A stretch of DNA of 64,000 nt from Bacteroidota bacterium (GTDB lineage Bacteria > Bacteroidota > Bacteroidia > NS11-12g > UBA955). Below are positions 1 to 64,000 of the stretch, in pieces. The position numbers were made by a program, and so were the translations under genes. The DNA lies in assembly GCA_027488835.1 (NCBI GenBank), contig JAIYAW010000007.1, positions 62,001 through 126,000 of the forward strand, written 5' to 3'. Position 1 is the stretch's first letter. Each line of letters opens with the position of its first letter. The notes under the pieces were generated by a model. That model was not told the origin of the DNA. It worked only from the letters and a program-made list of their open reading frames with translations, and did not search any database.

Positions 1-1839
1 CGCTTGCATGGTAGGCTCTTTTTTTGCTCCATGTTCGCGAATAATTCGAATTGTATTTTCAATTTGCTGATTGGTATCGGAAAGTAATTTTTGGGCTTCC
101 CAACGCGCCATATCCACCACCTCTTTCCGTTTGGATTGAAGCTTCTCCTTTAATTTGCCATATTCCTCTTGGAGTTCGTTTAGGTGCGTTGATTTTTGTT
201 CATTGTCGGTAATTAATTTTAGCAAATACTGATTTTGCTGTTCTAAATGCAACATCATATCTTCAGTTTTGCCAATTTCCTTACCCGTCAATTCCTCAAT
301 GCGCTTCATCCAATTTTCATCAAATCCCGTCTTTCGCATCAATTCAAGAGCAAAACTGCTGCCTGGTTTCCCCATGACAAAAGTATATAATGGCTTCAAC
401 CCTTTGGCATCATAAGCCATACTGGCTTGAGCAACGTGTTCTATTCCCAGTCCCCATTCCCTCAATTGAGAAAAGTGGGTTGTAGCAATTGCAAAAGCCC
501 CTTTTTGAAGCAACTGTTCCATTAGTGCTTGCGCAATGGGAGCTCCAAATCGTGGATCGGTTCCCGCACCTATTTCATCAAGCCCAATAAATGCATTTGG
601 TCCTGTTTGTGCCAAAATGGCCTTCAAATGGGATAAATGTGCACTAAAAGTACTTAATCCTTGCTCAAAACTTTGTCCGTCTCCGCAATCAATGGCCAAA
701 AACTCAAACACCGAAAATTCACTTTCCGGCAATGCAGTTACATACAAACCGCACTGAAACATGTATTGCAGCAGCAAAGCGGTTTTCAAAACCACACTCT
801 TACCGCCGGCATTCGGACCACTCACCACCACAATGCGCTTGTCGTGCATGTGCAATGAAAGTGGCACAATTTTTTGATTCTGTTTACCCAATTCCTTTTT
901 CAATACCGGATGGAATGCATTTTTCAAAACAATGGTGTGCGTTTCTGAATATCGGGGCCTATTCGCGCCATAATTGGCACAAATTTGCTGCTTTGCATAA
1001 ATGAAATCCGTCATTGCCATTTGCATCATCAACTGATTGAGTTCAGAGTGAAAAGGCTTTAAATCGGCAGTGAGTTGTTTTAGTATTTTCTCACGTTCAC
1101 GTCTCCGCTCCGCATACATTTCCTTCAACAAATTATTCATTTCCAAAATGGCAGTTGGCTCAACGTATAATATTTTTCCTGTTGCAGAAATATCCTTTAC
1201 AAATCCTTGAACTTTTCTTTTAAACTCCGCTATGATTGGAATCACCAATCGTTCTTCACGCACCGTAACATCGGTTTCAGCGGTATATCCCGCTTGCTTC
1301 CACTCCCTAAAAATCGACTTCGTTTGGTTGCGGATTTCTCTTTCTAAGCGATTTATCTCTTGTGTTAACTTTTGATAAACTGGCGATGCATTGGGTTTTA
1401 AACTTGCATCTTCTTCAATTATCTTTAATATCAAGTCTGAACAAGGTTTCACAGCATCGTTCGATAAAAACAAAGTAGCAAAGCGCGGAAATTGCTCTTG
1501 ACGTTGGTGAATAATGGTGAATACTTTTTGATAAGATTGAAGTATCCGTAAAATTGCCAACAACTCGTCTTCCATGAAAAAATAATTTTCAATGTCAATG
1601 TGTTTTAGCCACAAAGAAATATCGGCGGTTTCATTAAACTGAAAAATTGAAGGAAATGTACCAAGAAGAATATTCGCTTCATCGAGCAAACCCAATTCCG
1701 ATTCAATGTCTTCCCATTTGGTAAGCATTGAAAAATCGTTTGCCATTTTCACTGAGGTTTCAAACCTACAGCGTTGTGCAATTTCATTTCTTATTTGTTG
1801 AAACCCAACAATCGATTCAAACTGACTTGGGTATTTCAA
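1..1839 (-). CDS. mutS2: MutS2 family ATPase/endonuclease, 3' end cut by window edge
   Basis: 613 codons are present and the reading frame runs off the left edge, so the C-terminal part, including any Smr nuclease domain, is not visible. The translation shows the MutS-family P-loop GPNAGGKSV (about residues 338-346) and a Walker B segment GLDEIGAGTDP, followed by the long KOW/coiled-coil stretch typical of MutS2 rather than MutS. MutS2 acts in recombination control or ribosome rescue in other bacteria; the role here is inferred. The start is a TTG at 1839. It gives the expected N-terminus (FESIVGFQQIRNEIAQRC) and overlaps the stop of the upstream gene in the tetramer TTGA, which suggests translational coupling. 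The next in-frame ATG (1746) would remove conserved sequence. Confidence 0.9.
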   Translation of the reverse strand, partial: MKYPSQFESIVGFQQIRNEIAQRCRFETSVKMANDFSMLTKWEDIESELGLLDEANILLGTFPSIFQFNETADISLWLKHIDIENYFFMEDELLAILRILQSYQKVFTIIHQRQEQFPRFATLFLSNDAVKPCSDLILKIIEEDASLKPNASPVYQKLTQEINRLEREIRNQTKSIFREWKQAGYTAETDVTVREERLVIPIIAEFKRKVQGFVKDISATGKILYVEPTAILEMNNLLKEMYAERRREREKILKQLTADLKPFHSELNQLMMQMAMTDFIYAKQQICANYGANRPRYSETHTIVLKNAFHPVLKKELGKQNQKIVPLSLHMHDKRIVVVSGPNAGGKSVVLKTALLLQYMFQCGLYVTALPESEFSVFEFLAIDCGDGQSFEQGLSTFSAHLSHLKAILAQTGPNAFIGLDEIGAGTDPRFGAPIAQALMEQLLQKGAFAIATTHFSQLREWGLGIEHVAQASMAYDAKGLKPLYTFVMGKPGSSFALELMRKTGFDENWMKRIEELTGKEIGKTEDMMLHLEQQNQYLLKLITDNEQKSTHLNELQEEYGKLKEKLQSKRKEVVDMARWEAQKLLSDTNQQIENTIRIIREHGAKKEPTMQA

Positions 1840-2186
1840 TGCTTATCTAATTTATGTTTCACTTCATCTTTTTGAAGTTTCACAATTACTTTTTCCATGA
1901 GTGCAGAAAATTCTTTACCATCTAATTTGTAGGCAGAAAGCGTGGTTTCAAAATCTTGCATATTAACATTGTGTTTTTTTGCAATAAATCCATAATTTTT
2001 TGTCCAAACACTGTCGGGCAAAATAGCATAATTGTATTTAATTTGAACCCCGGCTTCTAGCAACATTGCATCGGCAAGAATATCAACCATTTTAGATTCC
2101 GCAACAGGAAAACTGCGAGAATTACAAGCAAAAAAGCCTGTAATCAGAACAATGATTGTAATTTTGTTGCGAAGGTTGCACCTCAT
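1836..2186 (-). CDS. DUF4296 lipoprotein
   Basis: Protein of 116 residues with a short lipoprotein signal peptide whose lipobox is GFFAC, then a conserved helical segment (KMVDILADAMLLEAGVQ) characteristic of DUF4296, a family known mainly from Bacteroidota and of unknown function. It probably sits in the inner leaflet of the outer membrane or in the periplasm. A longer frame opens with TTG at 2195, but I chose ATG 2186 because a TAATTTTG promoter element lies at 2193-2200, only 6 nt upstream. The stop codon overlaps the mutS2 start, so the two genes form a coupled pair. Family assignment is from the motif; function is not known. Confidence 0.75.
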   Translation of the reverse strand: MRCNLRNKITIIVLITGFFACNSRSFPVAESKMVDILADAMLLEAGVQIKYNYAILPDSVWTKNYGFIAKKHNVNMQDFETTLSAYKLDGKEFSALMEKVIVKLQKDEVKHKLDKH

Positions 2187-2192
2187 AGGGTA

Positions 2193-2200
2193 CAAAATTA
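2193..2200 (-). promoter_or_regulatory. -7 promoter element of the DUF4296-mutS2 pair
   Basis: On the minus strand this reads TAATTTTG, matching the Bacteroidota consensus TAnnTTTG. It ends 6 nt before the ATG at 2186, so the transcript would have almost no leader. No good -33 TTG is seen. It lies in the very short space between two divergent genes. Confidence 0.55.
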
Positions 2201-2206
2201 AGGAAA

Positions 2207-2866
2207 ATGAACCGCATCGCAGAAAATATTGCTCGAATTAATAGTGAACTTCCACAAACCACCCAATTTATAGTGGTGAGTAAATACAGAGAAGTAGAAG
2301 AAATTCAACAGGTTTACAATTGTAATCAACGCATTTTTGCAGAGAACAGGGTTCAGCCCCTACTTGAACGCAAAGATGCTTTGCCCCAAGATATTGAATG
2401 GCATTTGATTGGTCATTTACAAACCAATAAAGTAAAGTTTATAGCACCTTTCATTGCCATGATTCACTCTGTAGATAGCAGGCACCTTCTCGATGAAATA
2501 CAAAAACAAGCAAAAAAATGCAACCGCGTTATTCCTTGTCTCTTCCAACTGCATTTGGCTCAAGAGGAAAGCAAATTCGGCATTGCAACTAACGATATTC
2601 CTACTTTTTTTGAGGGACTTAATCCGTCCGATTATCCCAATGTATTGTTCTGCGGCATTATGAGCATGGGAAGTTTAACCCACGATGTGGAACTAACAAA
2701 AAAAGAATTCGCTCAAGCCCAAAACTATTTCAAGCAAATCAAATCAACCTATTTCCCAACTTTAGAATACTTCAAAGAGCTTTCTATAGGCATGAGTGGC
2801 GATTACAAGATTGCCATTGAATACGGCAGCACCATGGTCAGAATTGGCAGTGCTGTTTTTGAGTAA
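2207..2866 (+). CDS. YggS/PROSC-family PLP homeostasis protein
   Basis: 219 residues, the usual length of the YggS/YlmE/PLPBP family, which binds pyridoxal 5'-phosphate on a barrel related to alanine racemase and buffers free PLP. Family marks are VVSKYR (PLP lysine in the first strand, about residue 26), the conserved HLIGHLQTNKVK segment, FGI after the QLHLAQEESK strand, CGIMSMG and the C-terminal phosphate-binding part GSTMVRIGSAVFE. It is transcribed divergently from the DUF4296 gene; the two ATGs are about 20 bp apart. A strong terminator follows. No enzymatic activity is expected. Confidence 0.93.
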   Translation: MNRIAENIARINSELPQTTQFIVVSKYREVEEIQQVYNCNQRIFAENRVQPLLERKDALPQDIEWHLIGHLQTNKVKFIAPFIAMIHSVDSRHLLDEIQKQAKKCNRVIPCLFQLHLAQEESKFGIATNDIPTFFEGLNPSDYPNVLFCGIMSMGSLTHDVELTKKEFAQAQNYFKQIKSTYFPTLEYFKELSIGMSGDYKIAIEYGSTMVRIGSAVFE

Positions 2867-2868
2867 TT

Positions 2869-2898
2869 AAAAGGGCCGTCTTTGCAGACAGCCCTTTT
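2869..2898. terminator. Bidirectional terminator between yggS-like gene and barrel protein gene
   Basis: Stem AAAAGGGC(C)GTC / GAC(A)GCCCTTTT with a 6-nt loop; A-rich on one flank and T-rich on the other, so it can serve both converging genes. Confidence 0.8.
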
Positions 2899-2925
2899 AG
2901 ATTATAGTTAAAGTTGTTGTTTTTA

Positions 2926-3498
2926 TTATTGGAATCTAAAACGAGCACCTACTTGGAAAACCAAACAGTTGAATTCAGGACTTGCAGTACCATTTCCTTG
3001 GCTATTATATGTACCTGCTGAAAAAATTGCACCTGCTTCACCAAAAAGCTTGATTGCATCTGATATACTGTAATTAGCTACAACGCCAGCATTCATTGAC
3101 CATGTTGCATCTTCCTGTGCTTCAGGCAAATTATCAGCTGTCATTGAGTAGCTCGATAAACCGGCACCTAACTTACCTGCAACGTTAAAATCTTCATCGG
3201 CATCTCCCACTAAATATCTACCATAACCCGCATTTAAATGCATGAAACTTATTTTTGTACCAGAAGCACCGTCGGCGTAATCTTTATTTGAAAAAATAGC
3301 ATCTCCAAAGAAGAATGATTCATCTTGTTCGTATTGCACTTTACCCGAAAATGAGGATGTCATGGTACCTAATCCTTCGCCAAAATACATTGTAGGCGCC
3401 AATCCAGCACCAATACTTAAATTGCTAATTTCAAATTGTGCATTAGAAACTGAAATTCCTCCGAGAAACAATGCCACTGATAGTAATATTTTTTTCAT
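2926..3498 (-). CDS. Outer membrane beta-barrel protein
   Basis: 190 residues with a Sec signal peptide (hydrophobic segment about 4-14, cleavage after NAQ-type end near residue 21). The remainder alternates polar and hydrophobic residues with many glycines and aromatic pairs, and it ends in RFRFQ, close to the terminal aromatic signature of outer membrane barrels. It would form a small barrel of about eight strands. I do not recognise a specific family and assign no substrate. Single gene between terminators at 2869-2898 and 3576-3600. Confidence 0.75.
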   Translation of the reverse strand: MKKILLSVALFLGGISVSNAQFEISNLSIGAGLAPTMYFGEGLGTMTSSFSGKVQYEQDESFFFGDAIFSNKDYADGASGTKISFMHLNAGYGRYLVGDADEDFNVAGKLGAGLSSYSMTADNLPEAQEDATWSMNAGVVANYSISDAIKLFGEAGAIFSAGTYNSQGNGTASPEFNCLVFQVGARFRFQ

Positions 3499-3575
3499 CT
3501 ATATTAATTTATTTAGATGGCAATTATAATCAAAATAACATATTACCACAAATTCAATTTCAAATAATTGACAAA

Positions 3576-3600
3576 AAAAAGGGAGAAACTCTCCCTTTTT
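3576..3600 (-). terminator. dnaN terminator
   Basis: GGGAG stem with a 5-nt loop inside longer A/T arms; reading the minus strand the hairpin is followed by a T-run. It lies 25 bp beyond the dnaN stop codon. Confidence 0.8.
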
Positions 3601-3624
3601 CATATTTACTAAAAAAAATTGTAA

Positions 3625-4749
3625 TTAATAATTATTCAACATCATTGGCATGATGAGCATGGTAATTTCTTCGTTATTTTCATTCTCAGCAGGAACCAAC
3701 AATCCGGCGCGGTTTGGTTGTGACATTTTCAGTTGAACGTTTTCACCGTCCATAGTCGACAACATTTCCTTCAAGAAACGGGCATTAAAGCCAATTTCCA
3801 TATCTTCACCGTCGTATTCGCAATTGATCTTCTCAGTTGCTTCATTTGCCATTTCAATATCTTCAGCACTCACTGTTAAGTCACTGCCTGTAATTTTCAA
3901 ACGAACTTGGTGTGTGGTTTTAGATGCGAAAATGCTAATACGGTTAATAGAACTCAATAAATCCGTTCTAGAAATGGTAATCACATTTGGATTTTCTTGA
4001 GGAATTACTGCAGAATACTCAGGATATTTCTCGTCTAACAAACGACAAATTAACTGCGTACTTCCGAACGTGAAAAACACATTCGTTTTGTTGTAATCAA
4101 CAATTACAGGAGTTTCATCGTTAGGCAATGCAGTTTTCAACAAGTTCAACGGTTTTTTGGGAATAATAAAACTGTGATCAACCTGAGGAGCAATGTCTTT
4201 ACGGGTAAAACGAACCAATTTATTTGCATCAGTTGCAACAAAATTTACGTGGTTGTTTTTCATTTCAACGAACAATCCAGTTAAGTTCAAACGCAATTCA
4301 TCAGAACCTGCAGCAAATAATGTTTTGCTAATTGCACGCAACAATAAATTTGCTGGAACAGTAAAACTACCGTCGCCACTTTTTTCTGGTAATGTTGGAT
4401 AATCAACACCATCTTGACCCGCCATTTTATAACGACCGTTGTTATTCACCACTTCAATGCCATGAGATGTCGGGTCGATATTAAATGTAACCGGTTGCTC
4501 TGGCAAAGAACGAAGAATGTCGATAACCATTTTACTTGGTACCGCAACGCGCATATTGTCTTTTGACTCAACAGGCATAACGGTTGTCATGCTTGTTTCT
4601 AAATCTGTACTGTAAATTGTAAGCTCGTTGTTACTGATATCGAACAAAAAGTTTTCCAAAATTGGAATAATTGGTTTCGACATAATGGCACCATTTACGG
4701 ATAAAAGATGCTGTAACAAATCGCTAGTAGAAGGAGCTATAAACTTCAT
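3625..4749 (-). CDS. dnaN: DNA polymerase III beta subunit (sliding clamp)
   Basis: 374 residues, close to the 366 of E. coli DnaN. The three repeated clamp folds are evident: the N-terminal KFIAPSTSDLLQHL segment, the middle region with ATDANKLVRF and the C-terminal region ending LIMPMMLNNY, where LMPM-like residues form the partner-binding pocket. The ring encircles DNA and tethers polymerase, ligase and MutS/MutL. No dnaA or recF is adjacent, so this is not the classic dnaA-dnaN origin cluster. It has its own promoter element (4787-4794) and terminator. Confidence 0.97.
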   Translation of the reverse strand: MKFIAPSTSDLLQHLLSVNGAIMSKPIIPILENFLFDISNNELTIYSTDLETSMTTVMPVESKDNMRVAVPSKMVIDILRSLPEQPVTFNIDPTSHGIEVVNNNGRYKMAGQDGVDYPTLPEKSGDGSFTVPANLLLRAISKTLFAAGSDELRLNLTGLFVEMKNNHVNFVATDANKLVRFTRKDIAPQVDHSFIIPKKPLNLLKTALPNDETPVIVDYNKTNVFFTFGSTQLICRLLDEKYPEYSAVIPQENPNVITISRTDLLSSINRISIFASKTTHQVRLKITGSDLTVSAEDIEMANEATEKINCEYDGEDMEIGFNARFLKEMLSTMDGENVQLKMSQPNRAGLLVPAENENNEEITMLIMPMMLNNY

Positions 4750-4786
4750 AATATATATTTTACTTTTAATTAAAAAAGAACTACTG

Positions 4787-4794
4787 CAAACCTA
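4787..4794 (-). promoter_or_regulatory. -7 promoter element of dnaN
   Basis: Minus strand reads TAGGTTTG, a TAnnTTTG match, 37 nt upstream of the dnaN ATG. No clear TTG at the expected -33 distance. Confidence 0.45.
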
Positions 4795-4811
4795 TTCATG
4801 TATGAGCAATA

Positions 4812-4835
4812 AAAATACACAACTTCATGTATTTT
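4812..4835 (-). terminator. Possible weak divIC terminator hairpin
   Basis: Arms AAAATACA and TGTATTTT enclose an 8-nt loop and lie 37 bp after the divIC stop codon. The stem is nearly all A-T, so its strength is doubtful. Confidence 0.3.
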
Positions 4836-4871
4836 ATAAACACTTTTTGCATGATGTCCACAATTCTACTT

Positions 4872-5171
4872 TTATTTTTCGTTTTCGAGTTCAGGATCGG
4901 TAATTACAAAAATATCTTCATTGTCTTTTTTCATCAGATATTTTTCTCTCGCAAACTTTTCCAAATTGCGCTCGTTGCCAAATAAATCTGTTTTTTGTCT
5001 GCGCAATTCCCCAATTTTCACTTCGTGAATTTTGATACTCTCCTCCAAGTCGGCAATATCCGAAACCAATCTAATTCTGTAAATAAAATTGTTGGTATCA
5101 AAAAATGTCATCCACAAGAAAAACATTCCAAAGAAAAGTACATATCGATATTTATACAACGGAGAATTCAT
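4872..5171 (-). CDS. Septum formation initiator, FtsB/DivIC family
   Basis: 99 residues from the ATG at 5171. One transmembrane helix near the N-terminus (YVLFFGMFFLWMTFF) is followed by a coiled coil (DIADLEESIKIHEVKIGEL) and the family signature EKFAREKYLMKKDNEDIFVI. These bitopic proteins join FtsL and FtsQ/DivIB in the divisome. An alternative GTG start at 5210 would add 13 residues; I prefer the ATG because it places a short cytoplasmic tail before the helix, but this is not settled. Confidence 0.85.
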   Translation of the reverse strand: MNSPLYKYRYVLFFGMFFLWMTFFDTNNFIYRIRLVSDIADLEESIKIHEVKIGELRRQKTDLFGNERNLEKFAREKYLMKKDNEDIFVITDPELENEK

Positions 5172-5239
5172 ATTTACAAAAATCAACCATATTTTATAAA
5201 CTATACGCACAGTTTTTTATGCTGTCAACTTTTTTAATC

Positions 5240-5247
5240 TATTTTTG
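5240..5247 (+). promoter_or_regulatory. -7 promoter element of the BtuF-like gene
   Basis: TATTTTTG, matching TAnnTTTG, ends 8 nt before the ATG at 5256, predicting a leader of only a few nucleotides. Confidence 0.55.
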
Positions 5248-5255
5248 CAGCCCCA

Positions 5256-6428
5256 ATGAGAATCAACGGCATCATTCTATTTATCACTCTAGTTTTAGGC
5301 GCATGCTCCTCAAACTCGAATCATGAAATTCTCGATGCAGATACAATCACTTGGAGCACAAATAAATATGCCCAACTTTTCGAAATTGGCCAAAGTAAAA
5401 CCGATACTTTCATTCGCCTTTATACCTACACAACAACCCAGTCCAATGTCCCTCAAAACAAAGCCTTAGTTGGTTCCTTTTTTTGGGGAAAATCAAAAGA
5501 AAGTAGAAACTTTTCATCCTCTCCGGGCTCAACAGAAAAGTATTATACTAAAATTTCAAAACGCCACCGTTACATCCTGCTTTCTACAGTGTTTACTCGA
5601 TTTTTTGCTGAACTAAGTCAACAAAAAAACATAGTTGCCGTGGACCAAGCAAAATATTTATGCAAAGATATTTTTCCTTATAAAAATACAATTCCATCAG
5701 TACAACCCACCGGAGAAATTAATGCCGAAGCAGCCCTCAATTTGAATCCAGACATCGTTATTGCATACTTTATTAACATCAAAGAAAAATCAAATTTAGA
5801 AAGGCTAAACACAAAAAAAACAAATGTCCTTTTTTGTCAATCTCACCTAGAAAACCATCCCTTGGGTAGGGCTGAATGGATTACACTCTTTGGCTTTTTA
5901 ACCGGAAGTGAAAAAGCATTTTTCTTCAGCGACATTGAATTCGAATATATGCGTTTGAAAAAAGATCTGTCGGAAACCATCCCTGTTAATGTAATGATTA
6001 ATCTGCCCTATTCCGGAACTTGGGATGTTCCACGACAAAACGCATATCTCGCCATTTTGCTTAAAGATGCAAAAACCAACCCTGTTTGGTTAGAAGGCAA
6101 CAATTATAAAGGTGTTGGAAGTGCACAAATTGGATTAGAACTCGGCTTTCAACTCCTTTCAAAAGCGAGTTATTGGATTAATCCAGGCATGTGTGAATCA
6201 ATTGCTTGCATCAAAAGTACGGATCCCCGAATTGGGAATTGCTTGCCCATTCTTAACCAGAAAGTTTTTCAATGTAACCTCACCCAAGAACCAGATGGCG
6301 CAAATGCTTATTGGGATCTTGGCGCAGTGCATCCCGAATATGTTTTGAGCGACTTTGCCAAAATGTTCCACAGTGAAAAACCTGATTTTGCAGCAAAAAA
6401 ATACTACTTTTACCAGCAACTCAAATGA
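5256..6428 (+). CDS. ABC uptake substrate-binding lipoprotein (BtuF/heme type)
   Basis: 390 residues beginning with a lipoprotein signal peptide (lipobox LGACSS). The body has the two-lobe architecture of helical-backbone (class III) binding proteins: a first lobe with AEAALNLNPDIVIAYF, a linking helix, and a second lobe with SGTWDVPRQNAYLAILLKDA. This family delivers cobalamin, heme or ferric siderophore to a FecCD-type permease. The next gene, which overlaps it by 4 bp (ATGA), is such a permease, so the two form one uptake system. The substrate cannot be read from sequence. No ATPase gene follows. Confidence 0.85.
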   Translation: MRINGIILFITLVLGACSSNSNHEILDADTITWSTNKYAQLFEIGQSKTDTFIRLYTYTTTQSNVPQNKALVGSFFWGKSKESRNFSSSPGSTEKYYTKISKRHRYILLSTVFTRFFAELSQQKNIVAVDQAKYLCKDIFPYKNTIPSVQPTGEINAEAALNLNPDIVIAYFINIKEKSNLERLNTKKTNVLFCQSHLENHPLGRAEWITLFGFLTGSEKAFFFSDIEFEYMRLKKDLSETIPVNVMINLPYSGTWDVPRQNAYLAILLKDAKTNPVWLEGNNYKGVGSAQIGLELGFQLLSKASYWINPGMCESIACIKSTDPRIGNCLPILNQKVFQCNLTQEPDGANAYWDLGAVHPEYVLSDFAKMFHSEKPDFAAKKYYFYQQLK

Positions 6429-7387
6429 AAGCCAAATACATCCATATCCTGCTGGCAATATGTACAATAGTCATCATTTTTGTTGATTTATTTTGGGGGA
6501 TGATGTACTCAAATACTCCTTTATTTTCAGACCTAGTATTCTCTCAATTTCGATTGCCCCGAGTTGCCGCAGCGGCGTTGGCTGGTGGAAGTTTGGCCAT
6601 ATCAGGACTAATCATGCAGACACTGTTTCGCAATCCATTGGCCGGCCCCTACCTCATTGGAATAACACCAGGTGCTAGTTTTGGTATTGCTGTTTCATTG
6701 TTTGCTCAACCGCTTTTTGCCCATTCTCCTTGGTTTGCCGAAATTGGAACTCTTACCGCAAGTATTTTGGGAGCGCTATTTGCCTTAATGATTCAACTCA
6801 TCTTGAACAAAGGATTTTCGAGTACCACACGATTGCTACTTACAGGTATGGTGCTCAGTTTTTTGTTTTCAGCAGGCGTTGATTTGCTTCAAAACATTGG
6901 CAACATTGAGCAAATAAAACAATTTAGTTTGTGGGGAATGGGAAGCTTCGAACGCGTTAAGCCGAATGAAGTTCCATATATACTCATTCCTTTGATTGTT
7001 GGCTTTGCGTTTGTAGTTTGGAATCGCTTCAAATTAGACTCCTACCTTCTCGGCGATATTTACGCTTTATCTGCTGGAGTTAACGTAACCCGCATTAGAC
7101 GAACCATGATTTTTGTTGGTGCCATCATGGCTGGCTGGATTACCGCATTTTGTGGTCCTATTAGTTTTGTGGGACTCATAGCGCCACACATTGCAAAGCG
7201 TATTTACAAAAACGAATCACACCAAAAAATATTGATTCCTTCTATCATTTGGGGGACATTTTTATGCGTATCGGCAGATTTGTTGGCCCATCACCTCATT
7301 GAGGGAATTACGCTTCAAGTCAACGCCATTTGCGCCCTCATTGGCGCACCTATCTTAATTGTGAGCTTCCGAAAAGTTCAAGGGTAG
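6425..7387 (+). CDS. FecCD-family ABC transporter permease (BtuC-like)
   Basis: 320 residues with about nine to ten membrane segments. Family marks include the N-terminal RLPRVAAAALAGGSLAISG motif, the NPLAGPYLIGITPGASFG loop and the C-terminal GPISFVGLIAPHIAKRI segment that contacts the ATPase. It would import cobalamin, heme or an iron chelate across the inner membrane. It is translationally coupled to the binding protein through an ATGA overlap. The cognate ATPase is not adjacent: the next gene is on the other strand, 4 bp away. Confidence 0.93.
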   Translation: MKAKYIHILLAICTIVIIFVDLFWGMMYSNTPLFSDLVFSQFRLPRVAAAALAGGSLAISGLIMQTLFRNPLAGPYLIGITPGASFGIAVSLFAQPLFAHSPWFAEIGTLTASILGALFALMIQLILNKGFSSTTRLLLTGMVLSFLFSAGVDLLQNIGNIEQIKQFSLWGMGSFERVKPNEVPYILIPLIVGFAFVVWNRFKLDSYLLGDIYALSAGVNVTRIRRTMIFVGAIMAGWITAFCGPISFVGLIAPHIAKRIYKNESHQKILIPSIIWGTFLCVSADLLAHHLIEGITLQVNAICALIGAPILIVSFRKVQG

Positions 7388-7391
7388 AGAG

Positions 7392-7979
7392 TTACTCCAA
7401 ATGAGCAATTTTAATAATGTGCTCAATTTGGTAGTCTAAAACAGGATCAAATTCTTGTTTTAAATCATGTCCCCAAAAGCTGCCAAAGGCTTGCCAGAAA
7501 AAAGCCTCAGCGGTACCCCGGTAATTTTTCAAAATTTCCCAACTGGTTTTGCCAGTTTCACGGTGCAATAATTTCATCAATACCTGTCCCTCACCAATGG
7601 TTAAATTCTTTAACTGTTGCGTGTACATGGTTTTCAAACTGTTTTCACATTTTTTGATGAATTTCTTCCTATCGCGTTTGTTGCTAATTGTTGCCAATTG
7701 ATCTTCCATTGCCTTCATTTTATAGGCAGCCATCTTTGCAAATGGCATGGTTTTTATTACCCTTCTTCTGAGAATTTTATAATCGTTGATTGCCTGTTCA
7801 TCCAATGTATTGGACAAAATAATTGGATCCATGCGCTCAACATCGGTAATGGTATCTCCATTTACAATGGTGATTTGTGCATTGGTGTTGGCAAACAGCA
7901 TTATGCAAAACAAAAAGACAATTGTCTTTACTTTGCTGAAGCTGCTAAGGGACGGTTTTTGAATAGAAAAAATCCACAT
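7392..7979 (-). CDS. DUF4294 protein, exported
   Basis: 195 residues with a signal-peptide-like hydrophobic stretch (TIVFLFCIMLFANTNA, about residues 19-34), then conserved blocks rich in lysine and arginine (YKILRRRVIKTMPFAK, KKFIKKCE) and an aromatic C-terminal part (FWQAFGSFWGHDLKQEFDP). These correspond to DUF4294, a Bacteroidota family of unknown role. It is the last gene of the mtaB-lgt operon. From the ATG at 7979 it overlaps the 3' end of lgt by 52 bp in another frame; an internal ATG at 7901 would destroy the signal peptide, so the overlap is probably real. Confidence 0.75.
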   Translation of the reverse strand: MWIFSIQKPSLSSFSKVKTIVFLFCIMLFANTNAQITIVNGDTITDVERMDPIILSNTLDEQAINDYKILRRRVIKTMPFAKMAAYKMKAMEDQLATISNKRDRKKFIKKCENSLKTMYTQQLKNLTIGEGQVLMKLLHRETGKTSWEILKNYRGTAEAFFWQAFGSFWGHDLKQEFDPVLDYQIEHIIKIAHLE

Positions 7980-9109
7980 GTTCCTAAAACGAATAATAAG
8001 AGGGAAATCATTTGCGCTTGTGAAAAAATCATCCCCGCAAATCGATAAAGACTATCGCCATGCTCACGAATGGTTTCAATTGCAAATCTTTCCACCCCTG
8101 CAAAAATCATGTATATTGAAAATAATTGTCCTGCCATAAAATTTCTGTTTCTTAATACAAACCACAACACTGCAAATAAAGCCAAAGCCATTATGGCTTC
8201 ATATAAAGGAGTTGGATAAACCGGTGTAGACAATTGATAACAATAATCACCCGAACATCCTGGAACTGGCTCCATTCCCATTCCTGGATAATCTTTACCC
8301 AAAACATTGTGCGGATATTTATAAGCCCAAGCCCAATCTGGCAAAAATGAAGACGGCGTTACATTTGCAATTCCCCAATCGCCATCACCCGAAAAGTGAC
8401 AACCAAAACGGCCTATACCATATGACAACATCATTCCGGGAGCACCCGCATCAATAACATTTTTCCAATTATACCCTTTTTTTGTGGTGTAAATCAAAAC
8501 CCCGGCCGCTCCGCAAATGAGTCCGCCATAAAACGTCCATCCCCCAGTCGTAAAAATATCTTGAATAAAGGTGTTCCAATGAATTTGACTTGGCGTTTCC
8601 AACAAGTGAAAAACTTTGGCACCTAAAAATCCAGAAAGCAAAGCCACCGTGGTAATATTTCCCATTTCATCGGCAATAGAAACGGTATGTGACACTTCTT
8701 TTGGTTCAGCCAATTGCTGTTTTTTGTCGGCATACTTTTTAGACGCAAGACTCAATACTAATGCAGTAATTCCAAACAAAAAACTTCCCTCAGAAGTGAA
8801 AATATGTTCTTGGGGTGCAAAGTTTGAACCTGCATTGGCCATTAAATATATGATTTTATAACCAAATAAAAACGACATCACCCCACCGATTATATATTCA
8901 GAAATTGGAAAAGGCTTTCCAATTATTTCAGTAACTGTTTTTGAGGGAAAAAGACCGAGTTTGGTTTTGCGGGCAAATTCAGTTTGGAAGGCCCAATAGG
9001 CTGCTGCAATGGAAATTGCAACAAACAATCCGAAGGTATTAACCACTTCTAAAAATCGAAGTTCAATACCAAAAATATCTTTTAAAAAATGATATAACGT
9101 AGGAAACAC
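7928..9109 (-). CDS. lgt: Prolipoprotein diacylglyceryl transferase
   Basis: 393 residues, multi-spanning inner membrane protein. It transfers the diacylglyceryl group of phosphatidylglycerol to the lipobox cysteine of prolipoproteins. The diagnostic loop GRFGCHFSGDGDWG starts near residue 233 and carries the essential arginine; YGGLICG precedes it. It is about 100 residues longer than E. coli Lgt, with extra sequence around residues 95-155, including a charged loop (KKYADKKQQLAEPKE). The start is a GTG 8 bp after the mtaB stop. Its targets include the several lipoproteins encoded in this window. Confidence 0.93.
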   Translation of the reverse strand: MFPTLYHFLKDIFGIELRFLEVVNTFGLFVAISIAAAYWAFQTEFARKTKLGLFPSKTVTEIIGKPFPISEYIIGGVMSFLFGYKIIYLMANAGSNFAPQEHIFTSEGSFLFGITALVLSLASKKYADKKQQLAEPKEVSHTVSIADEMGNITTVALLSGFLGAKVFHLLETPSQIHWNTFIQDIFTTGGWTFYGGLICGAAGVLIYTTKKGYNWKNVIDAGAPGMMLSYGIGRFGCHFSGDGDWGIANVTPSSFLPDWAWAYKYPHNVLGKDYPGMGMEPVPGCSGDYCYQLSTPVYPTPLYEAIMALALFAVLWFVLRNRNFMAGQLFSIYMIFAGVERFAIETIREHGDSLYRFAGMIFSQAQMISLLLFVLGTCGFFLFKNRPLAASAK

Positions 9110-9117
9110 ACTGCAAA

Positions 9118-10428
9118 TTACGACCTTATTTCGGCGTAATCAAATATTCCTTCAACTAAAAATTCATCGTTGATCAATTTCAAGGTAACAGGAACCAATG
9201 TATTCACCAACAAAGGATCGTATTGCGTTGTAACTTTCACATAATTGTCAGTAAAACCGGTCATCATGCCCCCTTTTTCTTCGGCTTCAAAAAGCACTTC
9301 GCGGGTTTTGCCCAAATGCTGTTCGTAGAAGAATCGTTTTTTCTTTTCACTTAATCCACGAAGCATGGTGGTACGTTCACCCCTCACCTTTACAGGAACC
9401 ACTTCTTTCATTTTTTTGGCAGTGGTATTGGCGCGTTCACTATAAGGAAATACATGCAAATAACTCACGTCCAATTCATTGATAAAGTTATAGGTGTCTA
9501 AAAAGTGCTCATCGGTTTCACCAGGAAAACCTACAATTACGTCAACCCCAATGCAGCAATGCGGTATTTTCTCTTTGATATGAGCCACCCTAGAAGCATA
9601 AACCTCTGACAAATAACGTCGACGCATTCTTTGCAAAATTTCATCATTTCCACTTTGCAATGGAATATGAAAATGCGGCACAAACTTTTTGCTATTGGCA
9701 ACAAAATCAATGATTTCGTTGGTCAATAAATTTGGTTCAATGCTACTAATTCGGTATCTGTGAACGGTTTCAATTTTGTCTAACTCTTTAACCAAGTCGA
9801 AAAAAGTTTCGCCATTTTGAACCCCAAAATCACCCAAGTTGACCCCTGTAAGTACAATCTCTTTGATACCGTCTTCAGAAACTTTTTTTACGCGTTCAAT
9901 GGTGGTTTCGACTGTTGCGCTTCTGCTTTCACCTCTAGCCAATGGAATGGTACAAAAGCTACAGAAATAATCGCAGCCATCTTGCACTTTCAAAAACATA
10001 CGGGTTCTATCGCCTTCACTAAAGCCGGGCACAAATTCATGCACATCTTTAATTGGGGCATTATAAAGTCGGGTTTTTTCTTCTTTTTTGAGGGAATGTA
10101 AATGGTCCATCAATTGGAATTTCTCTGCTGCACCCAAAACCATGTCAACCCCTGGAATATTTGAAATTTCTTCAGGTTTCAATTGTGCATAACACCCCAC
10201 AATTACTATATAAGCTTCGGGGTTGTGCTTCAGGGCTTCTGCGACTACTTTTTTACATTTCCTATCGGCATGATCGGTAACACTGCAAGTGTTAATTACA
10301 TATAAATCAGCGCCTTCATGAAATTGCTTACGTTCAAAGCCATTTTTCTCCAATTGCTGCGCAATGGTGCTACTTTCAGCAAAATTTAATTTACAACCTA
10401 AGGTATAGAGGGCTACAGACGAACGCAA
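9118..10428 (-). CDS. mtaB: tRNA N6-threonylcarbamoyladenosine methylthiotransferase, MtaB type
   Basis: 436 residues. Three N-terminal cysteines (C12 in TLGCKLN, C48, C79) bind the auxiliary 4Fe-4S cluster, and the radical-SAM CxxxCxxC motif lies at 152-159 (CDYFCSFC). A C-terminal TRAM-like domain begins near 375. The GCKLN signature and total length favour MtaB, which converts t6A37 to ms2t6A37, over MiaB or RimO. The start is a TTG at 10428: cluster cysteine C12 requires a start this far upstream, and a TAACTTTG promoter element lies 7 nt before it. First gene of mtaB-lgt-DUF4294. Confidence 0.88.
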   Translation of the reverse strand: MRSSVALYTLGCKLNFAESSTIAQQLEKNGFERKQFHEGADLYVINTCSVTDHADRKCKKVVAEALKHNPEAYIVIVGCYAQLKPEEISNIPGVDMVLGAAEKFQLMDHLHSLKKEEKTRLYNAPIKDVHEFVPGFSEGDRTRMFLKVQDGCDYFCSFCTIPLARGESRSATVETTIERVKKVSEDGIKEIVLTGVNLGDFGVQNGETFFDLVKELDKIETVHRYRISSIEPNLLTNEIIDFVANSKKFVPHFHIPLQSGNDEILQRMRRRYLSEVYASRVAHIKEKIPHCCIGVDVIVGFPGETDEHFLDTYNFINELDVSYLHVFPYSERANTTAKKMKEVVPVKVRGERTTMLRGLSEKKKRFFYEQHLGKTREVLFEAEEKGGMMTGFTDNYVKVTTQYDPLLVNTLVPVTLKLINDEFLVEGIFDYAEIRS

Positions 10429-10435
10429 AACAATG

Positions 10436-10443
10436 CAAAGTTA
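10436..10443 (-). promoter_or_regulatory. -7 promoter element of the mtaB operon
   Basis: Minus strand reads TAACTTTG (TAnnTTTG match), ending 7 nt before the TTG start codon of mtaB; it supports that start. Confidence 0.55.
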
Positions 10444-10459
10444 CAACAGTGGTAGCACT

Positions 10460-11176
10460 TTAGAAAATAAAGGCAAATTCTAGCGAGGCAGTCCCGATAT
10501 GTTTTCCCAATCCGGTGAGCGGCAACAAAGGATAAACTGTTGTTATCTTGGTTAAAGGATCAGTTTCTGAAGCGGTTAATTGAAAATTATCATTTAAATT
10601 ATTCAACCCCACTTTCAATGCAACTTGATAGCCAAATCCCTCCTGTTTGTGTTGATATCCAAGCAAACCAGTTAATTCGAAATTCTTCAGTGGTAAATTA
10701 TCCCATGTGCTGCTGAAGTTTCCACTGTTTAATGGCATTTGATCGGCACCAATATAAACGACTGATCTAAAAATATAACCGGGTTGAATTCCAAACATAA
10801 TATGATTGGCCTTGGTTTTGGTATATTCACCAACTTTAATTAATAAATTTAGCGGAATATCAACCGAAATAATTCCAATACGAGAATAGGTTCTATTTGC
10901 TTGGTTCTCGTTTACGTTATTAAAGTTACTCCCTCTTAAACGCAAATCCAATCCAGTTTGATAATGAAATAATTTTTTACCGAGCTTACTGTGGTAATAA
11001 ATACCAGCTACATAGCCCATTAATGGCGTAGGATTTGCCAATTCACCGCCAAACATTGTTGATGCCGAAATACCGAGTTTGATACCAAAATTGGTATTTT
11101 TTTCGTAATCAGCATCATTCTGAGCGTGAAGCGACGTGGCCAACATTGCCAAAAGAATGAATATTTTTACCTTCAT
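10460..11176 (-). CDS. PorT-like outer membrane beta-barrel protein
   Basis: 238 residues with a signal peptide (IFILLAMLATSLHAQ) and a barrel pattern of alternating residues; glycine-rich strands such as NFGIKLGISASTMFGG at the N-terminus and a terminal strand ending LEFAFIF, with a final aromatic residue. This resembles the outer membrane barrel group that includes PorT, but I cannot assign a specific function. Its ATG overlaps the hscA stop in ATGA, so it is translated from the hscA transcript. The link to iron-sulfur chaperoning, if any, is unclear. Confidence 0.75.
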   Translation of the reverse strand: MKVKIFILLAMLATSLHAQNDADYEKNTNFGIKLGISASTMFGGELANPTPLMGYVAGIYYHSKLGKKLFHYQTGLDLRLRGSNFNNVNENQANRTYSRIGIISVDIPLNLLIKVGEYTKTKANHIMFGIQPGYIFRSVVYIGADQMPLNSGNFSSTWDNLPLKNFELTGLLGYQHKQEGFGYQVALKVGLNNLNDNFQLTASETDPLTKITTVYPLLPLTGLGKHIGTASLEFAFIF

Positions 11177-13047
11177 ATATCTTGCACTTTTTTACTTTTT
11201 AAAGCTGTTGAAACGGCTACATCCATTACTCTTTCCGCAAAAGGACGGGTATATTCGTTTAAGTCTTCAACTCCCGACAAAATTTCATTGCGGTTGTTTG
11301 AGCTTAATAGACCACGCAAACTTTCAATTCGTTGTTCGGTGCCTAAAATTTCTTCTGAAGTAAGTAAAATTCCATGTTTTTCTAAAAAACGTTTGGCGGT
11401 ATAAATAAGCTGCTCTGCTTCGTTTTGTGCTTCTTTTTCTAACCTAATTTCAATATCGGCTTGGGCATTTATCATGCCACTTTCAAGCATTGTTTCCACT
11501 TCGGCATCTGTTAAACCATATGTTGGTTGGATATCCACTTCTTGCATTACCCCACTGCGCAATTCTTTTGCAGCCACTTTTAAAACCCCATCGGCATTGA
11601 TGGCAAATTGGATTTCAATTTTAGGAAATCCTGCCGGCATCGCAGGAATGTTTTTCAAAATAAACTCGCCCAATTTTCTGTTTTGAGTTACCAATTCGCG
11701 TTCCCCTTGAAAAACAGCAATTTTCAAATTGATTTGCCCATCTACAGAAGTAGTATACTCTCGACCAACCCTGGTAGGTATTTTTGAATTTCGAGGGATA
11801 AGAACATCCATTAACTCTCCGGCTGTTTCAATACCCAACGACAAAGGAGTAACATCCAATAACAAAATGTCTTTTCGGTTCCCCGCCAAGATATCAGCTT
11901 CTATAGCTGCACCTAGAGCAACTACTTCGTCAGGATTAATTTGGTTATTTACATGAACCCCGGAGAATTTGGTTGTCAAAAGTTTATAAATCTCGGGGAA
12001 TCGGGTGCTTCCCCCTACCATCACAATTTCGTCAATTTGATTTGGCAACAACTTGGCATCTTTCAAAGCCAAATTAACACAATTCATAGATTTACTTAAA
12101 ATTGGCTGTGCTAATTCCACTAAGGTTTTGTAATCAATATACGTATTTAATTGCACATTTCCAAATTGCAATGGGTTGTTGTAAGGCATTTCTGGAGAAT
12201 TTGACAATGCTATTTTTGCATTTTCTGCTGCCAACCGCAATTCTTGAATTTGGTTTTGATTCAAATTCTCAATTTCCAAACCGTTTAATTTCAACCAATA
12301 TTCAAGCAAGACTTTGTCTATGTCATCACCACCCAAATAAGTGTCACCATGTGTGGCAATGACTTCAAACACACCTTCCTCGAGTCTTAATATTGAAACG
12401 TCGAATGTCCCTCCCCCCAAATCAAAAACCAAAATCGTTTTGTCTTGGTCTAATTTATCGATTCCATATGCCAAACTGGCGGCAGTAGGCTCATTTACGA
12501 TACGTAAAACGTCTAACCCAGCTAATTTACCGGCGTCGCGGGTGGCTTGACGTTGGGCGTCGTTAAAATAAGCGGGAACAGTAATCACCGCTTTGTCAAC
12601 GGTGGCATTCAAAAATATCTGAGCCTTTTCTTTGAGTTCCTTGAGAATAATGGCACTGAGTTGAATGGGATTGTAATAATTTCCGGCAACATTCACTTTT
12701 ACCAAGTTATCTTGGTCGTCATTGATAATTTTATATCCCAAATAATCACTGTGGCCAGAAATATCATGATAGTTTTTTCCAAGTAATCTTTTTACGCTGA
12801 AAATCGTTCTTTCGGGATGTTTGGCGATAAGTTGTTTGGCTTTATTTCCAACCATTGGAATGTTATTTTCGTCGAAATGAACCACTGAAGGAACGATAAA
12901 ATCTTGATTATTCCCTACCAATTTTGGCACCAATTCCCCTCTTGGAGTGTACGCAACCAATGAATTGGTTGTACCTAAATCTATTCCCACAATAACGTTG
13001 GGTTTTTCAATTGCTCCAGAAGCAATATTGATACTAATTTTTGCCAT
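11173..13047 (-). CDS. hscA: Hsp70-family iron-sulfur assembly chaperone HscA
   Basis: 624 residues, against 616 for E. coli HscA. The ATPase begins after a 20-residue extension with GIDLGTTNS (21-29) and continues with FDLGGGTFDVSIL and GGSTRFPEIYKLL; the substrate domain starts after LLLDVTPLSLGIETAGELMD. The extension before GIDLGTTNS and the short C-terminus with no EEVD or Gly-rich tail favour HscA over DnaK. HscA normally acts with HscB on IscU; neither is adjacent here. A full promoter (TTG, 20 bp, TAACTTTG) lies upstream, at 13084-13114. Confidence 0.85.
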   Translation of the reverse strand: MAKISINIASGAIEKPNVIVGIDLGTTNSLVAYTPRGELVPKLVGNNQDFIVPSVVHFDENNIPMVGNKAKQLIAKHPERTIFSVKRLLGKNYHDISGHSDYLGYKIINDDQDNLVKVNVAGNYYNPIQLSAIILKELKEKAQIFLNATVDKAVITVPAYFNDAQRQATRDAGKLAGLDVLRIVNEPTAASLAYGIDKLDQDKTILVFDLGGGTFDVSILRLEEGVFEVIATHGDTYLGGDDIDKVLLEYWLKLNGLEIENLNQNQIQELRLAAENAKIALSNSPEMPYNNPLQFGNVQLNTYIDYKTLVELAQPILSKSMNCVNLALKDAKLLPNQIDEIVMVGGSTRFPEIYKLLTTKFSGVHVNNQINPDEVVALGAAIEADILAGNRKDILLLDVTPLSLGIETAGELMDVLIPRNSKIPTRVGREYTTSVDGQINLKIAVFQGERELVTQNRKLGEFILKNIPAMPAGFPKIEIQFAINADGVLKVAAKELRSGVMQEVDIQPTYGLTDAEVETMLESGMINAQADIEIRLEKEAQNEAEQLIYTAKRFLEKHGILLTSEEILGTEQRIESLRGLLSSNNRNEILSGVEDLNEYTRPFAERVMDVAVSTALKSKKVQDI

Positions 13048-13083
13048 TTGTTTGATTGTGAATTAAACTGATCAATTCCATTG

Positions 13084-13114
13084 CAAAGTTAGTTTGTTCT
13101 CTCAATAGAATCAA
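13084..13114 (-). promoter_or_regulatory. hscA promoter (-33 and -7 elements)
   Basis: Minus strand: TTG, 20-bp spacer, TAACTTTG. Both elements fit the Bacteroidota sigma-ABfr consensus. The -7 element is at 13084-13091, leaving a leader of about 30 nt before hscA. Confidence 0.7.
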
Positions 13115-13204
13115 AAAACTATTCAAGATATCCAAAGCCCAAAACTGACATTTTTATGACCTTAAAGTTACAATTCTCAGGGCAGCGCGGACTTATTCCT
13201 ATCA

Positions 13205-13212
13205 TACTTTTG
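13205..13212 (+). promoter_or_regulatory. -7 promoter element of the heme-uptake operon
   Basis: TACTTTTG (TAnnTTTG match) 21 nt before the ATG at 13234. No -33 TTG is evident. I see no obvious Fur-like palindrome nearby. Confidence 0.5.
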
Positions 13213-13233
13213 CAGCACAATAGAAACGAGAAA

Positions 13234-14556
13234 ATGAAAATGAAAAGTTTAATCAGCATGACAGCAATTTCTCTTGTAGGAAGCTTGTCCGCACAAACAG
13301 TGTACACAGACACCGTTGTAATGGGTCCAGGGTATGCAAATGAAGTTTTTTACAATGTTGCAACAGGTGTAAAAACCAAAAGCATCATGAATAAATGGCA
13401 CATTGCACACACCAGCAACACACGCGACAATTGCATCAAAGCAAATCACGCAAATGGATCACAGCCATTTGTAAAGGTTTATGCCTATCCAAAAGGTGAC
13501 AATTCAGCATATTCTTCCATGGATACTGCTGGTTGGTCTAGTTGGAAATCATTTACCAACGACGCCCACAAACATGAGTTGGGTGCTTTTAACCAAAGTG
13601 TAAACAAAGCAAACCCTTGGGATTTTTCATGGGGAACGTATAATTCAGGAACGCATATCATTACCGGTGATTCATTGTTTTTGTTGGTTGTAAATAATGG
13701 AGCTGGCAACGACTACATTAAGTTTATGCCAATTGCACAATATCCGAATGGCGATTTTACTTTCCGTTATGATGTTATTGGTGGAACAAAGAACAGTTCA
13801 ATTATTGATACGTTAAAACAGTCTGCGGCAAATGGTGGTGCATATAAATATTTCAACTTTACAACTAAATCTGTAACTGTTGAACCAAACGGTGGTGATT
13901 GGGATTTAGACTTCACCAGATATTACGATACTGCTTGGAATGGAAGTGCTTATGTTCCTTATCCACTAACTGGCGTGCAATCAAAAAGAGGTACCTTGGT
14001 TTCCAAGATTGAAAACACATTATGGGATGATTTGAAAGCAAACGGTCAACTTTTTATCGATTCTTCAAAAGACACCACCAGTGCTTTTCGTTTCCAAAAC
14101 GATCTAAGCCTAATTGGTTCTAAATGGAAGAATTTTAATGGCCAGAGCTTTGTAATGGTTGAAGATTTAAACTACATCGTTGAGAAAAAAGTGGGTTCAA
14201 GCTTCGAATATTGGGCAATTCAATTTACAGGTTTTGTAGGAGCTAGTGCCGGCAGAACTATTTTGAACAGAACAAAGTTGGGTGTGAGCGCTTCGGTAAA
14301 TAATATTGCCAACAAAGTCAGCATTTTCCCTATTCCTGCTACCAACAACATTTTCGTAAAACCTTTAATTGGCTCAAAGATCCAAACCATTGTTTTAAGA
14401 AGTATAGATGGCAAAGTGGTTCGCAGAGCAAATACCCACAACTTTGATGAAAGCAATGCTGCTCAGTTATCTATTGCAGACATGGCTTCAGGACAATACA
14501 TCATAGAAGTTCAAACTTCAATGGGTTCTCACTCACAAATCATTTCTAAAAACTAA
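13234..14556 (+). CDS. HmuY-like protein with T9SS type A sorting domain
   Basis: 440 residues from the ATG at 13234; a longer frame opens at 13156 but the signal peptide (MKSLISMTAISLVGSLSAQ) starts here. The mature part has two related modules: an N-terminal one (YANEVFYNVATGVKTK... WHIAHTS) and a second (YKYFNFTTKSVTVE... GDWDLDFTRY), both resembling HmuY hemophore strands. The last 80 residues (FPIPATNNIFVKP to the C-terminus) form a type A T9SS sorting domain, so the protein should be secreted and anchored on the cell surface. It is followed 13 bp later by the TonB receptor. Heme binding is inferred from family and context. Confidence 0.8.
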   Translation: MKMKSLISMTAISLVGSLSAQTVYTDTVVMGPGYANEVFYNVATGVKTKSIMNKWHIAHTSNTRDNCIKANHANGSQPFVKVYAYPKGDNSAYSSMDTAGWSSWKSFTNDAHKHELGAFNQSVNKANPWDFSWGTYNSGTHIITGDSLFLLVVNNGAGNDYIKFMPIAQYPNGDFTFRYDVIGGTKNSSIIDTLKQSAANGGAYKYFNFTTKSVTVEPNGGDWDLDFTRYYDTAWNGSAYVPYPLTGVQSKRGTLVSKIENTLWDDLKANGQLFIDSSKDTTSAFRFQNDLSLIGSKWKNFNGQSFVMVEDLNYIVEKKVGSSFEYWAIQFTGFVGASAGRTILNRTKLGVSASVNNIANKVSIFPIPATNNIFVKPLIGSKIQTIVLRSIDGKVVRRANTHNFDESNAAQLSIADMASGQYIIEVQTSMGSHSQIISKN

Positions 14557-14569
14557 TTCAAGATAACTC

Positions 14570-16843
14570 TTGAAAAAGTTACTATTCATATTTTTCATTT
14601 TATTGAATATTGGGTTTTCCAAAGCCCAGTCTACCGAGAGGGTTTTGTTGGTCGTTGACCAACAAAACCAACCCTTGGTAAATTTTGAAATTGAACTGCA
14701 ATTTCTTGATCCTTCAGGAAAAGTACTTCACTCACAATTATCTTCAACCGACAACGACGGTCAAATCACTACCAACTCTACTCTTCCTATTTCAATTCAT
14801 ATAAATAAAGATTTAGGAAAATTTGAAAATCCAACAAGATCCCCCTGGCTGAATACCGAAAAAGAATTAAAAATTCAGTTAATAACCGAAATCAATAGAA
14901 TTAATCCTGTTTCAATTACTGGCTCTTTGAGTCCAAGATTGGCAACGCAAAATCCATATTCCGTTGAGGTCATTTCTCAAAAAACAATTGCATTGATGGG
15001 TGCGCAAAACTTAACAGAAGTGCTACAAAATCAATCGAATATACAATTAAGCCAAGATCCAGTGTTAGGAAGTTCTATCCAACTGCAAGGACTTGGTGGT
15101 CAAAATGTGAAAATTTTAGTAAACAGTGTGCCCATGATTGGCCGCATGAATGGCAACCTCGATATTTCTCAAATTCCAATGAATAACGTGGAACGTATTG
15201 AAATCATTGAAGGACCCATGAGTGCCGTTTACGGATCAGATGCCATTGGTGGCGTTGTGAATATCATTACCAAAAAACCCATTTCAAATGTGAATCGGGT
15301 TCAAACCAATTCGTATATTGATGGCGTTGGAAATACCAATATAGATGCCAATTTCCAACTTGGAAATTTAAGTAAAAAATCGAGAATTGGACTTGTTTGC
15401 GATATGGGACGTCAGTTTTTTGGAGGGACAGATTTCGACCCATCTACCCGTTCGGCAGATTGGAAACCAAAGACAAAGCTTTTTGGTTCAATCGGGCTCA
15501 ATTATCAATTAAAAAAATCAAACCACCTGCTCAGATATAGTGCGTTCCACGAAAAAATTACAGACAGAAGTGACGCTGAATTCAATCTAATTACCGTTAC
15601 TGGTTACAACAACTATTTTAACACATACAGAAACGACTTTTTATTGCTATCTGACTTTACCCTGAATAAACGAAATAAGTTGCAATTTCAGAATAGTTTC
15701 AACACATACAAACGCAAAAAGACCATGGTGCGTAGAAATCTGGTTGAAGGTACAGAAATCCTCACTCGCGGTGAAGACCAGGACACAACTACGAATTACC
15801 AAGCCAATTTTAGGGGGTTTTGGAGTTACCAAAGTGCAAACAAGAAAATTGACTGGTTAACAGGATATGAAGGCCAATATGAATCCATCCAAACCAAAAG
15901 GGTGACCAAAAGAGATGGTATTTTTGATATGGGCATATTTAGTACGGCCGATATCAATTTGTCGCCAAAAGTTCAATTAAAACCTTCTGTTCGTTTCGTT
16001 TATAACAATCAATTTGGAACCAATCCTTTGCCAGGAATTTTGAGTAATGGCTTTAAAATTGCACCCATTATTCCATCGTTGCAATTGAAATTCAATGCCA
16101 CCAAACACCTTGCAATACGGGGTTCCTATGCACGAGGCTTCAGGGCCCCGAACATCAAAGAATTGTATTTCATGTTTGTAGACATCAACCATAATGTTCA
16201 AGGAAATCAATTGTTAACTACTGAAACAGCGCATAATTTTATAGGATCTATTGATTACCGTCATAACATAAATAACATTTCGGCGGTTACTTTTAAATTG
16301 TCCTATTTCGAAAACTTTGTAACAAACCAAATCCAGTTGGCGTTGGTAGATAATAAATCTAATTTATACCAATACATCAATATTGGCAAAATGAATTCGC
16401 AGGGTGTAAATTCTCAAATTGAATATTTCTATAATCAGCTGCAAATCAAGTTAAGTTCAAGTTGGATTAACAACGAAAGTTTAAGTGACGATGGAAGTAA
16501 TTGGAAAAAGTGGACTGTAGTTCAAACAGGTTTAAATTTGATGTACACATTTCAGAAGCCTAAAGTATCTTTGCAATGGTTTAGCCGTTACACTGGCAAA
16601 AACTATGGATTTGAAGAAACTGGAAAACCTTTTGAAATTGCACCCTATTTTATTGCCGATATGAGTATGTCCGTTCCTTTGTTAAATGAGCACATTCTAA
16701 TTCAAGCCGGATGCAAAAATATTTTTGGAGTAACTCAGGTATTGTCCTCTGCCTCAACAGGGTCAGTTCATAATAATGGAAATGGCAATTTAAATATTGC
16801 CAATGGAAGAAATTTATTTGTAAGTATAAAAATCAATTTGTAA
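14570..16843 (+). CDS. TonB-dependent outer membrane receptor, HmuR-like
   Basis: 757 residues. Signal peptide, a short N-terminal beta domain (about 25-105), a plug (VEVISQKTIALMGAQNLTEV to GAIGGVVNIITKK-like DAIGGVVNIITKK, about 130-240) and a 22-strand barrel. In the barrel the segment RGFRAPNIKELYFMFVDINH is the FRAP-type motif of heme receptors such as HmuR; the usual NPDL that follows is replaced by NQLL. It imports its ligand with TonB-ExbBD energy. The start is TTG: it gives a perfect signal peptide and no ATG is available. It sits between two HmuY-like genes, supporting heme as substrate. Confidence 0.9.
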   Translation: MKKLLFIFFILLNIGFSKAQSTERVLLVVDQQNQPLVNFEIELQFLDPSGKVLHSQLSSTDNDGQITTNSTLPISIHINKDLGKFENPTRSPWLNTEKELKIQLITEINRINPVSITGSLSPRLATQNPYSVEVISQKTIALMGAQNLTEVLQNQSNIQLSQDPVLGSSIQLQGLGGQNVKILVNSVPMIGRMNGNLDISQIPMNNVERIEIIEGPMSAVYGSDAIGGVVNIITKKPISNVNRVQTNSYIDGVGNTNIDANFQLGNLSKKSRIGLVCDMGRQFFGGTDFDPSTRSADWKPKTKLFGSIGLNYQLKKSNHLLRYSAFHEKITDRSDAEFNLITVTGYNNYFNTYRNDFLLLSDFTLNKRNKLQFQNSFNTYKRKKTMVRRNLVEGTEILTRGEDQDTTTNYQANFRGFWSYQSANKKIDWLTGYEGQYESIQTKRVTKRDGIFDMGIFSTADINLSPKVQLKPSVRFVYNNQFGTNPLPGILSNGFKIAPIIPSLQLKFNATKHLAIRGSYARGFRAPNIKELYFMFVDINHNVQGNQLLTTETAHNFIGSIDYRHNINNISAVTFKLSYFENFVTNQIQLALVDNKSNLYQYINIGKMNSQGVNSQIEYFYNQLQIKLSSSWINNESLSDDGSNWKKWTVVQTGLNLMYTFQKPKVSLQWFSRYTGKNYGFEETGKPFEIAPYFIADMSMSVPLLNEHILIQAGCKNIFGVTQVLSSASTGSVHNNGNGNLNIANGRNLFVSIKINL

Positions 16844-16845
16844 AA

Positions 16846-17871
16846 GTGAAACTCAAATTCAATCCCTTCGTTCTTCTTTCAATTGTACTGTTTACTTTTT
16901 TCTCATGCGAAAAGCCTGAATCACTCTATAAACAGCCAACTATCCCTCAAGGACTTCAAACACAAACCTTTGCAATGGGTGAAACATATTCAAATCAACT
17001 TTGGTTTGATTTTGAAACTCAAAAAACAACGGTAAATACCTATGGCAATTGGGATATTGCATTTTCATGCCAAAACGAGCCATCCGTTGTGATTTGTGGG
17101 GGAAAAAATAGCAATTTTACCGTTGCCGAATTTGAAAATGTAAATTTTAAAGACATAGATGCTTCCTATCTAACTGCTGCAAAATGGAAGTTTGATCAAC
17201 CAAGCGGCAAAATTGATTCTTCTGCTTTTGGCCGTTGTTTTAATAAAGTGGTTGATGGATACGAAGGCAAATCTGCAATTTATGTTTTGGATTTAGGAGA
17301 AGATTCTCTCAAAAGCTTCAGATATATCAAAATTCAATTTATTGGAGTAAAAGGCGGCGCCTATCAATTTAAGTGGGGTTATGTAAACGTACCCGCATTG
17401 ACGTACTTAACCCAAATGGTAACGGACCCAAGTAAAAATTACGTTTATTACTCCTTTTCAAAAAAAGATGTGGTCGAAAATGAACCTGTAGCTAGCGAAG
17501 ATTGGGATTTGGTTTTTACTACCTATAAAGAATCAGTAAACGATCCAAATGGCGTTCCCTATAACTACATCATTCGTGGGGCGCTTGCCAATTTAAAAAC
17601 CATATCAATTGCACAAATTGACAAAGGTATTGCTTATGAGGCCTGCGACAAAACTTTTGCATTACAGCAAAAGTTTAGGAATAATGCCGACGAAATTGGC
17701 TACGATTGGAAAGAATACAGTCAATCAATTGGAAAATATGCAATCGTTCCAAACCGATATTATATCATTAAAACAGCAACCAATGACTATTTTAAATTGA
17801 AGTTTGTAGATTTTTATGACGACCAAGGCCGCAAAGGTTATCCCAAAATGGCTTGGCAAATCCTTCCCTAA
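16846..17871 (+). CDS. HmuY-family lipoprotein
   Basis: 341 residues, GTG start 2 bp after the receptor stop. The lipobox TFFSCEK gives a surface or periplasmic lipoprotein. Two HmuY-type modules are visible: YSNQLWFDFETQKTTVN with GNWDIAFSCQ, then YVYYSFSKKDVVENE with EDWDLVFTTY, closing with FKLKFVDFYDDQGRKGYP, a strong HmuY ending. In Porphyromonas, HmuY takes heme from host proteins and passes it to HmuR. The module order is the same as in the T9SS-secreted protein at 13234, so the operon encodes two paralogous hemophore-like proteins with different anchors. Confidence 0.87.
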   Translation: MKLKFNPFVLLSIVLFTFFSCEKPESLYKQPTIPQGLQTQTFAMGETYSNQLWFDFETQKTTVNTYGNWDIAFSCQNEPSVVICGGKNSNFTVAEFENVNFKDIDASYLTAAKWKFDQPSGKIDSSAFGRCFNKVVDGYEGKSAIYVLDLGEDSLKSFRYIKIQFIGVKGGAYQFKWGYVNVPALTYLTQMVTDPSKNYVYYSFSKKDVVENEPVASEDWDLVFTTYKESVNDPNGVPYNYIIRGALANLKTISIAQIDKGIAYEACDKTFALQQKFRNNADEIGYDWKEYSQSIGKYAIVPNRYYIIKTATNDYFKLKFVDFYDDQGRKGYPKMAWQILP

Positions 17872-17891
17872 TAATTAATATTGCAATTCAA

Positions 17892-18971
17892 ATGAAATTT
17901 CTTATCTCTATTTTTTGCCTTGGCTTTGGTGCTAAAATGGTATCTGCCCAAAATACTTCGCCATCTGTTCCTTTGGCTGATACCATAACCAAAGAAAAGC
18001 ATCTGAAAAACTTGCGCCAACTTACATTTGGTGGCGACAATGCCGAGGCTTATTTTAGTTTTGATAGCAAAGCATTAACATTCCAAAGCAATAACGCAAA
18101 ATGGGGCGTAAAATGCGATCAAATTTTTCATAGCACTATTGAAAGTTTCACTAATAATGGAAGCTACCAACCACCAATGCTAAGTACAGGACAAGGAAGA
18201 ACCACCTGCTCTTATTTCATGCCTGGAAACGAAACAATTTTATATGCAAGCACACATTTGGGTGGTAAAGATTGCCCGCCTACTCCTGAAACATCTGGGG
18301 CGTATTTGTGGCCAATTTATGCCGATTTCGACATTTTTGTTGCCGACAAAAAAGGAAATATCATCAAACAATTGACTTATGAAAAAGGTTACGATGCCGA
18401 GGCAACTGTTTCTCCCGATGGCAAATCGATTGTATTCACAAGCACCCGAAGCGGTGACTTAGAATTGTGGATCATGGACATCGACGGATCTAACCCACGT
18501 CAAATTACTTTTGGCTTGGGTTACGACGGAGGTGCATTCTTTTCGCCAGATAGTAAGAAGTTGGTATTCAGGGCTTCTCGTCCTCAAACCCCCGAAGAGA
18601 TTACAAAATATAAGGATTATTTGTCGAAAAACCTAGTGGCTCCGACCAATATGGAAATTTATACGGTGAATGTTGATGGTAGTGATTTGAAACAAATTAC
18701 CCATTTAGGCAAAGCCAATTGGGCCCCTTTTTATCATCCTTCACAAAAGAAAATTATTTTTTCTTCGAATCACCATAGCACAAGAGGTTACGATTTCCAA
18801 TTGTACATGATTGATATTGATGGAAACAATGTAGAAAAAATTACCAATGCAAGTATTTTCAATGCGTTTCCAATGTTTTCACCTGATGGTAAAAAATTAG
18901 TCTTTAGCAGCAACAGAAACAATGGTGGAACAAGAGACACGAATTTGTTTATTGCTGACTGGGAAGACTAA
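17892..18971 (+). CDS. TolB-like PD40 beta-propeller protein, exported
   Basis: 359 residues from the ATG at 17892 (the frame is open from 17853, overlapping hmuY, but the signal peptide MKFLISIFCLGFGAKMVSAQ starts here). It contains at least four WD40-like PD40 repeats: AEATVSPDGKSIVFTSTRSG, GAFFSPDSKKLVF, APFYHPSQKKIIFSSN and FPMFSPDGKKLVFSSNRNNG. These form a propeller similar to the TolB C-terminal domain. Partner and function are unknown. It lies 20 bp after the HmuY lipoprotein gene and overlaps recO by one base, so it may belong to either group. Confidence 0.85.
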   Translation: MKFLISIFCLGFGAKMVSAQNTSPSVPLADTITKEKHLKNLRQLTFGGDNAEAYFSFDSKALTFQSNNAKWGVKCDQIFHSTIESFTNNGSYQPPMLSTGQGRTTCSYFMPGNETILYASTHLGGKDCPPTPETSGAYLWPIYADFDIFVADKKGNIIKQLTYEKGYDAEATVSPDGKSIVFTSTRSGDLELWIMDIDGSNPRQITFGLGYDGGAFFSPDSKKLVFRASRPQTPEEITKYKDYLSKNLVAPTNMEIYTVNVDGSDLKQITHLGKANWAPFYHPSQKKIIFSSNHHSTRGYDFQLYMIDIDGNNVEKITNASIFNAFPMFSPDGKKLVFSSNRNNGGTRDTNLFIADWED

Positions 18972-19669
18972 TGCTCGTTAAAAGCCAAGCCATTGTTTTA
19001 AAGAAAATACCTTATACCGATCACGCTTCGGTGGTTACCATTTACACCCGTGAAATTGGGTTACAACGTTTTCTGGTTCAAGGTTTGCATAAAAAAATCA
19101 GCAAGAACGCTTATTATCAGCTAGGAAACACTGTTGAAATTATTTTCAACCACAAAACAAATCCGGGCTTATTGCGTATCAAAGAAATTTCTTCAATCGG
19201 CACGCAAAGTGCTTTTGAAGATTTCGGAATTCAGCAAGTGAAATGGTTTTACCTAGAAATTGTAAGCCATTCGCTGCAAGATGAACATTCTGATCCTTTG
19301 TTGTTCGATTTTATCTATAGCCATTTTCTAAAATTAGTGCCCGGAGCCAATTTGAATTTCTTGCCCATTGCATTCCTCTTGGGGCTAGGAATGGAATTAG
19401 GATATGAAATTGACTGGCATGCAGGACAAAATGCCGCAATTGACCTAACAACGGGAAATTTGGCCACAAATGCCACACCCATCTTCTTCAAATCGGATTC
19501 GTGGATGAATCAGGCTATTTTGAAAATTATGGATGGAAATCTTCCTGCGCTTACTAAATCGGAAAGGCGTATGATAATTGACAAACTGGTTTCCCATTTG
19601 CAACATCACCTCTTCCCTCAAAAACAACTTTTGTCGTTAGAAATATTTGATATGCTTAATTCGCAGTAA
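18971..19669 (+). CDS. recO: DNA repair protein RecO
   Basis: 232 residues. The N-terminal OB fold is typical ([20 protein letters not shown], then [10 protein letters not shown]), followed by the helical bundle with [13 protein letters not shown] and [14 protein letters not shown]. RecO anneals SSB-coated DNA and loads RecA with RecR. The zinc-finger cysteines of some RecO proteins are absent, which is common. Its ATG shares one base with the upstream stop (TAATG), and its 3' end overlaps the convergent fbp gene by 14 bp. Confidence 0.92.
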
Positions 19670-20672
19670 CTGCGCTTTCATTCAGCATATTGACACACAA
19701 TTCGACCATATTCGACGACCCAATATAAATGGGTGCTCTTTGGTGCAAATCGGTGCAAACCAAATCAAGAATACGTCCTTGACCAGTTGATGCCATACCA
19801 CCTGCTTGTTCAACAATAAATGCCATAGGATTACATTCATACATCAAACGAAGTTTACCATTTGGGGTTTTTTCCGTTGCTGGGTACATGAAAATCCCAC
19901 CTTTCAATAAATTACGGTGAAAATCGGCAATCAAACTGCCAATGTAACGCGCGCCATAAGGACGGTTGGTTTCTTTGTCTTTTACTTTACAATAATCGAT
20001 ATAATTGCGAATTCCTTGTGGAAAATCGGCATAATTACCTTCATTCACACTAAATACTTTTCCGTTTTGAGGGATTTGAATATTTGGGTGAGAAAGACAA
20101 AATTCTTGAATGCTATCGTCGAGGGTAAAGCCATTTACTCCCAATCCTGTGGTATAAACCAACATGGTGCTACTCCCGTAAATGATATAACCTGCAGCTA
20201 CTTGGTGTTTGCCTTTTTGCATGCAATCTTCGGCAGTTGGTGCTTGTGTTACACTTGACCGACGGTAAATTGAAAAAATAGTACCGATACTTGCATTGAC
20301 ATCAATATTGCTACTCCCGTCTAATGGATCAATGGCGATGATGTATTTTTCGTTTTCGCATCCCTCAATAAATACTGGATCATCATTTTCTTCAGAGATA
20401 ATTACACTTACTTCACCACTTTTAGATAACGCTGCAATAAAAACATCGTTGGCAATTACATCTAATTTTTTTTGATCTTCACCATGGGTGTTTGTAGAAC
20501 CGTGATTTCCTAAAATATCGACCAACCCAGCCTTACGGACATCTCTGTTAACAACTTTTGCCGCCAACTCTAACGATCTAAAAATTCTGCTAAGTGATCC
20601 ACCTGCATCTTTGTATAAAGATTGTTGGTCTACGATAAATTGTTCTAATGTGATTAATCCGGAATGAGGCAT
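19656..20672 (-). CDS. fbp: Class I fructose-1,6-bisphosphatase
   Basis: 338 residues, standard for class I FBPase, the gluconeogenic enzyme that hydrolyses fructose-1,6-bisphosphate to fructose-6-phosphate. Metal and substrate motifs are intact: ISEENDDP (about 92-99), the [10 protein letters not shown] signature (115-124), [16 protein letters not shown], and [20 protein letters not shown] near the C-terminus. Stand-alone gene divergent from aspartate kinase; no clear TAnnTTTG element is seen in the 82-bp space upstream. Confidence 0.96.
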
Positions 20673-20754
20673 AGGGTAATTATGAGATTTAAGTATTTAT
20701 TTTGCAAAACAACAACAAATAAATATATTTTACCCTATCATTCACAAAGAAGAA

Positions 20755-22020
20755 ATGAAGATTTACAAATTCGGTGGTGCATCTGTAAAAGATGCAGCAG
20801 GCGTTAGAAACGTTGCAAGCATCATTGCAAAAGAGAAAAACAACGATGTTTTGGTAGTTATCAGTGCCATAGGTAAATCTACCAATGCCCTAGAAACCCT
20901 TGTAAATGCTACATATAAGAATGACAAATCTGCATCTGTAATTCTAAAAGACTTTATACAATCTCACAACCAATTATTAAATGAACTCTTCGAAGAAAAT
21001 TCATTTATTTGGACAAATGAGGTTAGAAATTTATTTTTAGAATTGGAGTGTTTGATTGACAATGAGAACCTAAAAGACGATTATGACTTCTTGTACGACC
21101 AAATTGTAAGCTTTGGGGAATTGATTTCTACCAGAATTGTAAGTGCGTATTTATTGAGTCAAAATATCCAAAATCAATGGCTCGATGCCCGTAACTTTAT
21201 CATAACCGATAGCCGCTACCGCGATGCAAAGGTTCAATGGGACGAAACCGAACGCGTTGTAAAAAACCGTTTAAAGCCTCTTTCAGCGAAGAATTTGATA
21301 ATTACCCAAGGATTCATTGGCAAAGGAGAAAAAGGCGAAACCACTACATTAGGACGTGAAGGCAGTGATTATAGTGCCGCTATTTTCGGAAAACTACTTG
21401 ATGCTGAATCTGTAACCATTTGGAAAGACGTTGCAGGTGTAATGAACGCCGACCCAAAGAAATTTGACAATACTGTGCTCATTTCTGAATTAAGCTATAA
21501 CGATGCCATCGAACTTGCCTATTATGGCGCTTCGGTGATACACCCTAAAACCATTCAACCATTAAAAGCTGCAAACATTCCTTTGTTCGTGAAATCATTT
21601 TTAAATATCGACCAACCTGGAACCAAAGTAAGTGAGTCTGCTAAGCCGTTGTCGGTTCCGTGTAAAATTCACAAATCAAATCAGTTGATGCTTGAAATTA
21701 GCACCAAGGATTTCAATTTCATTGTGGAAGAGCATTTGAAACAAATTTTTGAAGCATTAAGCAACTTCAAGGTTCGTGCACACATCATGCAAAATTCGGC
21801 AATTCACTTCCGTTGTGTGGTTGACGACAAAGAAAACAAACATGTGCCATTGGTGAATTATTTATCAGAAATGGGATTAAATATCAATGTAATTGAACAT
21901 TTAGAACTGTTAAGTATTTACCAACCTGAGGCGATTTCAACTGAAGAAGTGAGCAAATTTGGCAAAATTATCATGCAACAAAACATGGGCAATGCAGCTC
22001 ATTTTGTTGTGTCTAAATAA
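20755..22020 (+). CDS. Aspartate kinase
   Basis: 421 residues. Phosphorylates aspartate, the first step towards lysine, threonine, methionine and diaminopimelate. The amino-acid kinase domain carries KFGGASV (4-10), the GFIGKGEKGETTTLGREGSD substrate loop and WKDVAGVMNADP. The C-terminal regulatory region (about 300-421) is ACT-like (LMLEISTKDF, AHIMQNSAIHF) and somewhat shorter than in E. coli LysC. It is monofunctional: no homoserine dehydrogenase follows. It stops 5 bp before the convergent hydrolase gene. Confidence 0.93.
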   Translation: MKIYKFGGASVKDAAGVRNVASIIAKEKNNDVLVVISAIGKSTNALETLVNATYKNDKSASVILKDFIQSHNQLLNELFEENSFIWTNEVRNLFLELECLIDNENLKDDYDFLYDQIVSFGELISTRIVSAYLLSQNIQNQWLDARNFIITDSRYRDAKVQWDETERVVKNRLKPLSAKNLIITQGFIGKGEKGETTTLGREGSDYSAAIFGKLLDAESVTIWKDVAGVMNADPKKFDNTVLISELSYNDAIELAYYGASVIHPKTIQPLKAANIPLFVKSFLNIDQPGTKVSESAKPLSVPCKIHKSNQLMLEISTKDFNFIVEEHLKQIFEALSNFKVRAHIMQNSAIHFRCVVDDKENKHVPLVNYLSEMGLNINVIEHLELLSIYQPEAISTEEVSKFGKIIMQQNMGNAAHFVVSK

Positions 22021-22025
22021 TTGAT

Positions 22026-23543
22026 TTATTGCAGAATTAACTTCTGCCCTATGCTAATTGAATTTTTATCTATGTTATTCAATTTCTTCAACTTTTCTAC
22101 TGAAATCGCATATTTGGTTGCAATACTGTAGAGGGTTTCCCCTGGTTTTACAAAGTGAATATTGGCAACATCTCGCATTGTTTTTGAGGGACTTGTATCG
22201 TTTGATGTTCCTTTTTCTCTGCGTAATTTCAAAACTTGGTCCTCAGAAATTGATTTCCCTTTTAAGTGATTCCAAGCAATGATTGAATCGGGTTTCATAT
22301 TATACAATCGGGCAATTGAAAAAACAGTTTCATTGCGGAGTACAGTGTGATATTTTGGCTTAATGGTTTCGCGGGTGTCTACAAAGTTTTCTGGAGTTTC
22401 TGCAGGTTTCATTGAAGGACTTAATACCAAAATCTGTCCTTGCTTTACTTCTGCCCTTTCCAAATCATTCCAACGTACCAAATTCAATACTGATGTTTTA
22501 TATTTTTCTGCTATTTGTTCTATGGTTTCACCTTTTTGGACTTCATGCATATTCTCAGCAATCATTTTTTTCCGCTGATTGATTACTGCAACGGCTTCCG
22601 TATGGTTGGTTTTAGGTTTTTCAGGCGCCAATTTTGGTGGGTTTGCTCTTTTTTCCTTCAAATAAACAACTTCACCCACAGCAGGTTCTTGTCCCGCCTC
22701 CATTTTATTTTTCTTATATAGTTGACGCATTTTCACCGCATATTGCTGTGAAATATCACGCATTGACTCTCCCTTTTTTAAAATATGTGTTTCCTCAGAA
22801 CCACTACTCCGTTTTGGACGTAAATAAATAATTTCACCGGGGTTAATCATTTCTCCTTCAGTTAAATCATTGTAACGATAAATTTGCCATGATCCCACTT
22901 TATGTTTCTTTGCTACATCTGAAGCACTCTCACCCTCTTTTGCACCCACTGCTGGCACTCCGTTAATACTCATCATATCGGGTTGATTGGGTGATCCCTT
23001 AAAATATTCTTCCCCCAAAACAACCATACTGTCGTATAACGACAATCGATATTTTCTGATAATGTTCGACAAAATTGTTCCGTAGGCTGGATTTGTTGCA
23101 TATCCTGCTTCACGCAAACCGTTGGCCCAACCTTCGTAATCTGTAGGACTTAATTCAAACAAAGCGGCATAGCGGGAACTCCCTTTTAAGAAAAGTGAAT
23201 GATCACGATAACTCTCAATGGCTGTTTCATAACCTCTGAAACACTCATCTTTTGCGTCGTCGTCGGCCAAGCAGAATTTGCCATTCCAATTTTTTCTACA
23301 CTTTATACCGAAGTGGTTATTACATTCTCTCGATAACTTGCTATTTCCACTTGCACTCTCTAAAACTCCTTGCCCCAATGTAATACTTGCAGGAACTCCA
23401 TGCACCCTCATTTCTTGCATGGCAGCCTGCTTAAATGAATCTATATAATCTCTCGTATTCATAGTGTTTTGAGCAGTTGCCGTAGAAAACACCATAAAAA
23501 AAATAGCTATTAAAAAATTGTATAAAACGCGTCTAATTTTCAT
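22026..23543 (-). CDS. GH73 glucosaminidase with five LysM domains
   Basis: 505 residues. Signal peptide to about residue 24, then a mannosyl-glycoprotein endo-beta-N-acetylglucosaminidase (GH73) domain (about 30-175); the catalytic glutamate lies in GVLESASGNS and the partner region is NNHFGIKCRKNWNGK. Five LysM peptidoglycan-binding modules follow (approximately 203-250, 253-300, 333-380, 398-444, 461-505), the last being a textbook HFVKPGETLYSIATKY. It should cut cell-wall glycans in the periplasm, for example at division. Five modules is more than usual for a Bacteroidota protein of this type. A TAGGTTTG element precedes it. Confidence 0.92.
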   Translation of the reverse strand: MKIRRVLYNFLIAIFFMVFSTATAQNTMNTRDYIDSFKQAAMQEMRVHGVPASITLGQGVLESASGNSKLSRECNNHFGIKCRKNWNGKFCLADDDAKDECFRGYETAIESYRDHSLFLKGSSRYAALFELSPTDYEGWANGLREAGYATNPAYGTILSNIIRKYRLSLYDSMVVLGEEYFKGSPNQPDMMSINGVPAVGAKEGESASDVAKKHKVGSWQIYRYNDLTEGEMINPGEIIYLRPKRSSGSEETHILKKGESMRDISQQYAVKMRQLYKKNKMEAGQEPAVGEVVYLKEKRANPPKLAPEKPKTNHTEAVAVINQRKKMIAENMHEVQKGETIEQIAEKYKTSVLNLVRWNDLERAEVKQGQILVLSPSMKPAETPENFVDTRETIKPKYHTVLRNETVFSIARLYNMKPDSIIAWNHLKGKSISEDQVLKLRREKGTSNDTSPSKTMRDVANIHFVKPGETLYSIATKYAISVEKLKKLNNIDKNSISIGQKLILQ

Positions 23544-23562
23544 TGATCATATGAATTCGAAT

Positions 23563-23570
23563 CAAACCTA
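23563..23570 (-). promoter_or_regulatory. -7 promoter element of the GH73-LysM gene
   Basis: Minus strand reads TAGGTTTG, 19 nt before the ATG at 23543. No clear -33 TTG. Confidence 0.45.
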
Positions 23571-23658
23571 ATAAAAGCATTCTTTTTGGCTAAAATTACT
23601 TTTAAACAATCTCTGAGTAAATTAGACGAATGTCACAAAAAAATCCATTCAATTCGTG

Positions 23659-23666
23659 TATTTTTG
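23659..23666 (+). promoter_or_regulatory. -7 promoter element of the DsbD-like gene
   Basis: TATTTTTG, ending 8 nt before the ATG at 23675. It lies inside a longer open frame from 23630 and argues for the shorter start. Confidence 0.55.
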
Positions 23667-23674
23667 TGTTTCTT

Positions 23675-25789
23675 ATGTTTAGAAAATTCATTTTAACGGC
23701 AATATTAAGCGTAATCACTTTTACGAACGCTTTTGCAGGCGGTTTCCCTAAACCAAAATTTGTAGCTTCTTTTAGTAAAGCGAATGCAAACGCTGGAGAT
23801 ATTATTGAAATTGTAATCAAATTTGATGTACCTAAAGGATTTCACGTTTTCTCTGAAAAAAGTGATTGTCCTGAAGACGATGGTCCACAACGCGCAATGA
23901 TTGATTTCAAATCAAACACTTCTTACCAACTTATTGGTAAATTTAGAGGGATTGGTGATCATATGGTCAAAGAAGACGAAGTTTGGCATTGCTCTTCTGG
24001 GGAATTTATTGACAAAGGAGAATTCCGCCAAAAAATCAAAGTACTATCCGCCATCTCTGAAATTGAAATGACCATTAATGGTCAAATATGTAATGAATCC
24101 GGCTGCGATAATATCCGCGACGTTGTAATAAAAACACCAGCACTTGCAGTTCAAGGTAAAATTGAAGCCCCAGCGCCTGAAATTGCACCATCTGAAACTA
24201 CTACAACTAACAATACCATTGACAGCACACCAGTTATAACCAATGAACAAAGTGCAGCAATAGGTTCTGCCCGCTACAAAAAAGAAAATGGACATGGCGT
24301 TTGCCAAACCAAAACATACAATGGGGTGCAAAGCGCTGAAACAAAAGAAAACTCATGGGGTTTATTCATATTGGCGTTAATTAGCGGATTTGCAGCATTG
24401 TTAACGCCTTGCGTGTTTCCAATGATTCCAATGACCGTTTCATTCTTCATTAAAAATAAAAATAGAAAAATTGCATTGAGAGATTCTTTTCTCTTTGCAG
24501 CTTCTATCATTGCTTTCTACACCATTATAGGCACCATTGTAGCATACACATTTGGTGCTAGTGCAGCCAATTGGATCAGTACACATTGGATACCAAATAT
24601 TTTCTTCACCGTTATTTTTATGGTGTTTGCTGCGAGTTTCTTCGGCGCATTTGAAATCGTATTGCCAAGTTCAATTGTAAACAGCGTTGACAAACAAGCC
24701 GACAAGGGCGGAATTACTGGTCCAATTTTCATGGCCATTACCATTGCATTGGTTTCTTTCTCTTGTACCGGACCCATTGTTGGAACCGTTATGGTTGAGG
24801 CTGTTAAAGGTGGTGCGCTAAGACCAATCATAGGAATGTTTGGATTTTCATTGGCATTTGCTTTGCCATTTGGTTTGCTTGCTCTGTTCCCATCTTGGTT
24901 AAATAACTTACCTAAATCTGGTGGCTGGTTAAATAGTGTTAAAGTGGTATTGGGATTCATTGAATTGGCATTTGCCTTAAAATTCTTAAGTATTCCCGAC
25001 CAAACATACCATTGGGGAATTTTAGACAGAGAAATTTATTTGGCTATTTGGATTGTTATTTTCACTTTACTTGGTTTGTATCTTTTAGGGAAAATAAGAT
25101 TTGCCCACGATGATGCTGTTGAAAAGCTGAATATACTCAGGTTGTCTTTGGCAGTTGTCGTATTTTCTTTTGTAATGTACATGATTCCAGGAATGTGGGG
25201 AGCACCTTTGAAAGGCTTGGCTGGTTACTTACCTCCAATGTCTTCTCAAGATTTCAAATCGGCAGGAAATTCACAATCTAGCGAAAATACAATTTGCGGA
25301 ACTGCTAAATATTCAGATGGTAGTTTAAATATCCCTCATAATATCCAAGGATATTTTGATTACGAAGAGGCGTTGGCTTGCGCAAAATCTCAGAATAAGC
25401 CACTTTTTATCGACTTTACAGGGCATGGCTGTGTGAATTGTCGCAAAATGGAAGAAAAAGCTTGGTCACACCCTGAAGCACTAAAATTATTGAAGGACAA
25501 ATATGTGGTAGTTGCCCTTTACGTAGATGACAAGAAAATCAAACTTCCCAAAAACGAGTGGTTTATTGGGAATGCATCAGGCAAACAAATTACCATGTTG
25601 GGTGAAAAAAATGCTGAAATTGAAGAATGTTATTTTGGCAAAACTACCCAACCGCTGTATTGCATTATGGATGGGAATGAAAACCTTTTACAGCCTGCAT
25701 ATGGTGCTGAATTTTTCAATTTCAAAAGTGAACCTTTCATTCAATTTTTGAAAGATGGCGTTACCAGTTTTAATGCAATCAAAAAATAA
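23675..25789 (+). CDS. DsbD-like thiol:disulfide reductase
   Basis: 704 residues from the ATG at 23675, chosen because [21 protein letters not shown] is a complete signal peptide and a promoter element sits just before it. Three parts as in DsbD: a periplasmic N-terminal domain with the cysteine pair in GQICNESGC, a CcdA-like membrane domain of about eight helices starting at [18 protein letters not shown], and a C-terminal thioredoxin domain with the motif [11 protein letters not shown]. It moves electrons from cytoplasmic thioredoxin to periplasmic proteins, possibly to the TlpA-like protein at 39910. The gene overlaps gmhA by one base. Confidence 0.92.
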
Positions 25790-26370
25790 TGGACGCTAAT
25801 TCAGTAAAATCTCATTTTTTAGAAGCCCAACAAACCTTAGAAAGTTTTTTGAGTACCGAAAAAAACTTTGACCTTATTTTCAATGCAGCAAATGCAATTG
25901 TAAGATCTTTTCAAAGTGGTGGCAAAATCATTTCCGCAGGAAACGGTGGAAGCCATTGCGATGCTATGCACTTTGCCGAAGAATTAACTGGACGTTATAA
26001 AAACAACAGAAAAGCGTTGCCCGCAATCGCCATAAGCGACGCAAGTCACATTTCATGTGTGAGCAACGATTATGGATATGAATTTGTGTTTTCTAGATAC
26101 CTGGAAGCACTTGGAAATAACGGCGATGTCTTTTTAGGAATTAGCACCAGCGGCAATAGCAAAAATATCATCAACGCGATTGAAGTTGCAAAAAATAAAG
26201 GAATGTTTGTGATTGGCTTAACAGGAAAAGACGGAGGTAAAATAGGACCAATGTGCGATATTGAAATTCGTGCTCCTTACTCTGAATTTGCAGATAGAGC
26301 ACAAGAAATACATATTAAAGTTATCCATGCTTTGATCGACACCGTTGAGAAGCTTATGCAAGTAGCATAA
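25789..26370 (+). CDS. gmhA: D-sedoheptulose-7-phosphate isomerase (SIS domain)
   Basis: 193 residues, matching GmhA in length. It isomerises sedoheptulose-7-phosphate to D-glycero-D-manno-heptose-7-phosphate for LPS core or S-layer heptose. Motifs: [18 protein letters not shown] (SIS phosphate loop), [27 protein letters not shown], and near the C-terminus [14 protein letters not shown] with the active-site histidine and glutamate. The ATG shares a base with the DsbD-like stop. A paralogous DiaA-type SIS protein is possible but the LTGRYK and CDIEIR-like segments favour GmhA. Confidence 0.9.
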
Positions 26371-26378
26371 GACATAAT

Positions 26379-27011
26379 TTATTCAATTTTATCGTAGGGA
26401 TTTTCCTGATTCCATTCTTTTCTGTACCATTCTGGAAGTTCTGTTTTGGGTAAAAATGCTACCCAATACTTTTTTCCGATAATGGCAATGAGAATACCAG
26501 CTAAGGTTCCGCTAATATGTCCCTCATGAGAAACCTGAGGAAGCAAAGGCAATAATCCCCACCAACTGCTACCATAGAAAACAACTGCAATAAATAGAAT
26601 TGCATAGAGTTTCTTATTAGGCTGAAGGAGAATAATGGCAATAATAAAGGCCATAAAAGAATAAACCCAAGTAGAAGCGCCAATAATGAGTTGATTGGGC
26701 TTACCAAGAAAAAAAAGAATTACGGACGACAATATATACTGGAAAATAAAAAATCGCAACCACGCCTTGGGAAAGAGGAGTAAAAACAGAACTGAGAGCG
26801 AAACAAAAGAGATGATATTTCCTGAAATATGATCTAAATTTTCATGAAACCAACATCCAGTAAAACTAGTATAAAATTTGGTAAAGTCTCTCGGATGAAG
26901 CGCAAAGGTTTCGGTGTTGTTATAGGGATTTTGATTTTGATAAACAATTATCAAAATGAGTGTTACAACAATTAAATAGAAGATAGACCTATTTAATTGT
27001 TTATTTTTCAT
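26379..27011 (-). CDS. Rhomboid-family intramembrane serine protease
   Basis: 210 residues with six hydrophobic segments. The rhomboid features are HISGN in the second helix (H61 and N65 of HxxxN), the serine loop GAST (S113) and GHISGTLAG with catalytic H165. The residue after the serine is threonine, whereas most active rhomboids have GxSG. It is coupled to the upstream GNAT gene by an ATGA overlap. Substrate unknown; a role in membrane protein quality control is only a guess. Confidence 0.82.
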   Translation of the reverse strand: MKNKQLNRSIFYLIVVTLILIIVYQNQNPYNNTETFALHPRDFTKFYTSFTGCWFHENLDHISGNIISFVSLSVLFLLLFPKAWLRFFIFQYILSSVILFFLGKPNQLIIGASTWVYSFMAFIIAIILLQPNKKLYAILFIAVVFYGSSWWGLLPLLPQVSHEGHISGTLAGILIAIIGKKYWVAFLPKTELPEWYRKEWNQENPYDKIE

Positions 27012-27460
27012 TTTTCAGTCAAATTAAATGTAACATTCACCCAAGAATCGTCGAAAGTTACATCGAATTTTTTATAGAAGTCAATTGCTGATTGGTTCCA
27101 ATCTAACACCTGCCAAGAAAGTCTTTCAAACTTACGTTTTTTAGCAAATGAAATACAGTGATTGAGCAACGCTGTACCAAGACCATTTCGACGATGAGAT
27201 TCTTTTACAATCAGATCTTCCAGATAAAGCACTGGACCTTTCCAAGTAGAATAACGAATATAACAAACTGCAGTGGCTACAATTTGCTCATCAATTTCAC
27301 AAACCCAACAAAAAACGAAAGGATTGTTTGCTAGGCAAAACTGCGAGAGTATTTCGGCATTGGTAACCACATCATTTGAGGCTTTTTCATACGTTGCAAG
27401 TTCACAAATAAGGGTGTGTACCGATATAAAATCGGGCGCTTCGGCTTGACGAATTTCCAT
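27008..27460 (-). CDS. GNAT N-acetyltransferase
   Basis: 150 residues of the GNAT fold. The acetyl-CoA loop is ESHRRNGLGTALLNH (consensus R/QxxGxG/A), preceded by LYLEDLIVKE and followed by SWQVLDWNQSAIDFYKKF. This arrangement resembles the spermidine/diamine acetyltransferase subgroup, so a small amine is a possible acceptor, but the substrate is not determined. It lies 4 bp after the T9SS mini-protein stop and overlaps the rhomboid gene by 4 bp. Confidence 0.88.
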   Translation of the reverse strand: MEIRQAEAPDFISVHTLICELATYEKASNDVVTNAEILSQFCLANNPFVFCWVCEIDEQIVATAVCYIRYSTWKGPVLYLEDLIVKESHRRNGLGTALLNHCISFAKKRKFERLSWQVLDWNQSAIDFYKKFDVTFDDSWVNVTFNLTEK

Positions 27461-27464
27461 TTAA

Positions 27465-27845
27465 TTAGCGAATCGCTAGTTTGAGTGTTTTGGTGTAATC
27501 ACCACTTTTAACCTGAATGAAATATACACCTTTATCTAAGAGTGCATCCATTACTCCAATTTTCACTTTTCCTTCTATGTAATCTGATTTTTTAATTACA
27601 TAGGAATATACAACTTTACCCAAAACGTCATTTACCAAAATAACGGAATTAGGGAAATCAACTTCAGAAAAATTAAGATTTACATAAAAGTATGACCCGT
27701 TTACTGGATTAGGATTAAGACTAAACTCAGGGCCTACAGTTGAAAGCACGGGATTAACTTCATCATTTCCATGAATAAAAGGTGTGCTAGCCACAAGGGA
27801 TAACGAGGTAAAAAAGAAAAAGATTGTGAGTAGTTTTCTATTCAT
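27465..27845 (-). CDS. Minimal T9SS type A sorting-domain protein
   Basis: 126 residues from the ATG at 27845; an upstream frame to 27881 lies within the terminator of the preceding gene and is unlikely. A signal peptide (residues 1-19) is followed by about 20 linker residues, and the rest (FSLNPNPVNGSYFYVNLNFS to GVYFIQVKSGDYTKTLKLAI) is a type A sorting domain. There is almost no cargo. It could be a small surface protein, a regulator of T9SS, or the remnant of a larger gene; no frameshifted remains are seen upstream. Confidence 0.75.
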   Translation of the reverse strand: MNRKLLTIFFFFTSLSLVASTPFIHGNDEVNPVLSTVGPEFSLNPNPVNGSYFYVNLNFSEVDFPNSVILVNDVLGKVVYSYVIKKSDYIEGKVKIGVMDALLDKGVYFIQVKSGDYTKTLKLAIR

Positions 27846-27865
27846 TGGTGCAAATATCAAAAAAA

Positions 27866-27889
27866 AAAGGCACTTAAACAAGTGCCTTT
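27866..27889 (-). terminator. Terminator of the small lipoprotein gene
   Basis: Perfect 10-bp arms (AAAGGCACTT / AAGTGCCTTT) with an AAAC loop; on the minus strand a T-run of about ten follows. It lies 23 bp after the stop at 27912. Confidence 0.85.
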
Positions 27890-27911
27890 AAAATTTTCCA
27901 AAAGGAAGAAA

Positions 27912-28127
27912 TTATTTAGTTTCTTCTTTTTTAGCGTCAGCAGCAGGAGCAGCTTCAGTAGTAGCAGCGCTATCTTTAACTGTAGAGTCAGCAGCAGGAG
28001 CTTCAACTGGAGCAGTTGTTGAATCTGTGTTAGTAGAATCAGTAGTAGTAGTTTCAGTAGCGTTACCACCACAAGCAGCGAAAGCGAATACTACGCAAGC
28101 TGCCAAAGCAAAAGTGATTTTTTTCAT
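27912..28127 (-). CDS. Small low-complexity lipoprotein
   Basis: 71 residues: a lipoprotein signal peptide (MKKITFALAACVVFAFAACG) and then about 50 residues made almost only of Thr, Ala, Ser, Asp, Glu and Pro (for example TETTTTDSTNTDSTTAP). It would be an acidic, disordered outer membrane lipoprotein. A strong promoter (TTG, 19 bp, TATTTTTG) and a strong terminator frame it as a one-gene unit, which suggests high expression. No family recognised; function unknown. Confidence 0.8.
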   Translation of the reverse strand: MKKITFALAACVVFAFAACGGNATETTTTDSTNTDSTTAPVEAPAADSTVKDSAATTEAAPAADAKKEETK

Positions 28128-28157
28128 GTTATTTGTTTTTCCTATTTAAGTGTGGTG

Positions 28158-28187
28158 CAAAAATATAACGAAGTTTAGAAAATACAA
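28158..28187 (-). promoter_or_regulatory. Promoter of the small lipoprotein gene
   Basis: Minus strand: TTG, 19-bp spacer, TATTTTTG, an almost ideal Bacteroidota promoter. Just upstream are A-tracts (about 28186-28213) that could act as an UP element. Confidence 0.75.
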
Positions 28188-28329
28188 AAAAAAATTAAAA
28201 AAAAATTAAAAAAACTCAGCCTAACCTTTGATATCTGAAATTCCATTCTGTCTATTTCATCTCAATTAATTCAATTTTATTTCAATTTTAAATTTATTAA
28301 ACATTATATATCAATATTTTGTATTTTAA

Positions 28330-28351
28330 CTTGTAGGATATATTCTACAAG
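28330..28351. repeat. Inverted repeat in intergenic region
   Basis: Seven-bp arms CTTGTAG and CTACAAG separated by 8 bp. It could be an operator or an RNA hairpin; no T-run follows, so a terminator is unlikely. Confidence 0.4.
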
Positions 28352-28536
28352 CAAAAAGCCTAAGTTAAACATGGTTCTTGGCCCTAATTTTCTTGGATTT
28401 TTTTCGCAGTGTTTCATAATTTTTTCATTTATTGCGCTTTTCAATCAATTTTTGATCAGTTTATGAACAAAAGCAATTGGTTTCTGTGATTTTTAAAGTC
28501 TAAAAAATCGTTATTTCCAAAAATTCAAAAAACAAC

Positions 28537-28544
28537 TACTTTTG
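28537..28544 (+). promoter_or_regulatory. -7 promoter element of the CruF-like gene
   Basis: TACTTTTG, ending only 5 nt before the ATG at 28550; a leaderless transcript is predicted. Confidence 0.55.
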
Positions 28545-28549
28545 TAACA

Positions 28550-29188
28550 ATGCAAACTGTAGAAAATAGGTTCATTGCCGTAATCGCAATTATTTATGCT
28601 GTTGGGGTTGCCGGGTTTATTATTCCAGCATTAAATCCCCTTTTTATTTGGCTTACACCAATCAATATCTTGGGTACATTTGTCATTGCTTGGATATTTC
28701 ATAAAAAATGGGAAATCAATCATTTTCTAATGATTGCCGTTATTGGTTTGATGGGGTTTTTCGTAGAAATTGCTGGGGTCAAAACACAAGCTATTTTCGG
28801 GTCTTATTACTATGGCGCAACCTTGGGTAAAAAGTGGCAATCCGTGCCCTATTTGATAGGAATAAATTGGGCCGCAATGGTATTTTATACGTCGAGCTTA
28901 TTGGCCGGCAGAATCAAAAATAATTGGGGAATCGCTTTCCTTGGTGCATGCATTATGACCATTTATGATTATTTGCTAGAACCAGTTGCTATGAGATATG
29001 ATTTTTGGCATTGGAAATCAAATACCATACCCCTTCAAAATTACATAGCCTGGTTTGCTATTTCCTTCGTTTTTCATCTGATTCTCAACGCTGCTAGCAA
29101 ACCCATCAAAAACAAAATGGCATCGGCCTTACTTTTTATTCAACTTGGATTTTTTCTCATACTTCACATGTATGTTAGATTGTTTTAA
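28550..29188 (+). CDS. Carotenoid biosynthesis protein, DUF422/CruF-like
   Basis: 212 residues with about seven membrane helices. The conserved segments FFVEIAGVKTQAIFGSYYYG and IYDYLLEPVAMRYDFWHW identify the DUF422 group, which includes CruF (carotenoid 1',2'-hydratase) and bisanhydrobacterioruberin hydratase. With CrtB, CrtI and CrtZ encoded 4-7 kb away, a hydroxylated monocyclic carotenoid (myxol or saproxanthin type) is plausible, but the product cannot be deduced. It stands alone with its own promoter element and a strong terminator. Confidence 0.83.
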   Translation: MQTVENRFIAVIAIIYAVGVAGFIIPALNPLFIWLTPINILGTFVIAWIFHKKWEINHFLMIAVIGLMGFFVEIAGVKTQAIFGSYYYGATLGKKWQSVPYLIGINWAAMVFYTSSLLAGRIKNNWGIAFLGACIMTIYDYLLEPVAMRYDFWHWKSNTIPLQNYIAWFAISFVFHLILNAASKPIKNKMASALLFIQLGFFLILHMYVRLF

Positions 29189-29203
29189 TTGAATCAACCA
29201 CAT

Positions 29204-29244
29204 ACAAACAAAAAGGGCTTCAAATTGAAGCCCTTTTTGTTTGT
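29204..29244. terminator. Strong bidirectional terminator
   Basis: Twenty-bp perfect arms starting ACAAACAAAAAGGGCTTCAA, practically without a loop, A-rich on one side and T-rich on the other. It sits between the convergent CruF-like and acyl-CoA ligase genes. Confidence 0.88.
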
Positions 29245-29258
29245 CGTGAATCAATATC

Positions 29259-31181
29259 CTAAAGCGGACACTCCACGCTCAAATACATGGCGTCAATTTC
29301 ATTGATATATCGTTCCATAACAACCTTACGTTTCACTTTCAATGTGATTGTCATATCGCCATTCTCAACACTAAAAGGTTCTCTTTTGACCAAGAAATTT
29401 TTAATCCGTTCAAATTTTGCCAATTGGTTAGCCATTTTCTTAGCATCTTGTGCCAACCAAGCAATTATCTCATCATCCACTATAAAATCATTTTCGCCGT
29501 TTAACAACGCTAATTTCCCTGGAATTTGCTCTCTCATTGCCTCTTCACTAGGAATGATGATTGCAGTTAAGAATTCACGTTTATCGCCAATAATGAAAAT
29601 TTGATCTATGCGGCTACTTTTTAAATATACGTTTTCGATTTGGGTAGGATAAATATTTTTACCCAATGAAGTTTTTAACATATTCTTCAAACGATCGGTT
29701 ATTTTCAAATATCCCCTATCAAATCTACCAATATCACCTGTATGGAACCAACCATCAGCATCAAAAACATTGTCGGTTTCTGCCTTATTTTGATAGTATC
29801 CTTTCATGATGTTAGGACCTTTGCACAAAATTTCTCCTTCTGCACTTTCAAAATTAGGTTCAAACGAATCATATGTTTGAATGGTAATTATTTCTTTGGT
29901 TTCAATATTCTGAATGGCAACCTGTTGACGAGGCCCTACCCTTCCTACTGTACCATAAATTTGGCGATCAAATTCATTTACAGTAACAAACGGAGAAGTT
30001 TCTGTAAGTCCATATCCCTCCTGAACTTTTAAGCCCAAATTAGCAAAAAACTCACCCACATGTGGAGGCAATGCGCCGCCACCAGAAACAAACATTTTCA
30101 ATCTGCCACCCATTTTGGCTTTTATTTTACTAAAAACCAACTTTTCAGCCAACTTATTTTGCATCGATAATGTTGCACTTGGTTTTTGACCTCCGTCTAA
30201 TTGCTTGCGGTATTTCTCACCAACACCCAAAGCCCACCAGAATATTTTGGCTTTCACCCCTCCACCTTCAGTAGCATTTTTGACTACTTTTTCGTGTACC
30301 CTTTCCAACAATCGCGGAACGGTAGCCATCAATGTAGGACGAATTTCATTGATATTACTTGCAACTTTTTCGATATTTTCTGCAAAAGCAACTTGGGCGC
30401 CAATAAATAGCCCCAAATACATGGTTGCCATTCTTTCAAATACATGGCTTAATGGCAAATACGATAAATATAAGTCGCTTTTTTCAATGGCTGGACATAG
30501 TTCCTGAGCGTCGTAACAATCGCTCATGAAGTTATAGTGAGTTAACATAGCTCCTTTGGGAACACCGGTTGTTCCACTGGTGTAAATCAAGGTTGCCAGG
30601 TCTTCTTTCCCTACTGAATCAAATTGGGCTTCAATCTTTTCCTTGTTGCTTGAAAAAGAAGCAGCACCTTGTTCAATGATACTTGAGTAATTCACAACCT
30701 TTTCAGATTCTTCGTGATCTGAAGGCACATAAATTACTTTTTCAATAGTAGGACAAGTTTCTTCTGTTTTTAGAAATTTCTTTAAAAGGAAATTATTTCC
30801 AACAAACAGCATTTTTGAACCACTGTCGTTTATGATAAAAGAAGTTTCCTCAGAAGTTAAAGTTGGATAAATTGAAACATTCACCAATCCTAATTTTTGC
30901 AAAGATTGATCGAGTACATAATATTGAGGGCAATTTTCAAGCAAAATAGCAACACGGTCACCTTTTACCAATCCGTGAGAAATTAAAAAAGAAGTAACCG
31001 CATCTATTTGCTCTGATAAATAAGCATATGTAAATTCAGTCCAAATACCCTTGATTTTTTGGAACAAATAGGGTCTGCTTGGATTGTGAATATTGTGCGC
31101 AGCATTTAAGAAAAAATGGTGTAGCGATTTAAATTGTGGCTCCGATTTAAATCGAGCTTCAATCTTTGAAGTGTCTATCAT
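29259..31181 (-). CDS. Long-chain fatty acid-CoA ligase
   Basis: 640 residues from the ATG at 31181 (a TTG four codons earlier is possible). An AMP-forming adenylating enzyme: the P-loop-like LIYTSGTTGVPKGAM, the QEGYGLTETSPF motif, and GWFHTGDIGRFDRGYLKITDR. The length and the LYLSYLPLSHVFER segment place it with the FadD15/long-chain acyl-CoA synthetase group. It activates fatty acids to acyl-CoA for phospholipid synthesis or beta-oxidation at the inner membrane. It is a single gene ending near a strong bidirectional terminator. Confidence 0.93.
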   Translation of the reverse strand: MIDTSKIEARFKSEPQFKSLHHFFLNAAHNIHNPSRPYLFQKIKGIWTEFTYAYLSEQIDAVTSFLISHGLVKGDRVAILLENCPQYYVLDQSLQKLGLVNVSIYPTLTSEETSFIINDSGSKMLFVGNNFLLKKFLKTEETCPTIEKVIYVPSDHEESEKVVNYSSIIEQGAASFSSNKEKIEAQFDSVGKEDLATLIYTSGTTGVPKGAMLTHYNFMSDCYDAQELCPAIEKSDLYLSYLPLSHVFERMATMYLGLFIGAQVAFAENIEKVASNINEIRPTLMATVPRLLERVHEKVVKNATEGGGVKAKIFWWALGVGEKYRKQLDGGQKPSATLSMQNKLAEKLVFSKIKAKMGGRLKMFVSGGGALPPHVGEFFANLGLKVQEGYGLTETSPFVTVNEFDRQIYGTVGRVGPRQQVAIQNIETKEIITIQTYDSFEPNFESAEGEILCKGPNIMKGYYQNKAETDNVFDADGWFHTGDIGRFDRGYLKITDRLKNMLKTSLGKNIYPTQIENVYLKSSRIDQIFIIGDKREFLTAIIIPSEEAMREQIPGKLALLNGENDFIVDDEIIAWLAQDAKKMANQLAKFERIKNFLVKREPFSVENGDMTITLKVKRKVVMERYINEIDAMYLSVECPL

Positions 31182-31274
31182 AATTGCTTTCAATAAAAAG
31201 CAAATATGAGGGTAAATAATGAAAAAACAAAAATCGAAAAGTCGTAATAAAGAAATTGAATTTAAGGCATTCCC

Positions 31275-31844
31275 TTAAACAGATTCAGCTTCTACCGATT
31301 CGACCTCAGGCACCATACGCTTTAGTAGATTTTCAATCCCTGATTTTAATGTCATTGTTGATGAGGGACAACCACTGCAACTACCTTTCATCTGAACTGT
31401 TACAACGCCATTTTTGAAGCTTTTAAAATCGATAGCACCGCCATCCATTTCTACTGCAGGACGCACGTGATCTTCAAGTAATTGCTTGATTTTGCGTTCT
31501 ATTTCCGTTTCCTCTTCAGAACTTAACTCGCGTTTTGCTGAAACTATTTCTTTGCCATCTTCCAACCATTCAGTGAAAAAATTACGCAAATCAGGAATCA
31601 AATCAAACCATTCATAGTCGCTATTTTTGGTAACGCTTACAAAATTATTCATGATAAAAACACCTTTTACAAACGCCATTTCAAATAAGGCCTTTGCCAA
31701 TGCACTATTTTCTGCCAATTCCTTGGTTCTGAAATCAGCGCTGTCATTTGGCAATAACATTTTGTTAGCAACAAATTTCATACTTTCAGGATTCGGAGTT
31801 GCCTCAGCGTAAACAGTGATAATATCGTTGATGTTTTTTTCCAT
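31275..31844 (-). CDS. NifU-family Fe-S scaffold/carrier (Nfu)
   Basis: 189 residues in two domains: an N-terminal Nfu_N domain (TPNPESMKFVANKMLLP, about 15-100) and a C-terminal NifU domain (about 112-189) with the cluster-binding CSGC (MKGSCSGCPSSTMTLKSGIE). It carries 4Fe-4S clusters to apo-proteins. Candidate clients in the window include the radical-SAM enzyme MtaB. The -7 element TAATTTTG is 7 nt before its ATG. Confidence 0.92.
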   Translation of the reverse strand: MEKNINDIITVYAEATPNPESMKFVANKMLLPNDSADFRTKELAENSALAKALFEMAFVKGVFIMNNFVSVTKNSDYEWFDLIPDLRNFFTEWLEDGKEIVSAKRELSSEEETEIERKIKQLLEDHVRPAVEMDGGAIDFKSFKNGVVTVQMKGSCSGCPSSTMTLKSGIENLLKRMVPEVESVEAESV

Positions 31845-31851
31845 GATTATA

Positions 31852-31883
31852 CAAAATTACGTAAGATTTTAATGAAATTCCAA
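31852..31883 (-). promoter_or_regulatory. nfu promoter
   Basis: Minus strand: TTG, 21-bp spacer, TAATTTTG (31852-31859). The gap from the -7 element to the ATG is 7 nt, so the leader is very short. Confidence 0.6.
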
Positions 31884-31959
31884 CTTATTTAGAAAGTTTC
31901 TAAAATCAATTTCTCCACATACAAAGAATATTCACCAAAAAGGTTAGAAATTTGTAGCT

Positions 31960-33315
31960 ATGGCAAAAACAAAGTCGGCCTTTTTCTGCAGGTCATGCGG
32001 TTTCGAAAGTCCCAAATGGATTGGAAAATGTCCAGGTTGTAGCAATTGGAATACCCTAGCCGAAGAAATCAAACCAAGCAATGCAAACCATGCTTGGAAA
32101 AAAAGCACCCGCAAAATTGTTGAAGCCAAAAAAATAAGCGAAATACCTGATTTACAGCAACAAAAACTAGTACTCCCCGATTCGGAATTGAATTTGGTAT
32201 TGGGTGGCGGATTGGTTTCTGGAGCCGTTGTATTGCTGGGTGGCGAACCTGGAATTGGCAAAAGCACTTTGCTTTTGCAACTCGCATTGAGAACTCCCGG
32301 AAATATTCTTTATGTGAGTGGTGAAGAAAGCGAATCGCAAATAAAATTACGCGCCGAAAGATTGGGCGCTTCAAATTCTAATTGTGCCATTTTAACAGAA
32401 ACTCTGCTAGAGAATATCTTGAACTTGGTAGATGAAATTACCCCAGATATTCTCATCATCGATTCTATCCAAACCATATATTCTGATGCACTTGATGCAA
32501 CTCCAGGAAGTGTTTCACAGATCAGAGATTGTACCGGAAAACTTTTGCAATATGCAAAGGAAAATAATGTCCCAGTTTTTTTGGTGGGACACATAACCAA
32601 AGATGGAGCCATTGCCGGACCTAAATTATTGGAACACATGGTTGACACTGTTTTGCAATTTGAGGGAGATAGGCACCACGCTTACCGCATTTTACGCACC
32701 CTAAAAAACAGGTTTGGAAGCACCCAAGAACTGGGTATATACGAAATGCAAGGAACAGGATTGATACCCGTTAAAAATCCATCTGAAATTTGGCTCGCAC
32801 AACGCGACGAACCCCTAAGTGGAATTGCTATTTCAGGAGTTTTGGAAGGAATGCGACCCTTGTTGCTTGAAGTACAAGCTTTGGTGAGTTCGGCGGTATA
32901 TGGAATGCCGCAACGTTCTGCAACGGGCTTCGATTTGCGTAGATTGAATATGCTACTTGCCGTTTTAGAAAAAAGATGCGGATTTAGGCTTGGTCAATCA
33001 GATGTATTTATCAATTTGGCTGGTGGCTTGAGACTTGAAGATCCTGCGTTAGATTTGGCTTTGATGGCTGCAATTATGAGCAGTTACCACGCTGAACCAC
33101 TTCCCTTGCGTTGTGTTTTTTCGGGGGAAGTTGGTCTTTCTGGCGAAGTAAGGGCAGTGCAACGCATTGAACAGCGTATTTCGGAAGCAGAAAAATTGGG
33201 ATTTACAGACATAGTACTGTCTAAGTACAATAAAATTCCAGATGCAAAAGACCGTAAAATAAAAATCCACACGTTTGGACGGGTGGATGAAGTATTTTCT
33301 TGGTTATTTGGATAA
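31960..33315 (+). CDS. radA: DNA repair protein RadA
   Basis: 451 residues. N-terminal C4 zinc finger (C10, C13, C24, C27: CRSCG... CPGC), a RecA-like ATPase with Walker A GGEPGIGKST (about 94-103), the RadA-specific KNRFG motif (about 249-253) and a C-terminal Lon-like domain (GGLRLEDPALDLALMAA). RadA is a hexameric helicase that drives branch migration in recombination. It ends 2 bp before the convergent crtB stop. Confidence 0.96.
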   Translation: MAKTKSAFFCRSCGFESPKWIGKCPGCSNWNTLAEEIKPSNANHAWKKSTRKIVEAKKISEIPDLQQQKLVLPDSELNLVLGGGLVSGAVVLLGGEPGIGKSTLLLQLALRTPGNILYVSGEESESQIKLRAERLGASNSNCAILTETLLENILNLVDEITPDILIIDSIQTIYSDALDATPGSVSQIRDCTGKLLQYAKENNVPVFLVGHITKDGAIAGPKLLEHMVDTVLQFEGDRHHAYRILRTLKNRFGSTQELGIYEMQGTGLIPVKNPSEIWLAQRDEPLSGIAISGVLEGMRPLLLEVQALVSSAVYGMPQRSATGFDLRRLNMLLAVLEKRCGFRLGQSDVFINLAGGLRLEDPALDLALMAAIMSSYHAEPLPLRCVFSGEVGLSGEVRAVQRIEQRISEAEKLGFTDIVLSKYNKIPDAKDRKIKIHTFGRVDEVFSWLFG

Positions 33316-33317
33316 GA

Positions 33318-34157
33318 TTAAACTGGCATCATTCTCTCTTGCACATATGATTTTGCAAGCAATACCATTTTTTGAGAATTAGGAATGCGAATTCTGCTTT
33401 GCAAAACTTCATTCGCTGTTGTTCTTTCAATTTTCTCTAATAATTTCAAATAGTAAATATATGCGGTGTAAACACCCAAACGGCACCCTATTGGCAACTT
33501 TTTAATTCCAATAAACGCATGGTCAAAATCTTTCTTCACATCTTGAATAATTTCCAACTTGTTTTCATCAGTGAAATTACTAAAGTCAACACCAGGAAAG
33601 TATACCCTACCTCGTTCTTCAACATCGCTTTTTATGTCCCTCAAAAAATTCACCTTTTGGAAGGCAGCACCCAATGATCTTGCATAAGGCACTAAGTCGT
33701 CATATTGGTTGTTATTTCCGTTACAAAATATTTTCAAGCACATCAAACCAACTACTTCGGCGCTGCCGTAAATATACTCTTCGTAACTATTCACATTGTG
33801 AGAAGTTGTATCCAAATCTTCTTCCATGCTCTTGAAGAAAGGCTCAATGAGATTATTCTCAATACCAAATTGATTTGCTGCCAATTGAAAAGAATGCAGC
33901 ACAGGATTTGTACTTATACCTTCTTGTATGGCTTGATAGGTTTGTTTTTTGAAATCAGCTAACAGACGTTCTTTGTTGTGCCCATGAAAAGTATCTACGA
34001 TTTCATCGGCTACTCGGACAAAGCCATAGGTTGAAAATACGGCCCATCGAAAATCTTTCGAAAGCAACTTGATACCCAACGAAAAACTCGTTGAGTAATT
34101 TAGCGAAATTCTTTTGCTAATATCTTTTGAAGTTTCGTCAAATAATCGGATACTCAT
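33318..34157 (-). CDS. crtB: Phytoene synthase
   Basis: 279 residues, trans-isoprenyl diphosphate synthase fold. It condenses two geranylgeranyl diphosphates to phytoene. The two Asp-rich motifs are DEIVD (51-55) and DIKSD (174-178) in the QKVNFLRDIKSDVEERGRVY segment; YSTSF near residue 21 is the substrate flap. It overlaps crtI by 20 bp and is the last gene of the crtZ-crtI-crtB operon. Confidence 0.95.
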   Translation of the reverse strand: MSIRLFDETSKDISKRISLNYSTSFSLGIKLLSKDFRWAVFSTYGFVRVADEIVDTFHGHNKERLLADFKKQTYQAIQEGISTNPVLHSFQLAANQFGIENNLIEPFFKSMEEDLDTTSHNVNSYEEYIYGSAEVVGLMCLKIFCNGNNNQYDDLVPYARSLGAAFQKVNFLRDIKSDVEERGRVYFPGVDFSNFTDENKLEIIQDVKKDFDHAFIGIKKLPIGCRLGVYTAYIYYLKLLEKIERTTANEVLQSRIRIPNSQKMVLLAKSYVQERMMPV

Positions 34158-35622
34158 TGTTAATTCTCTCTGTTACTAATTTTGAACCTATAACTACAAT
34201 TGGCAAGCCTGTTCCAGGAACGGTACTGGCACCAACATAGTATAAATTATTTAATTTTTCGTCTTTGTTTTTTGGTCTAAAAGCACCAATTTGATTTAAG
34301 CCATGTGCCAAACCCAAACCGCTACCGCGATACAAATTAAACATTTTTTCCCATTCAATGGGTGTGTAAACTGTTTTTGTGATGATGTTATTTTTTATAT
34401 CAAAGCCTACCCTATTTCCTAGATCTTCAATAATTTCATTCACCAAAGTATCTGCATCATCCCAATTTGGCTTGACCCTCCTGTCTGGAACGGGACAAAG
34501 AATGAACAAGTTTTCACATCCTTCAGGTGCACAACTCGGATTACTTTTACTGGCTACATTCACGTAGTAATAAGGCTTTTGTGGGGCAACTGAACTTCTA
34601 AAAATAGTATCGGCGTAGTCTCTAAAATTGTCACCCAAATAGTAATTGTGGTGATGTATTCCAGGAATTTGTCCTTTAATTCCCAAATAAATGGTAAATG
34701 GTGCCAATGTCCATTCCAACGCATCCAATTTCTCTTCGGTAAATTTGGCTCTATTTAAAAACTTCCCTCTAAACCAAGCAGCATCAGCGTTAATTACAAA
34801 TAGATCAGCAGTATGATCAACCTCGAACTGATCAGTCACAGATGTCAATTTTTGGCTGGTATAATTTGCTTTCACAATTTCAGTGTTGTAGATAAATTTC
34901 ACGCCTTTTTTCTCAAGCATTGGTAAAATTCCCTCAACAATTTTATACATCCCTCCTTTTACATTCCAATATCCATCGTGCTCCAGTTCAGTATAATTAA
35001 GCAAATTATAAACCGATGGAGTGTTAAATGGTGTTGCACCTAGAAAAAATGCAACCAATGAAAATATAATTTTTACTTCTTCTGAATCAAAATGTCTTTC
35101 TAACTCTTGCCAAAACGTTCTGAATAACTTTGGAAGATGTTTCAATGGCACGGTAGCCATACTAGCCAAGAACTGCATGATATTATCGAAATTTTTCTTA
35201 ACAACTCTGTATTCTGTGTCGTGAAAAATTTGCTTAGCTCCAATTAAGTATTTCCGTGCTTTTTCTTCGAAATTTGCTTCTACATCTTTAAATTCGGCAG
35301 CAAGTTTATCCAAGTCTTTATAAATTTGATAAACCCTGTCTTGACCTGCAATATTTACGGTGTAGAGTGGATTAAGTTCATTCAATTCAAATGGAATTGG
35401 TTCACCAATACTTTTGAATAACTCTACAAACTCATAGCTCATTGAAAAGAAAGAAGGTCCCACATCAAATGTAAATCCGTCCTTTTCAAAAGTATTTAAC
35501 CTACCACCGGCATTTGATTGTTTTTCAACAATGGTAACAGCGTAGCCTTGGTAGCTAAGTCGCAATGCTGTAGCCAAACCTCCCAATCCCGCACCAACAA
35601 TAATTACTGACTTATTTTCCAC
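34138..35622 (-). CDS. crtI: Phytoene desaturase
   Basis: 494 residues. FAD-binding VIIVGAGLGGLATALRLSYQG near the N-terminus and the C-terminal carotenoid-desaturase signature VGASTVPGTGLPIVVIGSKLV. It converts phytoene stepwise to lycopene at the inner membrane. Overlaps of 20 bp with crtB and 11 bp with crtZ show a tightly coupled operon. Confidence 0.96.
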   Translation of the reverse strand: MENKSVIIVGAGLGGLATALRLSYQGYAVTIVEKQSNAGGRLNTFEKDGFTFDVGPSFFSMSYEFVELFKSIGEPIPFELNELNPLYTVNIAGQDRVYQIYKDLDKLAAEFKDVEANFEEKARKYLIGAKQIFHDTEYRVVKKNFDNIMQFLASMATVPLKHLPKLFRTFWQELERHFDSEEVKIIFSLVAFFLGATPFNTPSVYNLLNYTELEHDGYWNVKGGMYKIVEGILPMLEKKGVKFIYNTEIVKANYTSQKLTSVTDQFEVDHTADLFVINADAAWFRGKFLNRAKFTEEKLDALEWTLAPFTIYLGIKGQIPGIHHHNYYLGDNFRDYADTIFRSSVAPQKPYYYVNVASKSNPSCAPEGCENLFILCPVPDRRVKPNWDDADTLVNEIIEDLGNRVGFDIKNNIITKTVYTPIEWEKMFNLYRGSGLGLAHGLNQIGAFRPKNKDEKLNNLYYVGASTVPGTGLPIVVIGSKLVTERINNEYPII

Positions 35623-36067
35623 TATAACGTTTTATAAATTTAGGCAATACAAATAAAAATCCAAATGCTTGGGCACCCTCTTTTGAATGCACCGCATGAT
35701 GTAAATGATGTGTTTGACGCATGGCTCTAAAATATGGCACATTGGTGGTTTTTAACCATTTAACACGTTGATGAACAAAAACATCGTGAACCAAAAAATA
35801 AGCCAAACCATATAAAGCTATTCCTAAGCCAGCGTAAAATCTCCAATCGAAATTATCCGAACCTAAAACTATCAACCAAGCTGAAGGAAGCGCAAAAACA
35901 AAACCATACAAATCGTTCAATTCTAATTTTCCTTTTCTAGGCTTATGGTGACTCTCATGCCAAACCCAACCAAATCCATGCATGATATATTTGTGTGTGA
36001 ACCAAGCGGTACACTCCATCAATACAAAAAAGCCCAATAATACTCCAATATTAGTTAAAATATTCAT
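35612..36067 (-). CDS. crtZ: Beta-carotene hydroxylase, CrtZ type
   Basis: 151 residues with four membrane helices. The di-iron histidine clusters are complete: HKYIMH, HESHHK, HDVFVH and HHLHHAVH. It hydroxylates the 3-position of beta-ionone rings, so a ring-forming cyclase must exist, but none is encoded in the window. First gene of the operon; no good TAnnTTTG element in the 111 bp before it, which it shares with the divergent murB. Confidence 0.93.
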   Translation of the reverse strand: MNILTNIGVLLGFFVLMECTAWFTHKYIMHGFGWVWHESHHKPRKGKLELNDLYGFVFALPSAWLIVLGSDNFDWRFYAGLGIALYGLAYFLVHDVFVHQRVKWLKTTNVPYFRAMRQTHHLHHAVHSKEGAQAFGFLFVLPKFIKRYSGK

Positions 36068-36166
36068 ATCTCTATTAAAACAATAATTTAATGAAAAAGT
36101 TTACAAAAAACGACTAAAAAAACGACATAGCCACAATTCGGCAAAAATGTTACTTAAATTTAATCA

Positions 36167-36174
36167 TACATTTG
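36167..36174 (+). promoter_or_regulatory. -7 promoter element of murB
   Basis: TACATTTG, ending 4 nt before the GTG start. The start codon would itself be about +1. Confidence 0.6.
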
Positions 36175-36178
36175 CAAA

Positions 36179-37192
36179 GTGTTCAATAACAATTTTACTT
36201 CTTTAAAGAATTTCAACACTTTTGGATTTGATATTCAAGCCAAAAATTTGCTTGTCATCAAGACGGAGTTGGACTTAATTGACAATTTCAAAGCAAAAAA
36301 TATCAACCTGAGTTCAAAAATAATTAGTGGTGGCTCAAATATTTTATTCACTCATGATGTAGATGAATTATTGCTAAAAAATGAAATTGAGGGAATTGAA
36401 ATTACTACGGAAACAGAGGAAACCATTGACATCGCATTCGGAGGCGGAGAAAATTGGCATAAAATCGTATTGTATTGCGTTGATAACAACTGGGGCGGAC
36501 TTGAAAACTTGAGCCTAATTCCAGGTTGTGTTGGGGCCTCTCCCATTCAAAACATTGGAGCCTATGGCTCAGAAATTAAAGATACATTTCAATGGCTTAG
36601 GGCATTTAACCTCAAAACAGGTGAATTTGAAATATTTCACCATGCTCATTGTAATTTTGGATACCGCGACAGTTATTTCAAAAAAGAAGGAAAGAATACC
36701 TATTTCATTACACAAGTTTGTTTTAGATTAAGTAAAAATCCAATAACGAATGTGCAGTATGGCGACATTCAAGCCATCCTCGATTCCAAAGGCATTACCA
36801 ATCCAACCATTAAAAATGTAAGTGATGCAGTCATTGAAATCCGACAATCCAAATTGCCCGACCCAAAAGTATTGGGCAATTGCGGATCATTTTTCAAAAA
36901 CCCCGTAATTTCAATTTCTCATTTTGAAAAAATAAAAGCAACCCATCCTACAATTAAGTCTTTTCAAGTTTCAGAAACAGAAATAAAAGTTCCTGCCGGC
37001 TGGCTTATCGAGCAAGCAGGTTGGAAAGGCAAAAAAGTGGGCAATGTGGGCGTGCATGAAAAACAAGCCTTAGTTTTGGTGAATTATGGACAAGGAACTG
37101 GTTTAGAAATTAAAAAGCTAGCGGAAAGCATCCAAAAAGATATTTTAGAAAAATTTACAATCGCTTTAGAAATTGAAGTAAATATTTGGTAG
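36179..37192 (+). CDS. murB: UDP-N-acetylenolpyruvoylglucosamine reductase
   Basis: 337 residues, type I MurB. It reduces UDP-GlcNAc-enolpyruvate to UDP-MurNAc with NADPH and FAD. Motifs: NTFGFD near the start, the FAD loop ISGGSNILF, GLENLSLIPGCVGASPIQNI with NIGAYG, the catalytic serine in GNCGSFFKNPV, and the C-terminal AGWLIEQAGWKGKKVGNVGV. The start is GTG; there is no ATG before conserved sequence and the promoter element 4 nt upstream fixes it. Confidence 0.95.
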   Translation: MFNNNFTSLKNFNTFGFDIQAKNLLVIKTELDLIDNFKAKNINLSSKIISGGSNILFTHDVDELLLKNEIEGIEITTETEETIDIAFGGGENWHKIVLYCVDNNWGGLENLSLIPGCVGASPIQNIGAYGSEIKDTFQWLRAFNLKTGEFEIFHHAHCNFGYRDSYFKKEGKNTYFITQVCFRLSKNPITNVQYGDIQAILDSKGITNPTIKNVSDAVIEIRQSKLPDPKVLGNCGSFFKNPVISISHFEKIKATHPTIKSFQVSETEIKVPAGWLIEQAGWKGKKVGNVGVHEKQALVLVNYGQGTGLEIKKLAESIQKDILEKFTIALEIEVNIW

Positions 37193-37269
37193 TCCAAATT
37201 TTGAAATAATTTCAAACCCTGTATTTTGTCCCTCAAAAAATCAATTTTTACCATTAAATTGCAAACTGT

Positions 37270-39180
37270 ATGAAACAATTCTGCATCATTGCCCTTTTGA
37301 TGATTTTTTCAATAAAAATTTCAGCACAAACTGCTTCCGGAATTAAAATTGAACGCGACATCAAAACACCGTTACTTCATAAGTTCGATCCAATGACTGT
37401 TCCCGATGTTTGGATCAATATTGCATCTGACGAAACAGAAGAAATGCCATTGCCATCTGGAATTGATGAAAAATTACGCAAAGAAGTAGATGCAGCTAGA
37501 ATGCAGAAACTGAAAAATAACATTACAAACCGCAAAATCATTAATGCATCGCCAACTCCACAAAGTGATTTTAATCCATCATTGATAAAAGGTACCGATG
37601 TAAATCCAGGTAGTGGAACCCCAAACGACAATCACATTGCGGTTGCGAATGATGGGAAATTTATTGGTGTAATGAATACGGTAATTCGCATTTTTAACGA
37701 CACCGGTAAACCAATTAAAACTTGGTCGTTAGAGAATTTTATCATTCCAAATAAAAAAATAAATCCCTTTACTCCCCTCACGCGTACGTTCGACCCAAGG
37801 GTAGTTTATGACCCTTATGAAGACAGGTTTATTGTGGTTTATATGCATGGCGATTATGATAAAACCAGTTTTATTGTTGTGGGATTTTCTAGCCCTGGCG
37901 ACCCATTAAAACCTTGGAACGTATATAAAATACCTGGGAATCCTTTGTTAGACTCAGCTTGGAGCGACTACCCAATTGTTGCGCACAACAAAGAAGATTT
38001 GTTTTTCACTTTGAATATTTTGGGAAATGGCACAACTTGGGAAGAAGGATTTAGAGAAGCAATTATTTGGCAACTTCGCAAAGAAGATGGTTACAAAGGC
38101 GACACAATGCACCAGAATTTCTTTCACAATATTAAATATGAAAACAAGCCTGTTAGAAGTATTTGTGCTATTCAAAATGGACCTATGCCAAATGGTACCG
38201 ACAATTATTTTGTAAGTGTGAGACCTATTGACAAGCAAAACGATTCCGTTTTCCTACATCGAATTACCAATACTCAAAAAAGTGGCATTGCAAAAATTGA
38301 AATGACGTTATTGAAAGCTCCAGAAATTTATGGATTTCCGTCAAGTGCATTGCAACCTGACACCGGAATGCGATTCAAACTGAGAACCAACGACTGCCGG
38401 GTGTTGTGTGGTATTAGAAGTGGAAACCAAATTCAGTTTATGCAAAATTCAATGAATTTCAAAACCCTTCAAGCGCATTTGATGCATTCAACAATATATA
38501 ATGCCAATTCGGCAACTCCTATTATCCAATCTAAACTTTACACCGACGACACCCTAGATTTTGGTTACCCTGCCCTTGCCTATGCAAGCATGAATGAAAA
38601 TGACCCAAGTGTAATTATTACGAGTGTTTATAGCAGCTTACATCATTTTCCAGGTGTTGGCATGTTGTATAGAAACCGTTACGGTGAATATTCGAATTAT
38701 ATAAAACTTAAAAAAGGAAGTTCTGTAATCAATTACACTTACATCAAAAAAGACGAACAGCGTTGGGGTGATTATGAAGGAATTCAAGCAAAATACAACG
38801 AACCCGGTGTATTTTATTGTGTAGGATCGTATGGCAGACAGAACGACATGTATGCCTATATTTCTCGTATCAAAATCAACGACAAATTTACCAAACAACC
38901 TATAGAATCTGTAAGGGTGTTTCCTATTCCAAGTAACGATGGAATTTTAAACATTGAAGTTTCTGCTTTTCAAAATGCAATTTATCACGGAGAAATTTAC
39001 AATGTCAGTGCCCAATCTATTTCTAGAAGTGCAAACCACAATAAAATTGATTTTGCAGTTGAAGCGGGTACCCATTTGTACCAATTGCACACACATAATT
39101 TAGCGCCTGGAATTTATCAAATTCACATTTTGAACAATTCAAACGAAATTATTTTAACCAAAAAAATCCAAATTCAGTGA
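37270..39180 (+). CDS. Large T9SS type A sorting-domain protein
   Basis: 636 residues with a signal peptide (FCIIALLMIFSIKISAQ). The central part (about 115-550) has repeated propeller-like strands, including TRTFDPRVVYDPYEDRFIVV and WSDYPIVAHNKEDLFFTLN, and the QRWGDYEGIQAKYNEPGVF segment seen in several secreted Bacteroidota proteins of unknown role. The last about 80 residues (VFPIPSNDGILNIEVS to the end) are a type A T9SS domain. It is probably surface-attached. The stop overlaps the GTG of truB. Confidence 0.8.
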   Translation: MKQFCIIALLMIFSIKISAQTASGIKIERDIKTPLLHKFDPMTVPDVWINIASDETEEMPLPSGIDEKLRKEVDAARMQKLKNNITNRKIINASPTPQSDFNPSLIKGTDVNPGSGTPNDNHIAVANDGKFIGVMNTVIRIFNDTGKPIKTWSLENFIIPNKKINPFTPLTRTFDPRVVYDPYEDRFIVVYMHGDYDKTSFIVVGFSSPGDPLKPWNVYKIPGNPLLDSAWSDYPIVAHNKEDLFFTLNILGNGTTWEEGFREAIIWQLRKEDGYKGDTMHQNFFHNIKYENKPVRSICAIQNGPMPNGTDNYFVSVRPIDKQNDSVFLHRITNTQKSGIAKIEMTLLKAPEIYGFPSSALQPDTGMRFKLRTNDCRVLCGIRSGNQIQFMQNSMNFKTLQAHLMHSTIYNANSATPIIQSKLYTDDTLDFGYPALAYASMNENDPSVIITSVYSSLHHFPGVGMLYRNRYGEYSNYIKLKKGSSVINYTYIKKDEQRWGDYEGIQAKYNEPGVFYCVGSYGRQNDMYAYISRIKINDKFTKQPIESVRVFPIPSNDGILNIEVSAFQNAIYHGEIYNVSAQSISRSANHNKIDFAVEAGTHLYQLHTHNLAPGIYQIHILNNSNEIILTKKIQIQ

Positions 39181-39848
39181 GCCAACCCGAAGCACCACAA
39201 GGCGAAATATTGCTAATAGACAAACCGTATGGTTGGACATCTTTTCAAGCTGTAAAAAAGGTTAAATGGCTTTTGAAAGCCAAAAAGGTAGGGCATGCCG
39301 GAACTTTAGATCCATTGGCAACTGGATTATTGATATTGTGCACTGAGAAAAAAACGAAGGATATAGAATCTATTCAAGCACAAGAAAAGGAATACACGGG
39401 GACAATTACGGTGGGCGCTACAACACCGAGTTACGACATGGAAACAGAGCCAAATGAACATTTTCCATTTGAACATATTACCCAAGAGCTCATTGAAAAA
39501 ATATTACCTCAGTTTATTGGCGACATAAGTCAAATTCCGCCATTGTTTTCTGCAATTAAAGTAGATGGAAAAAGAGCATATACCCTGGCCCGTCAGGGGA
39601 GTGACCATGAATTAAAATCGAGGGTTATTCATATTCGAGAGTTTGAAATCACACGACTTGAATTGCCTGAAATTGATTTTAGAGTAAGTTGCAGCAAAGG
39701 AACTTATATTCGATCATTGGCATTTGATTTTGGCAAAGCATTAGGATCAGGCGGATTTTTAAGCGCACTCAGAAGAACTAAAATTGGGAACTTCTCTGTA
39801 TTAGATGCTGTTGAACCGCAAAATGTAACACCAAAAATTATCGAATAA
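39177..39848 (+). CDS. truB: tRNA pseudouridine-55 synthase
   Basis: 223 residues, shorter than E. coli TruB (314), lacking most of the C-terminal PUA-like extension, as is common in Bacteroidota. The catalytic aspartate is D45 in HAGTLDPLATG; other motifs are GEILLIDKPYGWTSFQ and CSKGTYIRSLAFDFG. It modifies U55 in the T-loop of tRNAs. The start is a GTG overlapping the stop of the T9SS gene (GTGA), so it is co-translated with an unrelated secreted protein. A good terminator follows. Confidence 0.94.
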   Translation: MSQPEAPQGEILLIDKPYGWTSFQAVKKVKWLLKAKKVGHAGTLDPLATGLLILCTEKKTKDIESIQAQEKEYTGTITVGATTPSYDMETEPNEHFPFEHITQELIEKILPQFIGDISQIPPLFSAIKVDGKRAYTLARQGSDHELKSRVIHIREFEITRLELPEIDFRVSCSKGTYIRSLAFDFGKALGSGGFLSALRRTKIGNFSVLDAVEPQNVTPKIIE

Positions 39849-39856
39849 ATTGATAC

Positions 39857-39880
39857 AAACAACGTAATCGTTGTTTTTTT
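39857..39880 (+). terminator. truB terminator
   Basis: Eight-bp stem AAACAACG / CGTTGTTT with loop TAAT followed by a T-run. Confidence 0.8.
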
Positions 39881-39885
39881 GGTCT

Positions 39886-39902
39886 TATTTTTGCTAACTT
39901 TG
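39886..39902 (+). promoter_or_regulatory. Two overlapping -7 elements before the TlpA-like gene
   Basis: TATTTTTG (39886-39893) and TAACTTTG (39895-39902) lie 9 bp apart; the second ends 7 nt before the ATG at 39910. Two alternative transcription starts are possible. Confidence 0.5.
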
Positions 39903-39909
39903 ACAATAT

Positions 39910-41121
39910 ATGCAAAAAAGAATTTTTGGTTTTCTGCTATTCCCTGTTTTCTGCTTTGGAAACTATAGCTGCAATAAACTTAATGCGGGTGAAATTAAAA
40001 GCAACATCAATGCTTGGGTAAAGGAAATTACTACCCCCAATAAATCTACATTGGTAAAAGTTGAAACAGGATTTGTATTGAAAGGAAACATCAAAAACAA
40101 ACCAAATCAATTGGTTAAATTATGGGAAATGCTGCCAGATCAACTTGTTTTTATTGATAGTGCCAGAACTGATAAAACAGGAGATTTTGTTTTAAGAGGA
40201 AATACCAAAGAACTCATTTTTACACATATTCAACTTGAAAATGGCAGTGGAATATACATGGCAATTGATAACAATTCCGATTTTAAAATCCAAATGGATG
40301 CTTTGCCACAAGGAATTTCATATAGCATTGAAGGGAATGAAAAAGAGGATAGTAAGTTGTTGAAGCAGCTTATTGATATGAATTCAAACTATGCATTTCA
40401 AATTAAACAAATTGAAAGCCAAGCAAAAACATTACCCAATACCCCGGAAGCATATGCAACCGGGATGGCCTTGCAAACAAAATACTATGCTTTAATTGCC
40501 GAAAGAGATGCAAAAATTAAGGAAATGTCATCTCGCCAAAAGGAAGGTTTCATTCCATATTTCATTATTACCTATGGTGTTCTGCAAAACCCAGATATCA
40601 GCTTATTTACCCACGCAGTTGATTGCGCTCAGAAAGCTGATAAAACTTCAAAATACACACAAGCCATTGAACAACGCTACAATACAGAAAGTCGTTTTAT
40701 GATCGGTGGAGAAGCGCCAAATATTAAATTAAAACAACTAGACGGAAAAGAGATGGAACTTTACAAATTGCGCGGCAAAGTGGTATTGATCGATTTCTGG
40801 GCAAGTTGGTGTGGTCCTTGCAGACGTGAAAATCCAAACGTGAGAAGACTTTATAGCCGTTTCAAACGCAAAGGATTTGAAATTTATGGTGTATCTCTAG
40901 ATTCAGATGCAGCCCGTTGGAAAGGCGCCATCGCAAACGATAGTTTATCATGGTTCCATGTAAGTGACCTCGGCGGATGGCAATCAAGTGCAGCTGCGCT
41001 GTATCAAGTTCATTCCATTCCTCAAACATTTTTGCTAGATAAAAATGGTAGAATTGTTGCCAAAGGTTTGAGAGGTGAACAACTTGAAGCCAAACTTGAA
41101 GAGTTATTAGGAAAAGATTAG
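39910..41121 (+). CDS. TlpA-like thioredoxin-fold lipoprotein with DUF4369-type N-terminal domain
   Basis: 403 residues. A signal peptide with a possible lipobox (NYSC) is followed by a beta domain of the DUF4369 type (FVLKGNIKNKPNQLVKLWE, about 50-130), a helical linker and a TlpA/AhpC-like thioredoxin domain (about 265-403) with the active site WCGPC near residue 300. It reduces or oxidises periplasmic disulfides; the DsbD-like protein at 23675 could supply electrons. A 10-bp hairpin spans its stop codon. Confidence 0.88.
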   Translation: MQKRIFGFLLFPVFCFGNYSCNKLNAGEIKSNINAWVKEITTPNKSTLVKVETGFVLKGNIKNKPNQLVKLWEMLPDQLVFIDSARTDKTGDFVLRGNTKELIFTHIQLENGSGIYMAIDNNSDFKIQMDALPQGISYSIEGNEKEDSKLLKQLIDMNSNYAFQIKQIESQAKTLPNTPEAYATGMALQTKYYALIAERDAKIKEMSSRQKEGFIPYFIITYGVLQNPDISLFTHAVDCAQKADKTSKYTQAIEQRYNTESRFMIGGEAPNIKLKQLDGKEMELYKLRGKVVLIDFWASWCGPCRRENPNVRRLYSRFKRKGFEIYGVSLDSDAARWKGAIANDSLSWFHVSDLGGWQSSAAALYQVHSIPQTFLLDKNGRIVAKGLRGEQLEAKLEELLGKD

Positions 41122-41134
41122 TTGTAATCTTTTC
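41111..41134 (+). repeat. Perfect hairpin spanning the TlpA-like gene stop codon
   Basis: Arms GAAAAGATTA and TAATCTTTTC with loop GTTG. The TAG stop lies at the arm/loop border. There is no T-run directly after, so it is a poor intrinsic terminator; it may protect the 3' end of the mRNA. Confidence 0.5.
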
Positions 41135-41214
41135 GAAAAGTAACAATACATTAACCTTGCAATAATATTGCCTTTAATTCTAAGTTATTATTTTGTAAAG
41201 TGATAATTAAGAAA

Positions 41215-41889
41215 ATGGCAAAAATCCTAGTCGTTGATGACGAGCAAGATATTCTTGAGCTTATACGCCATTCCCTTAATAAAGAAGGGTTTGAAGTGCA
41301 TATTGCAATGAATGGCCAACAAGCTATTGAAAAAGCAAAGCAAATTATCCCAGATTTGATATTGATGGATGTAATGATGCCAATTATGGATGGCATGGAA
41401 GCTTGTCGTCAATTAAAAGAAGAATCAACCACCAAAAACATACCTATCGTATTTTTAACTGCACGAAGTGAAGAATTTGCTGAATTGGCAGGTTTTGAAG
41501 CGGGTGCCGATGATTATGTTGCAAAACCTATCAGAAGTCGGGTTTTATTGAGTAGAATAAAAGCTATCTTGCGCAGACAGAATGGAAGTATGCGTGAAGA
41601 AAGCAAAAAAATAGAATTTGGAAATCTTGTTATTGACCGTGAAAAATTTGTGATTGAATACGGCGGTAAAAGTTTACAATTCCCTCGGAAAGAATTTGAA
41701 TTACTTTCTTTCTTAGCTTCTAAACCAGGAAGGGTTTTTTCTAGAGATGAAATCTTAGAAAACGTATGGGGAAATGAAGTGTTGGTAGTTGACAGAACCA
41801 TTGACGTTCACGTGAGAAAAATTAGAGAAAAATTAGACGATAAATTTATTTTCACCGTAAAAGGTGTAGGATATAAATTTGAAGTTTAA
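41215..41889 (+). CDS. OmpR/PhoB-family response regulator
   Basis: 224 residues from the ATG at 41215 (a GTG at 41200 is possible). Receiver domain with acidic pocket D8/D9, phosphoacceptor D52 (LILMDVMMP), the FLTAR threonine and the VAKPI lysine; a winged-helix DNA-binding domain follows (FPRKEFELLSFLASKPGRVF, DRTIDVHVRKIREKL). No histidine kinase is adjacent, so partner and regulon are unknown. It overlaps the convergent pabB gene by 4 bp. Confidence 0.93.
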   Translation: MAKILVVDDEQDILELIRHSLNKEGFEVHIAMNGQQAIEKAKQIIPDLILMDVMMPIMDGMEACRQLKEESTTKNIPIVFLTARSEEFAELAGFEAGADDYVAKPIRSRVLLSRIKAILRRQNGSMREESKKIEFGNLVIDREKFVIEYGGKSLQFPRKEFELLSFLASKPGRVFSRDEILENVWGNEVLVVDRTIDVHVRKIREKLDDKFIFTVKGVGYKFEV

Positions 41890-43082
41890 TTCCCCTTTAC
41901 TTTATTCATCAATTCAAAAATTCCAGCCGCTTTAGTTAGGCATTCTTCGTATTCTTCAGAGGCAATACTGTCAAAGGTTATTGCTCCTCCCACCGAATAT
42001 TTTAAAACTTCATTGCAATATTCTAAACTTCTTATCACAACATTGAGATCAAAATTTCCCTCAAAGAAATAACCAATACTTCCACTGTAAATTTCTCTAT
42101 TGAAATCTTCCATAATATCAATATTTCTCATCACCTCAATCTTCGGAGCGCCTGTCATACTTCCCATTGGAAAAGTTGATTGAATGATATCCAAAACGTT
42201 GATTTTATCTTTCAGATCACCCATAATCGTTGAAATCATTTGATGCACATGCGAAAATGTATAAATCTTGCACAAAGCTGGAACTTGAACCGTTCCGGCT
42301 CTGCAAATTCGAGATAAATCGTTGCGCACCAAATCAACAATCATTACGTTTTCTGCCAGGTCCTTTGGATGGTTACTTAACTCAATAATAGTTTCATCTT
42401 CTTTTCCATATATCCTTTTCCGCGTGCCTTTAATGGGTTGACTTACTAGCGTTTGGTTGTTTTTCTGTAAAAAACGCTCGGGACTGGCACACATAACAAA
42501 ATGATCTTTTATTTTATAAAAAGCAGCGAAAGGACTCGGAGCCAACTTGTTTAAGTGGTAAAACAAGACATACGGATTGATATCTGCCTCTGCCGAAAAT
42601 TGCATACAATAATTCAACTCGTAATAAACACCATTGCGAATATCTTCTCGGATTTTCGAAACCGTTTTTAAATATTGATCCTTTTCAGTGGTTGCCTTCC
42701 ACTCACCAATTTGTTGATTCACTGTTAGATCAATTACAGAATCAAAATTAATTTCTGCACCTAATGTTCTTTTTTGGCCATTCCGCTCTATCATGATTGC
42801 AGACTCTGGTTCAAAAAAAGAAAAGTCAGGAATTGATTCATTAAAATTTTCAGTAGGGACAATATTCGGTATTGAATTTTTATATTGGTAAGAAATATGA
42901 CCTAAGGCCAATCCATTAAATTGATCCAATTCTTTAGGACTGTGAAATATGGTTTTCGCACCAAATCCTGCTATAGATTCATATTTACCGTAATCATCGG
43001 CAAAATTATTCGACAATAAAATTGCAGCATAATCGTGCTTTTGCGCTTCAAACAACCATTTTAAAAGCTCATTGTTTCCCAT
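41886..43082 (-). CDS. pabB: Aminodeoxychorismate synthase component I
   Basis: 398 residues, a compact member of the chorismate-binding family. The segment SQPIKGTRKR carries the lysine that marks PabB (TrpE has PIAGT), and AENVMIVDLVRNDLSRI, GSMTGAPKIEVMRNID and YSGSIGYF complete the active site. It converts chorismate to aminodeoxychorismate for folate. The N-terminal domain is shorter than in E. coli PabB. Its ATG overlaps the uvrC stop by one base. Confidence 0.9.
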   Translation of the reverse strand: MGNNELLKWLFEAQKHDYAAILLSNNFADDYGKYESIAGFGAKTIFHSPKELDQFNGLALGHISYQYKNSIPNIVPTENFNESIPDFSFFEPESAIMIERNGQKRTLGAEINFDSVIDLTVNQQIGEWKATTEKDQYLKTVSKIREDIRNGVYYELNYCMQFSAEADINPYVLFYHLNKLAPSPFAAFYKIKDHFVMCASPERFLQKNNQTLVSQPIKGTRKRIYGKEDETIIELSNHPKDLAENVMIVDLVRNDLSRICRAGTVQVPALCKIYTFSHVHQMISTIMGDLKDKINVLDIIQSTFPMGSMTGAPKIEVMRNIDIMEDFNREIYSGSIGYFFEGNFDLNVVIRSLEYCNEVLKYSVGGAITFDSIASEEYEECLTKAAGIFELMNKVKGN

Positions 43083-44887
43083 TAATTCTCTTCTCCATGA
43101 AAATATTGATATACCAACTCCGCTTTGGCTTTACCAATAACAGGTGTTAGGGTTTCAACAGACGAATCTTTAATTCGGGTAATACTTTTGAATTCTTTTA
43201 GCAATTGCCTTGCTTTTTCTGGGCCAATTCCGGGTATTTCTGTTAAACTTGTTTTTAATGTGCCTTTATCTCTTCTTGAACGATGGTGGGTAATTCCAAA
43301 TCTGTGGGCTTCATCGCGCATGTGTTGAATGATTTTTAGTGTTTCCGACTTTTTATCAATGTACAACGGCACCGAATCATCGGGGTAGTAAATTTCTTCA
43401 AGTCGTTTTGCAATTCCAATAATGGCCATTTGGCCATAAAGTCCCAATGCCTTTAATGCTTCAACCGCGTGACTTAATTGGCCCTTACCGCCATCAACCA
43501 CAATCAATTGAGGCATTGGTTGATTTTCATCGCGCAATCTTGAATAGCGACGGGTAATCACCTCCTTCATGGTTTCAAAATCATCGGGCCCTTCAACTGT
43601 TTTCACATTGAAATGTCGGTAATCATTTTTAGCTGGTTTTCCATCTTTAAATACTACGCAAGCGCTCACTGGATAGGTTCCTTGAAAATTACTATTATCA
43701 AAACACTCAATATGTCGCGGTAAATCTTTCAGATGCAAATCGTTTTTCATTTGCTCTAACAAACGATCAACACGCACAGAAGGATTTAATTTTTCGTATT
43801 GAGTCAGTTTTTCATGTTTGTACAACATGGCATTCTTCAAACTCAGGTCAATCAATTTCTTTTTATCACCTGCTTTCGGCACCGTAATGGTAATTCTATC
43901 ATCGGGCCAATCTAATTGCATAGGAAGTACAATTTCCTTCACATCATCGCCGTAGTGCTTACGCATTTCGCCCATCACATGCACCAAAATCTCTTCGTCG
44001 GTTTCATCCATTTTCTTGCGAATTTCAACATTTCGAGAAATCACAATAATGCCATGGCTTACCCTCAAAAAGTTAACAAAACTAATTTTGTCAGTGCTGC
44101 TGGTACTGTATACTTCTAAATCGCCAAGAACGGGACTCACAACCGTAGAACGACTTTGGTAGGTTACCAGTGAATCGAGTTTGTCTTTGTATTCTTGCGC
44201 TTCTTCAAAAGCCAATCTGCGCGAAGCGTCCATCATGACCATTTTTAAATGTTCTTTTACTTCGTGTAAATTTCCCTTTAAAATATGTCGAATTTGTCTA
44301 ATTCCCTCATTGTATGAATCTTCTGTTTGGTAGGCTTCGCAGGGACCTTTACAGTTGCCAATTTGATATTCCAAGCAAACCTTAAATTTAAAGGCATCGA
44401 TGTTTGCTTGCGATAAATTATAATTACAATTGCGAACCGGATATAATTTTTTAATCAGCTCCAAAACGGTATACATCACCTTTTTATTGGCATAAGGACC
44501 AAAATATTCGGAACCATCTCTTACAGGATTAAACATGGAAAAAACTCTTGGAAACCTTTCCTTGGTAACTTTGATATAAGGATAACTTTTATCGTCTTTA
44601 AGCGCAATGTTGTATTTGGGTTGAAACTCCTTAATGAGACTATTTTCGAGCAACAGCGCATCCATTTCGGTATCAACAACCGTGTATTCCAAATGCACAA
44701 TTTTGGAAACCAAAACCGACGTTTTGAAATTATCGTGGTGCTTTTTTGTAAAATAACTGGAAACCCGTTTTTTTAAACTTTTGGCCTTCCCCACATAAAT
44801 AATAACCCCTTCTTTGTCGAAGTATTTATACACCCCTGGTTTTTCAGGAAGTGAATTTACTATGGGCTTAAGATCCGGTGGCGTCAC
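43082..44887 (-). CDS. uvrC: Excinuclease ABC subunit C
   Basis: 601 residues. GIY-YIG nuclease domain at the N-terminus (PGVYKYFDKEGVIIYVGKAK), a cysteine cluster near 150-175, UVR motif (about 200-235), RNase H-like C-terminal nuclease (ECFDNSNFQGTYPVSACVVF, IVVDGGKGQLSHA) and a helix-hairpin-helix end (TEIPGIGPEKARQLLKEF). It makes both incisions in nucleotide excision repair. The start is GTG, supported by a TAATTTTG element 4 nt upstream. Confidence 0.96.
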   Translation of the reverse strand: MTPPDLKPIVNSLPEKPGVYKYFDKEGVIIYVGKAKSLKKRVSSYFTKKHHDNFKTSVLVSKIVHLEYTVVDTEMDALLLENSLIKEFQPKYNIALKDDKSYPYIKVTKERFPRVFSMFNPVRDGSEYFGPYANKKVMYTVLELIKKLYPVRNCNYNLSQANIDAFKFKVCLEYQIGNCKGPCEAYQTEDSYNEGIRQIRHILKGNLHEVKEHLKMVMMDASRRLAFEEAQEYKDKLDSLVTYQSRSTVVSPVLGDLEVYSTSSTDKISFVNFLRVSHGIIVISRNVEIRKKMDETDEEILVHVMGEMRKHYGDDVKEIVLPMQLDWPDDRITITVPKAGDKKKLIDLSLKNAMLYKHEKLTQYEKLNPSVRVDRLLEQMKNDLHLKDLPRHIECFDNSNFQGTYPVSACVVFKDGKPAKNDYRHFNVKTVEGPDDFETMKEVITRRYSRLRDENQPMPQLIVVDGGKGQLSHAVEALKALGLYGQMAIIGIAKRLEEIYYPDDSVPLYIDKKSETLKIIQHMRDEAHRFGITHHRSRRDKGTLKTSLTEIPGIGPEKARQLLKEFKSITRIKDSSVETLTPVIGKAKAELVYQYFHGEEN

Positions 44888-44891
44888 GTGT

Positions 44892-44899
44892 CAAAATTA
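44892..44899 (-). promoter_or_regulatory. -7 promoter element of uvrC-pabB
   Basis: Minus strand reads TAATTTTG, ending 4 nt before the GTG start; predicts a leaderless mRNA. Confidence 0.6.
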
Positions 44900-44928
44900 C
44901 AACGAAACAACTAGAAAAATATCTTTTT

Positions 44929-45747
44929 TTATGGGATCACAACCCGAACTGCGTTAACTGACTGACCATAAAATTTACCAGCATGGGTATTGAAATCGTT
45001 GAATTGGTCGGTGGTATAAAACTCTCTTTTACCACTTAATTCTAGCTTTGCAGTTATTTCTGAATGCCTATTCAAATAATCGATGAGCTTAGTAGCAACA
45101 ATTTCGCCTTGTGAAACAATTTGAATATGACTTGGCAATACCTTTTCAATTGATTCAATTAGCAAAGGATAATGGGTACAAGCCAACAAAATTGTATCAA
45201 TTTCATTGTCCTTCAACAACAAATTATCGATGTGATATTTCACAAAGAAATCGGTTCCCTCTAACCCCAACAAATCGTTTTCAACCAAATGCACCCATAT
45301 AGGACAAGCTTCTTGAAAAACTTGAATTTGAGGGAAGAATTTGGCGATTTCTATTTTATAAGATTCTGATTTTATTGTACCCGAAGTACCCAAAATGCCA
45401 ATTTTATTGGTTTGGGTTTCGTTGCCAATGGTTTCTGTGGTTGGCCTAATCACACCCAAAACACGTTTATTGTCATTTCTTAGTGGCAAGTCAACCTGTT
45501 GAATTTGCCTTAATGCCTTTGCCGACGCGGTATTACAAGCCAAAATAACAAGTTCGCAATCTTGGTCAAACAGCCAATTTACACATTCTCGGGTATATTG
45601 GAAAACGGTTTCAAACGACCTGTCGCCATAGGGTGCACGCGCATTGTCGCCCAAATAAACGAAATTCATTTCAGGCATTGCTGTTACCAATGACTTAAGT
45701 ACTGTTAAGCCACCATACCCAGAATCAAATACCCCAATTTTCGACAT
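44929..45747 (-). CDS. murI: Glutamate racemase
   Basis: 272 residues. Cofactor-independent racemase that makes D-glutamate for peptidoglycan. Both catalytic cysteines are present in ILACNTASAKAL and LLACTHYPLL; the N-terminal DSGYGGLTVL loop and YLGDNARAPYG are characteristic. It lies downstream of two OmpH/Skp genes, a common Bacteroidota order, but a strong terminator separates them here. Confidence 0.96.
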   Translation of the reverse strand: MSKIGVFDSGYGGLTVLKSLVTAMPEMNFVYLGDNARAPYGDRSFETVFQYTRECVNWLFDQDCELVILACNTASAKALRQIQQVDLPLRNDNKRVLGVIRPTTETIGNETQTNKIGILGTSGTIKSESYKIEIAKFFPQIQVFQEACPIWVHLVENDLLGLEGTDFFVKYHIDNLLLKDNEIDTILLACTHYPLLIESIEKVLPSHIQIVSQGEIVATKLIDYLNRHSEITAKLELSGKREFYTTDQFNDFNTHAGKFYGQSVNAVRVVIP

Positions 45748-45782
45748 ACTGTTGCGAAGATAATCAAATTGGATTGTTGCAT

Positions 45783-45818
45783 AAAAGAAAAAGCCACCTT
45801 TCGGTGGCTTTTTCTTTT
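45783..45818 (-). terminator. Terminator of the ompH pair
   Basis: Sixteen-bp arms (AAAAGAAAAAGCCACC and its complement) with loop TTTC, T-rich downstream. It separates the OmpH/Skp genes from murI. Confidence 0.88.
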
Positions 45819-45835
45819 ATGTGAATTTATTAAAA

Positions 45836-46354
45836 TTATTTTTTTGGAGCTGTCATGTGTTTGATAACCGCAGCAGTGATATCGTCGTTGGTATTCGCAG
45901 ACCATAAAACCATTCCAGTAGCGTTGTCAATTACATTTGAATAACCTTTTGCTGCAGCAACTACACCAATGGCTTTTTTAATGTCTTCAACAATAGGCTT
46001 CAACAACAAACCACGTTGAGCTTGCATATCTTGTTGACCAGCTTGTTCAGTTTCCTGGTATTCTTGAACCAAACGCTCGTAACTCTTTTGGATTAATTCC
46101 AATTGAGCTTGAGTTGCTCCGCCTTTAACCTTTACCTCGTACTCTTTTTGTTTTGATTGAATTTCAGCTTGTAAATCTTTGATTCTTTGATCATATTGCT
46201 TAGCAAAAATCGCCAATTTTTTCTCTGCAGTGTCTTTTGCTGGCAAAGTGTCAATAATGATTTGTGTGTTTACAAAAGCAATTTTTTGTGCTTGAGCAAA
46301 TGCACCACAAGCAAAGAAAGACATGAAAGTTGATAGAACTAGAATTTTTTTCAT
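45836..46354 (-). CDS. OmpH/Skp-family periplasmic chaperone (second copy)
   Basis: 172 residues: signal peptide (MSFFACGAFAQA end near residue 22), a beta core strand KIAFVNTQIIIDTLP, and a long helical pair (about 40-120) rich in Gln, Lys and Glu, then the closing strand GYSNVIDNATGMVLW. Skp-like trimers hold unfolded outer membrane proteins. It follows its paralogue by 21 bp. Confidence 0.9.
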   Translation of the reverse strand: MKKILVLSTFMSFFACGAFAQAQKIAFVNTQIIIDTLPAKDTAEKKLAIFAKQYDQRIKDLQAEIQSKQKEYEVKVKGGATQAQLELIQKSYERLVQEYQETEQAGQQDMQAQRGLLLKPIVEDIKKAIGVVAAAKGYSNVIDNATGMVLWSANTNDDITAAVIKHMTAPKK

Positions 46355-46375
46355 CGTATATATATATTTATTTTT

Positions 46376-46948
46376 TTATTTGTTTGGATTAGGTTTCCCT
46401 TTCGGGTTGGTTTCACTTTCATTCAAAGGAATAGACAATTCTTCCATTACTTCAAATGTTTTGTCGTACTTCTGATTGGCATATAACATTTGCACCCCAG
46501 AAGCCTTATCAAATATAAAATCTAAGCCTTCTTTTTTGGCTACCGCTTGAACGGCTTCAAAAAGTTTGTCTTGTATAGGCTTGATCAATTCTTCACGCTT
46601 TTTAAACAATCCACCGTTTGTGCCGAATTTATCTTCACGGTATTTGACCAATTCGTTTTGAGATTGAACAATCACTTCTTTCTTTTGCTTTTTCTGTTCA
46701 GAAGTCATAACAATTTCATCAACCTGATAATCTTTCTCTAATTGCGTAAGTTGATTTTGCATTTTTTGCGCTTCAGCTTCCCACTTTGCCGCAAAATCTT
46801 CTAATTGTGTTTGTGCCGACTTATACTCAGGCATTCTACCTAAAATATAATCTGAGTCAACATAGGCAAATGATATTTGCTTTTGTCCAAGCAAAGGCAT
46901 TGCAATTATTGCCATCAAACAAACTAAAAATTGTTTCATACTTTTCAT
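46376..46948 (-). CDS. OmpH/Skp-family periplasmic chaperone (first copy)
   Basis: 190 residues from the ATG at 46948; starts at 46939 and 46975 are also possible. Signal peptide around QFLVCLMAIIAMPLLG, then ISFAYVDSDYILGRMPEYK and a coiled helical hairpin, ending with EGLDFIFDKASGVQMLYAN and a proline-rich tail. Same fold as the following gene. In many Bacteroidota the pair follows bamA, which is not here. Confidence 0.88.
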   Translation of the reverse strand: MKSMKQFLVCLMAIIAMPLLGQKQISFAYVDSDYILGRMPEYKSAQTQLEDFAAKWEAEAQKMQNQLTQLEKDYQVDEIVMTSEQKKQKKEVIVQSQNELVKYREDKFGTNGGLFKKREELIKPIQDKLFEAVQAVAKKEGLDFIFDKASGVQMLYANQKYDKTFEVMEELSIPLNESETNPKGKPNPNK

Positions 46949-47009
46949 CTTGTATTCAAACGTCATGCCAATCAAAATATTGTTGCGAAATTATCTATTT
47001 AAATTGAGA

Positions 47010-47540
47010 TTAAGGGTGTTTTAATATGAATATTTTGGTTTCAACCATTTTACTTCTATTTAAAGCCCTATCAACTAACTGAAATCTATACTTTACAGTA
47101 TCCCCGCAATACTGATTTGGCCTAGCACTTATGTAAAAATTTATCACTCCCGATATGGATTTGCTACTGCCCTGCGGGGTTAAACTTGGTAACCGTTCAT
47201 GTAAAGTTAACGTATCTTTAATACTCTGTGGATTCATTGGCTCAATCCATTGTCCATTCTTCTTTTGTAAATACCAACAATACAAATTATAAAAATTACG
47301 CTTTTTGAATGCAAAATCTCCAAAAGTGTCCGAAGGATTTAAGCCCAAATCCCCATCCCCATCGTTGTATTTTAAATCAACCAAAATAAAACTGTCGTAA
47401 TCATATCCACTGCTGTACAAATATTCACCAAGAATTGATAGTTCAGGTACATTGGATGTTGTACTTTTGCTGTCGGAACACGACAACAAACCCGCCACAA
47501 TGGCAAGTAAAATGAGCCCTATCGAAGAGAAGATTTTCAA
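47010..47540 (-). CDS. Hypothetical lipoprotein
   Basis: About 176 residues from a TTG at 47540; there is no ATG before the lipobox and another TTG at 47573 is possible. Signal peptide IGLILLAIVAGLLSCSDS. The mature part contains the acidic loop KYNDGDGDLGLNPSDTFGDF, which looks like a calcium-type loop often seen in Bacteroidota lipoproteins, and a beta-rich C-terminal half. Function not known. Its 5' end overlaps the 5' end of the divergent LuxE-like gene. Confidence 0.65.
   Translation of the reverse strand: MKIFSSIGLILLAIVAGLLSCSDSKSTTSNVPELSILGEYLYSSGYDYDSFILVDLKYNDGDGDLGLNPSDTFGDFAFKKRNFYNLYCWYLQKKNGQWIEPMNPQSIKDTLTLHERLPSLTPQGSSKSISGVINFYISARPNQYCGDTVKYRFQLVDRALNRSKMVETKIFILKHP
47462..47469 (+). 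promoter_or_regulatory. Possible -7 element of the LuxE-like gene
   Basis: TACTTTTG, 42 nt before the ATG at 47512 and inside the coding region of the divergent lipoprotein gene. Confidence 0.4.
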
Positions 47541-48489
47541 TGAATCAAAGTTCAAATTTATGGATTTGACCAAAGAAATCTATCAATTTCAATATGCCAA
47601 CAACCAAATTTATCAAAATTGGGTAACATTAACCCATTCAGTCGATAAACCCATTCAAAACTTCGCTGATTTTCCATTCTTACCGATTTCCCAGTTTAAG
47701 AATTCAGAAGTTCATTGCGGCATTTCACCTGAAATTGTCTTTACATCCAGTTCTACGACCGGTGTAGGAATTTCAAAGCACTTCGTTTTTAAAACATCCC
47801 TATACGAAAAGTCTTTTATTGAGGGATTTAATGCCTTTTACAATGACTTCTCTGATTACAAAATTTTTGCATTACTGCCAAATTACCTCGAACGCCAAGG
47901 TTCATCATTGGTTTATATGGCAGAATACATGATCAAAAACAGCAAATTAGGCGGTGGATTTTACTTGTATGATTTTGAGAAATTATTGCATGACGTTCAA
48001 TCGTCCCTCAAAAACAACGAACCAGTTTTGCTCCTAGGAGTAACATTTGCATTGTTAGACTTTGCGGAATTTGCAAAAAATATTGACCTAAAAAATTGCA
48101 TTATCATGGAAACTGGCGGAATGAAAGGCCGCGGACAAGAACTTACCCGCACCGAAATTCACCAAATTCTAAATCAGGCTTTTCACACTGAAAATATTCA
48201 CAGTGAATACGGCATGACTGAACTTTTGTCACAAGCCTACTCCAAAGGCAATGGCCGATTTCAATGTCCCCCATGGATGAAAATCTGCATTCAAGATCCT
48301 ACCGACCCCCAAAATTGGCTTTCCAATGGAAAAACGGGCAGAATTTGTATCATAGATCTGGCTAACCTATACAGTTGCAGCTTTATTGCCACTGATGATT
48401 TGGGCAAGATTCATGAAGATGGGAGCTTTGAGATTATGGGCAGAATTGACTTTTCAGATATCAGAGGCTGTAGCCTCCTTGCTATTTAA
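47512..48489 (+). CDS. LuxE/PaaK-like acyl-protein synthetase
   Basis: 325 residues from the ATG at 47512 (47500 is an alternative). Adenylating-enzyme motifs: the phosphate loop TSSSTTGVGISK, METGGMKGRGQELTR and SEYGMTELLSQ. These match the LuxE acyl-protein synthetase branch, which activates a fatty acid as acyl-AMP and transfers it to a cysteine or to a partner. No luxC, luxD or carrier protein gene is adjacent, so the acyl acceptor is unknown; a role in lipid or surface-polymer synthesis is possible. It overlaps the convergent exporter gene by 4 bp. Confidence 0.82.
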   Translation: MSPIEEKIFNESKFKFMDLTKEIYQFQYANNQIYQNWVTLTHSVDKPIQNFADFPFLPISQFKNSEVHCGISPEIVFTSSSTTGVGISKHFVFKTSLYEKSFIEGFNAFYNDFSDYKIFALLPNYLERQGSSLVYMAEYMIKNSKLGGGFYLYDFEKLLHDVQSSLKNNEPVLLLGVTFALLDFAEFAKNIDLKNCIIMETGGMKGRGQELTRTEIHQILNQAFHTENIHSEYGMTELLSQAYSKGNGRFQCPPWMKICIQDPTDPQNWLSNGKTGRICIIDLANLYSCSFIATDDLGKIHEDGSFEIMGRIDFSDIRGCSLLAI

Positions 48490-50831
48490 TCTTCTTCTGG
48501 CAAATCCATTACCACTTCCTTTAATTCTACTTTGGGATTGATAAACTTTTCAAAAGACAAGATCAAAGCAGGCAATAAGAATAAGTTTGCAGCCATACCA
48601 GTTATAATTGTTAACCCAGTTAGCCAACCCAATGCAGCTGTACCTTGGAATTCAGAAAAAGTGAAAATTAAAAATCCTGAGCAAATGGCAACCATGGTGT
48701 AAATCATGCTCAAACCAACTTCGGCAATGGTATCATCCAATGCAATGCGAATGGGCTTATTGTGCTTAATCACCTCCCTTCTGAAGGTTGAAACAAAGTG
48801 TATGGTGGCATCAACCGTAATTCCAAAGGCAATACTGAAAACCAAAATGGTACTTGGTTTTAACGGAATATTAAAATAACCCATAGTACCCGCTGTAATT
48901 AACAACGGAATAATATTCGGAATAATGGCTATGATGATCATTCTAAACGATGGAAATAAGAATCCCATTGTCAACGAAATCAACAACAACGACCAAAAAG
49001 TTGCTGACATCAAACTATCGAACAAAAAGGAATTTCCTTTTAAGAAGATAGCCGTTGTACCTGTAATTTGAACGGTGTATTGATCAGCAGGGAAAATTTC
49101 AGAGACAATTTTATTTACCGCCTTATTGATTGAATCCATACGAATGGAACCAACATCTTTCATTTGGTAACTGATACGCATTTGGGTAAATGTAGAATCA
49201 ACAAATCCCTTTAATAAATTTGGTTTCCCTGGCTCTGCGGGAGGAAGTTTCAATGCCAATTCTCCCAAATCTGTGGCTTTCGGAATACGATAGAACCTTG
49301 GGTCATTATCGTTATTGGCTTGATTGGCCGCAGAAACTACTTCAACCAGCGACATTGGTTTAGACAATTCAGAGAATTGTTTGAGTGCTTTTTGAACAGT
49401 TCTTCCTTTGTTAAGCATTTCCGGAGAGGTTACCCCACCCTCTTCAAAAGTTGTAATGAGAATTTCATACGGCATTACTCCCTTGAAATTGTCTTGTAAA
49501 AATTCAAGGTCTTTATAAATTTTGGAGGAATGAGGAATATCATCCACCATAAACGCCAGAGGTTTTAAGCGGAAAATAAAAACGGTGCTAATAGAACTCA
49601 CCAAAATAAACCAGAAATAAATTCTTCTTTTCTTGTGAAAGGTGAAGTCCCTCACCCATTTCAAAAACTTAAGAATATTTTTATTTTCTAGATGCGCTGT
49701 TTGTTTGTCGGTAGGTGGTGGAAGGAAAGAATACAATGCAGGAATTCCCACAATGCTAATCACAAAAATGATGTTGATGGTGATAAACGCCACCAAACCA
49801 AATTGTTCTAAGATCTGTGTTTTTGTAAAATAAAACGTACCAAATCCAACGGCTGTGGTGAAATTAATTAAGAAAGTAGCAACCCCAATTCTAGAAATAA
49901 TTCTCGACAAAGCTTTTGCTTTGTTTTTATGTTTTCGGTATTCGTCGTGGTATTGGTTAATGAGGTAAATGGTATTTTGCACCCCAACGACGACAAGCAG
50001 CGGCGGCAAAGTACCTGTAAGTAAATTCAGTTTAAATCCTAAAATACCCGAAATACCCATCATGGTAATCACCCCAATTGCAATGAATAATAGGGAAATT
50101 AGGAGTGTACTCAAACTTCGGAACATCAATAAAATAAGCAAGGCGGTTACGGCAAAAGCAATTAAGGTGAACATGACAATTTCGTCACGCACGGTTGTTG
50201 CATTCTTGTACCGAACAAAAGGCAAGCCACTTAAATGAATTTCGATGTTGTATTTATTGCCAAAATCGACCGTTAATTTCTCTAAGTGCTTAATTAATGG
50301 GGTTCGATCTTTGCTATTTAAGGTACTGTCATTGAGGGATATAAGAACGAGTGAAACCTTTGTGTCAGGATTGTATAACAATCCTTCATAAAATTTCATT
50401 TGTTCAAATTCTTGGCGAATGCTATCGAGGTCGGCCTGACTTTTTACGGTGGTTGCTGCAAAACGTTTAAGGCGCAGCATGTCGGCTGTATCTAGTTCAA
50501 AACGATACAATCTGGCTGGTGACAATACATTATTTACCCCAGGTTGGGCAGCAAGTGAATCGCACAACGTACGAAAATCGTTGTAGAATGTTAGGTCGAA
50601 AAGTTTTTCCGTTTTGAAGGAAGAAACGAGTTTATTTCCATCTTCCCCAAAGGTTTTCTTAAATTTTTCATAGATTACAAAATCTGGATCGTCTTTGGGA
50701 ACCAGTTTTTGCATGTTGTATTCGAGTTGTACTTTGGAACCGAAATAGCCCATAGTAGCTGTAAAAAGAAAAATTCCAACAATTGCAGCAACGCGGTTTT
50801 TTAATATAAAGGTGGCAATTTTATTCCACAT
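48486..50831 (-). CDS. RND/MMPL-family exporter (HAE3 type)
   Basis: 781 residues with two repeats of one helix, a periplasmic loop and five further helices, that is, twelve transmembrane segments. Typical parts are TGTLPPLLVVVGVQNTIYLI in the first membrane block and STILVFSIAFGITVDATIHF in the second, both the fourth-helix core of RND proteins. Half the size of AcrB-type pumps, as expected for HAE3/MmpL proteins that export hydrophobic or lipid-like molecules. The ATG is preceded by TAAATTTG (50842-50849). Confidence 0.92.
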   Translation of the reverse strand: MWNKIATFILKNRVAAIVGIFLFTATMGYFGSKVQLEYNMQKLVPKDDPDFVIYEKFKKTFGEDGNKLVSSFKTEKLFDLTFYNDFRTLCDSLAAQPGVNNVLSPARLYRFELDTADMLRLKRFAATTVKSQADLDSIRQEFEQMKFYEGLLYNPDTKVSLVLISLNDSTLNSKDRTPLIKHLEKLTVDFGNKYNIEIHLSGLPFVRYKNATTVRDEIVMFTLIAFAVTALLILLMFRSLSTLLISLLFIAIGVITMMGISGILGFKLNLLTGTLPPLLVVVGVQNTIYLINQYHDEYRKHKNKAKALSRIISRIGVATFLINFTTAVGFGTFYFTKTQILEQFGLVAFITINIIFVISIVGIPALYSFLPPPTDKQTAHLENKNILKFLKWVRDFTFHKKRRIYFWFILVSSISTVFIFRLKPLAFMVDDIPHSSKIYKDLEFLQDNFKGVMPYEILITTFEEGGVTSPEMLNKGRTVQKALKQFSELSKPMSLVEVVSAANQANNDNDPRFYRIPKATDLGELALKLPPAEPGKPNLLKGFVDSTFTQMRISYQMKDVGSIRMDSINKAVNKIVSEIFPADQYTVQITGTTAIFLKGNSFLFDSLMSATFWSLLLISLTMGFLFPSFRMIIIAIIPNIIPLLITAGTMGYFNIPLKPSTILVFSIAFGITVDATIHFVSTFRREVIKHNKPIRIALDDTIAEVGLSMIYTMVAICSGFLIFTFSEFQGTAALGWLTGLTIITGMAANLFLLPALILSFEKFINPKVELKEVVMDLPEED

Positions 50832-50841
50832 AATGGTGGTG

Positions 50842-50849
50842 CAAATTTA
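50842..50849 (-). promoter_or_regulatory. -7 promoter element of the RND exporter gene
   Basis: Minus strand reads TAAATTTG, 10 nt before the ATG. Repeat copy A begins about 30 bp further upstream. Confidence 0.5.
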
Positions 50850-50879
50850 ATATTTATTATTGAGAGTTTTAATAATAGT

Positions 50880-50935
50880 TTAGGGTTTAAAAGAGCTAAC
50901 GCTCGCTTAGTGTTTAGAAGCATTGCCATGCGTTT
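50880..50935 (-). repeat. 56-bp repeat, copy A (inverted relative to B and C)
   Basis: On the minus strand it starts AAACGCATGGCAATGCTTCT and ends TTTTAAACCCTAA. It differs from copy C at two of 56 positions. Internal hairpin GAGC-GTTA-GCTC. It lies between the rplI terminator and the exporter promoter. Confidence 0.9.
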
Positions 50936-50970
50936 GTGTTAGGCATCCACTTAGAATTTCCCGCTAATCT

Positions 50971-50988
50971 GCCCGAAAGCTTTCGGGC
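50971..50988. repeat. Perfect palindrome GCCCGAAAGCTTTCGGGC
   Basis: Eighteen-bp perfect palindrome; a near copy (TCCCGAAAGCCTTCGGGA, 52968-52985) lies inside the rnpA 3' end. Confidence 0.9.
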
Positions 50989-51021
50989 TAATCTGTCTAA
51001 TCTGTCTAACCCGTCTAACCC
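50989..51021. repeat. Tandem AATCTGTCTAA module
   Basis: Three short tandem units of 9-10 bp (ATCTGTCTA, ATCTGTCTA, then CCCGTCTAA). The 14-mer AATCTGTCTAACCC at 50999-51012 recurs as its complement at 52773-52786 and, with one change, at 52986-52999. Confidence 0.8.
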
Positions 51022-51029
51022 AAAAAAAA

Positions 51030-51052
51030 GGCTGTTGGTTTTACCAACAGCC
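51030..51052 (-). terminator. Terminator of the rpsF-rpsR-rplI operon
   Basis: Ten-bp perfect arms GGCTGTTGGT / ACCAACAGCC with a TTT loop; on the minus strand followed by eight T residues. Confidence 0.92.
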
Positions 51053-51078
51053 TCAACAACAACAATAACCAAACAAAT

Positions 51079-51519
51079 TTATTCAGTTACAACTTCAACA
51101 GTGATAGTTGTAGTGATGTCTTTGAAAAGGTTCAAATTAGCAGAATAAGTGCCTAAAGATTTGATGTCGTCAGAAACAATTCTTCTGCGGTCAACATCGT
51201 ATCCTTTTTCTTTCAATGCATTTGCAATTTGTAAAGAAGTAACTGAACCGAAGATTTTACCAGTGTTACCCGCTTTGGTTTGGATAGTGATGGTAATACC
51301 GTTCAATTTTTCTGACAATTGCTCTGCATCTTTGCGCAACTTATCAAGTTTAAACTCACGCTGACGTAGGTCTTCAGCCAACATTTTCAAGTTACCAGAA
51401 GTAGCCAATTTAGCTTTTCCTGATGGAACCAAAAAGTTTCTGCCAAAACCGTCTTTTACTTCAACGATATCGTCTTTATATCCTAGATTTTTTACATCTT
51501 GAGTTAAGATAATTTTCAT
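51079..51519 (-). CDS. rplI: Ribosomal protein bL9
   Basis: 146 residues, close to the 149 of E. coli L9. N-terminal domain MKIILTQDVKNLGYKDDIVEVKDGF style with the signature GRNFLVPSGKAKLAT, a connecting helix, and a C-terminal domain (GKIFGSVTSLQIANALKEKG). Binds 23S rRNA domain V. Last gene of rpsF-rpsR-rplI. Confidence 0.98.
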   Translation of the reverse strand: MKIILTQDVKNLGYKDDIVEVKDGFGRNFLVPSGKAKLATSGNLKMLAEDLRQREFKLDKLRKDAEQLSEKLNGITITIQTKAGNTGKIFGSVTSLQIANALKEKGYDVDRRRIVSDDIKSLGTYSANLNLFKDITTTITVEVVTE

Positions 51520-51537
51520 AATTTTTCTCCTCTCGTC

Positions 51538-51801
51538 TTATTTTAATCCATCTGCAACGAAAGGCAACAACGCCAAGTGACGTGCTCTTTTAATTGCAAC
51601 TGAAATTTTACGTTGAAACTTAAGTGATGTACCAGTGATACGACGAGGTAAAATTTTACCTTGTTCGTTTACAAATTTTAACAAAAAGTCTTTGTCTTTG
51701 TAATCAATGTACTTGATACCGTGTTTTTTGAAACGACAGTATTTTTTCTTCTGCAACACCTGAGGTGTTTGGTTGAAGATGAAATTTGGATCTTTGCTCA
51801 T
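51538..51801 (-). CDS. rpsR: Ribosomal protein bS18
   Basis: 87 residues. Family signature [20 protein letters not shown] followed by [20 protein letters not shown] and [10 protein letters not shown]. Forms a heterodimer with S6 in the platform of the 30S subunit. Middle gene of the operon, 1 bp after rpsF. Confidence 0.98.
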
Positions 51802-51802
51802 A

Positions 51803-52207
51803 TTAACCTTCGTTCTCCCCTGACGTTAAAATTCCATGGGCTTCGGCTTTCTTCTCTTTAGCAGTAGAAGATTTCATTTCGCCGTTGCGTTTTTTGTGAT
51901 TAAATTGGATTCCCCATTTGTCAAGAGAAACCGTCATATAACGCATAACTCTCTCGTCACGGCGGAACGCCAATTCAAAAGCTTTAATAAATTCAGGCTC
52001 AGCCGTGAATTCAAAAAGGTGATAAAATCCGGTTCCTTTTTTGTCGATCGGATAGGCTAGTTTGGTGAGACCCCAATTTTCTTCGTGGACCATCTCTCCT
52101 CCATTGTCTGTAATCAACCCTCTGTAGCCGGCAACAGCGTCTTTCATCTGCTGCTCAGAGAGCACGGGTGTTAGAATGATTACAGTTTCATACTGATTTT
52201 TACTCAT
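51803..52207 (-). CDS. rpsF: Ribosomal protein bS6
   Basis: 134 residues. Ferredoxin-like fold with [20 protein letters not shown] at the start, [20 protein letters not shown] and [16 protein letters not shown]; the lysine-rich C-terminal tail is variable in the family. First gene of the operon. A full promoter lies at 52230-52260; the leader is about 20 nt, too short for the S6:S18 autoregulatory RNA known from other bacteria. Confidence 0.98.
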
Positions 52208-52229
52208 AGTAGTTTAAATTTTCGGACTG

Positions 52230-52260
52230 CAAAGGTAATACAAGAGTTTTGAATTTGCAA
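52230..52260 (-). promoter_or_regulatory. rpsF operon promoter
   Basis: Minus strand: TTG, 20-bp spacer, TACCTTTG (52230-52237). The GTTTATAA tandem array starts 20 bp upstream of the -33 element. Confidence 0.75.
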
Positions 52261-52279
52261 ATGGAAAGTGGAAATTGAA

Positions 52280-52487
52280 GGTTTATAAGTGTTTATGAGC
52301 GTTTATAACTTTGGAATGGAGGGTTTATAAGTGTTTATGAGCGTTTATAAAGGTTTAGTTTTAACTTTGGAATGAAGGGTTTATAAAAGTTTATGAGCGT
52401 TTATAAAGGTTTAGTTTTGGTGGTAAGCTTTGGAATGGAGGGTTTATAAAAGTTTGTGTTTATAACGGTTTAGTTTTAGTGAGAGCC
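52280..52487. repeat. GTTTATAA-rich imperfect tandem array, four units
   Basis: Units start with GGTTTATAA at 52280, 52322, 52378 and 52441 (42, 56, 63 and about 47 bp). The first three end in TTTGGAATGGAG or TTTGGAATGAAG, and they contain GTTTATGAGCGTTTATAA and later GGTTTAGTTTT. A degenerate fifth unit lies at 52847-52892. Unequal unit lengths and no unique spacers exclude a CRISPR array. Confidence 0.88.
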
Positions 52488-52498
52488 TAAAACTAAAC
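52468..52498. repeat. Hairpin GTTTAGTTTTAG / CTAAAACTAAAC
   Basis: Perfect 12-bp arms with a 7-nt loop (TGAGAGC), joining the tandem array to repeat copy B. Confidence 0.85.
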
Positions 52499-52550
52499 GC
52501 ATGGCAATGCTTCTAAACACTAAACGAGCGTTCGCTCTTCGAAACCCTAA
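52495..52550 (+). repeat. 56-bp repeat, copy B
   Basis: Starts AAACGCATGGCAATGCTTCT. Two differences from copy C. Its hairpin is GAGCG-TT-CGCTC, one base pair longer than in A and C. It ends 2 bp before the yidD stop codon. Confidence 0.92.
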
Positions 52551-52552
52551 AC

Positions 52553-52762
52553 CTATGGAACTGGATCGTAACCGCTGCCACCCCATGGTCCGCAACGACC
52601 AATGCGCTTTAGCGTGAGCCACAAAGCCTTATGCGCCGGATATTTCTTAAATGCCTCTATCCCATATTGCGAACACGTGGGCGTGTACCTGCAACTATTT
52701 GGCAACAAAGGCGACAATGCATATTGGTAAAAGCGGATCAATATTATAAATAATTTTCCCAT
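52553..52762 (-). CDS. yidD: Membrane protein insertion efficiency factor YidD
   Basis: 69 residues. The family pattern is complete: [29 protein letters not shown], with the conserved cysteines, and [17 protein letters not shown]. It helps YidC insert membrane proteins. The ATG at 52762 is preceded by an in-frame GTG (52765). It follows rnpA by about 185 bp instead of the usual overlap; that space is filled by repeats. yidC is not in the window. Confidence 0.95.
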
Positions 52763-52772
52763 CACTCAATAA

Positions 52773-52786
52773 GGGTTAGACAGATT
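52773..52786. repeat. GGGTTAGACAGATT module
   Basis: Exact complement of the module at 50999-51012, lying just upstream of yidD. Confidence 0.7.
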
Positions 52787-52846
52787 ATATTCATTTGAAC
52801 CTATTATAACAGTTAGGATTGTAAAATTAATGAAAATAATTGAAAG

Positions 52847-52892
52847 GTTTATAAAAGTTTATGAGCGTATATAAAGGTTTAGTTTTGGTGGC
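52847..52892. repeat. Single GTTTATAA-type unit before copy C
   Basis: Differs from the tandem unit at 52378 by one deletion and one substitution over about 46 bp (GGTTTATAAAAGTT, ATGAGCG, GGTTTAGTTTTGGTGG). Confidence 0.85.
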
Positions 52893-52903
52893 AACATAAA
52901 TCT

Positions 52904-52959
52904 AAACGCATGGCAATGCTTCTAAACACTAAACGAGCGTTAGCTCTTCTAAACCCTAA
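52904..52959 (+). repeat. 56-bp repeat, copy C, overlapping the rnpA 3' end
   Basis: Starts AAACGCATGGCAATGCTTCT and ends CTAAACCCTAA. Its last 11 bp encode the rnpA stop codon (TAG) and the final residues of the protein on the minus strand. Confidence 0.92.
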
Positions 52960-53443
52960 TTGGGTTATCCCGAAAGCCTTCGGGAGGATTAGACAGATTG
53001 GGTTCAGACTTATCAACCGATTGTGCCATTTTAATCTTTTCTTCAACTGCGGCGATTAATTTAATGAAAACTTTGTTGAAGATAGATTCCATTTCCCAGT
53101 AGTCTAATTTTTGGGTACCGGTAAAAATTACTGCGACAGCCAAGGGTAAGTTGGCTTCGATCAATCGGTTTTCGAGTTGGTGTTTGCGATGGCGGTATAC
53201 TTCCCTCAATAATCGCTTGATTCTGTTGCGATCAACGGCCTTTGAGAATTTCTTTTTGGATACACTTACCATACCTTGCAAAAAGACATCTTTTTGAGGC
53301 AGATCGGTAAACATGTAATTGATGCGAATGGGATATTTAGAAACAAAAAAACCGGACTCATAGAGCCCGGCTATAATTTTTCTACTGCATAGTCTTTCAG
53401 TTTTGCTTAAGGTAAACTTTATGGCAGAATCATTACTGCGCAT
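52949..53443 (-). CDS. rnpA: Ribonuclease P protein component
   Basis: 164 residues, longer than the usual 110-130. The RNA-binding signature is DRNRIKRLLREVYRHRKHQ (about 72-90), preceded by FLQGMVSVSKKKFSKAV. The protein assists the RNase P RNA in tRNA 5' maturation. The last about 17 residues (NLSNPPEGFRDNPIRV) are encoded by sequences shared with the intergenic repeats: the AATCTGTCTAAT module, the CCCGAA palindrome and 11 bp of copy C. This tail is therefore an acquired extension. rpmH is 29 bp upstream and almost certainly co-transcribed. Confidence 0.95.
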   Translation of the reverse strand: MRSNDSAIKFTLSKTERLCSRKIIAGLYESGFFVSKYPIRINYMFTDLPQKDVFLQGMVSVSKKKFSKAVDRNRIKRLLREVYRHRKHQLENRLIEANLPLAVAVIFTGTQKLDYWEMESIFNKVFIKLIAAVEEKIKMAQSVDKSEPNLSNPPEGFRDNPIRV

Positions 53444-53472
53444 TACTGTGTCACCTTAATTAATCTGAACGA

Positions 53473-53634
53473 TTAACCTTTACGGCCGCGTTCGTCAGAT
53501 ACAGTTAAACTATGACGTCCACGCTTACGACGTGCAGCCAATACGCGGCGGCCATTAGCAGTTGCCATACGCTCACGGAAACCGTGTCTGTTTTTACGTT
53601 TTCTATTTGATGGTTGATACGTGCGTTTAGTCAT
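53473..53634 (-). CDS. rpmH: Ribosomal protein bL34
   Basis: 53 residues, read directly from the sequence. Starts [20 protein letters not shown] and continues [20 protein letters not shown], the universal L34 signature, with a short extra C-terminal tail ([13 protein letters not shown]) typical of Bacteroidota. Component of the 50S subunit. First gene of rpmH-rnpA; a full promoter lies at 53658-53688. Confidence 0.97.
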
Positions 53635-53657
53635 GATTTTTTAAATTTTTAGGGCTG

Positions 53658-53688
53658 CAAAGATAAGAACTTACTTTTTCTTATGCAA
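53658..53688 (-). promoter_or_regulatory. rpmH-rnpA promoter
   Basis: Minus strand: TTG, 20-bp spacer, TATCTTTG (53658-53665), an excellent consensus match, about 23 nt before the rpmH ATG. Confidence 0.8.
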
Positions 53689-53723
53689 GTGAACCAATAG
53701 AATATTTGTAAATAAAAATGAAT

Positions 53724-53731
53724 TACCTTTG
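53724..53731 (+). promoter_or_regulatory. -7 promoter element of the 53739 gene
   Basis: TACCTTTG, ending 7 nt before the ATG. Confidence 0.5.
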
Positions 53732-53738
53732 AATAAGC

Positions 53739-54218
53739 ATGCAAAAAACCAAAATCATCTATCAAGAAAAATCTTCCATGAAACTTTGGGCCTTCATTTT
53801 AATCCCAATTTTCACCGTGATTATATTGCTCGATGTATTGATTAATAATTCTCCGAAACCATTGATAATTATAGTCCCAATTTTTGTGTTTGCATTGCTG
53901 TATTTTATCAAGTTAGAATGGAAATTTACTGAGTTAGATTTCCACTACCGCTTTTTTCCATTCATTATTAAGGAAAAAATTATTCCCTACTCAGATATTC
54001 AATCTATGTCTGTCCTGAAAATTAATCCCATTATGGAGTTTGGGGGATGGGGCCTCCGAAGAGGAAAGCTTGGCGCAGCATATACAACCGACGGAAATTT
54101 GATTCTTCACATTGAATTAAAATCTGGCAAAAAGCTAAACCTAACCATAAAAAACAAAGCCGAAGCAGAGCGCGCAATTCAAATTCAAGCAACCAATTTA
54201 ACGCCAACAGCGTCTTAA
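53739..54218 (+). CDS. Small membrane protein with PH-like domain
   Basis: 159 residues. Two adjacent membrane helices (about 16-34 and 41-58) are followed by a cytoplasmic beta-rich domain (about 62-155) with EKIIPYSDIQSMSVLK and the conserved-looking FGGWGLRR loop, a pattern known from bacterial PH-like membrane proteins. Function not assigned. Divergent from rpmH and not in an operon. Confidence 0.7.
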   Translation: MQKTKIIYQEKSSMKLWAFILIPIFTVIILLDVLINNSPKPLIIIVPIFVFALLYFIKLEWKFTELDFHYRFFPFIIKEKIIPYSDIQSMSVLKINPIMEFGGWGLRRGKLGAAYTTDGNLILHIELKSGKKLNLTIKNKAEAERAIQIQATNLTPTAS

Positions 54219-54310
54219 TTCAGTATCGATAACAATCCAAATAGTTTGTTATCCATTATATTCGTAAAATATTTAGTCCCTCAAAAATTTCAATAACCAA
54301 ATTCAACATT

Positions 54311-56731
54311 GTGAATATTTACAAATCATTAAAAATAAACTTATTGGTTTTATTGTTAATGTTATTGCATGTTGATTTTATTCAGGCTCAAAACAAAGGA
54401 TTTAAAATTAGTTATAATGCAACAAGGCAAGGTGATAGTTGTTTTCAACTTACAAAATCTACCGGTTGGCAAAATGGTTCAGTTTGGTCACAAACCAGAA
54501 TTAATCTTTCTAATGATTTTAAAATCTACGCCAAATTAAACTTTGGAAACCAGAGCAGTGGTGCAGACGGAATTGCATTCGTGATTCAATATTTGGGATC
54601 AAATTTAGGGTCCGCAGGCGGTGGAATTGGATTCGGAGGCATTTCTCCATCTCTTGGAATTGAATTTGATACTTACCAAAATCCTTTTGACCCCAGTTAT
54701 GATCACATAGCACTTATTGAAGATGGAAACTCAGACCACCAAGCTAGCCCTGCTAATACGTTACAAGGCCCTCAAATACCACTAAAAACTAATGGAGCAA
54801 CTGTTAAAGATGGAAAATATTACCCTGTTTCCATTATTTGGAATTCAACAACAAAAACAATCACTTGCGAATTTAACGGAGTACAGAAAATTAACAAGGT
54901 CGTTAATTTGACCAAAGATATTTTTAAAGATTCTCAATATGTGTATTGGGGATTCACCTCCTCAACTGGTGGACTCAATAACAACCATTATGTGTGTATT
55001 GATTCATTCACAGTTTTTTATGAGGGGGATTGCAACATTGCTTACAAAAAGCAAATCACCCCATTTTATGTTTGCAAACCCATGAGCGATACAATCCAAA
55101 TAAAATACAATAAAATCCCCAATATTGCCTATAAAATCAAATGGTCAACAGGTGATACCACAGAGAAAATAATTAAAAAGATAGATTATAACAATACAAA
55201 ATTTAAAGTTTCTTTAACCAATAAATTTGGCACTTGCGTTGATTCAGTGAAATTTAATATCATCAATCCACAGTTGTTAATTGATACTGTGGTGAATACT
55301 GAATGTACCACCAACATTAAAAAATTCACGGTTCCTGGAAATTGGCGTTACGTAACTTGGAATGACAATAGCGCTTTGACCACAAGAGATTTGACTACTG
55401 AAGGTAAATATTGGGTTGAAGCTACAGATAAATTAAACTGCAAAGCAAGAGATACGTTTGATTATGTAATCAAACCCGATGTACTGAAAATTGCACAAAC
55501 ATCATTCACGAATCCATCCTGCAAAAACAAAGCGGATGGAAATGCAAGTATTTTAAATACGAATAGAATTTCGAGTGTCTTGTTGAGTTATTCATGGAGT
55601 CCTACCAATCAGAAAAATGCCACTGCAACCAACTTATTCAAAGGCGATTATACCTGTTTGGTAACTGATCCAAAGGGGTGCACCGATAGTGCTAAGTTTA
55701 CACTTTCAGAACCTTTGGGCTTTTCAATATCCCTCAAAACAAAAAAAGACATTCCCTGCAATGGGTTAGGCAACGGAATGTTAGAAATAACAACTCAAAA
55801 TGGAATAAAACCATTCCAATTTTCATTGAATAACGGAGCAAAACAAACAGCTACCCTATTTGATAATTTGGTAAAGGGACAGTATGTAATAATCGCCAAC
55901 GATTCAGCAAACTGTTTGGACACCATTATTACCCAAATACAAGAACCTGATTCGTTAAAGGTAAGTATTACATCATTTCAAGGTGATTGCTTTGGCGATT
56001 CAAAAGGCAAAATAGTTGCCGTTGGAACAGGGGGTATTTCTCCTTACGTTTGGCAACCCAATCCATCAACAAAATTGAACTTTACAATTGATACTGCATA
56101 CGCCGAAAAAATTGAAATCCTTAATTTGCCATCGAATACTTACACGGTTAAATTAACAGACAAAAATGGATGCAGCACCCAGGTAAATCAATTTATTTCG
56201 CCCAAAGAAAATATTCAAATCTCCATTGACACATCCATTAAGTTCAATGTTGCAGAGAAAACAAAACTGAGTGCAATCATAACACCGAAAGGAAATTACA
56301 GTTACAATTGGAGTCCAGAAAAAATATTCGGAACCCAAATAAATGATTCTACACCCATCATCAAACTTTACGACAAAGCCTACATTGCACTTACCGTGCT
56401 AAATGAAAATTTTTGTAGAAAAAGCATAAACTTTGAAATTCCAGTAAAAATTCCACCCATTTATTTTTGGTTTCCCACAGCGTTTTCACCCGATGACAAT
56501 AGTTTGAACGATGGTTACGGACCCATAGGCAATTTTGATTGGGCAGATTTTCAAATCTATAACCGTTGGGGAGAAAAACTATTTCAATCTACACCAACTT
56601 TGCAAACGTGGGATGGCAATTACAATGGGAAACCTTGTGCTGAAGGCGTTTACATCATTACCGCCAGGTTAAAATACGATCGTTTCGAACAAAAACGAGA
56701 CGGCAGAACTAGCTTTACCCTGATTCGTTAA
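54311..56731 (+). CDS. L-type lectin adhesin with gliding-motility C-terminal (T9SS type B) domain
   Basis: 806 residues, GTG start. Signal peptide to about residue 26; an L-type lectin domain (about 30-240) with GADGIAFVIQ and LGIEFDTYQNPFDPSYDHIA, the metal and sugar-binding edge; then several SprB-like or Ig-like repeats (NPSCKNKADGNASIL, CFGDSKGKIVAVGTGGISPY); and the CHU_C domain (about 718-806) starting FPTAFSPDDNSLNDGYG with FQIYNRWGEKLFQS. The last domain directs export by T9SS and surface attachment. Likely role: binding carbohydrates on cells or particles. Confidence 0.88.
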   Translation: MNIYKSLKINLLVLLLMLLHVDFIQAQNKGFKISYNATRQGDSCFQLTKSTGWQNGSVWSQTRINLSNDFKIYAKLNFGNQSSGADGIAFVIQYLGSNLGSAGGGIGFGGISPSLGIEFDTYQNPFDPSYDHIALIEDGNSDHQASPANTLQGPQIPLKTNGATVKDGKYYPVSIIWNSTTKTITCEFNGVQKINKVVNLTKDIFKDSQYVYWGFTSSTGGLNNNHYVCIDSFTVFYEGDCNIAYKKQITPFYVCKPMSDTIQIKYNKIPNIAYKIKWSTGDTTEKIIKKIDYNNTKFKVSLTNKFGTCVDSVKFNIINPQLLIDTVVNTECTTNIKKFTVPGNWRYVTWNDNSALTTRDLTTEGKYWVEATDKLNCKARDTFDYVIKPDVLKIAQTSFTNPSCKNKADGNASILNTNRISSVLLSYSWSPTNQKNATATNLFKGDYTCLVTDPKGCTDSAKFTLSEPLGFSISLKTKKDIPCNGLGNGMLEITTQNGIKPFQFSLNNGAKQTATLFDNLVKGQYVIIANDSANCLDTIITQIQEPDSLKVSITSFQGDCFGDSKGKIVAVGTGGISPYVWQPNPSTKLNFTIDTAYAEKIEILNLPSNTYTVKLTDKNGCSTQVNQFISPKENIQISIDTSIKFNVAEKTKLSAIITPKGNYSYNWSPEKIFGTQINDSTPIIKLYDKAYIALTVLNENFCRKSINFEIPVKIPPIYFWFPTAFSPDDNSLNDGYGPIGNFDWADFQIYNRWGEKLFQSTPTLQTWDGNYNGKPCAEGVYIITARLKYDRFEQKRDGRTSFTLIR

Positions 56732-56782
56732 AAGTTGCAATTTCTGCAAATCTTTCAACCCCCTATTCTGAAACTTTTGCCG

Positions 56783-56790
56783 TATTTTTG
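56783..56790 (+). promoter_or_regulatory. -7 promoter element of metG
   Basis: TATTTTTG, ending 5 nt before the ATG; leaderless transcript predicted. No T-box or SAM leader fits in this space. Confidence 0.6.
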
Positions 56791-56795
56791 CAGTA

Positions 56796-58856
56796 ATGTC
56801 GAAAATTACCATTACCGCGGCTCTTCCTTATGCAAATGGACCTGTTCATATTGGTCACTTAGCTGGTGTTTATATTCCTGCTGATATTTATGCACGCTTT
56901 ACCCGCCTTTTAGGGAAAGAAGTGCTATTTATATGCGGTAGCGATGAACATGGCGTTCCAATTACGCTTCGTGCTAAAAAAGAAGGCGTTACCCCGCAAG
57001 ATATTGTTGATAGATACAACAAAATTATTGGCGACTCTTTCCGCGACCTTGGTATTTCTTTCGATATTTATTCAAGAACATCGAACAAAACACACCACGA
57101 TTTAGCACAAGATTTTTTCAAAAATCTATACGATAAAAAGGCGTTCAGAGAAATCTCCTCTGAACAATATTTCGACGAGCAAGCACAACAGTTTCTTGCC
57201 GATAGATACATCACAGGAACTTGTCCTAAGTGCAGCAACGAAAACGCCTACGGCGATCAGTGCGAAAAATGTGGTTCTACCCTAAGTCCCTCAGAATTAA
57301 TCAATCCTAAATCGGCATTGAGTGGATCCGTTCCCGTTTTGAAAGAAACAAAGAATTGGTATTTGCCATTGGATGAAATTCAAAAAGACTTTTTAAACGA
57401 CTATATCAACAACAATACCCATTGGAAATCTAATGTTGCGGGACAATGCAAAAGTTGGTTAAACGATGGATTGAGAGAACGTGCAATGACGCGCGACTTG
57501 GACTGGGGAATTCCAGTTCCCGTTGAAGGTGCAGACGGCAAGGTCCTCTACGTTTGGTTTGAAGCCCCTATTGGTTATATTTCTGCAACCAAAGAATTGC
57601 GCCCTGATGATTGGGAACAATGGTGGACAGGCGACACCCGTTTGGTGCATTTTATAGGCAAAGACAATATTGTTTTTCACTGTATTATTTTCCCAGCTAT
57701 GCTGCATTTACGAGGCGATGGCTATGTGGTTCCTACCGATGTTCCTGCCAATGAATTTTTGAATTTGGAGGGACAAAAAATTAGCACTTCACGCAACTGG
57801 GCAGTTTGGCTCAATGAATATTTGGTTGATTTGCCTAACAAACAAGATGAACTTAGGTATGTGTTAACTTCAATTGCCCCTGAAACCAAAGACAGTGAAT
57901 TTACTTGGAAAGATTACCAAACCCGCGTAAACAGCGAATTGGTAGGCATTTATGGAAATTTCGCAAACCGTGTTTTGGTGCTCATGAACAAGTTTTATAA
58001 CGGTGCAATACCAGCAAAAAATCACAACTTCGATACAACTGAACTTTGTAATACATACATTGCTCCAATTGCAAAATTGATTGCTGATTATAAATTTAGA
58101 GATGCGCAATTCGGATTGATGGAATTGGCAAGATTTGGAAACAAATATTTGGCAGAACAAGAACCTTGGAAACTAATCAAAACTGATGAAGCGGCGGCGG
58201 CTTCGGTATTGCAATTTGCAAGTGAAATTCTTTTAAATTTGGCTGTATTGTCAGAAGTTTTCTTACCAAACACCTCTCAAAATCTTTTAAATCAATTGAA
58301 TATGCAAATTTCAAGCGAGGAAAAGAAAGCATTTTGGGAAGGTAAAACATGGCTCGAAATTCCTGATAATCATACCATTGGAGAAGTGTCGTTGTTGTTC
58401 CAAAAAATTGAAGACGATGTGATTGAAGCTCAAATGAACAAACTCCAACAATCTTTGGTTGACAATTTGGCATCTGCAGCTCCTGTTGCAACTTCTGCTC
58501 CACAAGTGGAAAATCTTGCTGAACCGAAAGCTGAAATTCAGTACGATGACTTTGCAAAGCTAGATTTGCGTGTTGCAAGAGTGCTAACCTGCGAAAAAGT
58601 TGAAAAAGCCGATAAACTATTGAAGTTAACATTGGAAGTGGGTTCAGAAACCAGAACTGTGGTATCTGGTATTGCATTACACTTTACCCCTGAAGAAGTT
58701 ATTGGCAAATCGGTATTGTATTTGGCTAATTTGGCTCCCCGCAAAATGAGGGGCATCGAAAGCCAAGGCATGATATTGATGGCTGAAAATACCGATGGAA
58801 AACTTTACTTTATGCAACCTTCTGCCAACATCGACAGCGGCAGCGGAGTTAGCTAA
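56796..58856 (+). CDS. metG: Methionyl-tRNA synthetase
   Basis: 686 residues. Class I HIGH motif ([14 protein letters not shown], 18-21), a zinc knuckle pair ([18 protein letters not shown], about 142-160), the KMSKS loop as KISTS (about 327-331), an anticodon-binding helical domain, and a C-terminal tRNA-binding OB domain ([20 protein letters not shown], about 582-686) used for dimerisation. It charges tRNA-Met for initiation and elongation. Its stop is 8 bp from the stop of the convergent DUF4175 gene. Confidence 0.97.
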
Positions 58857-58864
58857 AAAATGAA

Positions 58865-61800
58865 TTAACGAATATCGCGAAGATATTCATTCACCTTCTC
58901 TTTGTAGTAAGGATTTAAGTTTGCAGGCGTTCTCTGCAGGGCTTCTTTTTCCTGAATTTTCTTTTTGTTTTGCTCAATGATATCCATTGGAACTGAAGTT
59001 GGCAATTGTTCGCCTTTATTGGCTTTGCGCTGCTCTTCGTCGCCTTGCTTCATTTGGGCTTTTTCATGTTCCAACAAACGCGTTAATATTTCTTTGTTAC
59101 GTTGAACCATTTTAAGCTCCAGCTTCCCATTCACAATATCTTTTTCTTGCTGCTCCATCATTTTCTCAGCTTCTGCCAATTTTTGTGCATCGCCTGAGTT
59201 TCCTTCTTTTAGTGCAGCTTTTTTCAATTCGGCAATTTGTCTGCGCAATGCCTCTTGCATTAATGCCATTTGAGCCAATTCTTTGCTTAATTCTCTTCCA
59301 CCCTCTCCATTTAACTCACCTTCTTTCCCATTGGGTTTGTTGCCATTTTGAGGTTCGCCGATATTTCCTTTGGCGTCTTTGCCCTTTCCGCTTGGATCAC
59401 CTTTTTTCTCGCCGGTGCTGCCGCTTTTTTGTCCTTCGGCCTGCATTTTTTGCAGCATCTCACCGAGTTCTTTTTGCGCTTCAGATAATTTCCCTCCTTT
59501 TTTTGGCTTTCCTTTACCACTCTTGCCAGAACTATTGGGGTTGTTACAACTTTTATTACTTTTAGACGATTTGCTTTCTTTCGACATTTTTTGATTCATG
59601 TCTTTTAAACTTTCCATCAACATCACCGCCAAATTGTTAAATCCTGTCATGATGTATTGTTCATTCATGGCCGACTTTTGTATTTGTCTCACTTTCAAGT
59701 TATCGAGCGCCAACTGCATATTATCGTTGATGCGGCTAATTTCCTTAGTAACCAAATTAGAAACCATGGGTTGGCGTTTTGCCAAGGTCATCAGGCTGTC
59801 TTCAAGGGTTTTTGAAATTTCCTTTAAATTAATTTGTTCTTTATTGAGAGACAATATTCGCGGATTATCTTCTTTCAGCGTTTTTAATTCGGTAAATACT
59901 TTTTCTTGACGGTGAGAAATATCAATTAGGTTTTCAAGCAAAGCACGAATGGCATCGTGGTCTTCAGAAATCCTTTTCTTCTCTTCCTCTTTCAAACTCT
60001 CTTCCATTTTTTGGGCAGCTTCGCGCATTTTCTGGGCCGCAGACTTTTCCTTTTGTGCGGCATCTTTCTGCTTGCCTTTTTGAAGATCGTTCTTTGCGTC
60101 TTGCGATTGTTTCTGGGCTTCTTGTTGCTCTTTTGCCCCCATGTCGAGCTTCATTGGCGATTCGAGCGATTTGTTTTGTTTGTCAATTTGCTCTGCTTGC
60201 TTTTGAAGATCTTCCAATTTTTTATTTTGAGCGTCAAGTTCTTTGTTTATTTCTTGCTTTTGGCTTTCATTGCCCTTTTCTAATTTTTCAGTTTTTTGCG
60301 CCAATTCATCTTCCTTTTTGGCCCAATCTTCCATTTGCTTGGCTTGGTCTTTGATAGACTCTTCCAACTGCAATTCTTTTAACTGCTCCATCAACTTCTC
60401 CATTTCTTTTGCATTTTCTTTTTGGAGTTTATCAATAGATTTCATCTTGTTTTCCAATTGCTCTTTGGGAGAATTTTTCTCTAATAGGTCTTTCAGTTGT
60501 TCTAACAATTTCTGTAATTCAGGATTTTGCAATTGCTTCAATTGTTGCTCTATATTTTCTCTACGCTTTTCTAATTCTTTGTCATTCAACTTCAACTCTT
60601 TCTGTTCACGGTCAATCTTCTTTTGTTGTTCATAAATTTTCCGCATTTCCTTGATTTGTTGTTCTTGCTTTTCTATCCAAGTTTGGATTTTCGATTGATT
60701 ATCGAAGTTCATTCTAGATTGTTTCAAAAACTCTTCTTGCAAACGTTTTGACTCATCGAGCAACTTTTTGGTAGATTGCTGACTTTGTTTCATTTTATCT
60801 TGCAAGTTTTGTTTATTTTTCATGGTTTCTTGGCGAAACGCATCTACTGATTTGCGATTTATTCTTTGAACGGCGGTTTTTCCAATTTTAGAACCGTGAA
60901 TGGCATCATTGTCGCTGGCTTGGAAAAAATACTCCAATACTTCATTCGGTTTAACGCCCAATAGTTCTGTATTTACGGAGTGAATAAGCTCCACATTTTT
61001 ACCTGCTTCTGTAATTAATGGAACCGAGCGCCATGTTGATTTTTGGTCGTTTTCATTTGCCAAAATGCGATAATTGAATTGTGCTTGGGTAATTCCATAA
61101 TCGTCGGTTGCAACACCACCAAAATACCAGATGTTTTCATAATTGCTATCTTGGTAAGTTTCTACATTTAAATCGGGGAGTGCATCTGGAATTGGATCTA
61201 TTGTGGTTTGAAAAGTATCTTTCAATGCCAGAACAGTTCCTTTTAATATGGCTTTAACTCTTTCAAATTGGTTTGCCGTTGTTTGAAACTGAATTTGTTT
61301 TGCAGAAATCGCAAATTTTCTCCAACTTTTGTTTTGCAGAAAGTACAATTCTTTTGCGTCGGCCACATCGATGGTCCAACTTAATTTACTTCCCTCAGGA
61401 ACCTTCACCACATCATACGCACTTAATGATTCCGATGGCAATTGCGTATAAGATGGATAACTTACAGCGAGTGAAACATTTTTCCATTTAGGCAATTTAT
61501 TCACCTGAATTTGATAATCTACGCTTTCAAATCCCCCGCATTCAAATGAGAAATTCTCTGAATTTTTAATGTTGCTTAGTTGGTACGAATAAATGTTATT
61601 CCCATCATATTTCATGATGATTTTCTGATCATTCAAAAGCAATTTGGCCAATGTAGGTATTTGATTTCCTGTAAGTTTTAATTTTATTTCTAGGGATTCA
61701 TTTTCGGCAATACTCAGTTGATTGTTGAGTAATACGAAATTAAACGGTGCTTTTTTAACAAACTTCTGGGAAAAGTTCCACCAGCGATAGCTGGCTGCCG

Positions 61801-62332
61801 ACATTTTCGGAGCTTCGTATATCCCCCAAAATAAAAGAGCCAGTATTAATGCGCCGAAACACATCGTTTGTTTTTTAAACTTTTGCCAATCTAGTGCCAA
61901 TGAAAAAGAAAACGGCATGAGCTTGGCTGTTTTTTGTTCAATGCCTTTGAGCAGCAAAGGATTATTTTCGGTTGAACTCATTTCTTGCAGTTGTAGCAAG
62001 TTCAAAAGTTGATCTTGAATTTCTAAGAAATGTTCACCAATTATTTTTGCAGCATCTTCGTTTGACAATCGTTTACCAAAACCCAAATATTTCACCAAAG
62101 GCCTAATGCTTTGTGTAAAAACCAAAGCAGCGAAAGCACCCCACCAACCAACAAAAATCAATGTCCGTGGTGTTTTGTCTAGCCAAAAGTAATATTCCGT
62201 GTAATTAATTACATAAAAAATGACGGTTAATTGAAGCAATGTAGCAAGACTGCCAAAAATCAATTTTTGCAAATAGTATTTCCGAATAAATTCGGATAAT
62301 TTTTGCTTGATATGATTTTCTTGTGCTGGCAT
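58865..62332 (-). CDS. Large DUF4175 coiled-coil membrane protein
   Basis: 1155 residues. Three membrane helices (about 27-47, 55-75 and 155-172), a beta-rich extracytoplasmic region with repeated strands (about 190-490), then a very long coiled coil rich in Gln, Lys and Glu (about 495-860), a Gly/Lys low-complexity segment (about 925-1015, SGKSGKGKPKKGG) and a final helical part. This is the architecture of DUF4175, restricted mostly to Bacteroidota and of unknown function. A TATTTTTG element precedes it. It lies 50 bp after the methyltransferase gene. Confidence 0.85.
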   Translation of the reverse strand: MPAQENHIKQKLSEFIRKYYLQKLIFGSLATLLQLTVIFYVINYTEYYFWLDKTPRTLIFVGWWGAFAALVFTQSIRPLVKYLGFGKRLSNEDAAKIIGEHFLEIQDQLLNLLQLQEMSSTENNPLLLKGIEQKTAKLMPFSFSLALDWQKFKKQTMCFGALILALLFWGIYEAPKMSAASYRWWNFSQKFVKKAPFNFVLLNNQLSIAENESLEIKLKLTGNQIPTLAKLLLNDQKIIMKYDGNNIYSYQLSNIKNSENFSFECGGFESVDYQIQVNKLPKWKNVSLAVSYPSYTQLPSESLSAYDVVKVPEGSKLSWTIDVADAKELYFLQNKSWRKFAISAKQIQFQTTANQFERVKAILKGTVLALKDTFQTTIDPIPDALPDLNVETYQDSNYENIWYFGGVATDDYGITQAQFNYRILANENDQKSTWRSVPLITEAGKNVELIHSVNTELLGVKPNEVLEYFFQASDNDAIHGSKIGKTAVQRINRKSVDAFRQETMKNKQNLQDKMKQSQQSTKKLLDESKRLQEEFLKQSRMNFDNQSKIQTWIEKQEQQIKEMRKIYEQQKKIDREQKELKLNDKELEKRRENIEQQLKQLQNPELQKLLEQLKDLLEKNSPKEQLENKMKSIDKLQKENAKEMEKLMEQLKELQLEESIKDQAKQMEDWAKKEDELAQKTEKLEKGNESQKQEINKELDAQNKKLEDLQKQAEQIDKQNKSLESPMKLDMGAKEQQEAQKQSQDAKNDLQKGKQKDAAQKEKSAAQKMREAAQKMEESLKEEEKKRISEDHDAIRALLENLIDISHRQEKVFTELKTLKEDNPRILSLNKEQINLKEISKTLEDSLMTLAKRQPMVSNLVTKEISRINDNMQLALDNLKVRQIQKSAMNEQYIMTGFNNLAVMLMESLKDMNQKMSKESKSSKSNKSCNNPNSSGKSGKGKPKKGGKLSEAQKELGEMLQKMQAEGQKSGSTGEKKGDPSGKGKDAKGNIGEPQNGNKPNGKEGELNGEGGRELSKELAQMALMQEALRRQIAELKKAALKEGNSGDAQKLAEAEKMMEQQEKDIVNGKLELKMVQRNKEILTRLLEHEKAQMKQGDEEQRKANKGEQLPTSVPMDIIEQNKKKIQEKEALQRTPANLNPYYKEKVNEYLRDIR

Positions 62333-62349
62333 TCAATTTCTATTATTTA

Positions 62350-62357
62350 CAAAAATA
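62350..62357 (-). promoter_or_regulatory. -7 promoter element of the DUF4175 gene
   Basis: Minus strand reads TATTTTTG, 17 nt before the ATG at 62332. Confidence 0.5.
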
Positions 62358-62382
62358 TAAAATTTTACTTAAGTGAAATTGA

Positions 62383-63099
62383 TTATTTGACCATAAGTCT
62401 GTCAACCATAATTGCGGTTGCAACGGCTGCATTTAGTGATTCTGCCTCTCCAATTCTTGGAATGGTTACAGCATGTGTAATCAAAGGTTGCAAATGCTCT
62501 CTAATTCCATGCGATTCGCTACCAACGAGCAACACGGTTGGTTCATTCAATTTGGTTTCGTAGAGTGAATTCCCTTTTAAGTATGCACCCAAAACGAATT
62601 TTCCAGCTATCATTTCTTGTAATTCTCCGTAAATACAATCGATACGAATAAAAGAACCCATACTCGCAGCAATGCACTTATTATTGTACACATCAACACA
62701 ATCGTTTGAAAGCAATATTTGTTTGATACCATACCAATCTGCAATGCGAATTAAGGTACCCATATTTCCTGGATCTGAAATTCCATCTAAAGCCAATGTA
62801 AGTGGCTGATTGCTATCCCACACAGGAGTTTGAGGGATATGAACAATTGCCATAATGCCCGGTGGGGTATCAAATTGAGAGAGTCGATTGCTATCTTCAT
62901 CTGAAATCACATCACAAGGAAGTTCAGGGTTATTCTTATCAAAATACCACTTGGTGCACAATATTTTGTCTACTTTAAAGTGACTGTGGAATACTTCATA
63001 GACCGCTTTTCGCCCTTCTACAATGAATTGGCCATATTTTTGCCTAAACTTAGGCATGCGCAATGAAGCATATTGTTTGAGTTCAGCTTGAGATGTCAT
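62383..63099 (-). CDS. SpoU/TrmH-family RNA 2'-O-methyltransferase
   Basis: 238 residues. N-terminal RNA-binding domain (LRMPKFRQKYGQFIVEGRKAV) and a knotted SPOUT domain with the three motifs DGISDPGNMGTLIRIADW, VLLVGSESHGI and IPRIGEAESLNAAVATAIMV. It methylates ribose in rRNA or tRNA; the exact site is not known. Its ATG (63099) overlaps, on the opposite strand, the ATG of the tamL-like gene (63093). No ATG in between would keep the N-terminal domain intact, so the overlap is probably genuine. Confidence 0.93.
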   Translation of the reverse strand: MTSQAELKQYASLRMPKFRQKYGQFIVEGRKAVYEVFHSHFKVDKILCTKWYFDKNNPELPCDVISDEDSNRLSQFDTPPGIMAIVHIPQTPVWDSNQPLTLALDGISDPGNMGTLIRIADWYGIKQILLSNDCVDVYNNKCIAASMGSFIRIDCIYGELQEMIAGKFVLGAYLKGNSLYETKLNEPTVLLVGSESHGIREHLQPLITHAVTIPRIGEAESLNAAVATAIMVDRLMVK

Positions 63100-64000
63100 A
63101 TTTTAATTACCACAAATATCTACCTTTTAAAAGCAATCTGTTCGCATGGTTGTTTCTTTCGGTGGTATTTTTTGCATGTGGTGTGAAAAAAACCATCCCT
63201 CAGAACCGACATTTGCTCAAGAAAAACATCGTTTCAATTGAAAATTTCAAGGGGAAACCCAAGAATTTTGGTGATTTAACCGCGCAAATTTTACATAGAA
63301 ATAACAAGCGTGTATTATTTAATAAGTTCCCCATATTCTTGTGGCTTTATGCCATTGGAACAGATGAAAAACATCCAGAATTAAGCGATTCTGTAGCTTG
63401 GCGAAGAAAACTAAGAAACGACTTAGGTGAACCACCGGTATTATTCGATGAACAATTGGCAAGTGTGTCAGCCGAAAACATCAAGAATTATCTGTTTAAT
63501 TTGGGATATTTTGATGCTCAGGTAAATTACACTGTGAAACTAAGCAACAGAAAAGCAAAGGTTACCTACCATGCAAAGCCTGGTGTGGCTTATAGAATTA
63601 ACTCTTTATTTAAAAAATCTGCCGACAGCGCCAATAACCATTACTTAGATTCATTTGTAGGCCTGTCTGACAAATTCAGGCTTTGGTGGCCTTGCAGCCT
63701 AAACAATTTGAACGAAGCGGAAGATGAAATTTCGAATAAATTTAGAGATGTTGGCTATTATACCATTAGCAAAGAATTTATCAGATACGAAATTGACACG
63801 TTAAACGACAAAAAAGAGGCAGCAGTTTTTGTAATGTTAGATAATTTACCAAGTGGTCAAAAGCACAAAAAATACTTTTTTGGAAATATTTTGGTAAATG
63901 TAAATACCAGTATAGAATACCTTTCAAACAATTATCCAACGTCCGTTTATAGCAAAGGAATTAAAATCAACTTAAACCATTATCCATTAGATTACAAAAT
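63093..64000 (+). CDS. TamL-like BamA-superfamily lipoprotein, 5' part only
   Basis: The first 302 codons are present and the frame runs off the right edge. An N-terminal region (MSYFNYHKYLPFKS, then LFAWLFLSVVFFACG) ends in a lipobox, so the protein is lipidated, which is the mark of TamL rather than BamA. Then FDEQLASVSAENIKNYLFNL and GYFDAQVNYTVK form a POTRA-like fold, and KFRDVGYYTISKEFIRYEID a second. The barrel would lie beyond the window. TamL works with TamB in outer membrane assembly. The neighbouring methyltransferase gene is a common partner of tamL in this phylum. Confidence 0.82.
   Translation, partial: MSYFNYHKYLPFKSNLFAWLFLSVVFFACGVKKTIPQNRHLLKKNIVSIENFKGKPKNFGDLTAQILHRNNKRVLFNKFPIFLWLYAIGTDEKHPELSDSVAWRRKLRNDLGEPPVLFDEQLASVSAENIKNYLFNLGYFDAQVNYTVKLSNRKAKVTYHAKPGVAYRINSLFKKSADSANNHYLDSFVGLSDKFRLWWPCSLNNLNEAEDEISNKFRDVGYYTISKEFIRYEIDTLNDKKEAAVFVMLDNLPSGQKHKKYFFGNILVNVNTSIEYLSNNYPTSVYSKGIKINLNHYPLDYK

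Follow-up and report, generated by a model that had tools for sequence, protein, structure and literature searches.

In a 64,000 nt stretch of DNA from a Bacteroidota bacterium (here called the window), we found three adjacent genes that probably form an HmuY/HmuR-type operon for heme acquisition, here with two anchors and tandem modules. Two of the genes encode paralogous proteins that each contain two HmuY-like modules, one predicted to be exported by the type IX secretion system (T9SS) and the other to be a lipoprotein, and the gene between them encodes a TonB-dependent receptor. In the mechanism we propose, heme would first be caught by the tandem-HmuY protein that the T9SS exports to, or past, the cell surface. 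The tandem-HmuY lipoprotein would be positioned beside the receptor, on the outside of the outer membrane, and would pass heme on to this receptor, which would take it into the periplasm via a His in its FRAP/NxxL loop. We infer heme as the ligand, its handover and the direction of that handover from the evidence set out below, and the relay between the two HmuY-like proteins, which a preliminary description of this region had suggested, is plausible.

The gene for the T9SS-exported protein (positions 13234–14556, + strand) encodes 440 amino acids from an ATG start, with a predicted signal peptide at approximately residues 1–19. The receptor gene (14570–16843, + strand; 757 aa, TTG start) follows after 13 nt and the lipoprotein gene (16846–17871, + strand; 341 aa, GTG start) after another 2 nt. 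The starts at 13234 and 16846 are those given in the preliminary description. A further 20 nt downstream is a gene for a secreted PD40 beta-propeller protein (17892–18971, + strand; PF07676), which overlaps recO (18971–19669, + strand) by one base. As the gaps are short and recO overlaps its neighbour, the five genes from the T9SS gene through recO probably share one transcript. The box TACTTTTG at 13205–13212 (+ strand) resembles TAnnTTTG, which we take to be the Bacteroidota −7 element, and no −33 element matching this box was found. A longer open reading frame for the T9SS protein, from 13156, would begin upstream of the box. The HSP70 gene upstream is divergent from the operon, and the window neighbours of the trio are HSP70, a 238-aa protein with no Pfam match, PD40 and RecO. 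A Pfam scan found no hmuS, HmuTUV or HemS genes adjoining the trio in the window, and an operon of the HmuS/HmuTUV type was rejected because such genes are missing beside the trio. A gene for a periplasmic binding protein (PF01497, 2.2e-10), together with one for a FecCD permease (PF01032, 1.9e-71), lies at 5256–7387, upstream of the trio by approximately 6 kb and in the same orientation; the two products could carry heme, or some other chelate, across the inner membrane. In several related loci, too, a FecCD-like open reading frame was seen at the upstream limit of the region.

The N and C modules occupy residues 20–185 (13291–13788) and 186–352 (13789–14289) of the T9SS protein, and residues 30–193 (16933–17424) and 194–341 (17425–17868) of the lipoprotein, all on the + strand. 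The motifs that had been quoted as common to the two are present in both, as YANEVFYNVATG...WHIA (residues 34–58) and FNFTTKSVTVEPNGGDWDLDFTRY (207–230) in the T9SS protein, and as WDIA (69–72) after YSNQLWFDFETQ (from the translation) and YSFSKKDVVENEPVASEDWDLVFTTY (202–227) in the lipoprotein. The claim that the proteins are paralogues with two modules each was borne out by pairwise BLASTP, profile–profile and module comparisons, which agree. The window proteins aligned colinearly over nearly their full length in pairwise BLASTP (E = 4e-7), and the profiles of the two families matched at E = 2.5e-40 over 291 columns. Between the proteins, the N module profiles matched one another at 3.9e-22 and the C module profiles at 3.4e-36, while the N and C modules within each protein matched more weakly (1.2e-6 and 5.4e-7, probability 91–92). 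As the N–N and C–C matches are much stronger than those within a protein, the two-module arrangement probably predates the split, and the T9SS protein and lipoprotein probably arose by duplication of an ancestor that already had two modules. In a quick tree built from 70 protein bodies (31 T9SS, 39 lipoprotein), a single branch with support 100 separates the two types completely. The Pfam HmuY model (PF14064) matched two stretches of the lipoprotein with 63.8 bits (2.6e-17) against a cut-off of 27, and did not match the T9SS protein, which joins the HmuY family only via family profiles. The likeness that had been noticed is thus one that Pfam misses, and the observation was right and understated. 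The lipoprotein alignment used here comprises the window protein and 76 of the 77 lipoproteins (a 207-aa fragment, L149, was left out). In the search for relatives, the weakest matches of several relatives cover the sorting domain only, and a collection scan with the broad T9SS-protein alignment returned no result.

Structure prediction and comparison with HmuY, which the preliminary description had proposed as a check, gave predicted folds that are HmuY-like for both proteins. The AlphaFold2 models had pLDDT values of 92.3 for the lipoprotein and 87.8 for the T9SS protein. With the lipoprotein model, all 10 Foldseek matches at E ≤ 0.001 were HmuY-family chains, and VIA gave Z 14.7 to PinO (136 aligned, 3.1 Å) and 14.4 to HmuY 3h8t (139 aligned, 3.0 Å). 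With the T9SS protein model, Foldseek alone was weak (PinO, E = 0.01), and the top six VIA rows were all HmuY-family, from Z 13.9 (130 aligned, 2.8 Å) to 11.2. Three of the four modules also reach solved HmuY-family chains by sequence profile. The C module of the lipoprotein matched HmuY-family 8b6a at 1.6e-8 and HmuY 3h8t at 1.2e-4, that of the T9SS protein matched the same chains at 5e-5 and 5.1e-4, and the best match of the T9SS N module among solved-structure sequences was 8b6a (E = 0.0024). For the lipoprotein N module, HmuY was on top among solved-structure sequences and was not significant (E = 0.11). A different fold for the T9SS protein, inferred from the Pfam miss, was rejected by the profile matches and the structure model. 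The VIA alignments to HmuY-family chains start close to the first strand and extend to the end (approximately 29–38 to 341 in the lipoprotein and 19–24 to 349–351 in the T9SS protein), so the models hint that the first strand may pack with the C module in both proteins.

The different anchors that had been claimed for the two proteins were confirmed as a type A T9SS sorting domain on one and a lipobox Cys on the other. The C-terminal domain of the T9SS protein (residues 353–440; 14290–14553, + strand) exceeded the cut-offs of PF18962 (28.8 bits, cut-off 27; 1.5e-6) and TIGR04183 (29.3 bits, cut-off 23; 6.1e-7), and the last 80 residues of the protein match the CTDs of T9SS cargo, with Z 9.7 over 75 residues to the RemA CTD (VIA). 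By these curated cut-offs and the CTD fold of the model, the protein is a predicted type A T9SS cargo. The lipobox Cys of the lipoprotein (residue 21; 16906–16908, + strand) is present in 77/77 lipoprotein rows. In Capnocytophaga, C-x-K-(D/E)2 after this Cys is described as a surface-export signal in the available text of the source (PMC5080379). The strict form occurs in 34 of the 77 lipoproteins, C-x-[KR]-x-[DE] in 64, and an acid at +5 in all 77; the window lipoprotein, with CEKPES, fits the signal except for Pro at +4. From these residues we provisionally place the lipoprotein on the outside of the outer membrane.

The receptor between the two, which had been described as FRAP-type, has plug and barrel domains (PF07715, 7.1e-23; PF00593, 3.9e-27), and FRAP was found at 16139–16150, followed by a conserved His codon at 16190–16192 (FRAP to His, 16139–16192, + strand) and then GNxxL. 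Across 120 receptor rows, the FRAP proline and the NxxL leucine are present in 120/120, a His 14 residues after that proline in 117/120 and a second His near the C terminus in 115/120. These rows pool 60 relatives' regions with 80 loci and some genomes are in both sets (e.g. L064 and L123), so they do not represent 120 independent genomes. According to the available text of PMC9331221, heme and haemoglobin receptors share conserved FRAP/NxxL boxes and a His in loop L7, and by its motif the window receptor is a candidate member of that group. Its match to the TIGR01785 heme receptor model (3.4e-36) scored 124.9 bits, far below the cut-off of 316.85, and it is therefore not filed under that model. 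The TonB-B12 model gave a nearly equal 3.9e-32, also below cut-off, and among solved structures CirA and BtuB rank above heme receptors by sequence. The overall similarity of the receptor, as judged by such models, is not ligand-specific.

The locus survey covered the best 80 of 445 relatives, with a query mostly from the family to which the window belongs, and 16 of the 80 loci are cut by contig ends. The T9SS protein, receptor and lipoprotein genes are adjacent and in this order in 57 of the 64 readable loci among these best 80 of 445. In the others, the T9SS gene is upstream after a gap (four), after the lipoprotein gene (two) or not present (one). The closest named relatives among the best 80 of 445 are uncultured Flavobacteriales/Bacteroidetes MAGs. 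We also drew a sample of 217 genomes of the class at ≥90% completeness, for which counts rest on the matches listed. The T9SS and lipoprotein models each matched the same number of genomes (84/217). Among the matches listed, both proteins are present in 80 genomes, the T9SS protein alone in none, the lipoprotein type alone in four (G070, G094, G226 and G242) and neither in 133, and the co-segregation check proposed earlier thus came out in favour of the pair. In 77 of the 80 pair genomes the two genes share a contig and a strand and lie within 6.5 kb of each other; they are on opposite strands in one genome and on different contigs in two. The matches in this sample span 59 genera. Among the 60 regions from relatives, three receptor–lipoprotein pairs (L111, L114 and L115) have no T9SS gene despite room upstream, and at least two of them are extra copies in genomes where a full trio also occurs. 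Such pairs indicate that this type of receptor has no strict requirement for the T9SS protein. In 33 of the 80 loci a PD40 homologue follows in the same orientation, ≤2.5 kb downstream, whereas 41 have none and in six the contig is too short to tell, and PD40 proteins were also seen behind L111 and L114; PD40 is a possible fourth member of the system in this clade. In the family scan of neighbours, which took in 116 of 145 neighbour open reading frames, a DNA N4/N6 methylase gene was seen between the T9SS gene and the receptor at one locus (L159:6719-7723).

Genes for heme import (periplasmic binding protein, FecCD permease, ABC ATPase and HemS/ChuX) lie beside the trio in 4 of the 80 loci. 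In L180 the set is flanked by the T9SS gene on one side and the receptor gene on the other, in L189 it precedes the receptor, and in L165 and L167 it is convergent and just downstream of the trio. The host genome of the window is a 2.49 Mb draft in nine contigs, 99.4% complete. HemB, HemE and HemH (PF00490, PF01208 and PF00762) were not found in it, while controls matched, nor was the HemS family; a heme-copper oxidase (COX1, PF00115) is present. As these three synthesis families are missing and the oxidase is present, the host is a predicted heme auxotroph, judged on three families in a draft of this completeness. As the genome seems unable to make heme, imported heme would be used intact in this organism. 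Of 57 genomes of the order, a single one (G033) has a detected ferrochelatase (1/43 at ≥90% completeness), and the last step of heme synthesis has apparently been lost across the order. Among the matches listed for the 217 class genomes, ferrochelatase was undetected in 55 of the 80 with the pair versus 23 of the 137 without (Fisher odds ratio 10.9, p 2e-14, kinship ignored). Counted by family the association is weaker, with no sampled genome carrying ferrochelatase in 12 of 29 families with the pair versus 6 of 37 without it (p 0.029, kinship ignored). The pair is thus enriched in, and not confined to, genomes without ferrochelatase.

The paired heme ligands of Porphyromonas gingivalis HmuY are His134 and His166. 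According to the available text of PMC9331221, ligands differ between members of the HmuY family. The residue aligned with His166 is His or Met in only 2 of 77 lipoproteins and 10 of 61 T9SS proteins, a count that covers this position, as the His134 position could not be aligned. As the His166 position is rarely His or Met, the HmuY coordination mode does not appear to have been carried over. The best conserved candidate ligands are His141 in the N module of the T9SS protein (47/61) and Met44 in the lipoprotein (61/77).

Heme as the ligand is supported by the receptor His, by the import genes in 4 of 80 loci and by the missing heme synthesis in the genome. The rarity of His or Met at the His166 position, a receptor that by sequence is nearer to CirA/BtuB and far below the TIGR01785 cut-off, the 25 of 80 pair genomes of the class that do have ferrochelatase, the weak association when families are counted, and the lack of HmuS, HmuTUV or HemS beside the window trio count against it, as does the Flavobacterium columnare ΔhmuY mutant, which lacks a T9SS-secreted HmuY and is reported in the available text to have grown like wild type (PMC9618737). 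The ligand might instead be another tetrapyrrole or a metal complex (cobalamin, a heme precursor or a siderophore) for which the HmuY fold has been reused. No HmuY-type ligand residue is conserved at the position that could be aligned, the TonB-B12 and TonB-hemin scores are almost equal with CirA and BtuB the nearest solved receptors, and one locus has a CbiX-like gene within the operon. We consider such a ligand unlikely, given that HemS, a heme-handling protein, is encoded beside the trio in four loci, that the His in the heme-receptor loop is near-invariant, that the host appears to lack heme synthesis, and that an Rfam scan of the window, with no family at gathering score, revealed no cobalamin riboswitch. 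In L200 (4087-7420) the CbiX-like gene belongs to a block of four genes separating the T9SS gene from the receptor, which also includes one for an FMN-binding/4Fe-4S protein, and this insert may reflect a different handling of an imported tetrapyrrole.

If the ligand is heme, the receptor may depend on the lipoprotein alone, in the way proposed for HfpR and HfpY. The T9SS protein would then work independently, either released or at the surface, as a scavenger stripping proteins of their heme or as a heme store. This is a serious possibility, though one we lean against. It would account for the receptor–lipoprotein pairs that have no T9SS gene and for the lipoprotein type found alone in 4 of 84 class genomes among the matches listed. 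The Thr-His of the T9SS N module (His141) has no similarly conserved His column in the lipoprotein, and the two proteins may therefore not do the same job. An independent T9SS protein fits less well with the finding that, among the matches listed for the 217 genomes, it never occurs where the lipoprotein is missing, and with the position of its gene directly before the receptor in 57 of the 64 readable loci among the best 80 of 445. That the pair is simply redundant, a duplicated hemophore gene whose products go to separate locations and are functionally uncoupled, seems very unlikely; both proteins do probably stem from duplication of a two-module ancestor, but they form separate single clades, no lone T9SS copy was found among the matches listed, and gene order is fixed in a sample with matches from 59 genera. 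A heme-acquisition operon with two anchors remains our preferred reading.

Parts of this arrangement are already in print, namely HmuY–receptor pairs (PMC9331221), a T9SS-secreted HmuY (PMC9618737) and iron-regulated neighbours comprising HmuY and a T9SS cargo (PMC10434189). In Flavobacterium psychrophilum, the HmuY-family protein HfpY binds heme and is co-transcribed with the receptor HfpR, and, like the window operon, this unit has a TonB receptor and an HmuY-family protein with no HmuS-TUV (PMC9331221). It differs in having one HmuY-family protein, a DoxX-family gene between the two and the receptor first, FRAP/NxxL is only partially conserved in HfpR, and the available text describes no T9SS partner (PMC9331221). 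F. columnare C6N29_01035 likewise carries an HmuY domain and Por_Secre_tail on one protein, and neither its module number nor a neighbouring receptor–lipoprotein pair is described in the available text (PMC9618737). The hmuYRSTUV operons of Porphyromonas and Bacteroides share an HmuY-fold lipoprotein beside a heme TonB receptor but, as described in the portions available, include the HmuS de-chelatase and HmuTUV and no T9SS HmuY (PMC12583661, PMC10434189). Solved HmuY chains are approximately half as long as the window proteins, one module's worth. In Prevotella intermedia, PIOMA14_I_1196-98 places HmuY beside a T9SS-sorted protein, and hmuY and the T9SS cargo gene were induced 116- and 104-fold by iron limitation; that unit has no receptor, and its T9SS protein is not described as HmuY-like in the available text (PMC10434189). 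In the open-licence literature, to the extent that its text was available, we found no description of a trio of T9SS HmuY, receptor and HmuY lipoprotein.

According to the available text of PMC11139205, a survey of freshwater and marine heme auxotrophs detected no known heme receptor in 60% of the genomes, and receptors of unknown type were suggested. The trio is a concrete and widespread candidate heme receptor system for such auxotrophs: it occurs in relatives of the window genome that lack ferrochelatase, and its HmuY-like pair is present in 80 of the 217 Bacteroidia genomes among the matches listed. We regard as doubtful the stronger proposition that the relay is the main heme supply of whole free-living heme-auxotrophic Bacteroidia lineages, with the tethered tandem HmuY acting as a lid on the receptor and heme held in a way unlike that in known HmuY, perhaps between the two modules of each protein. 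With three proteins in hand, how such bacteria obtain heme becomes directly testable. If our reading is true, paralogous ligand-binding proteins grouped around a single receptor would be exported by two parallel routes, the T9SS and the lipoprotein pathway.
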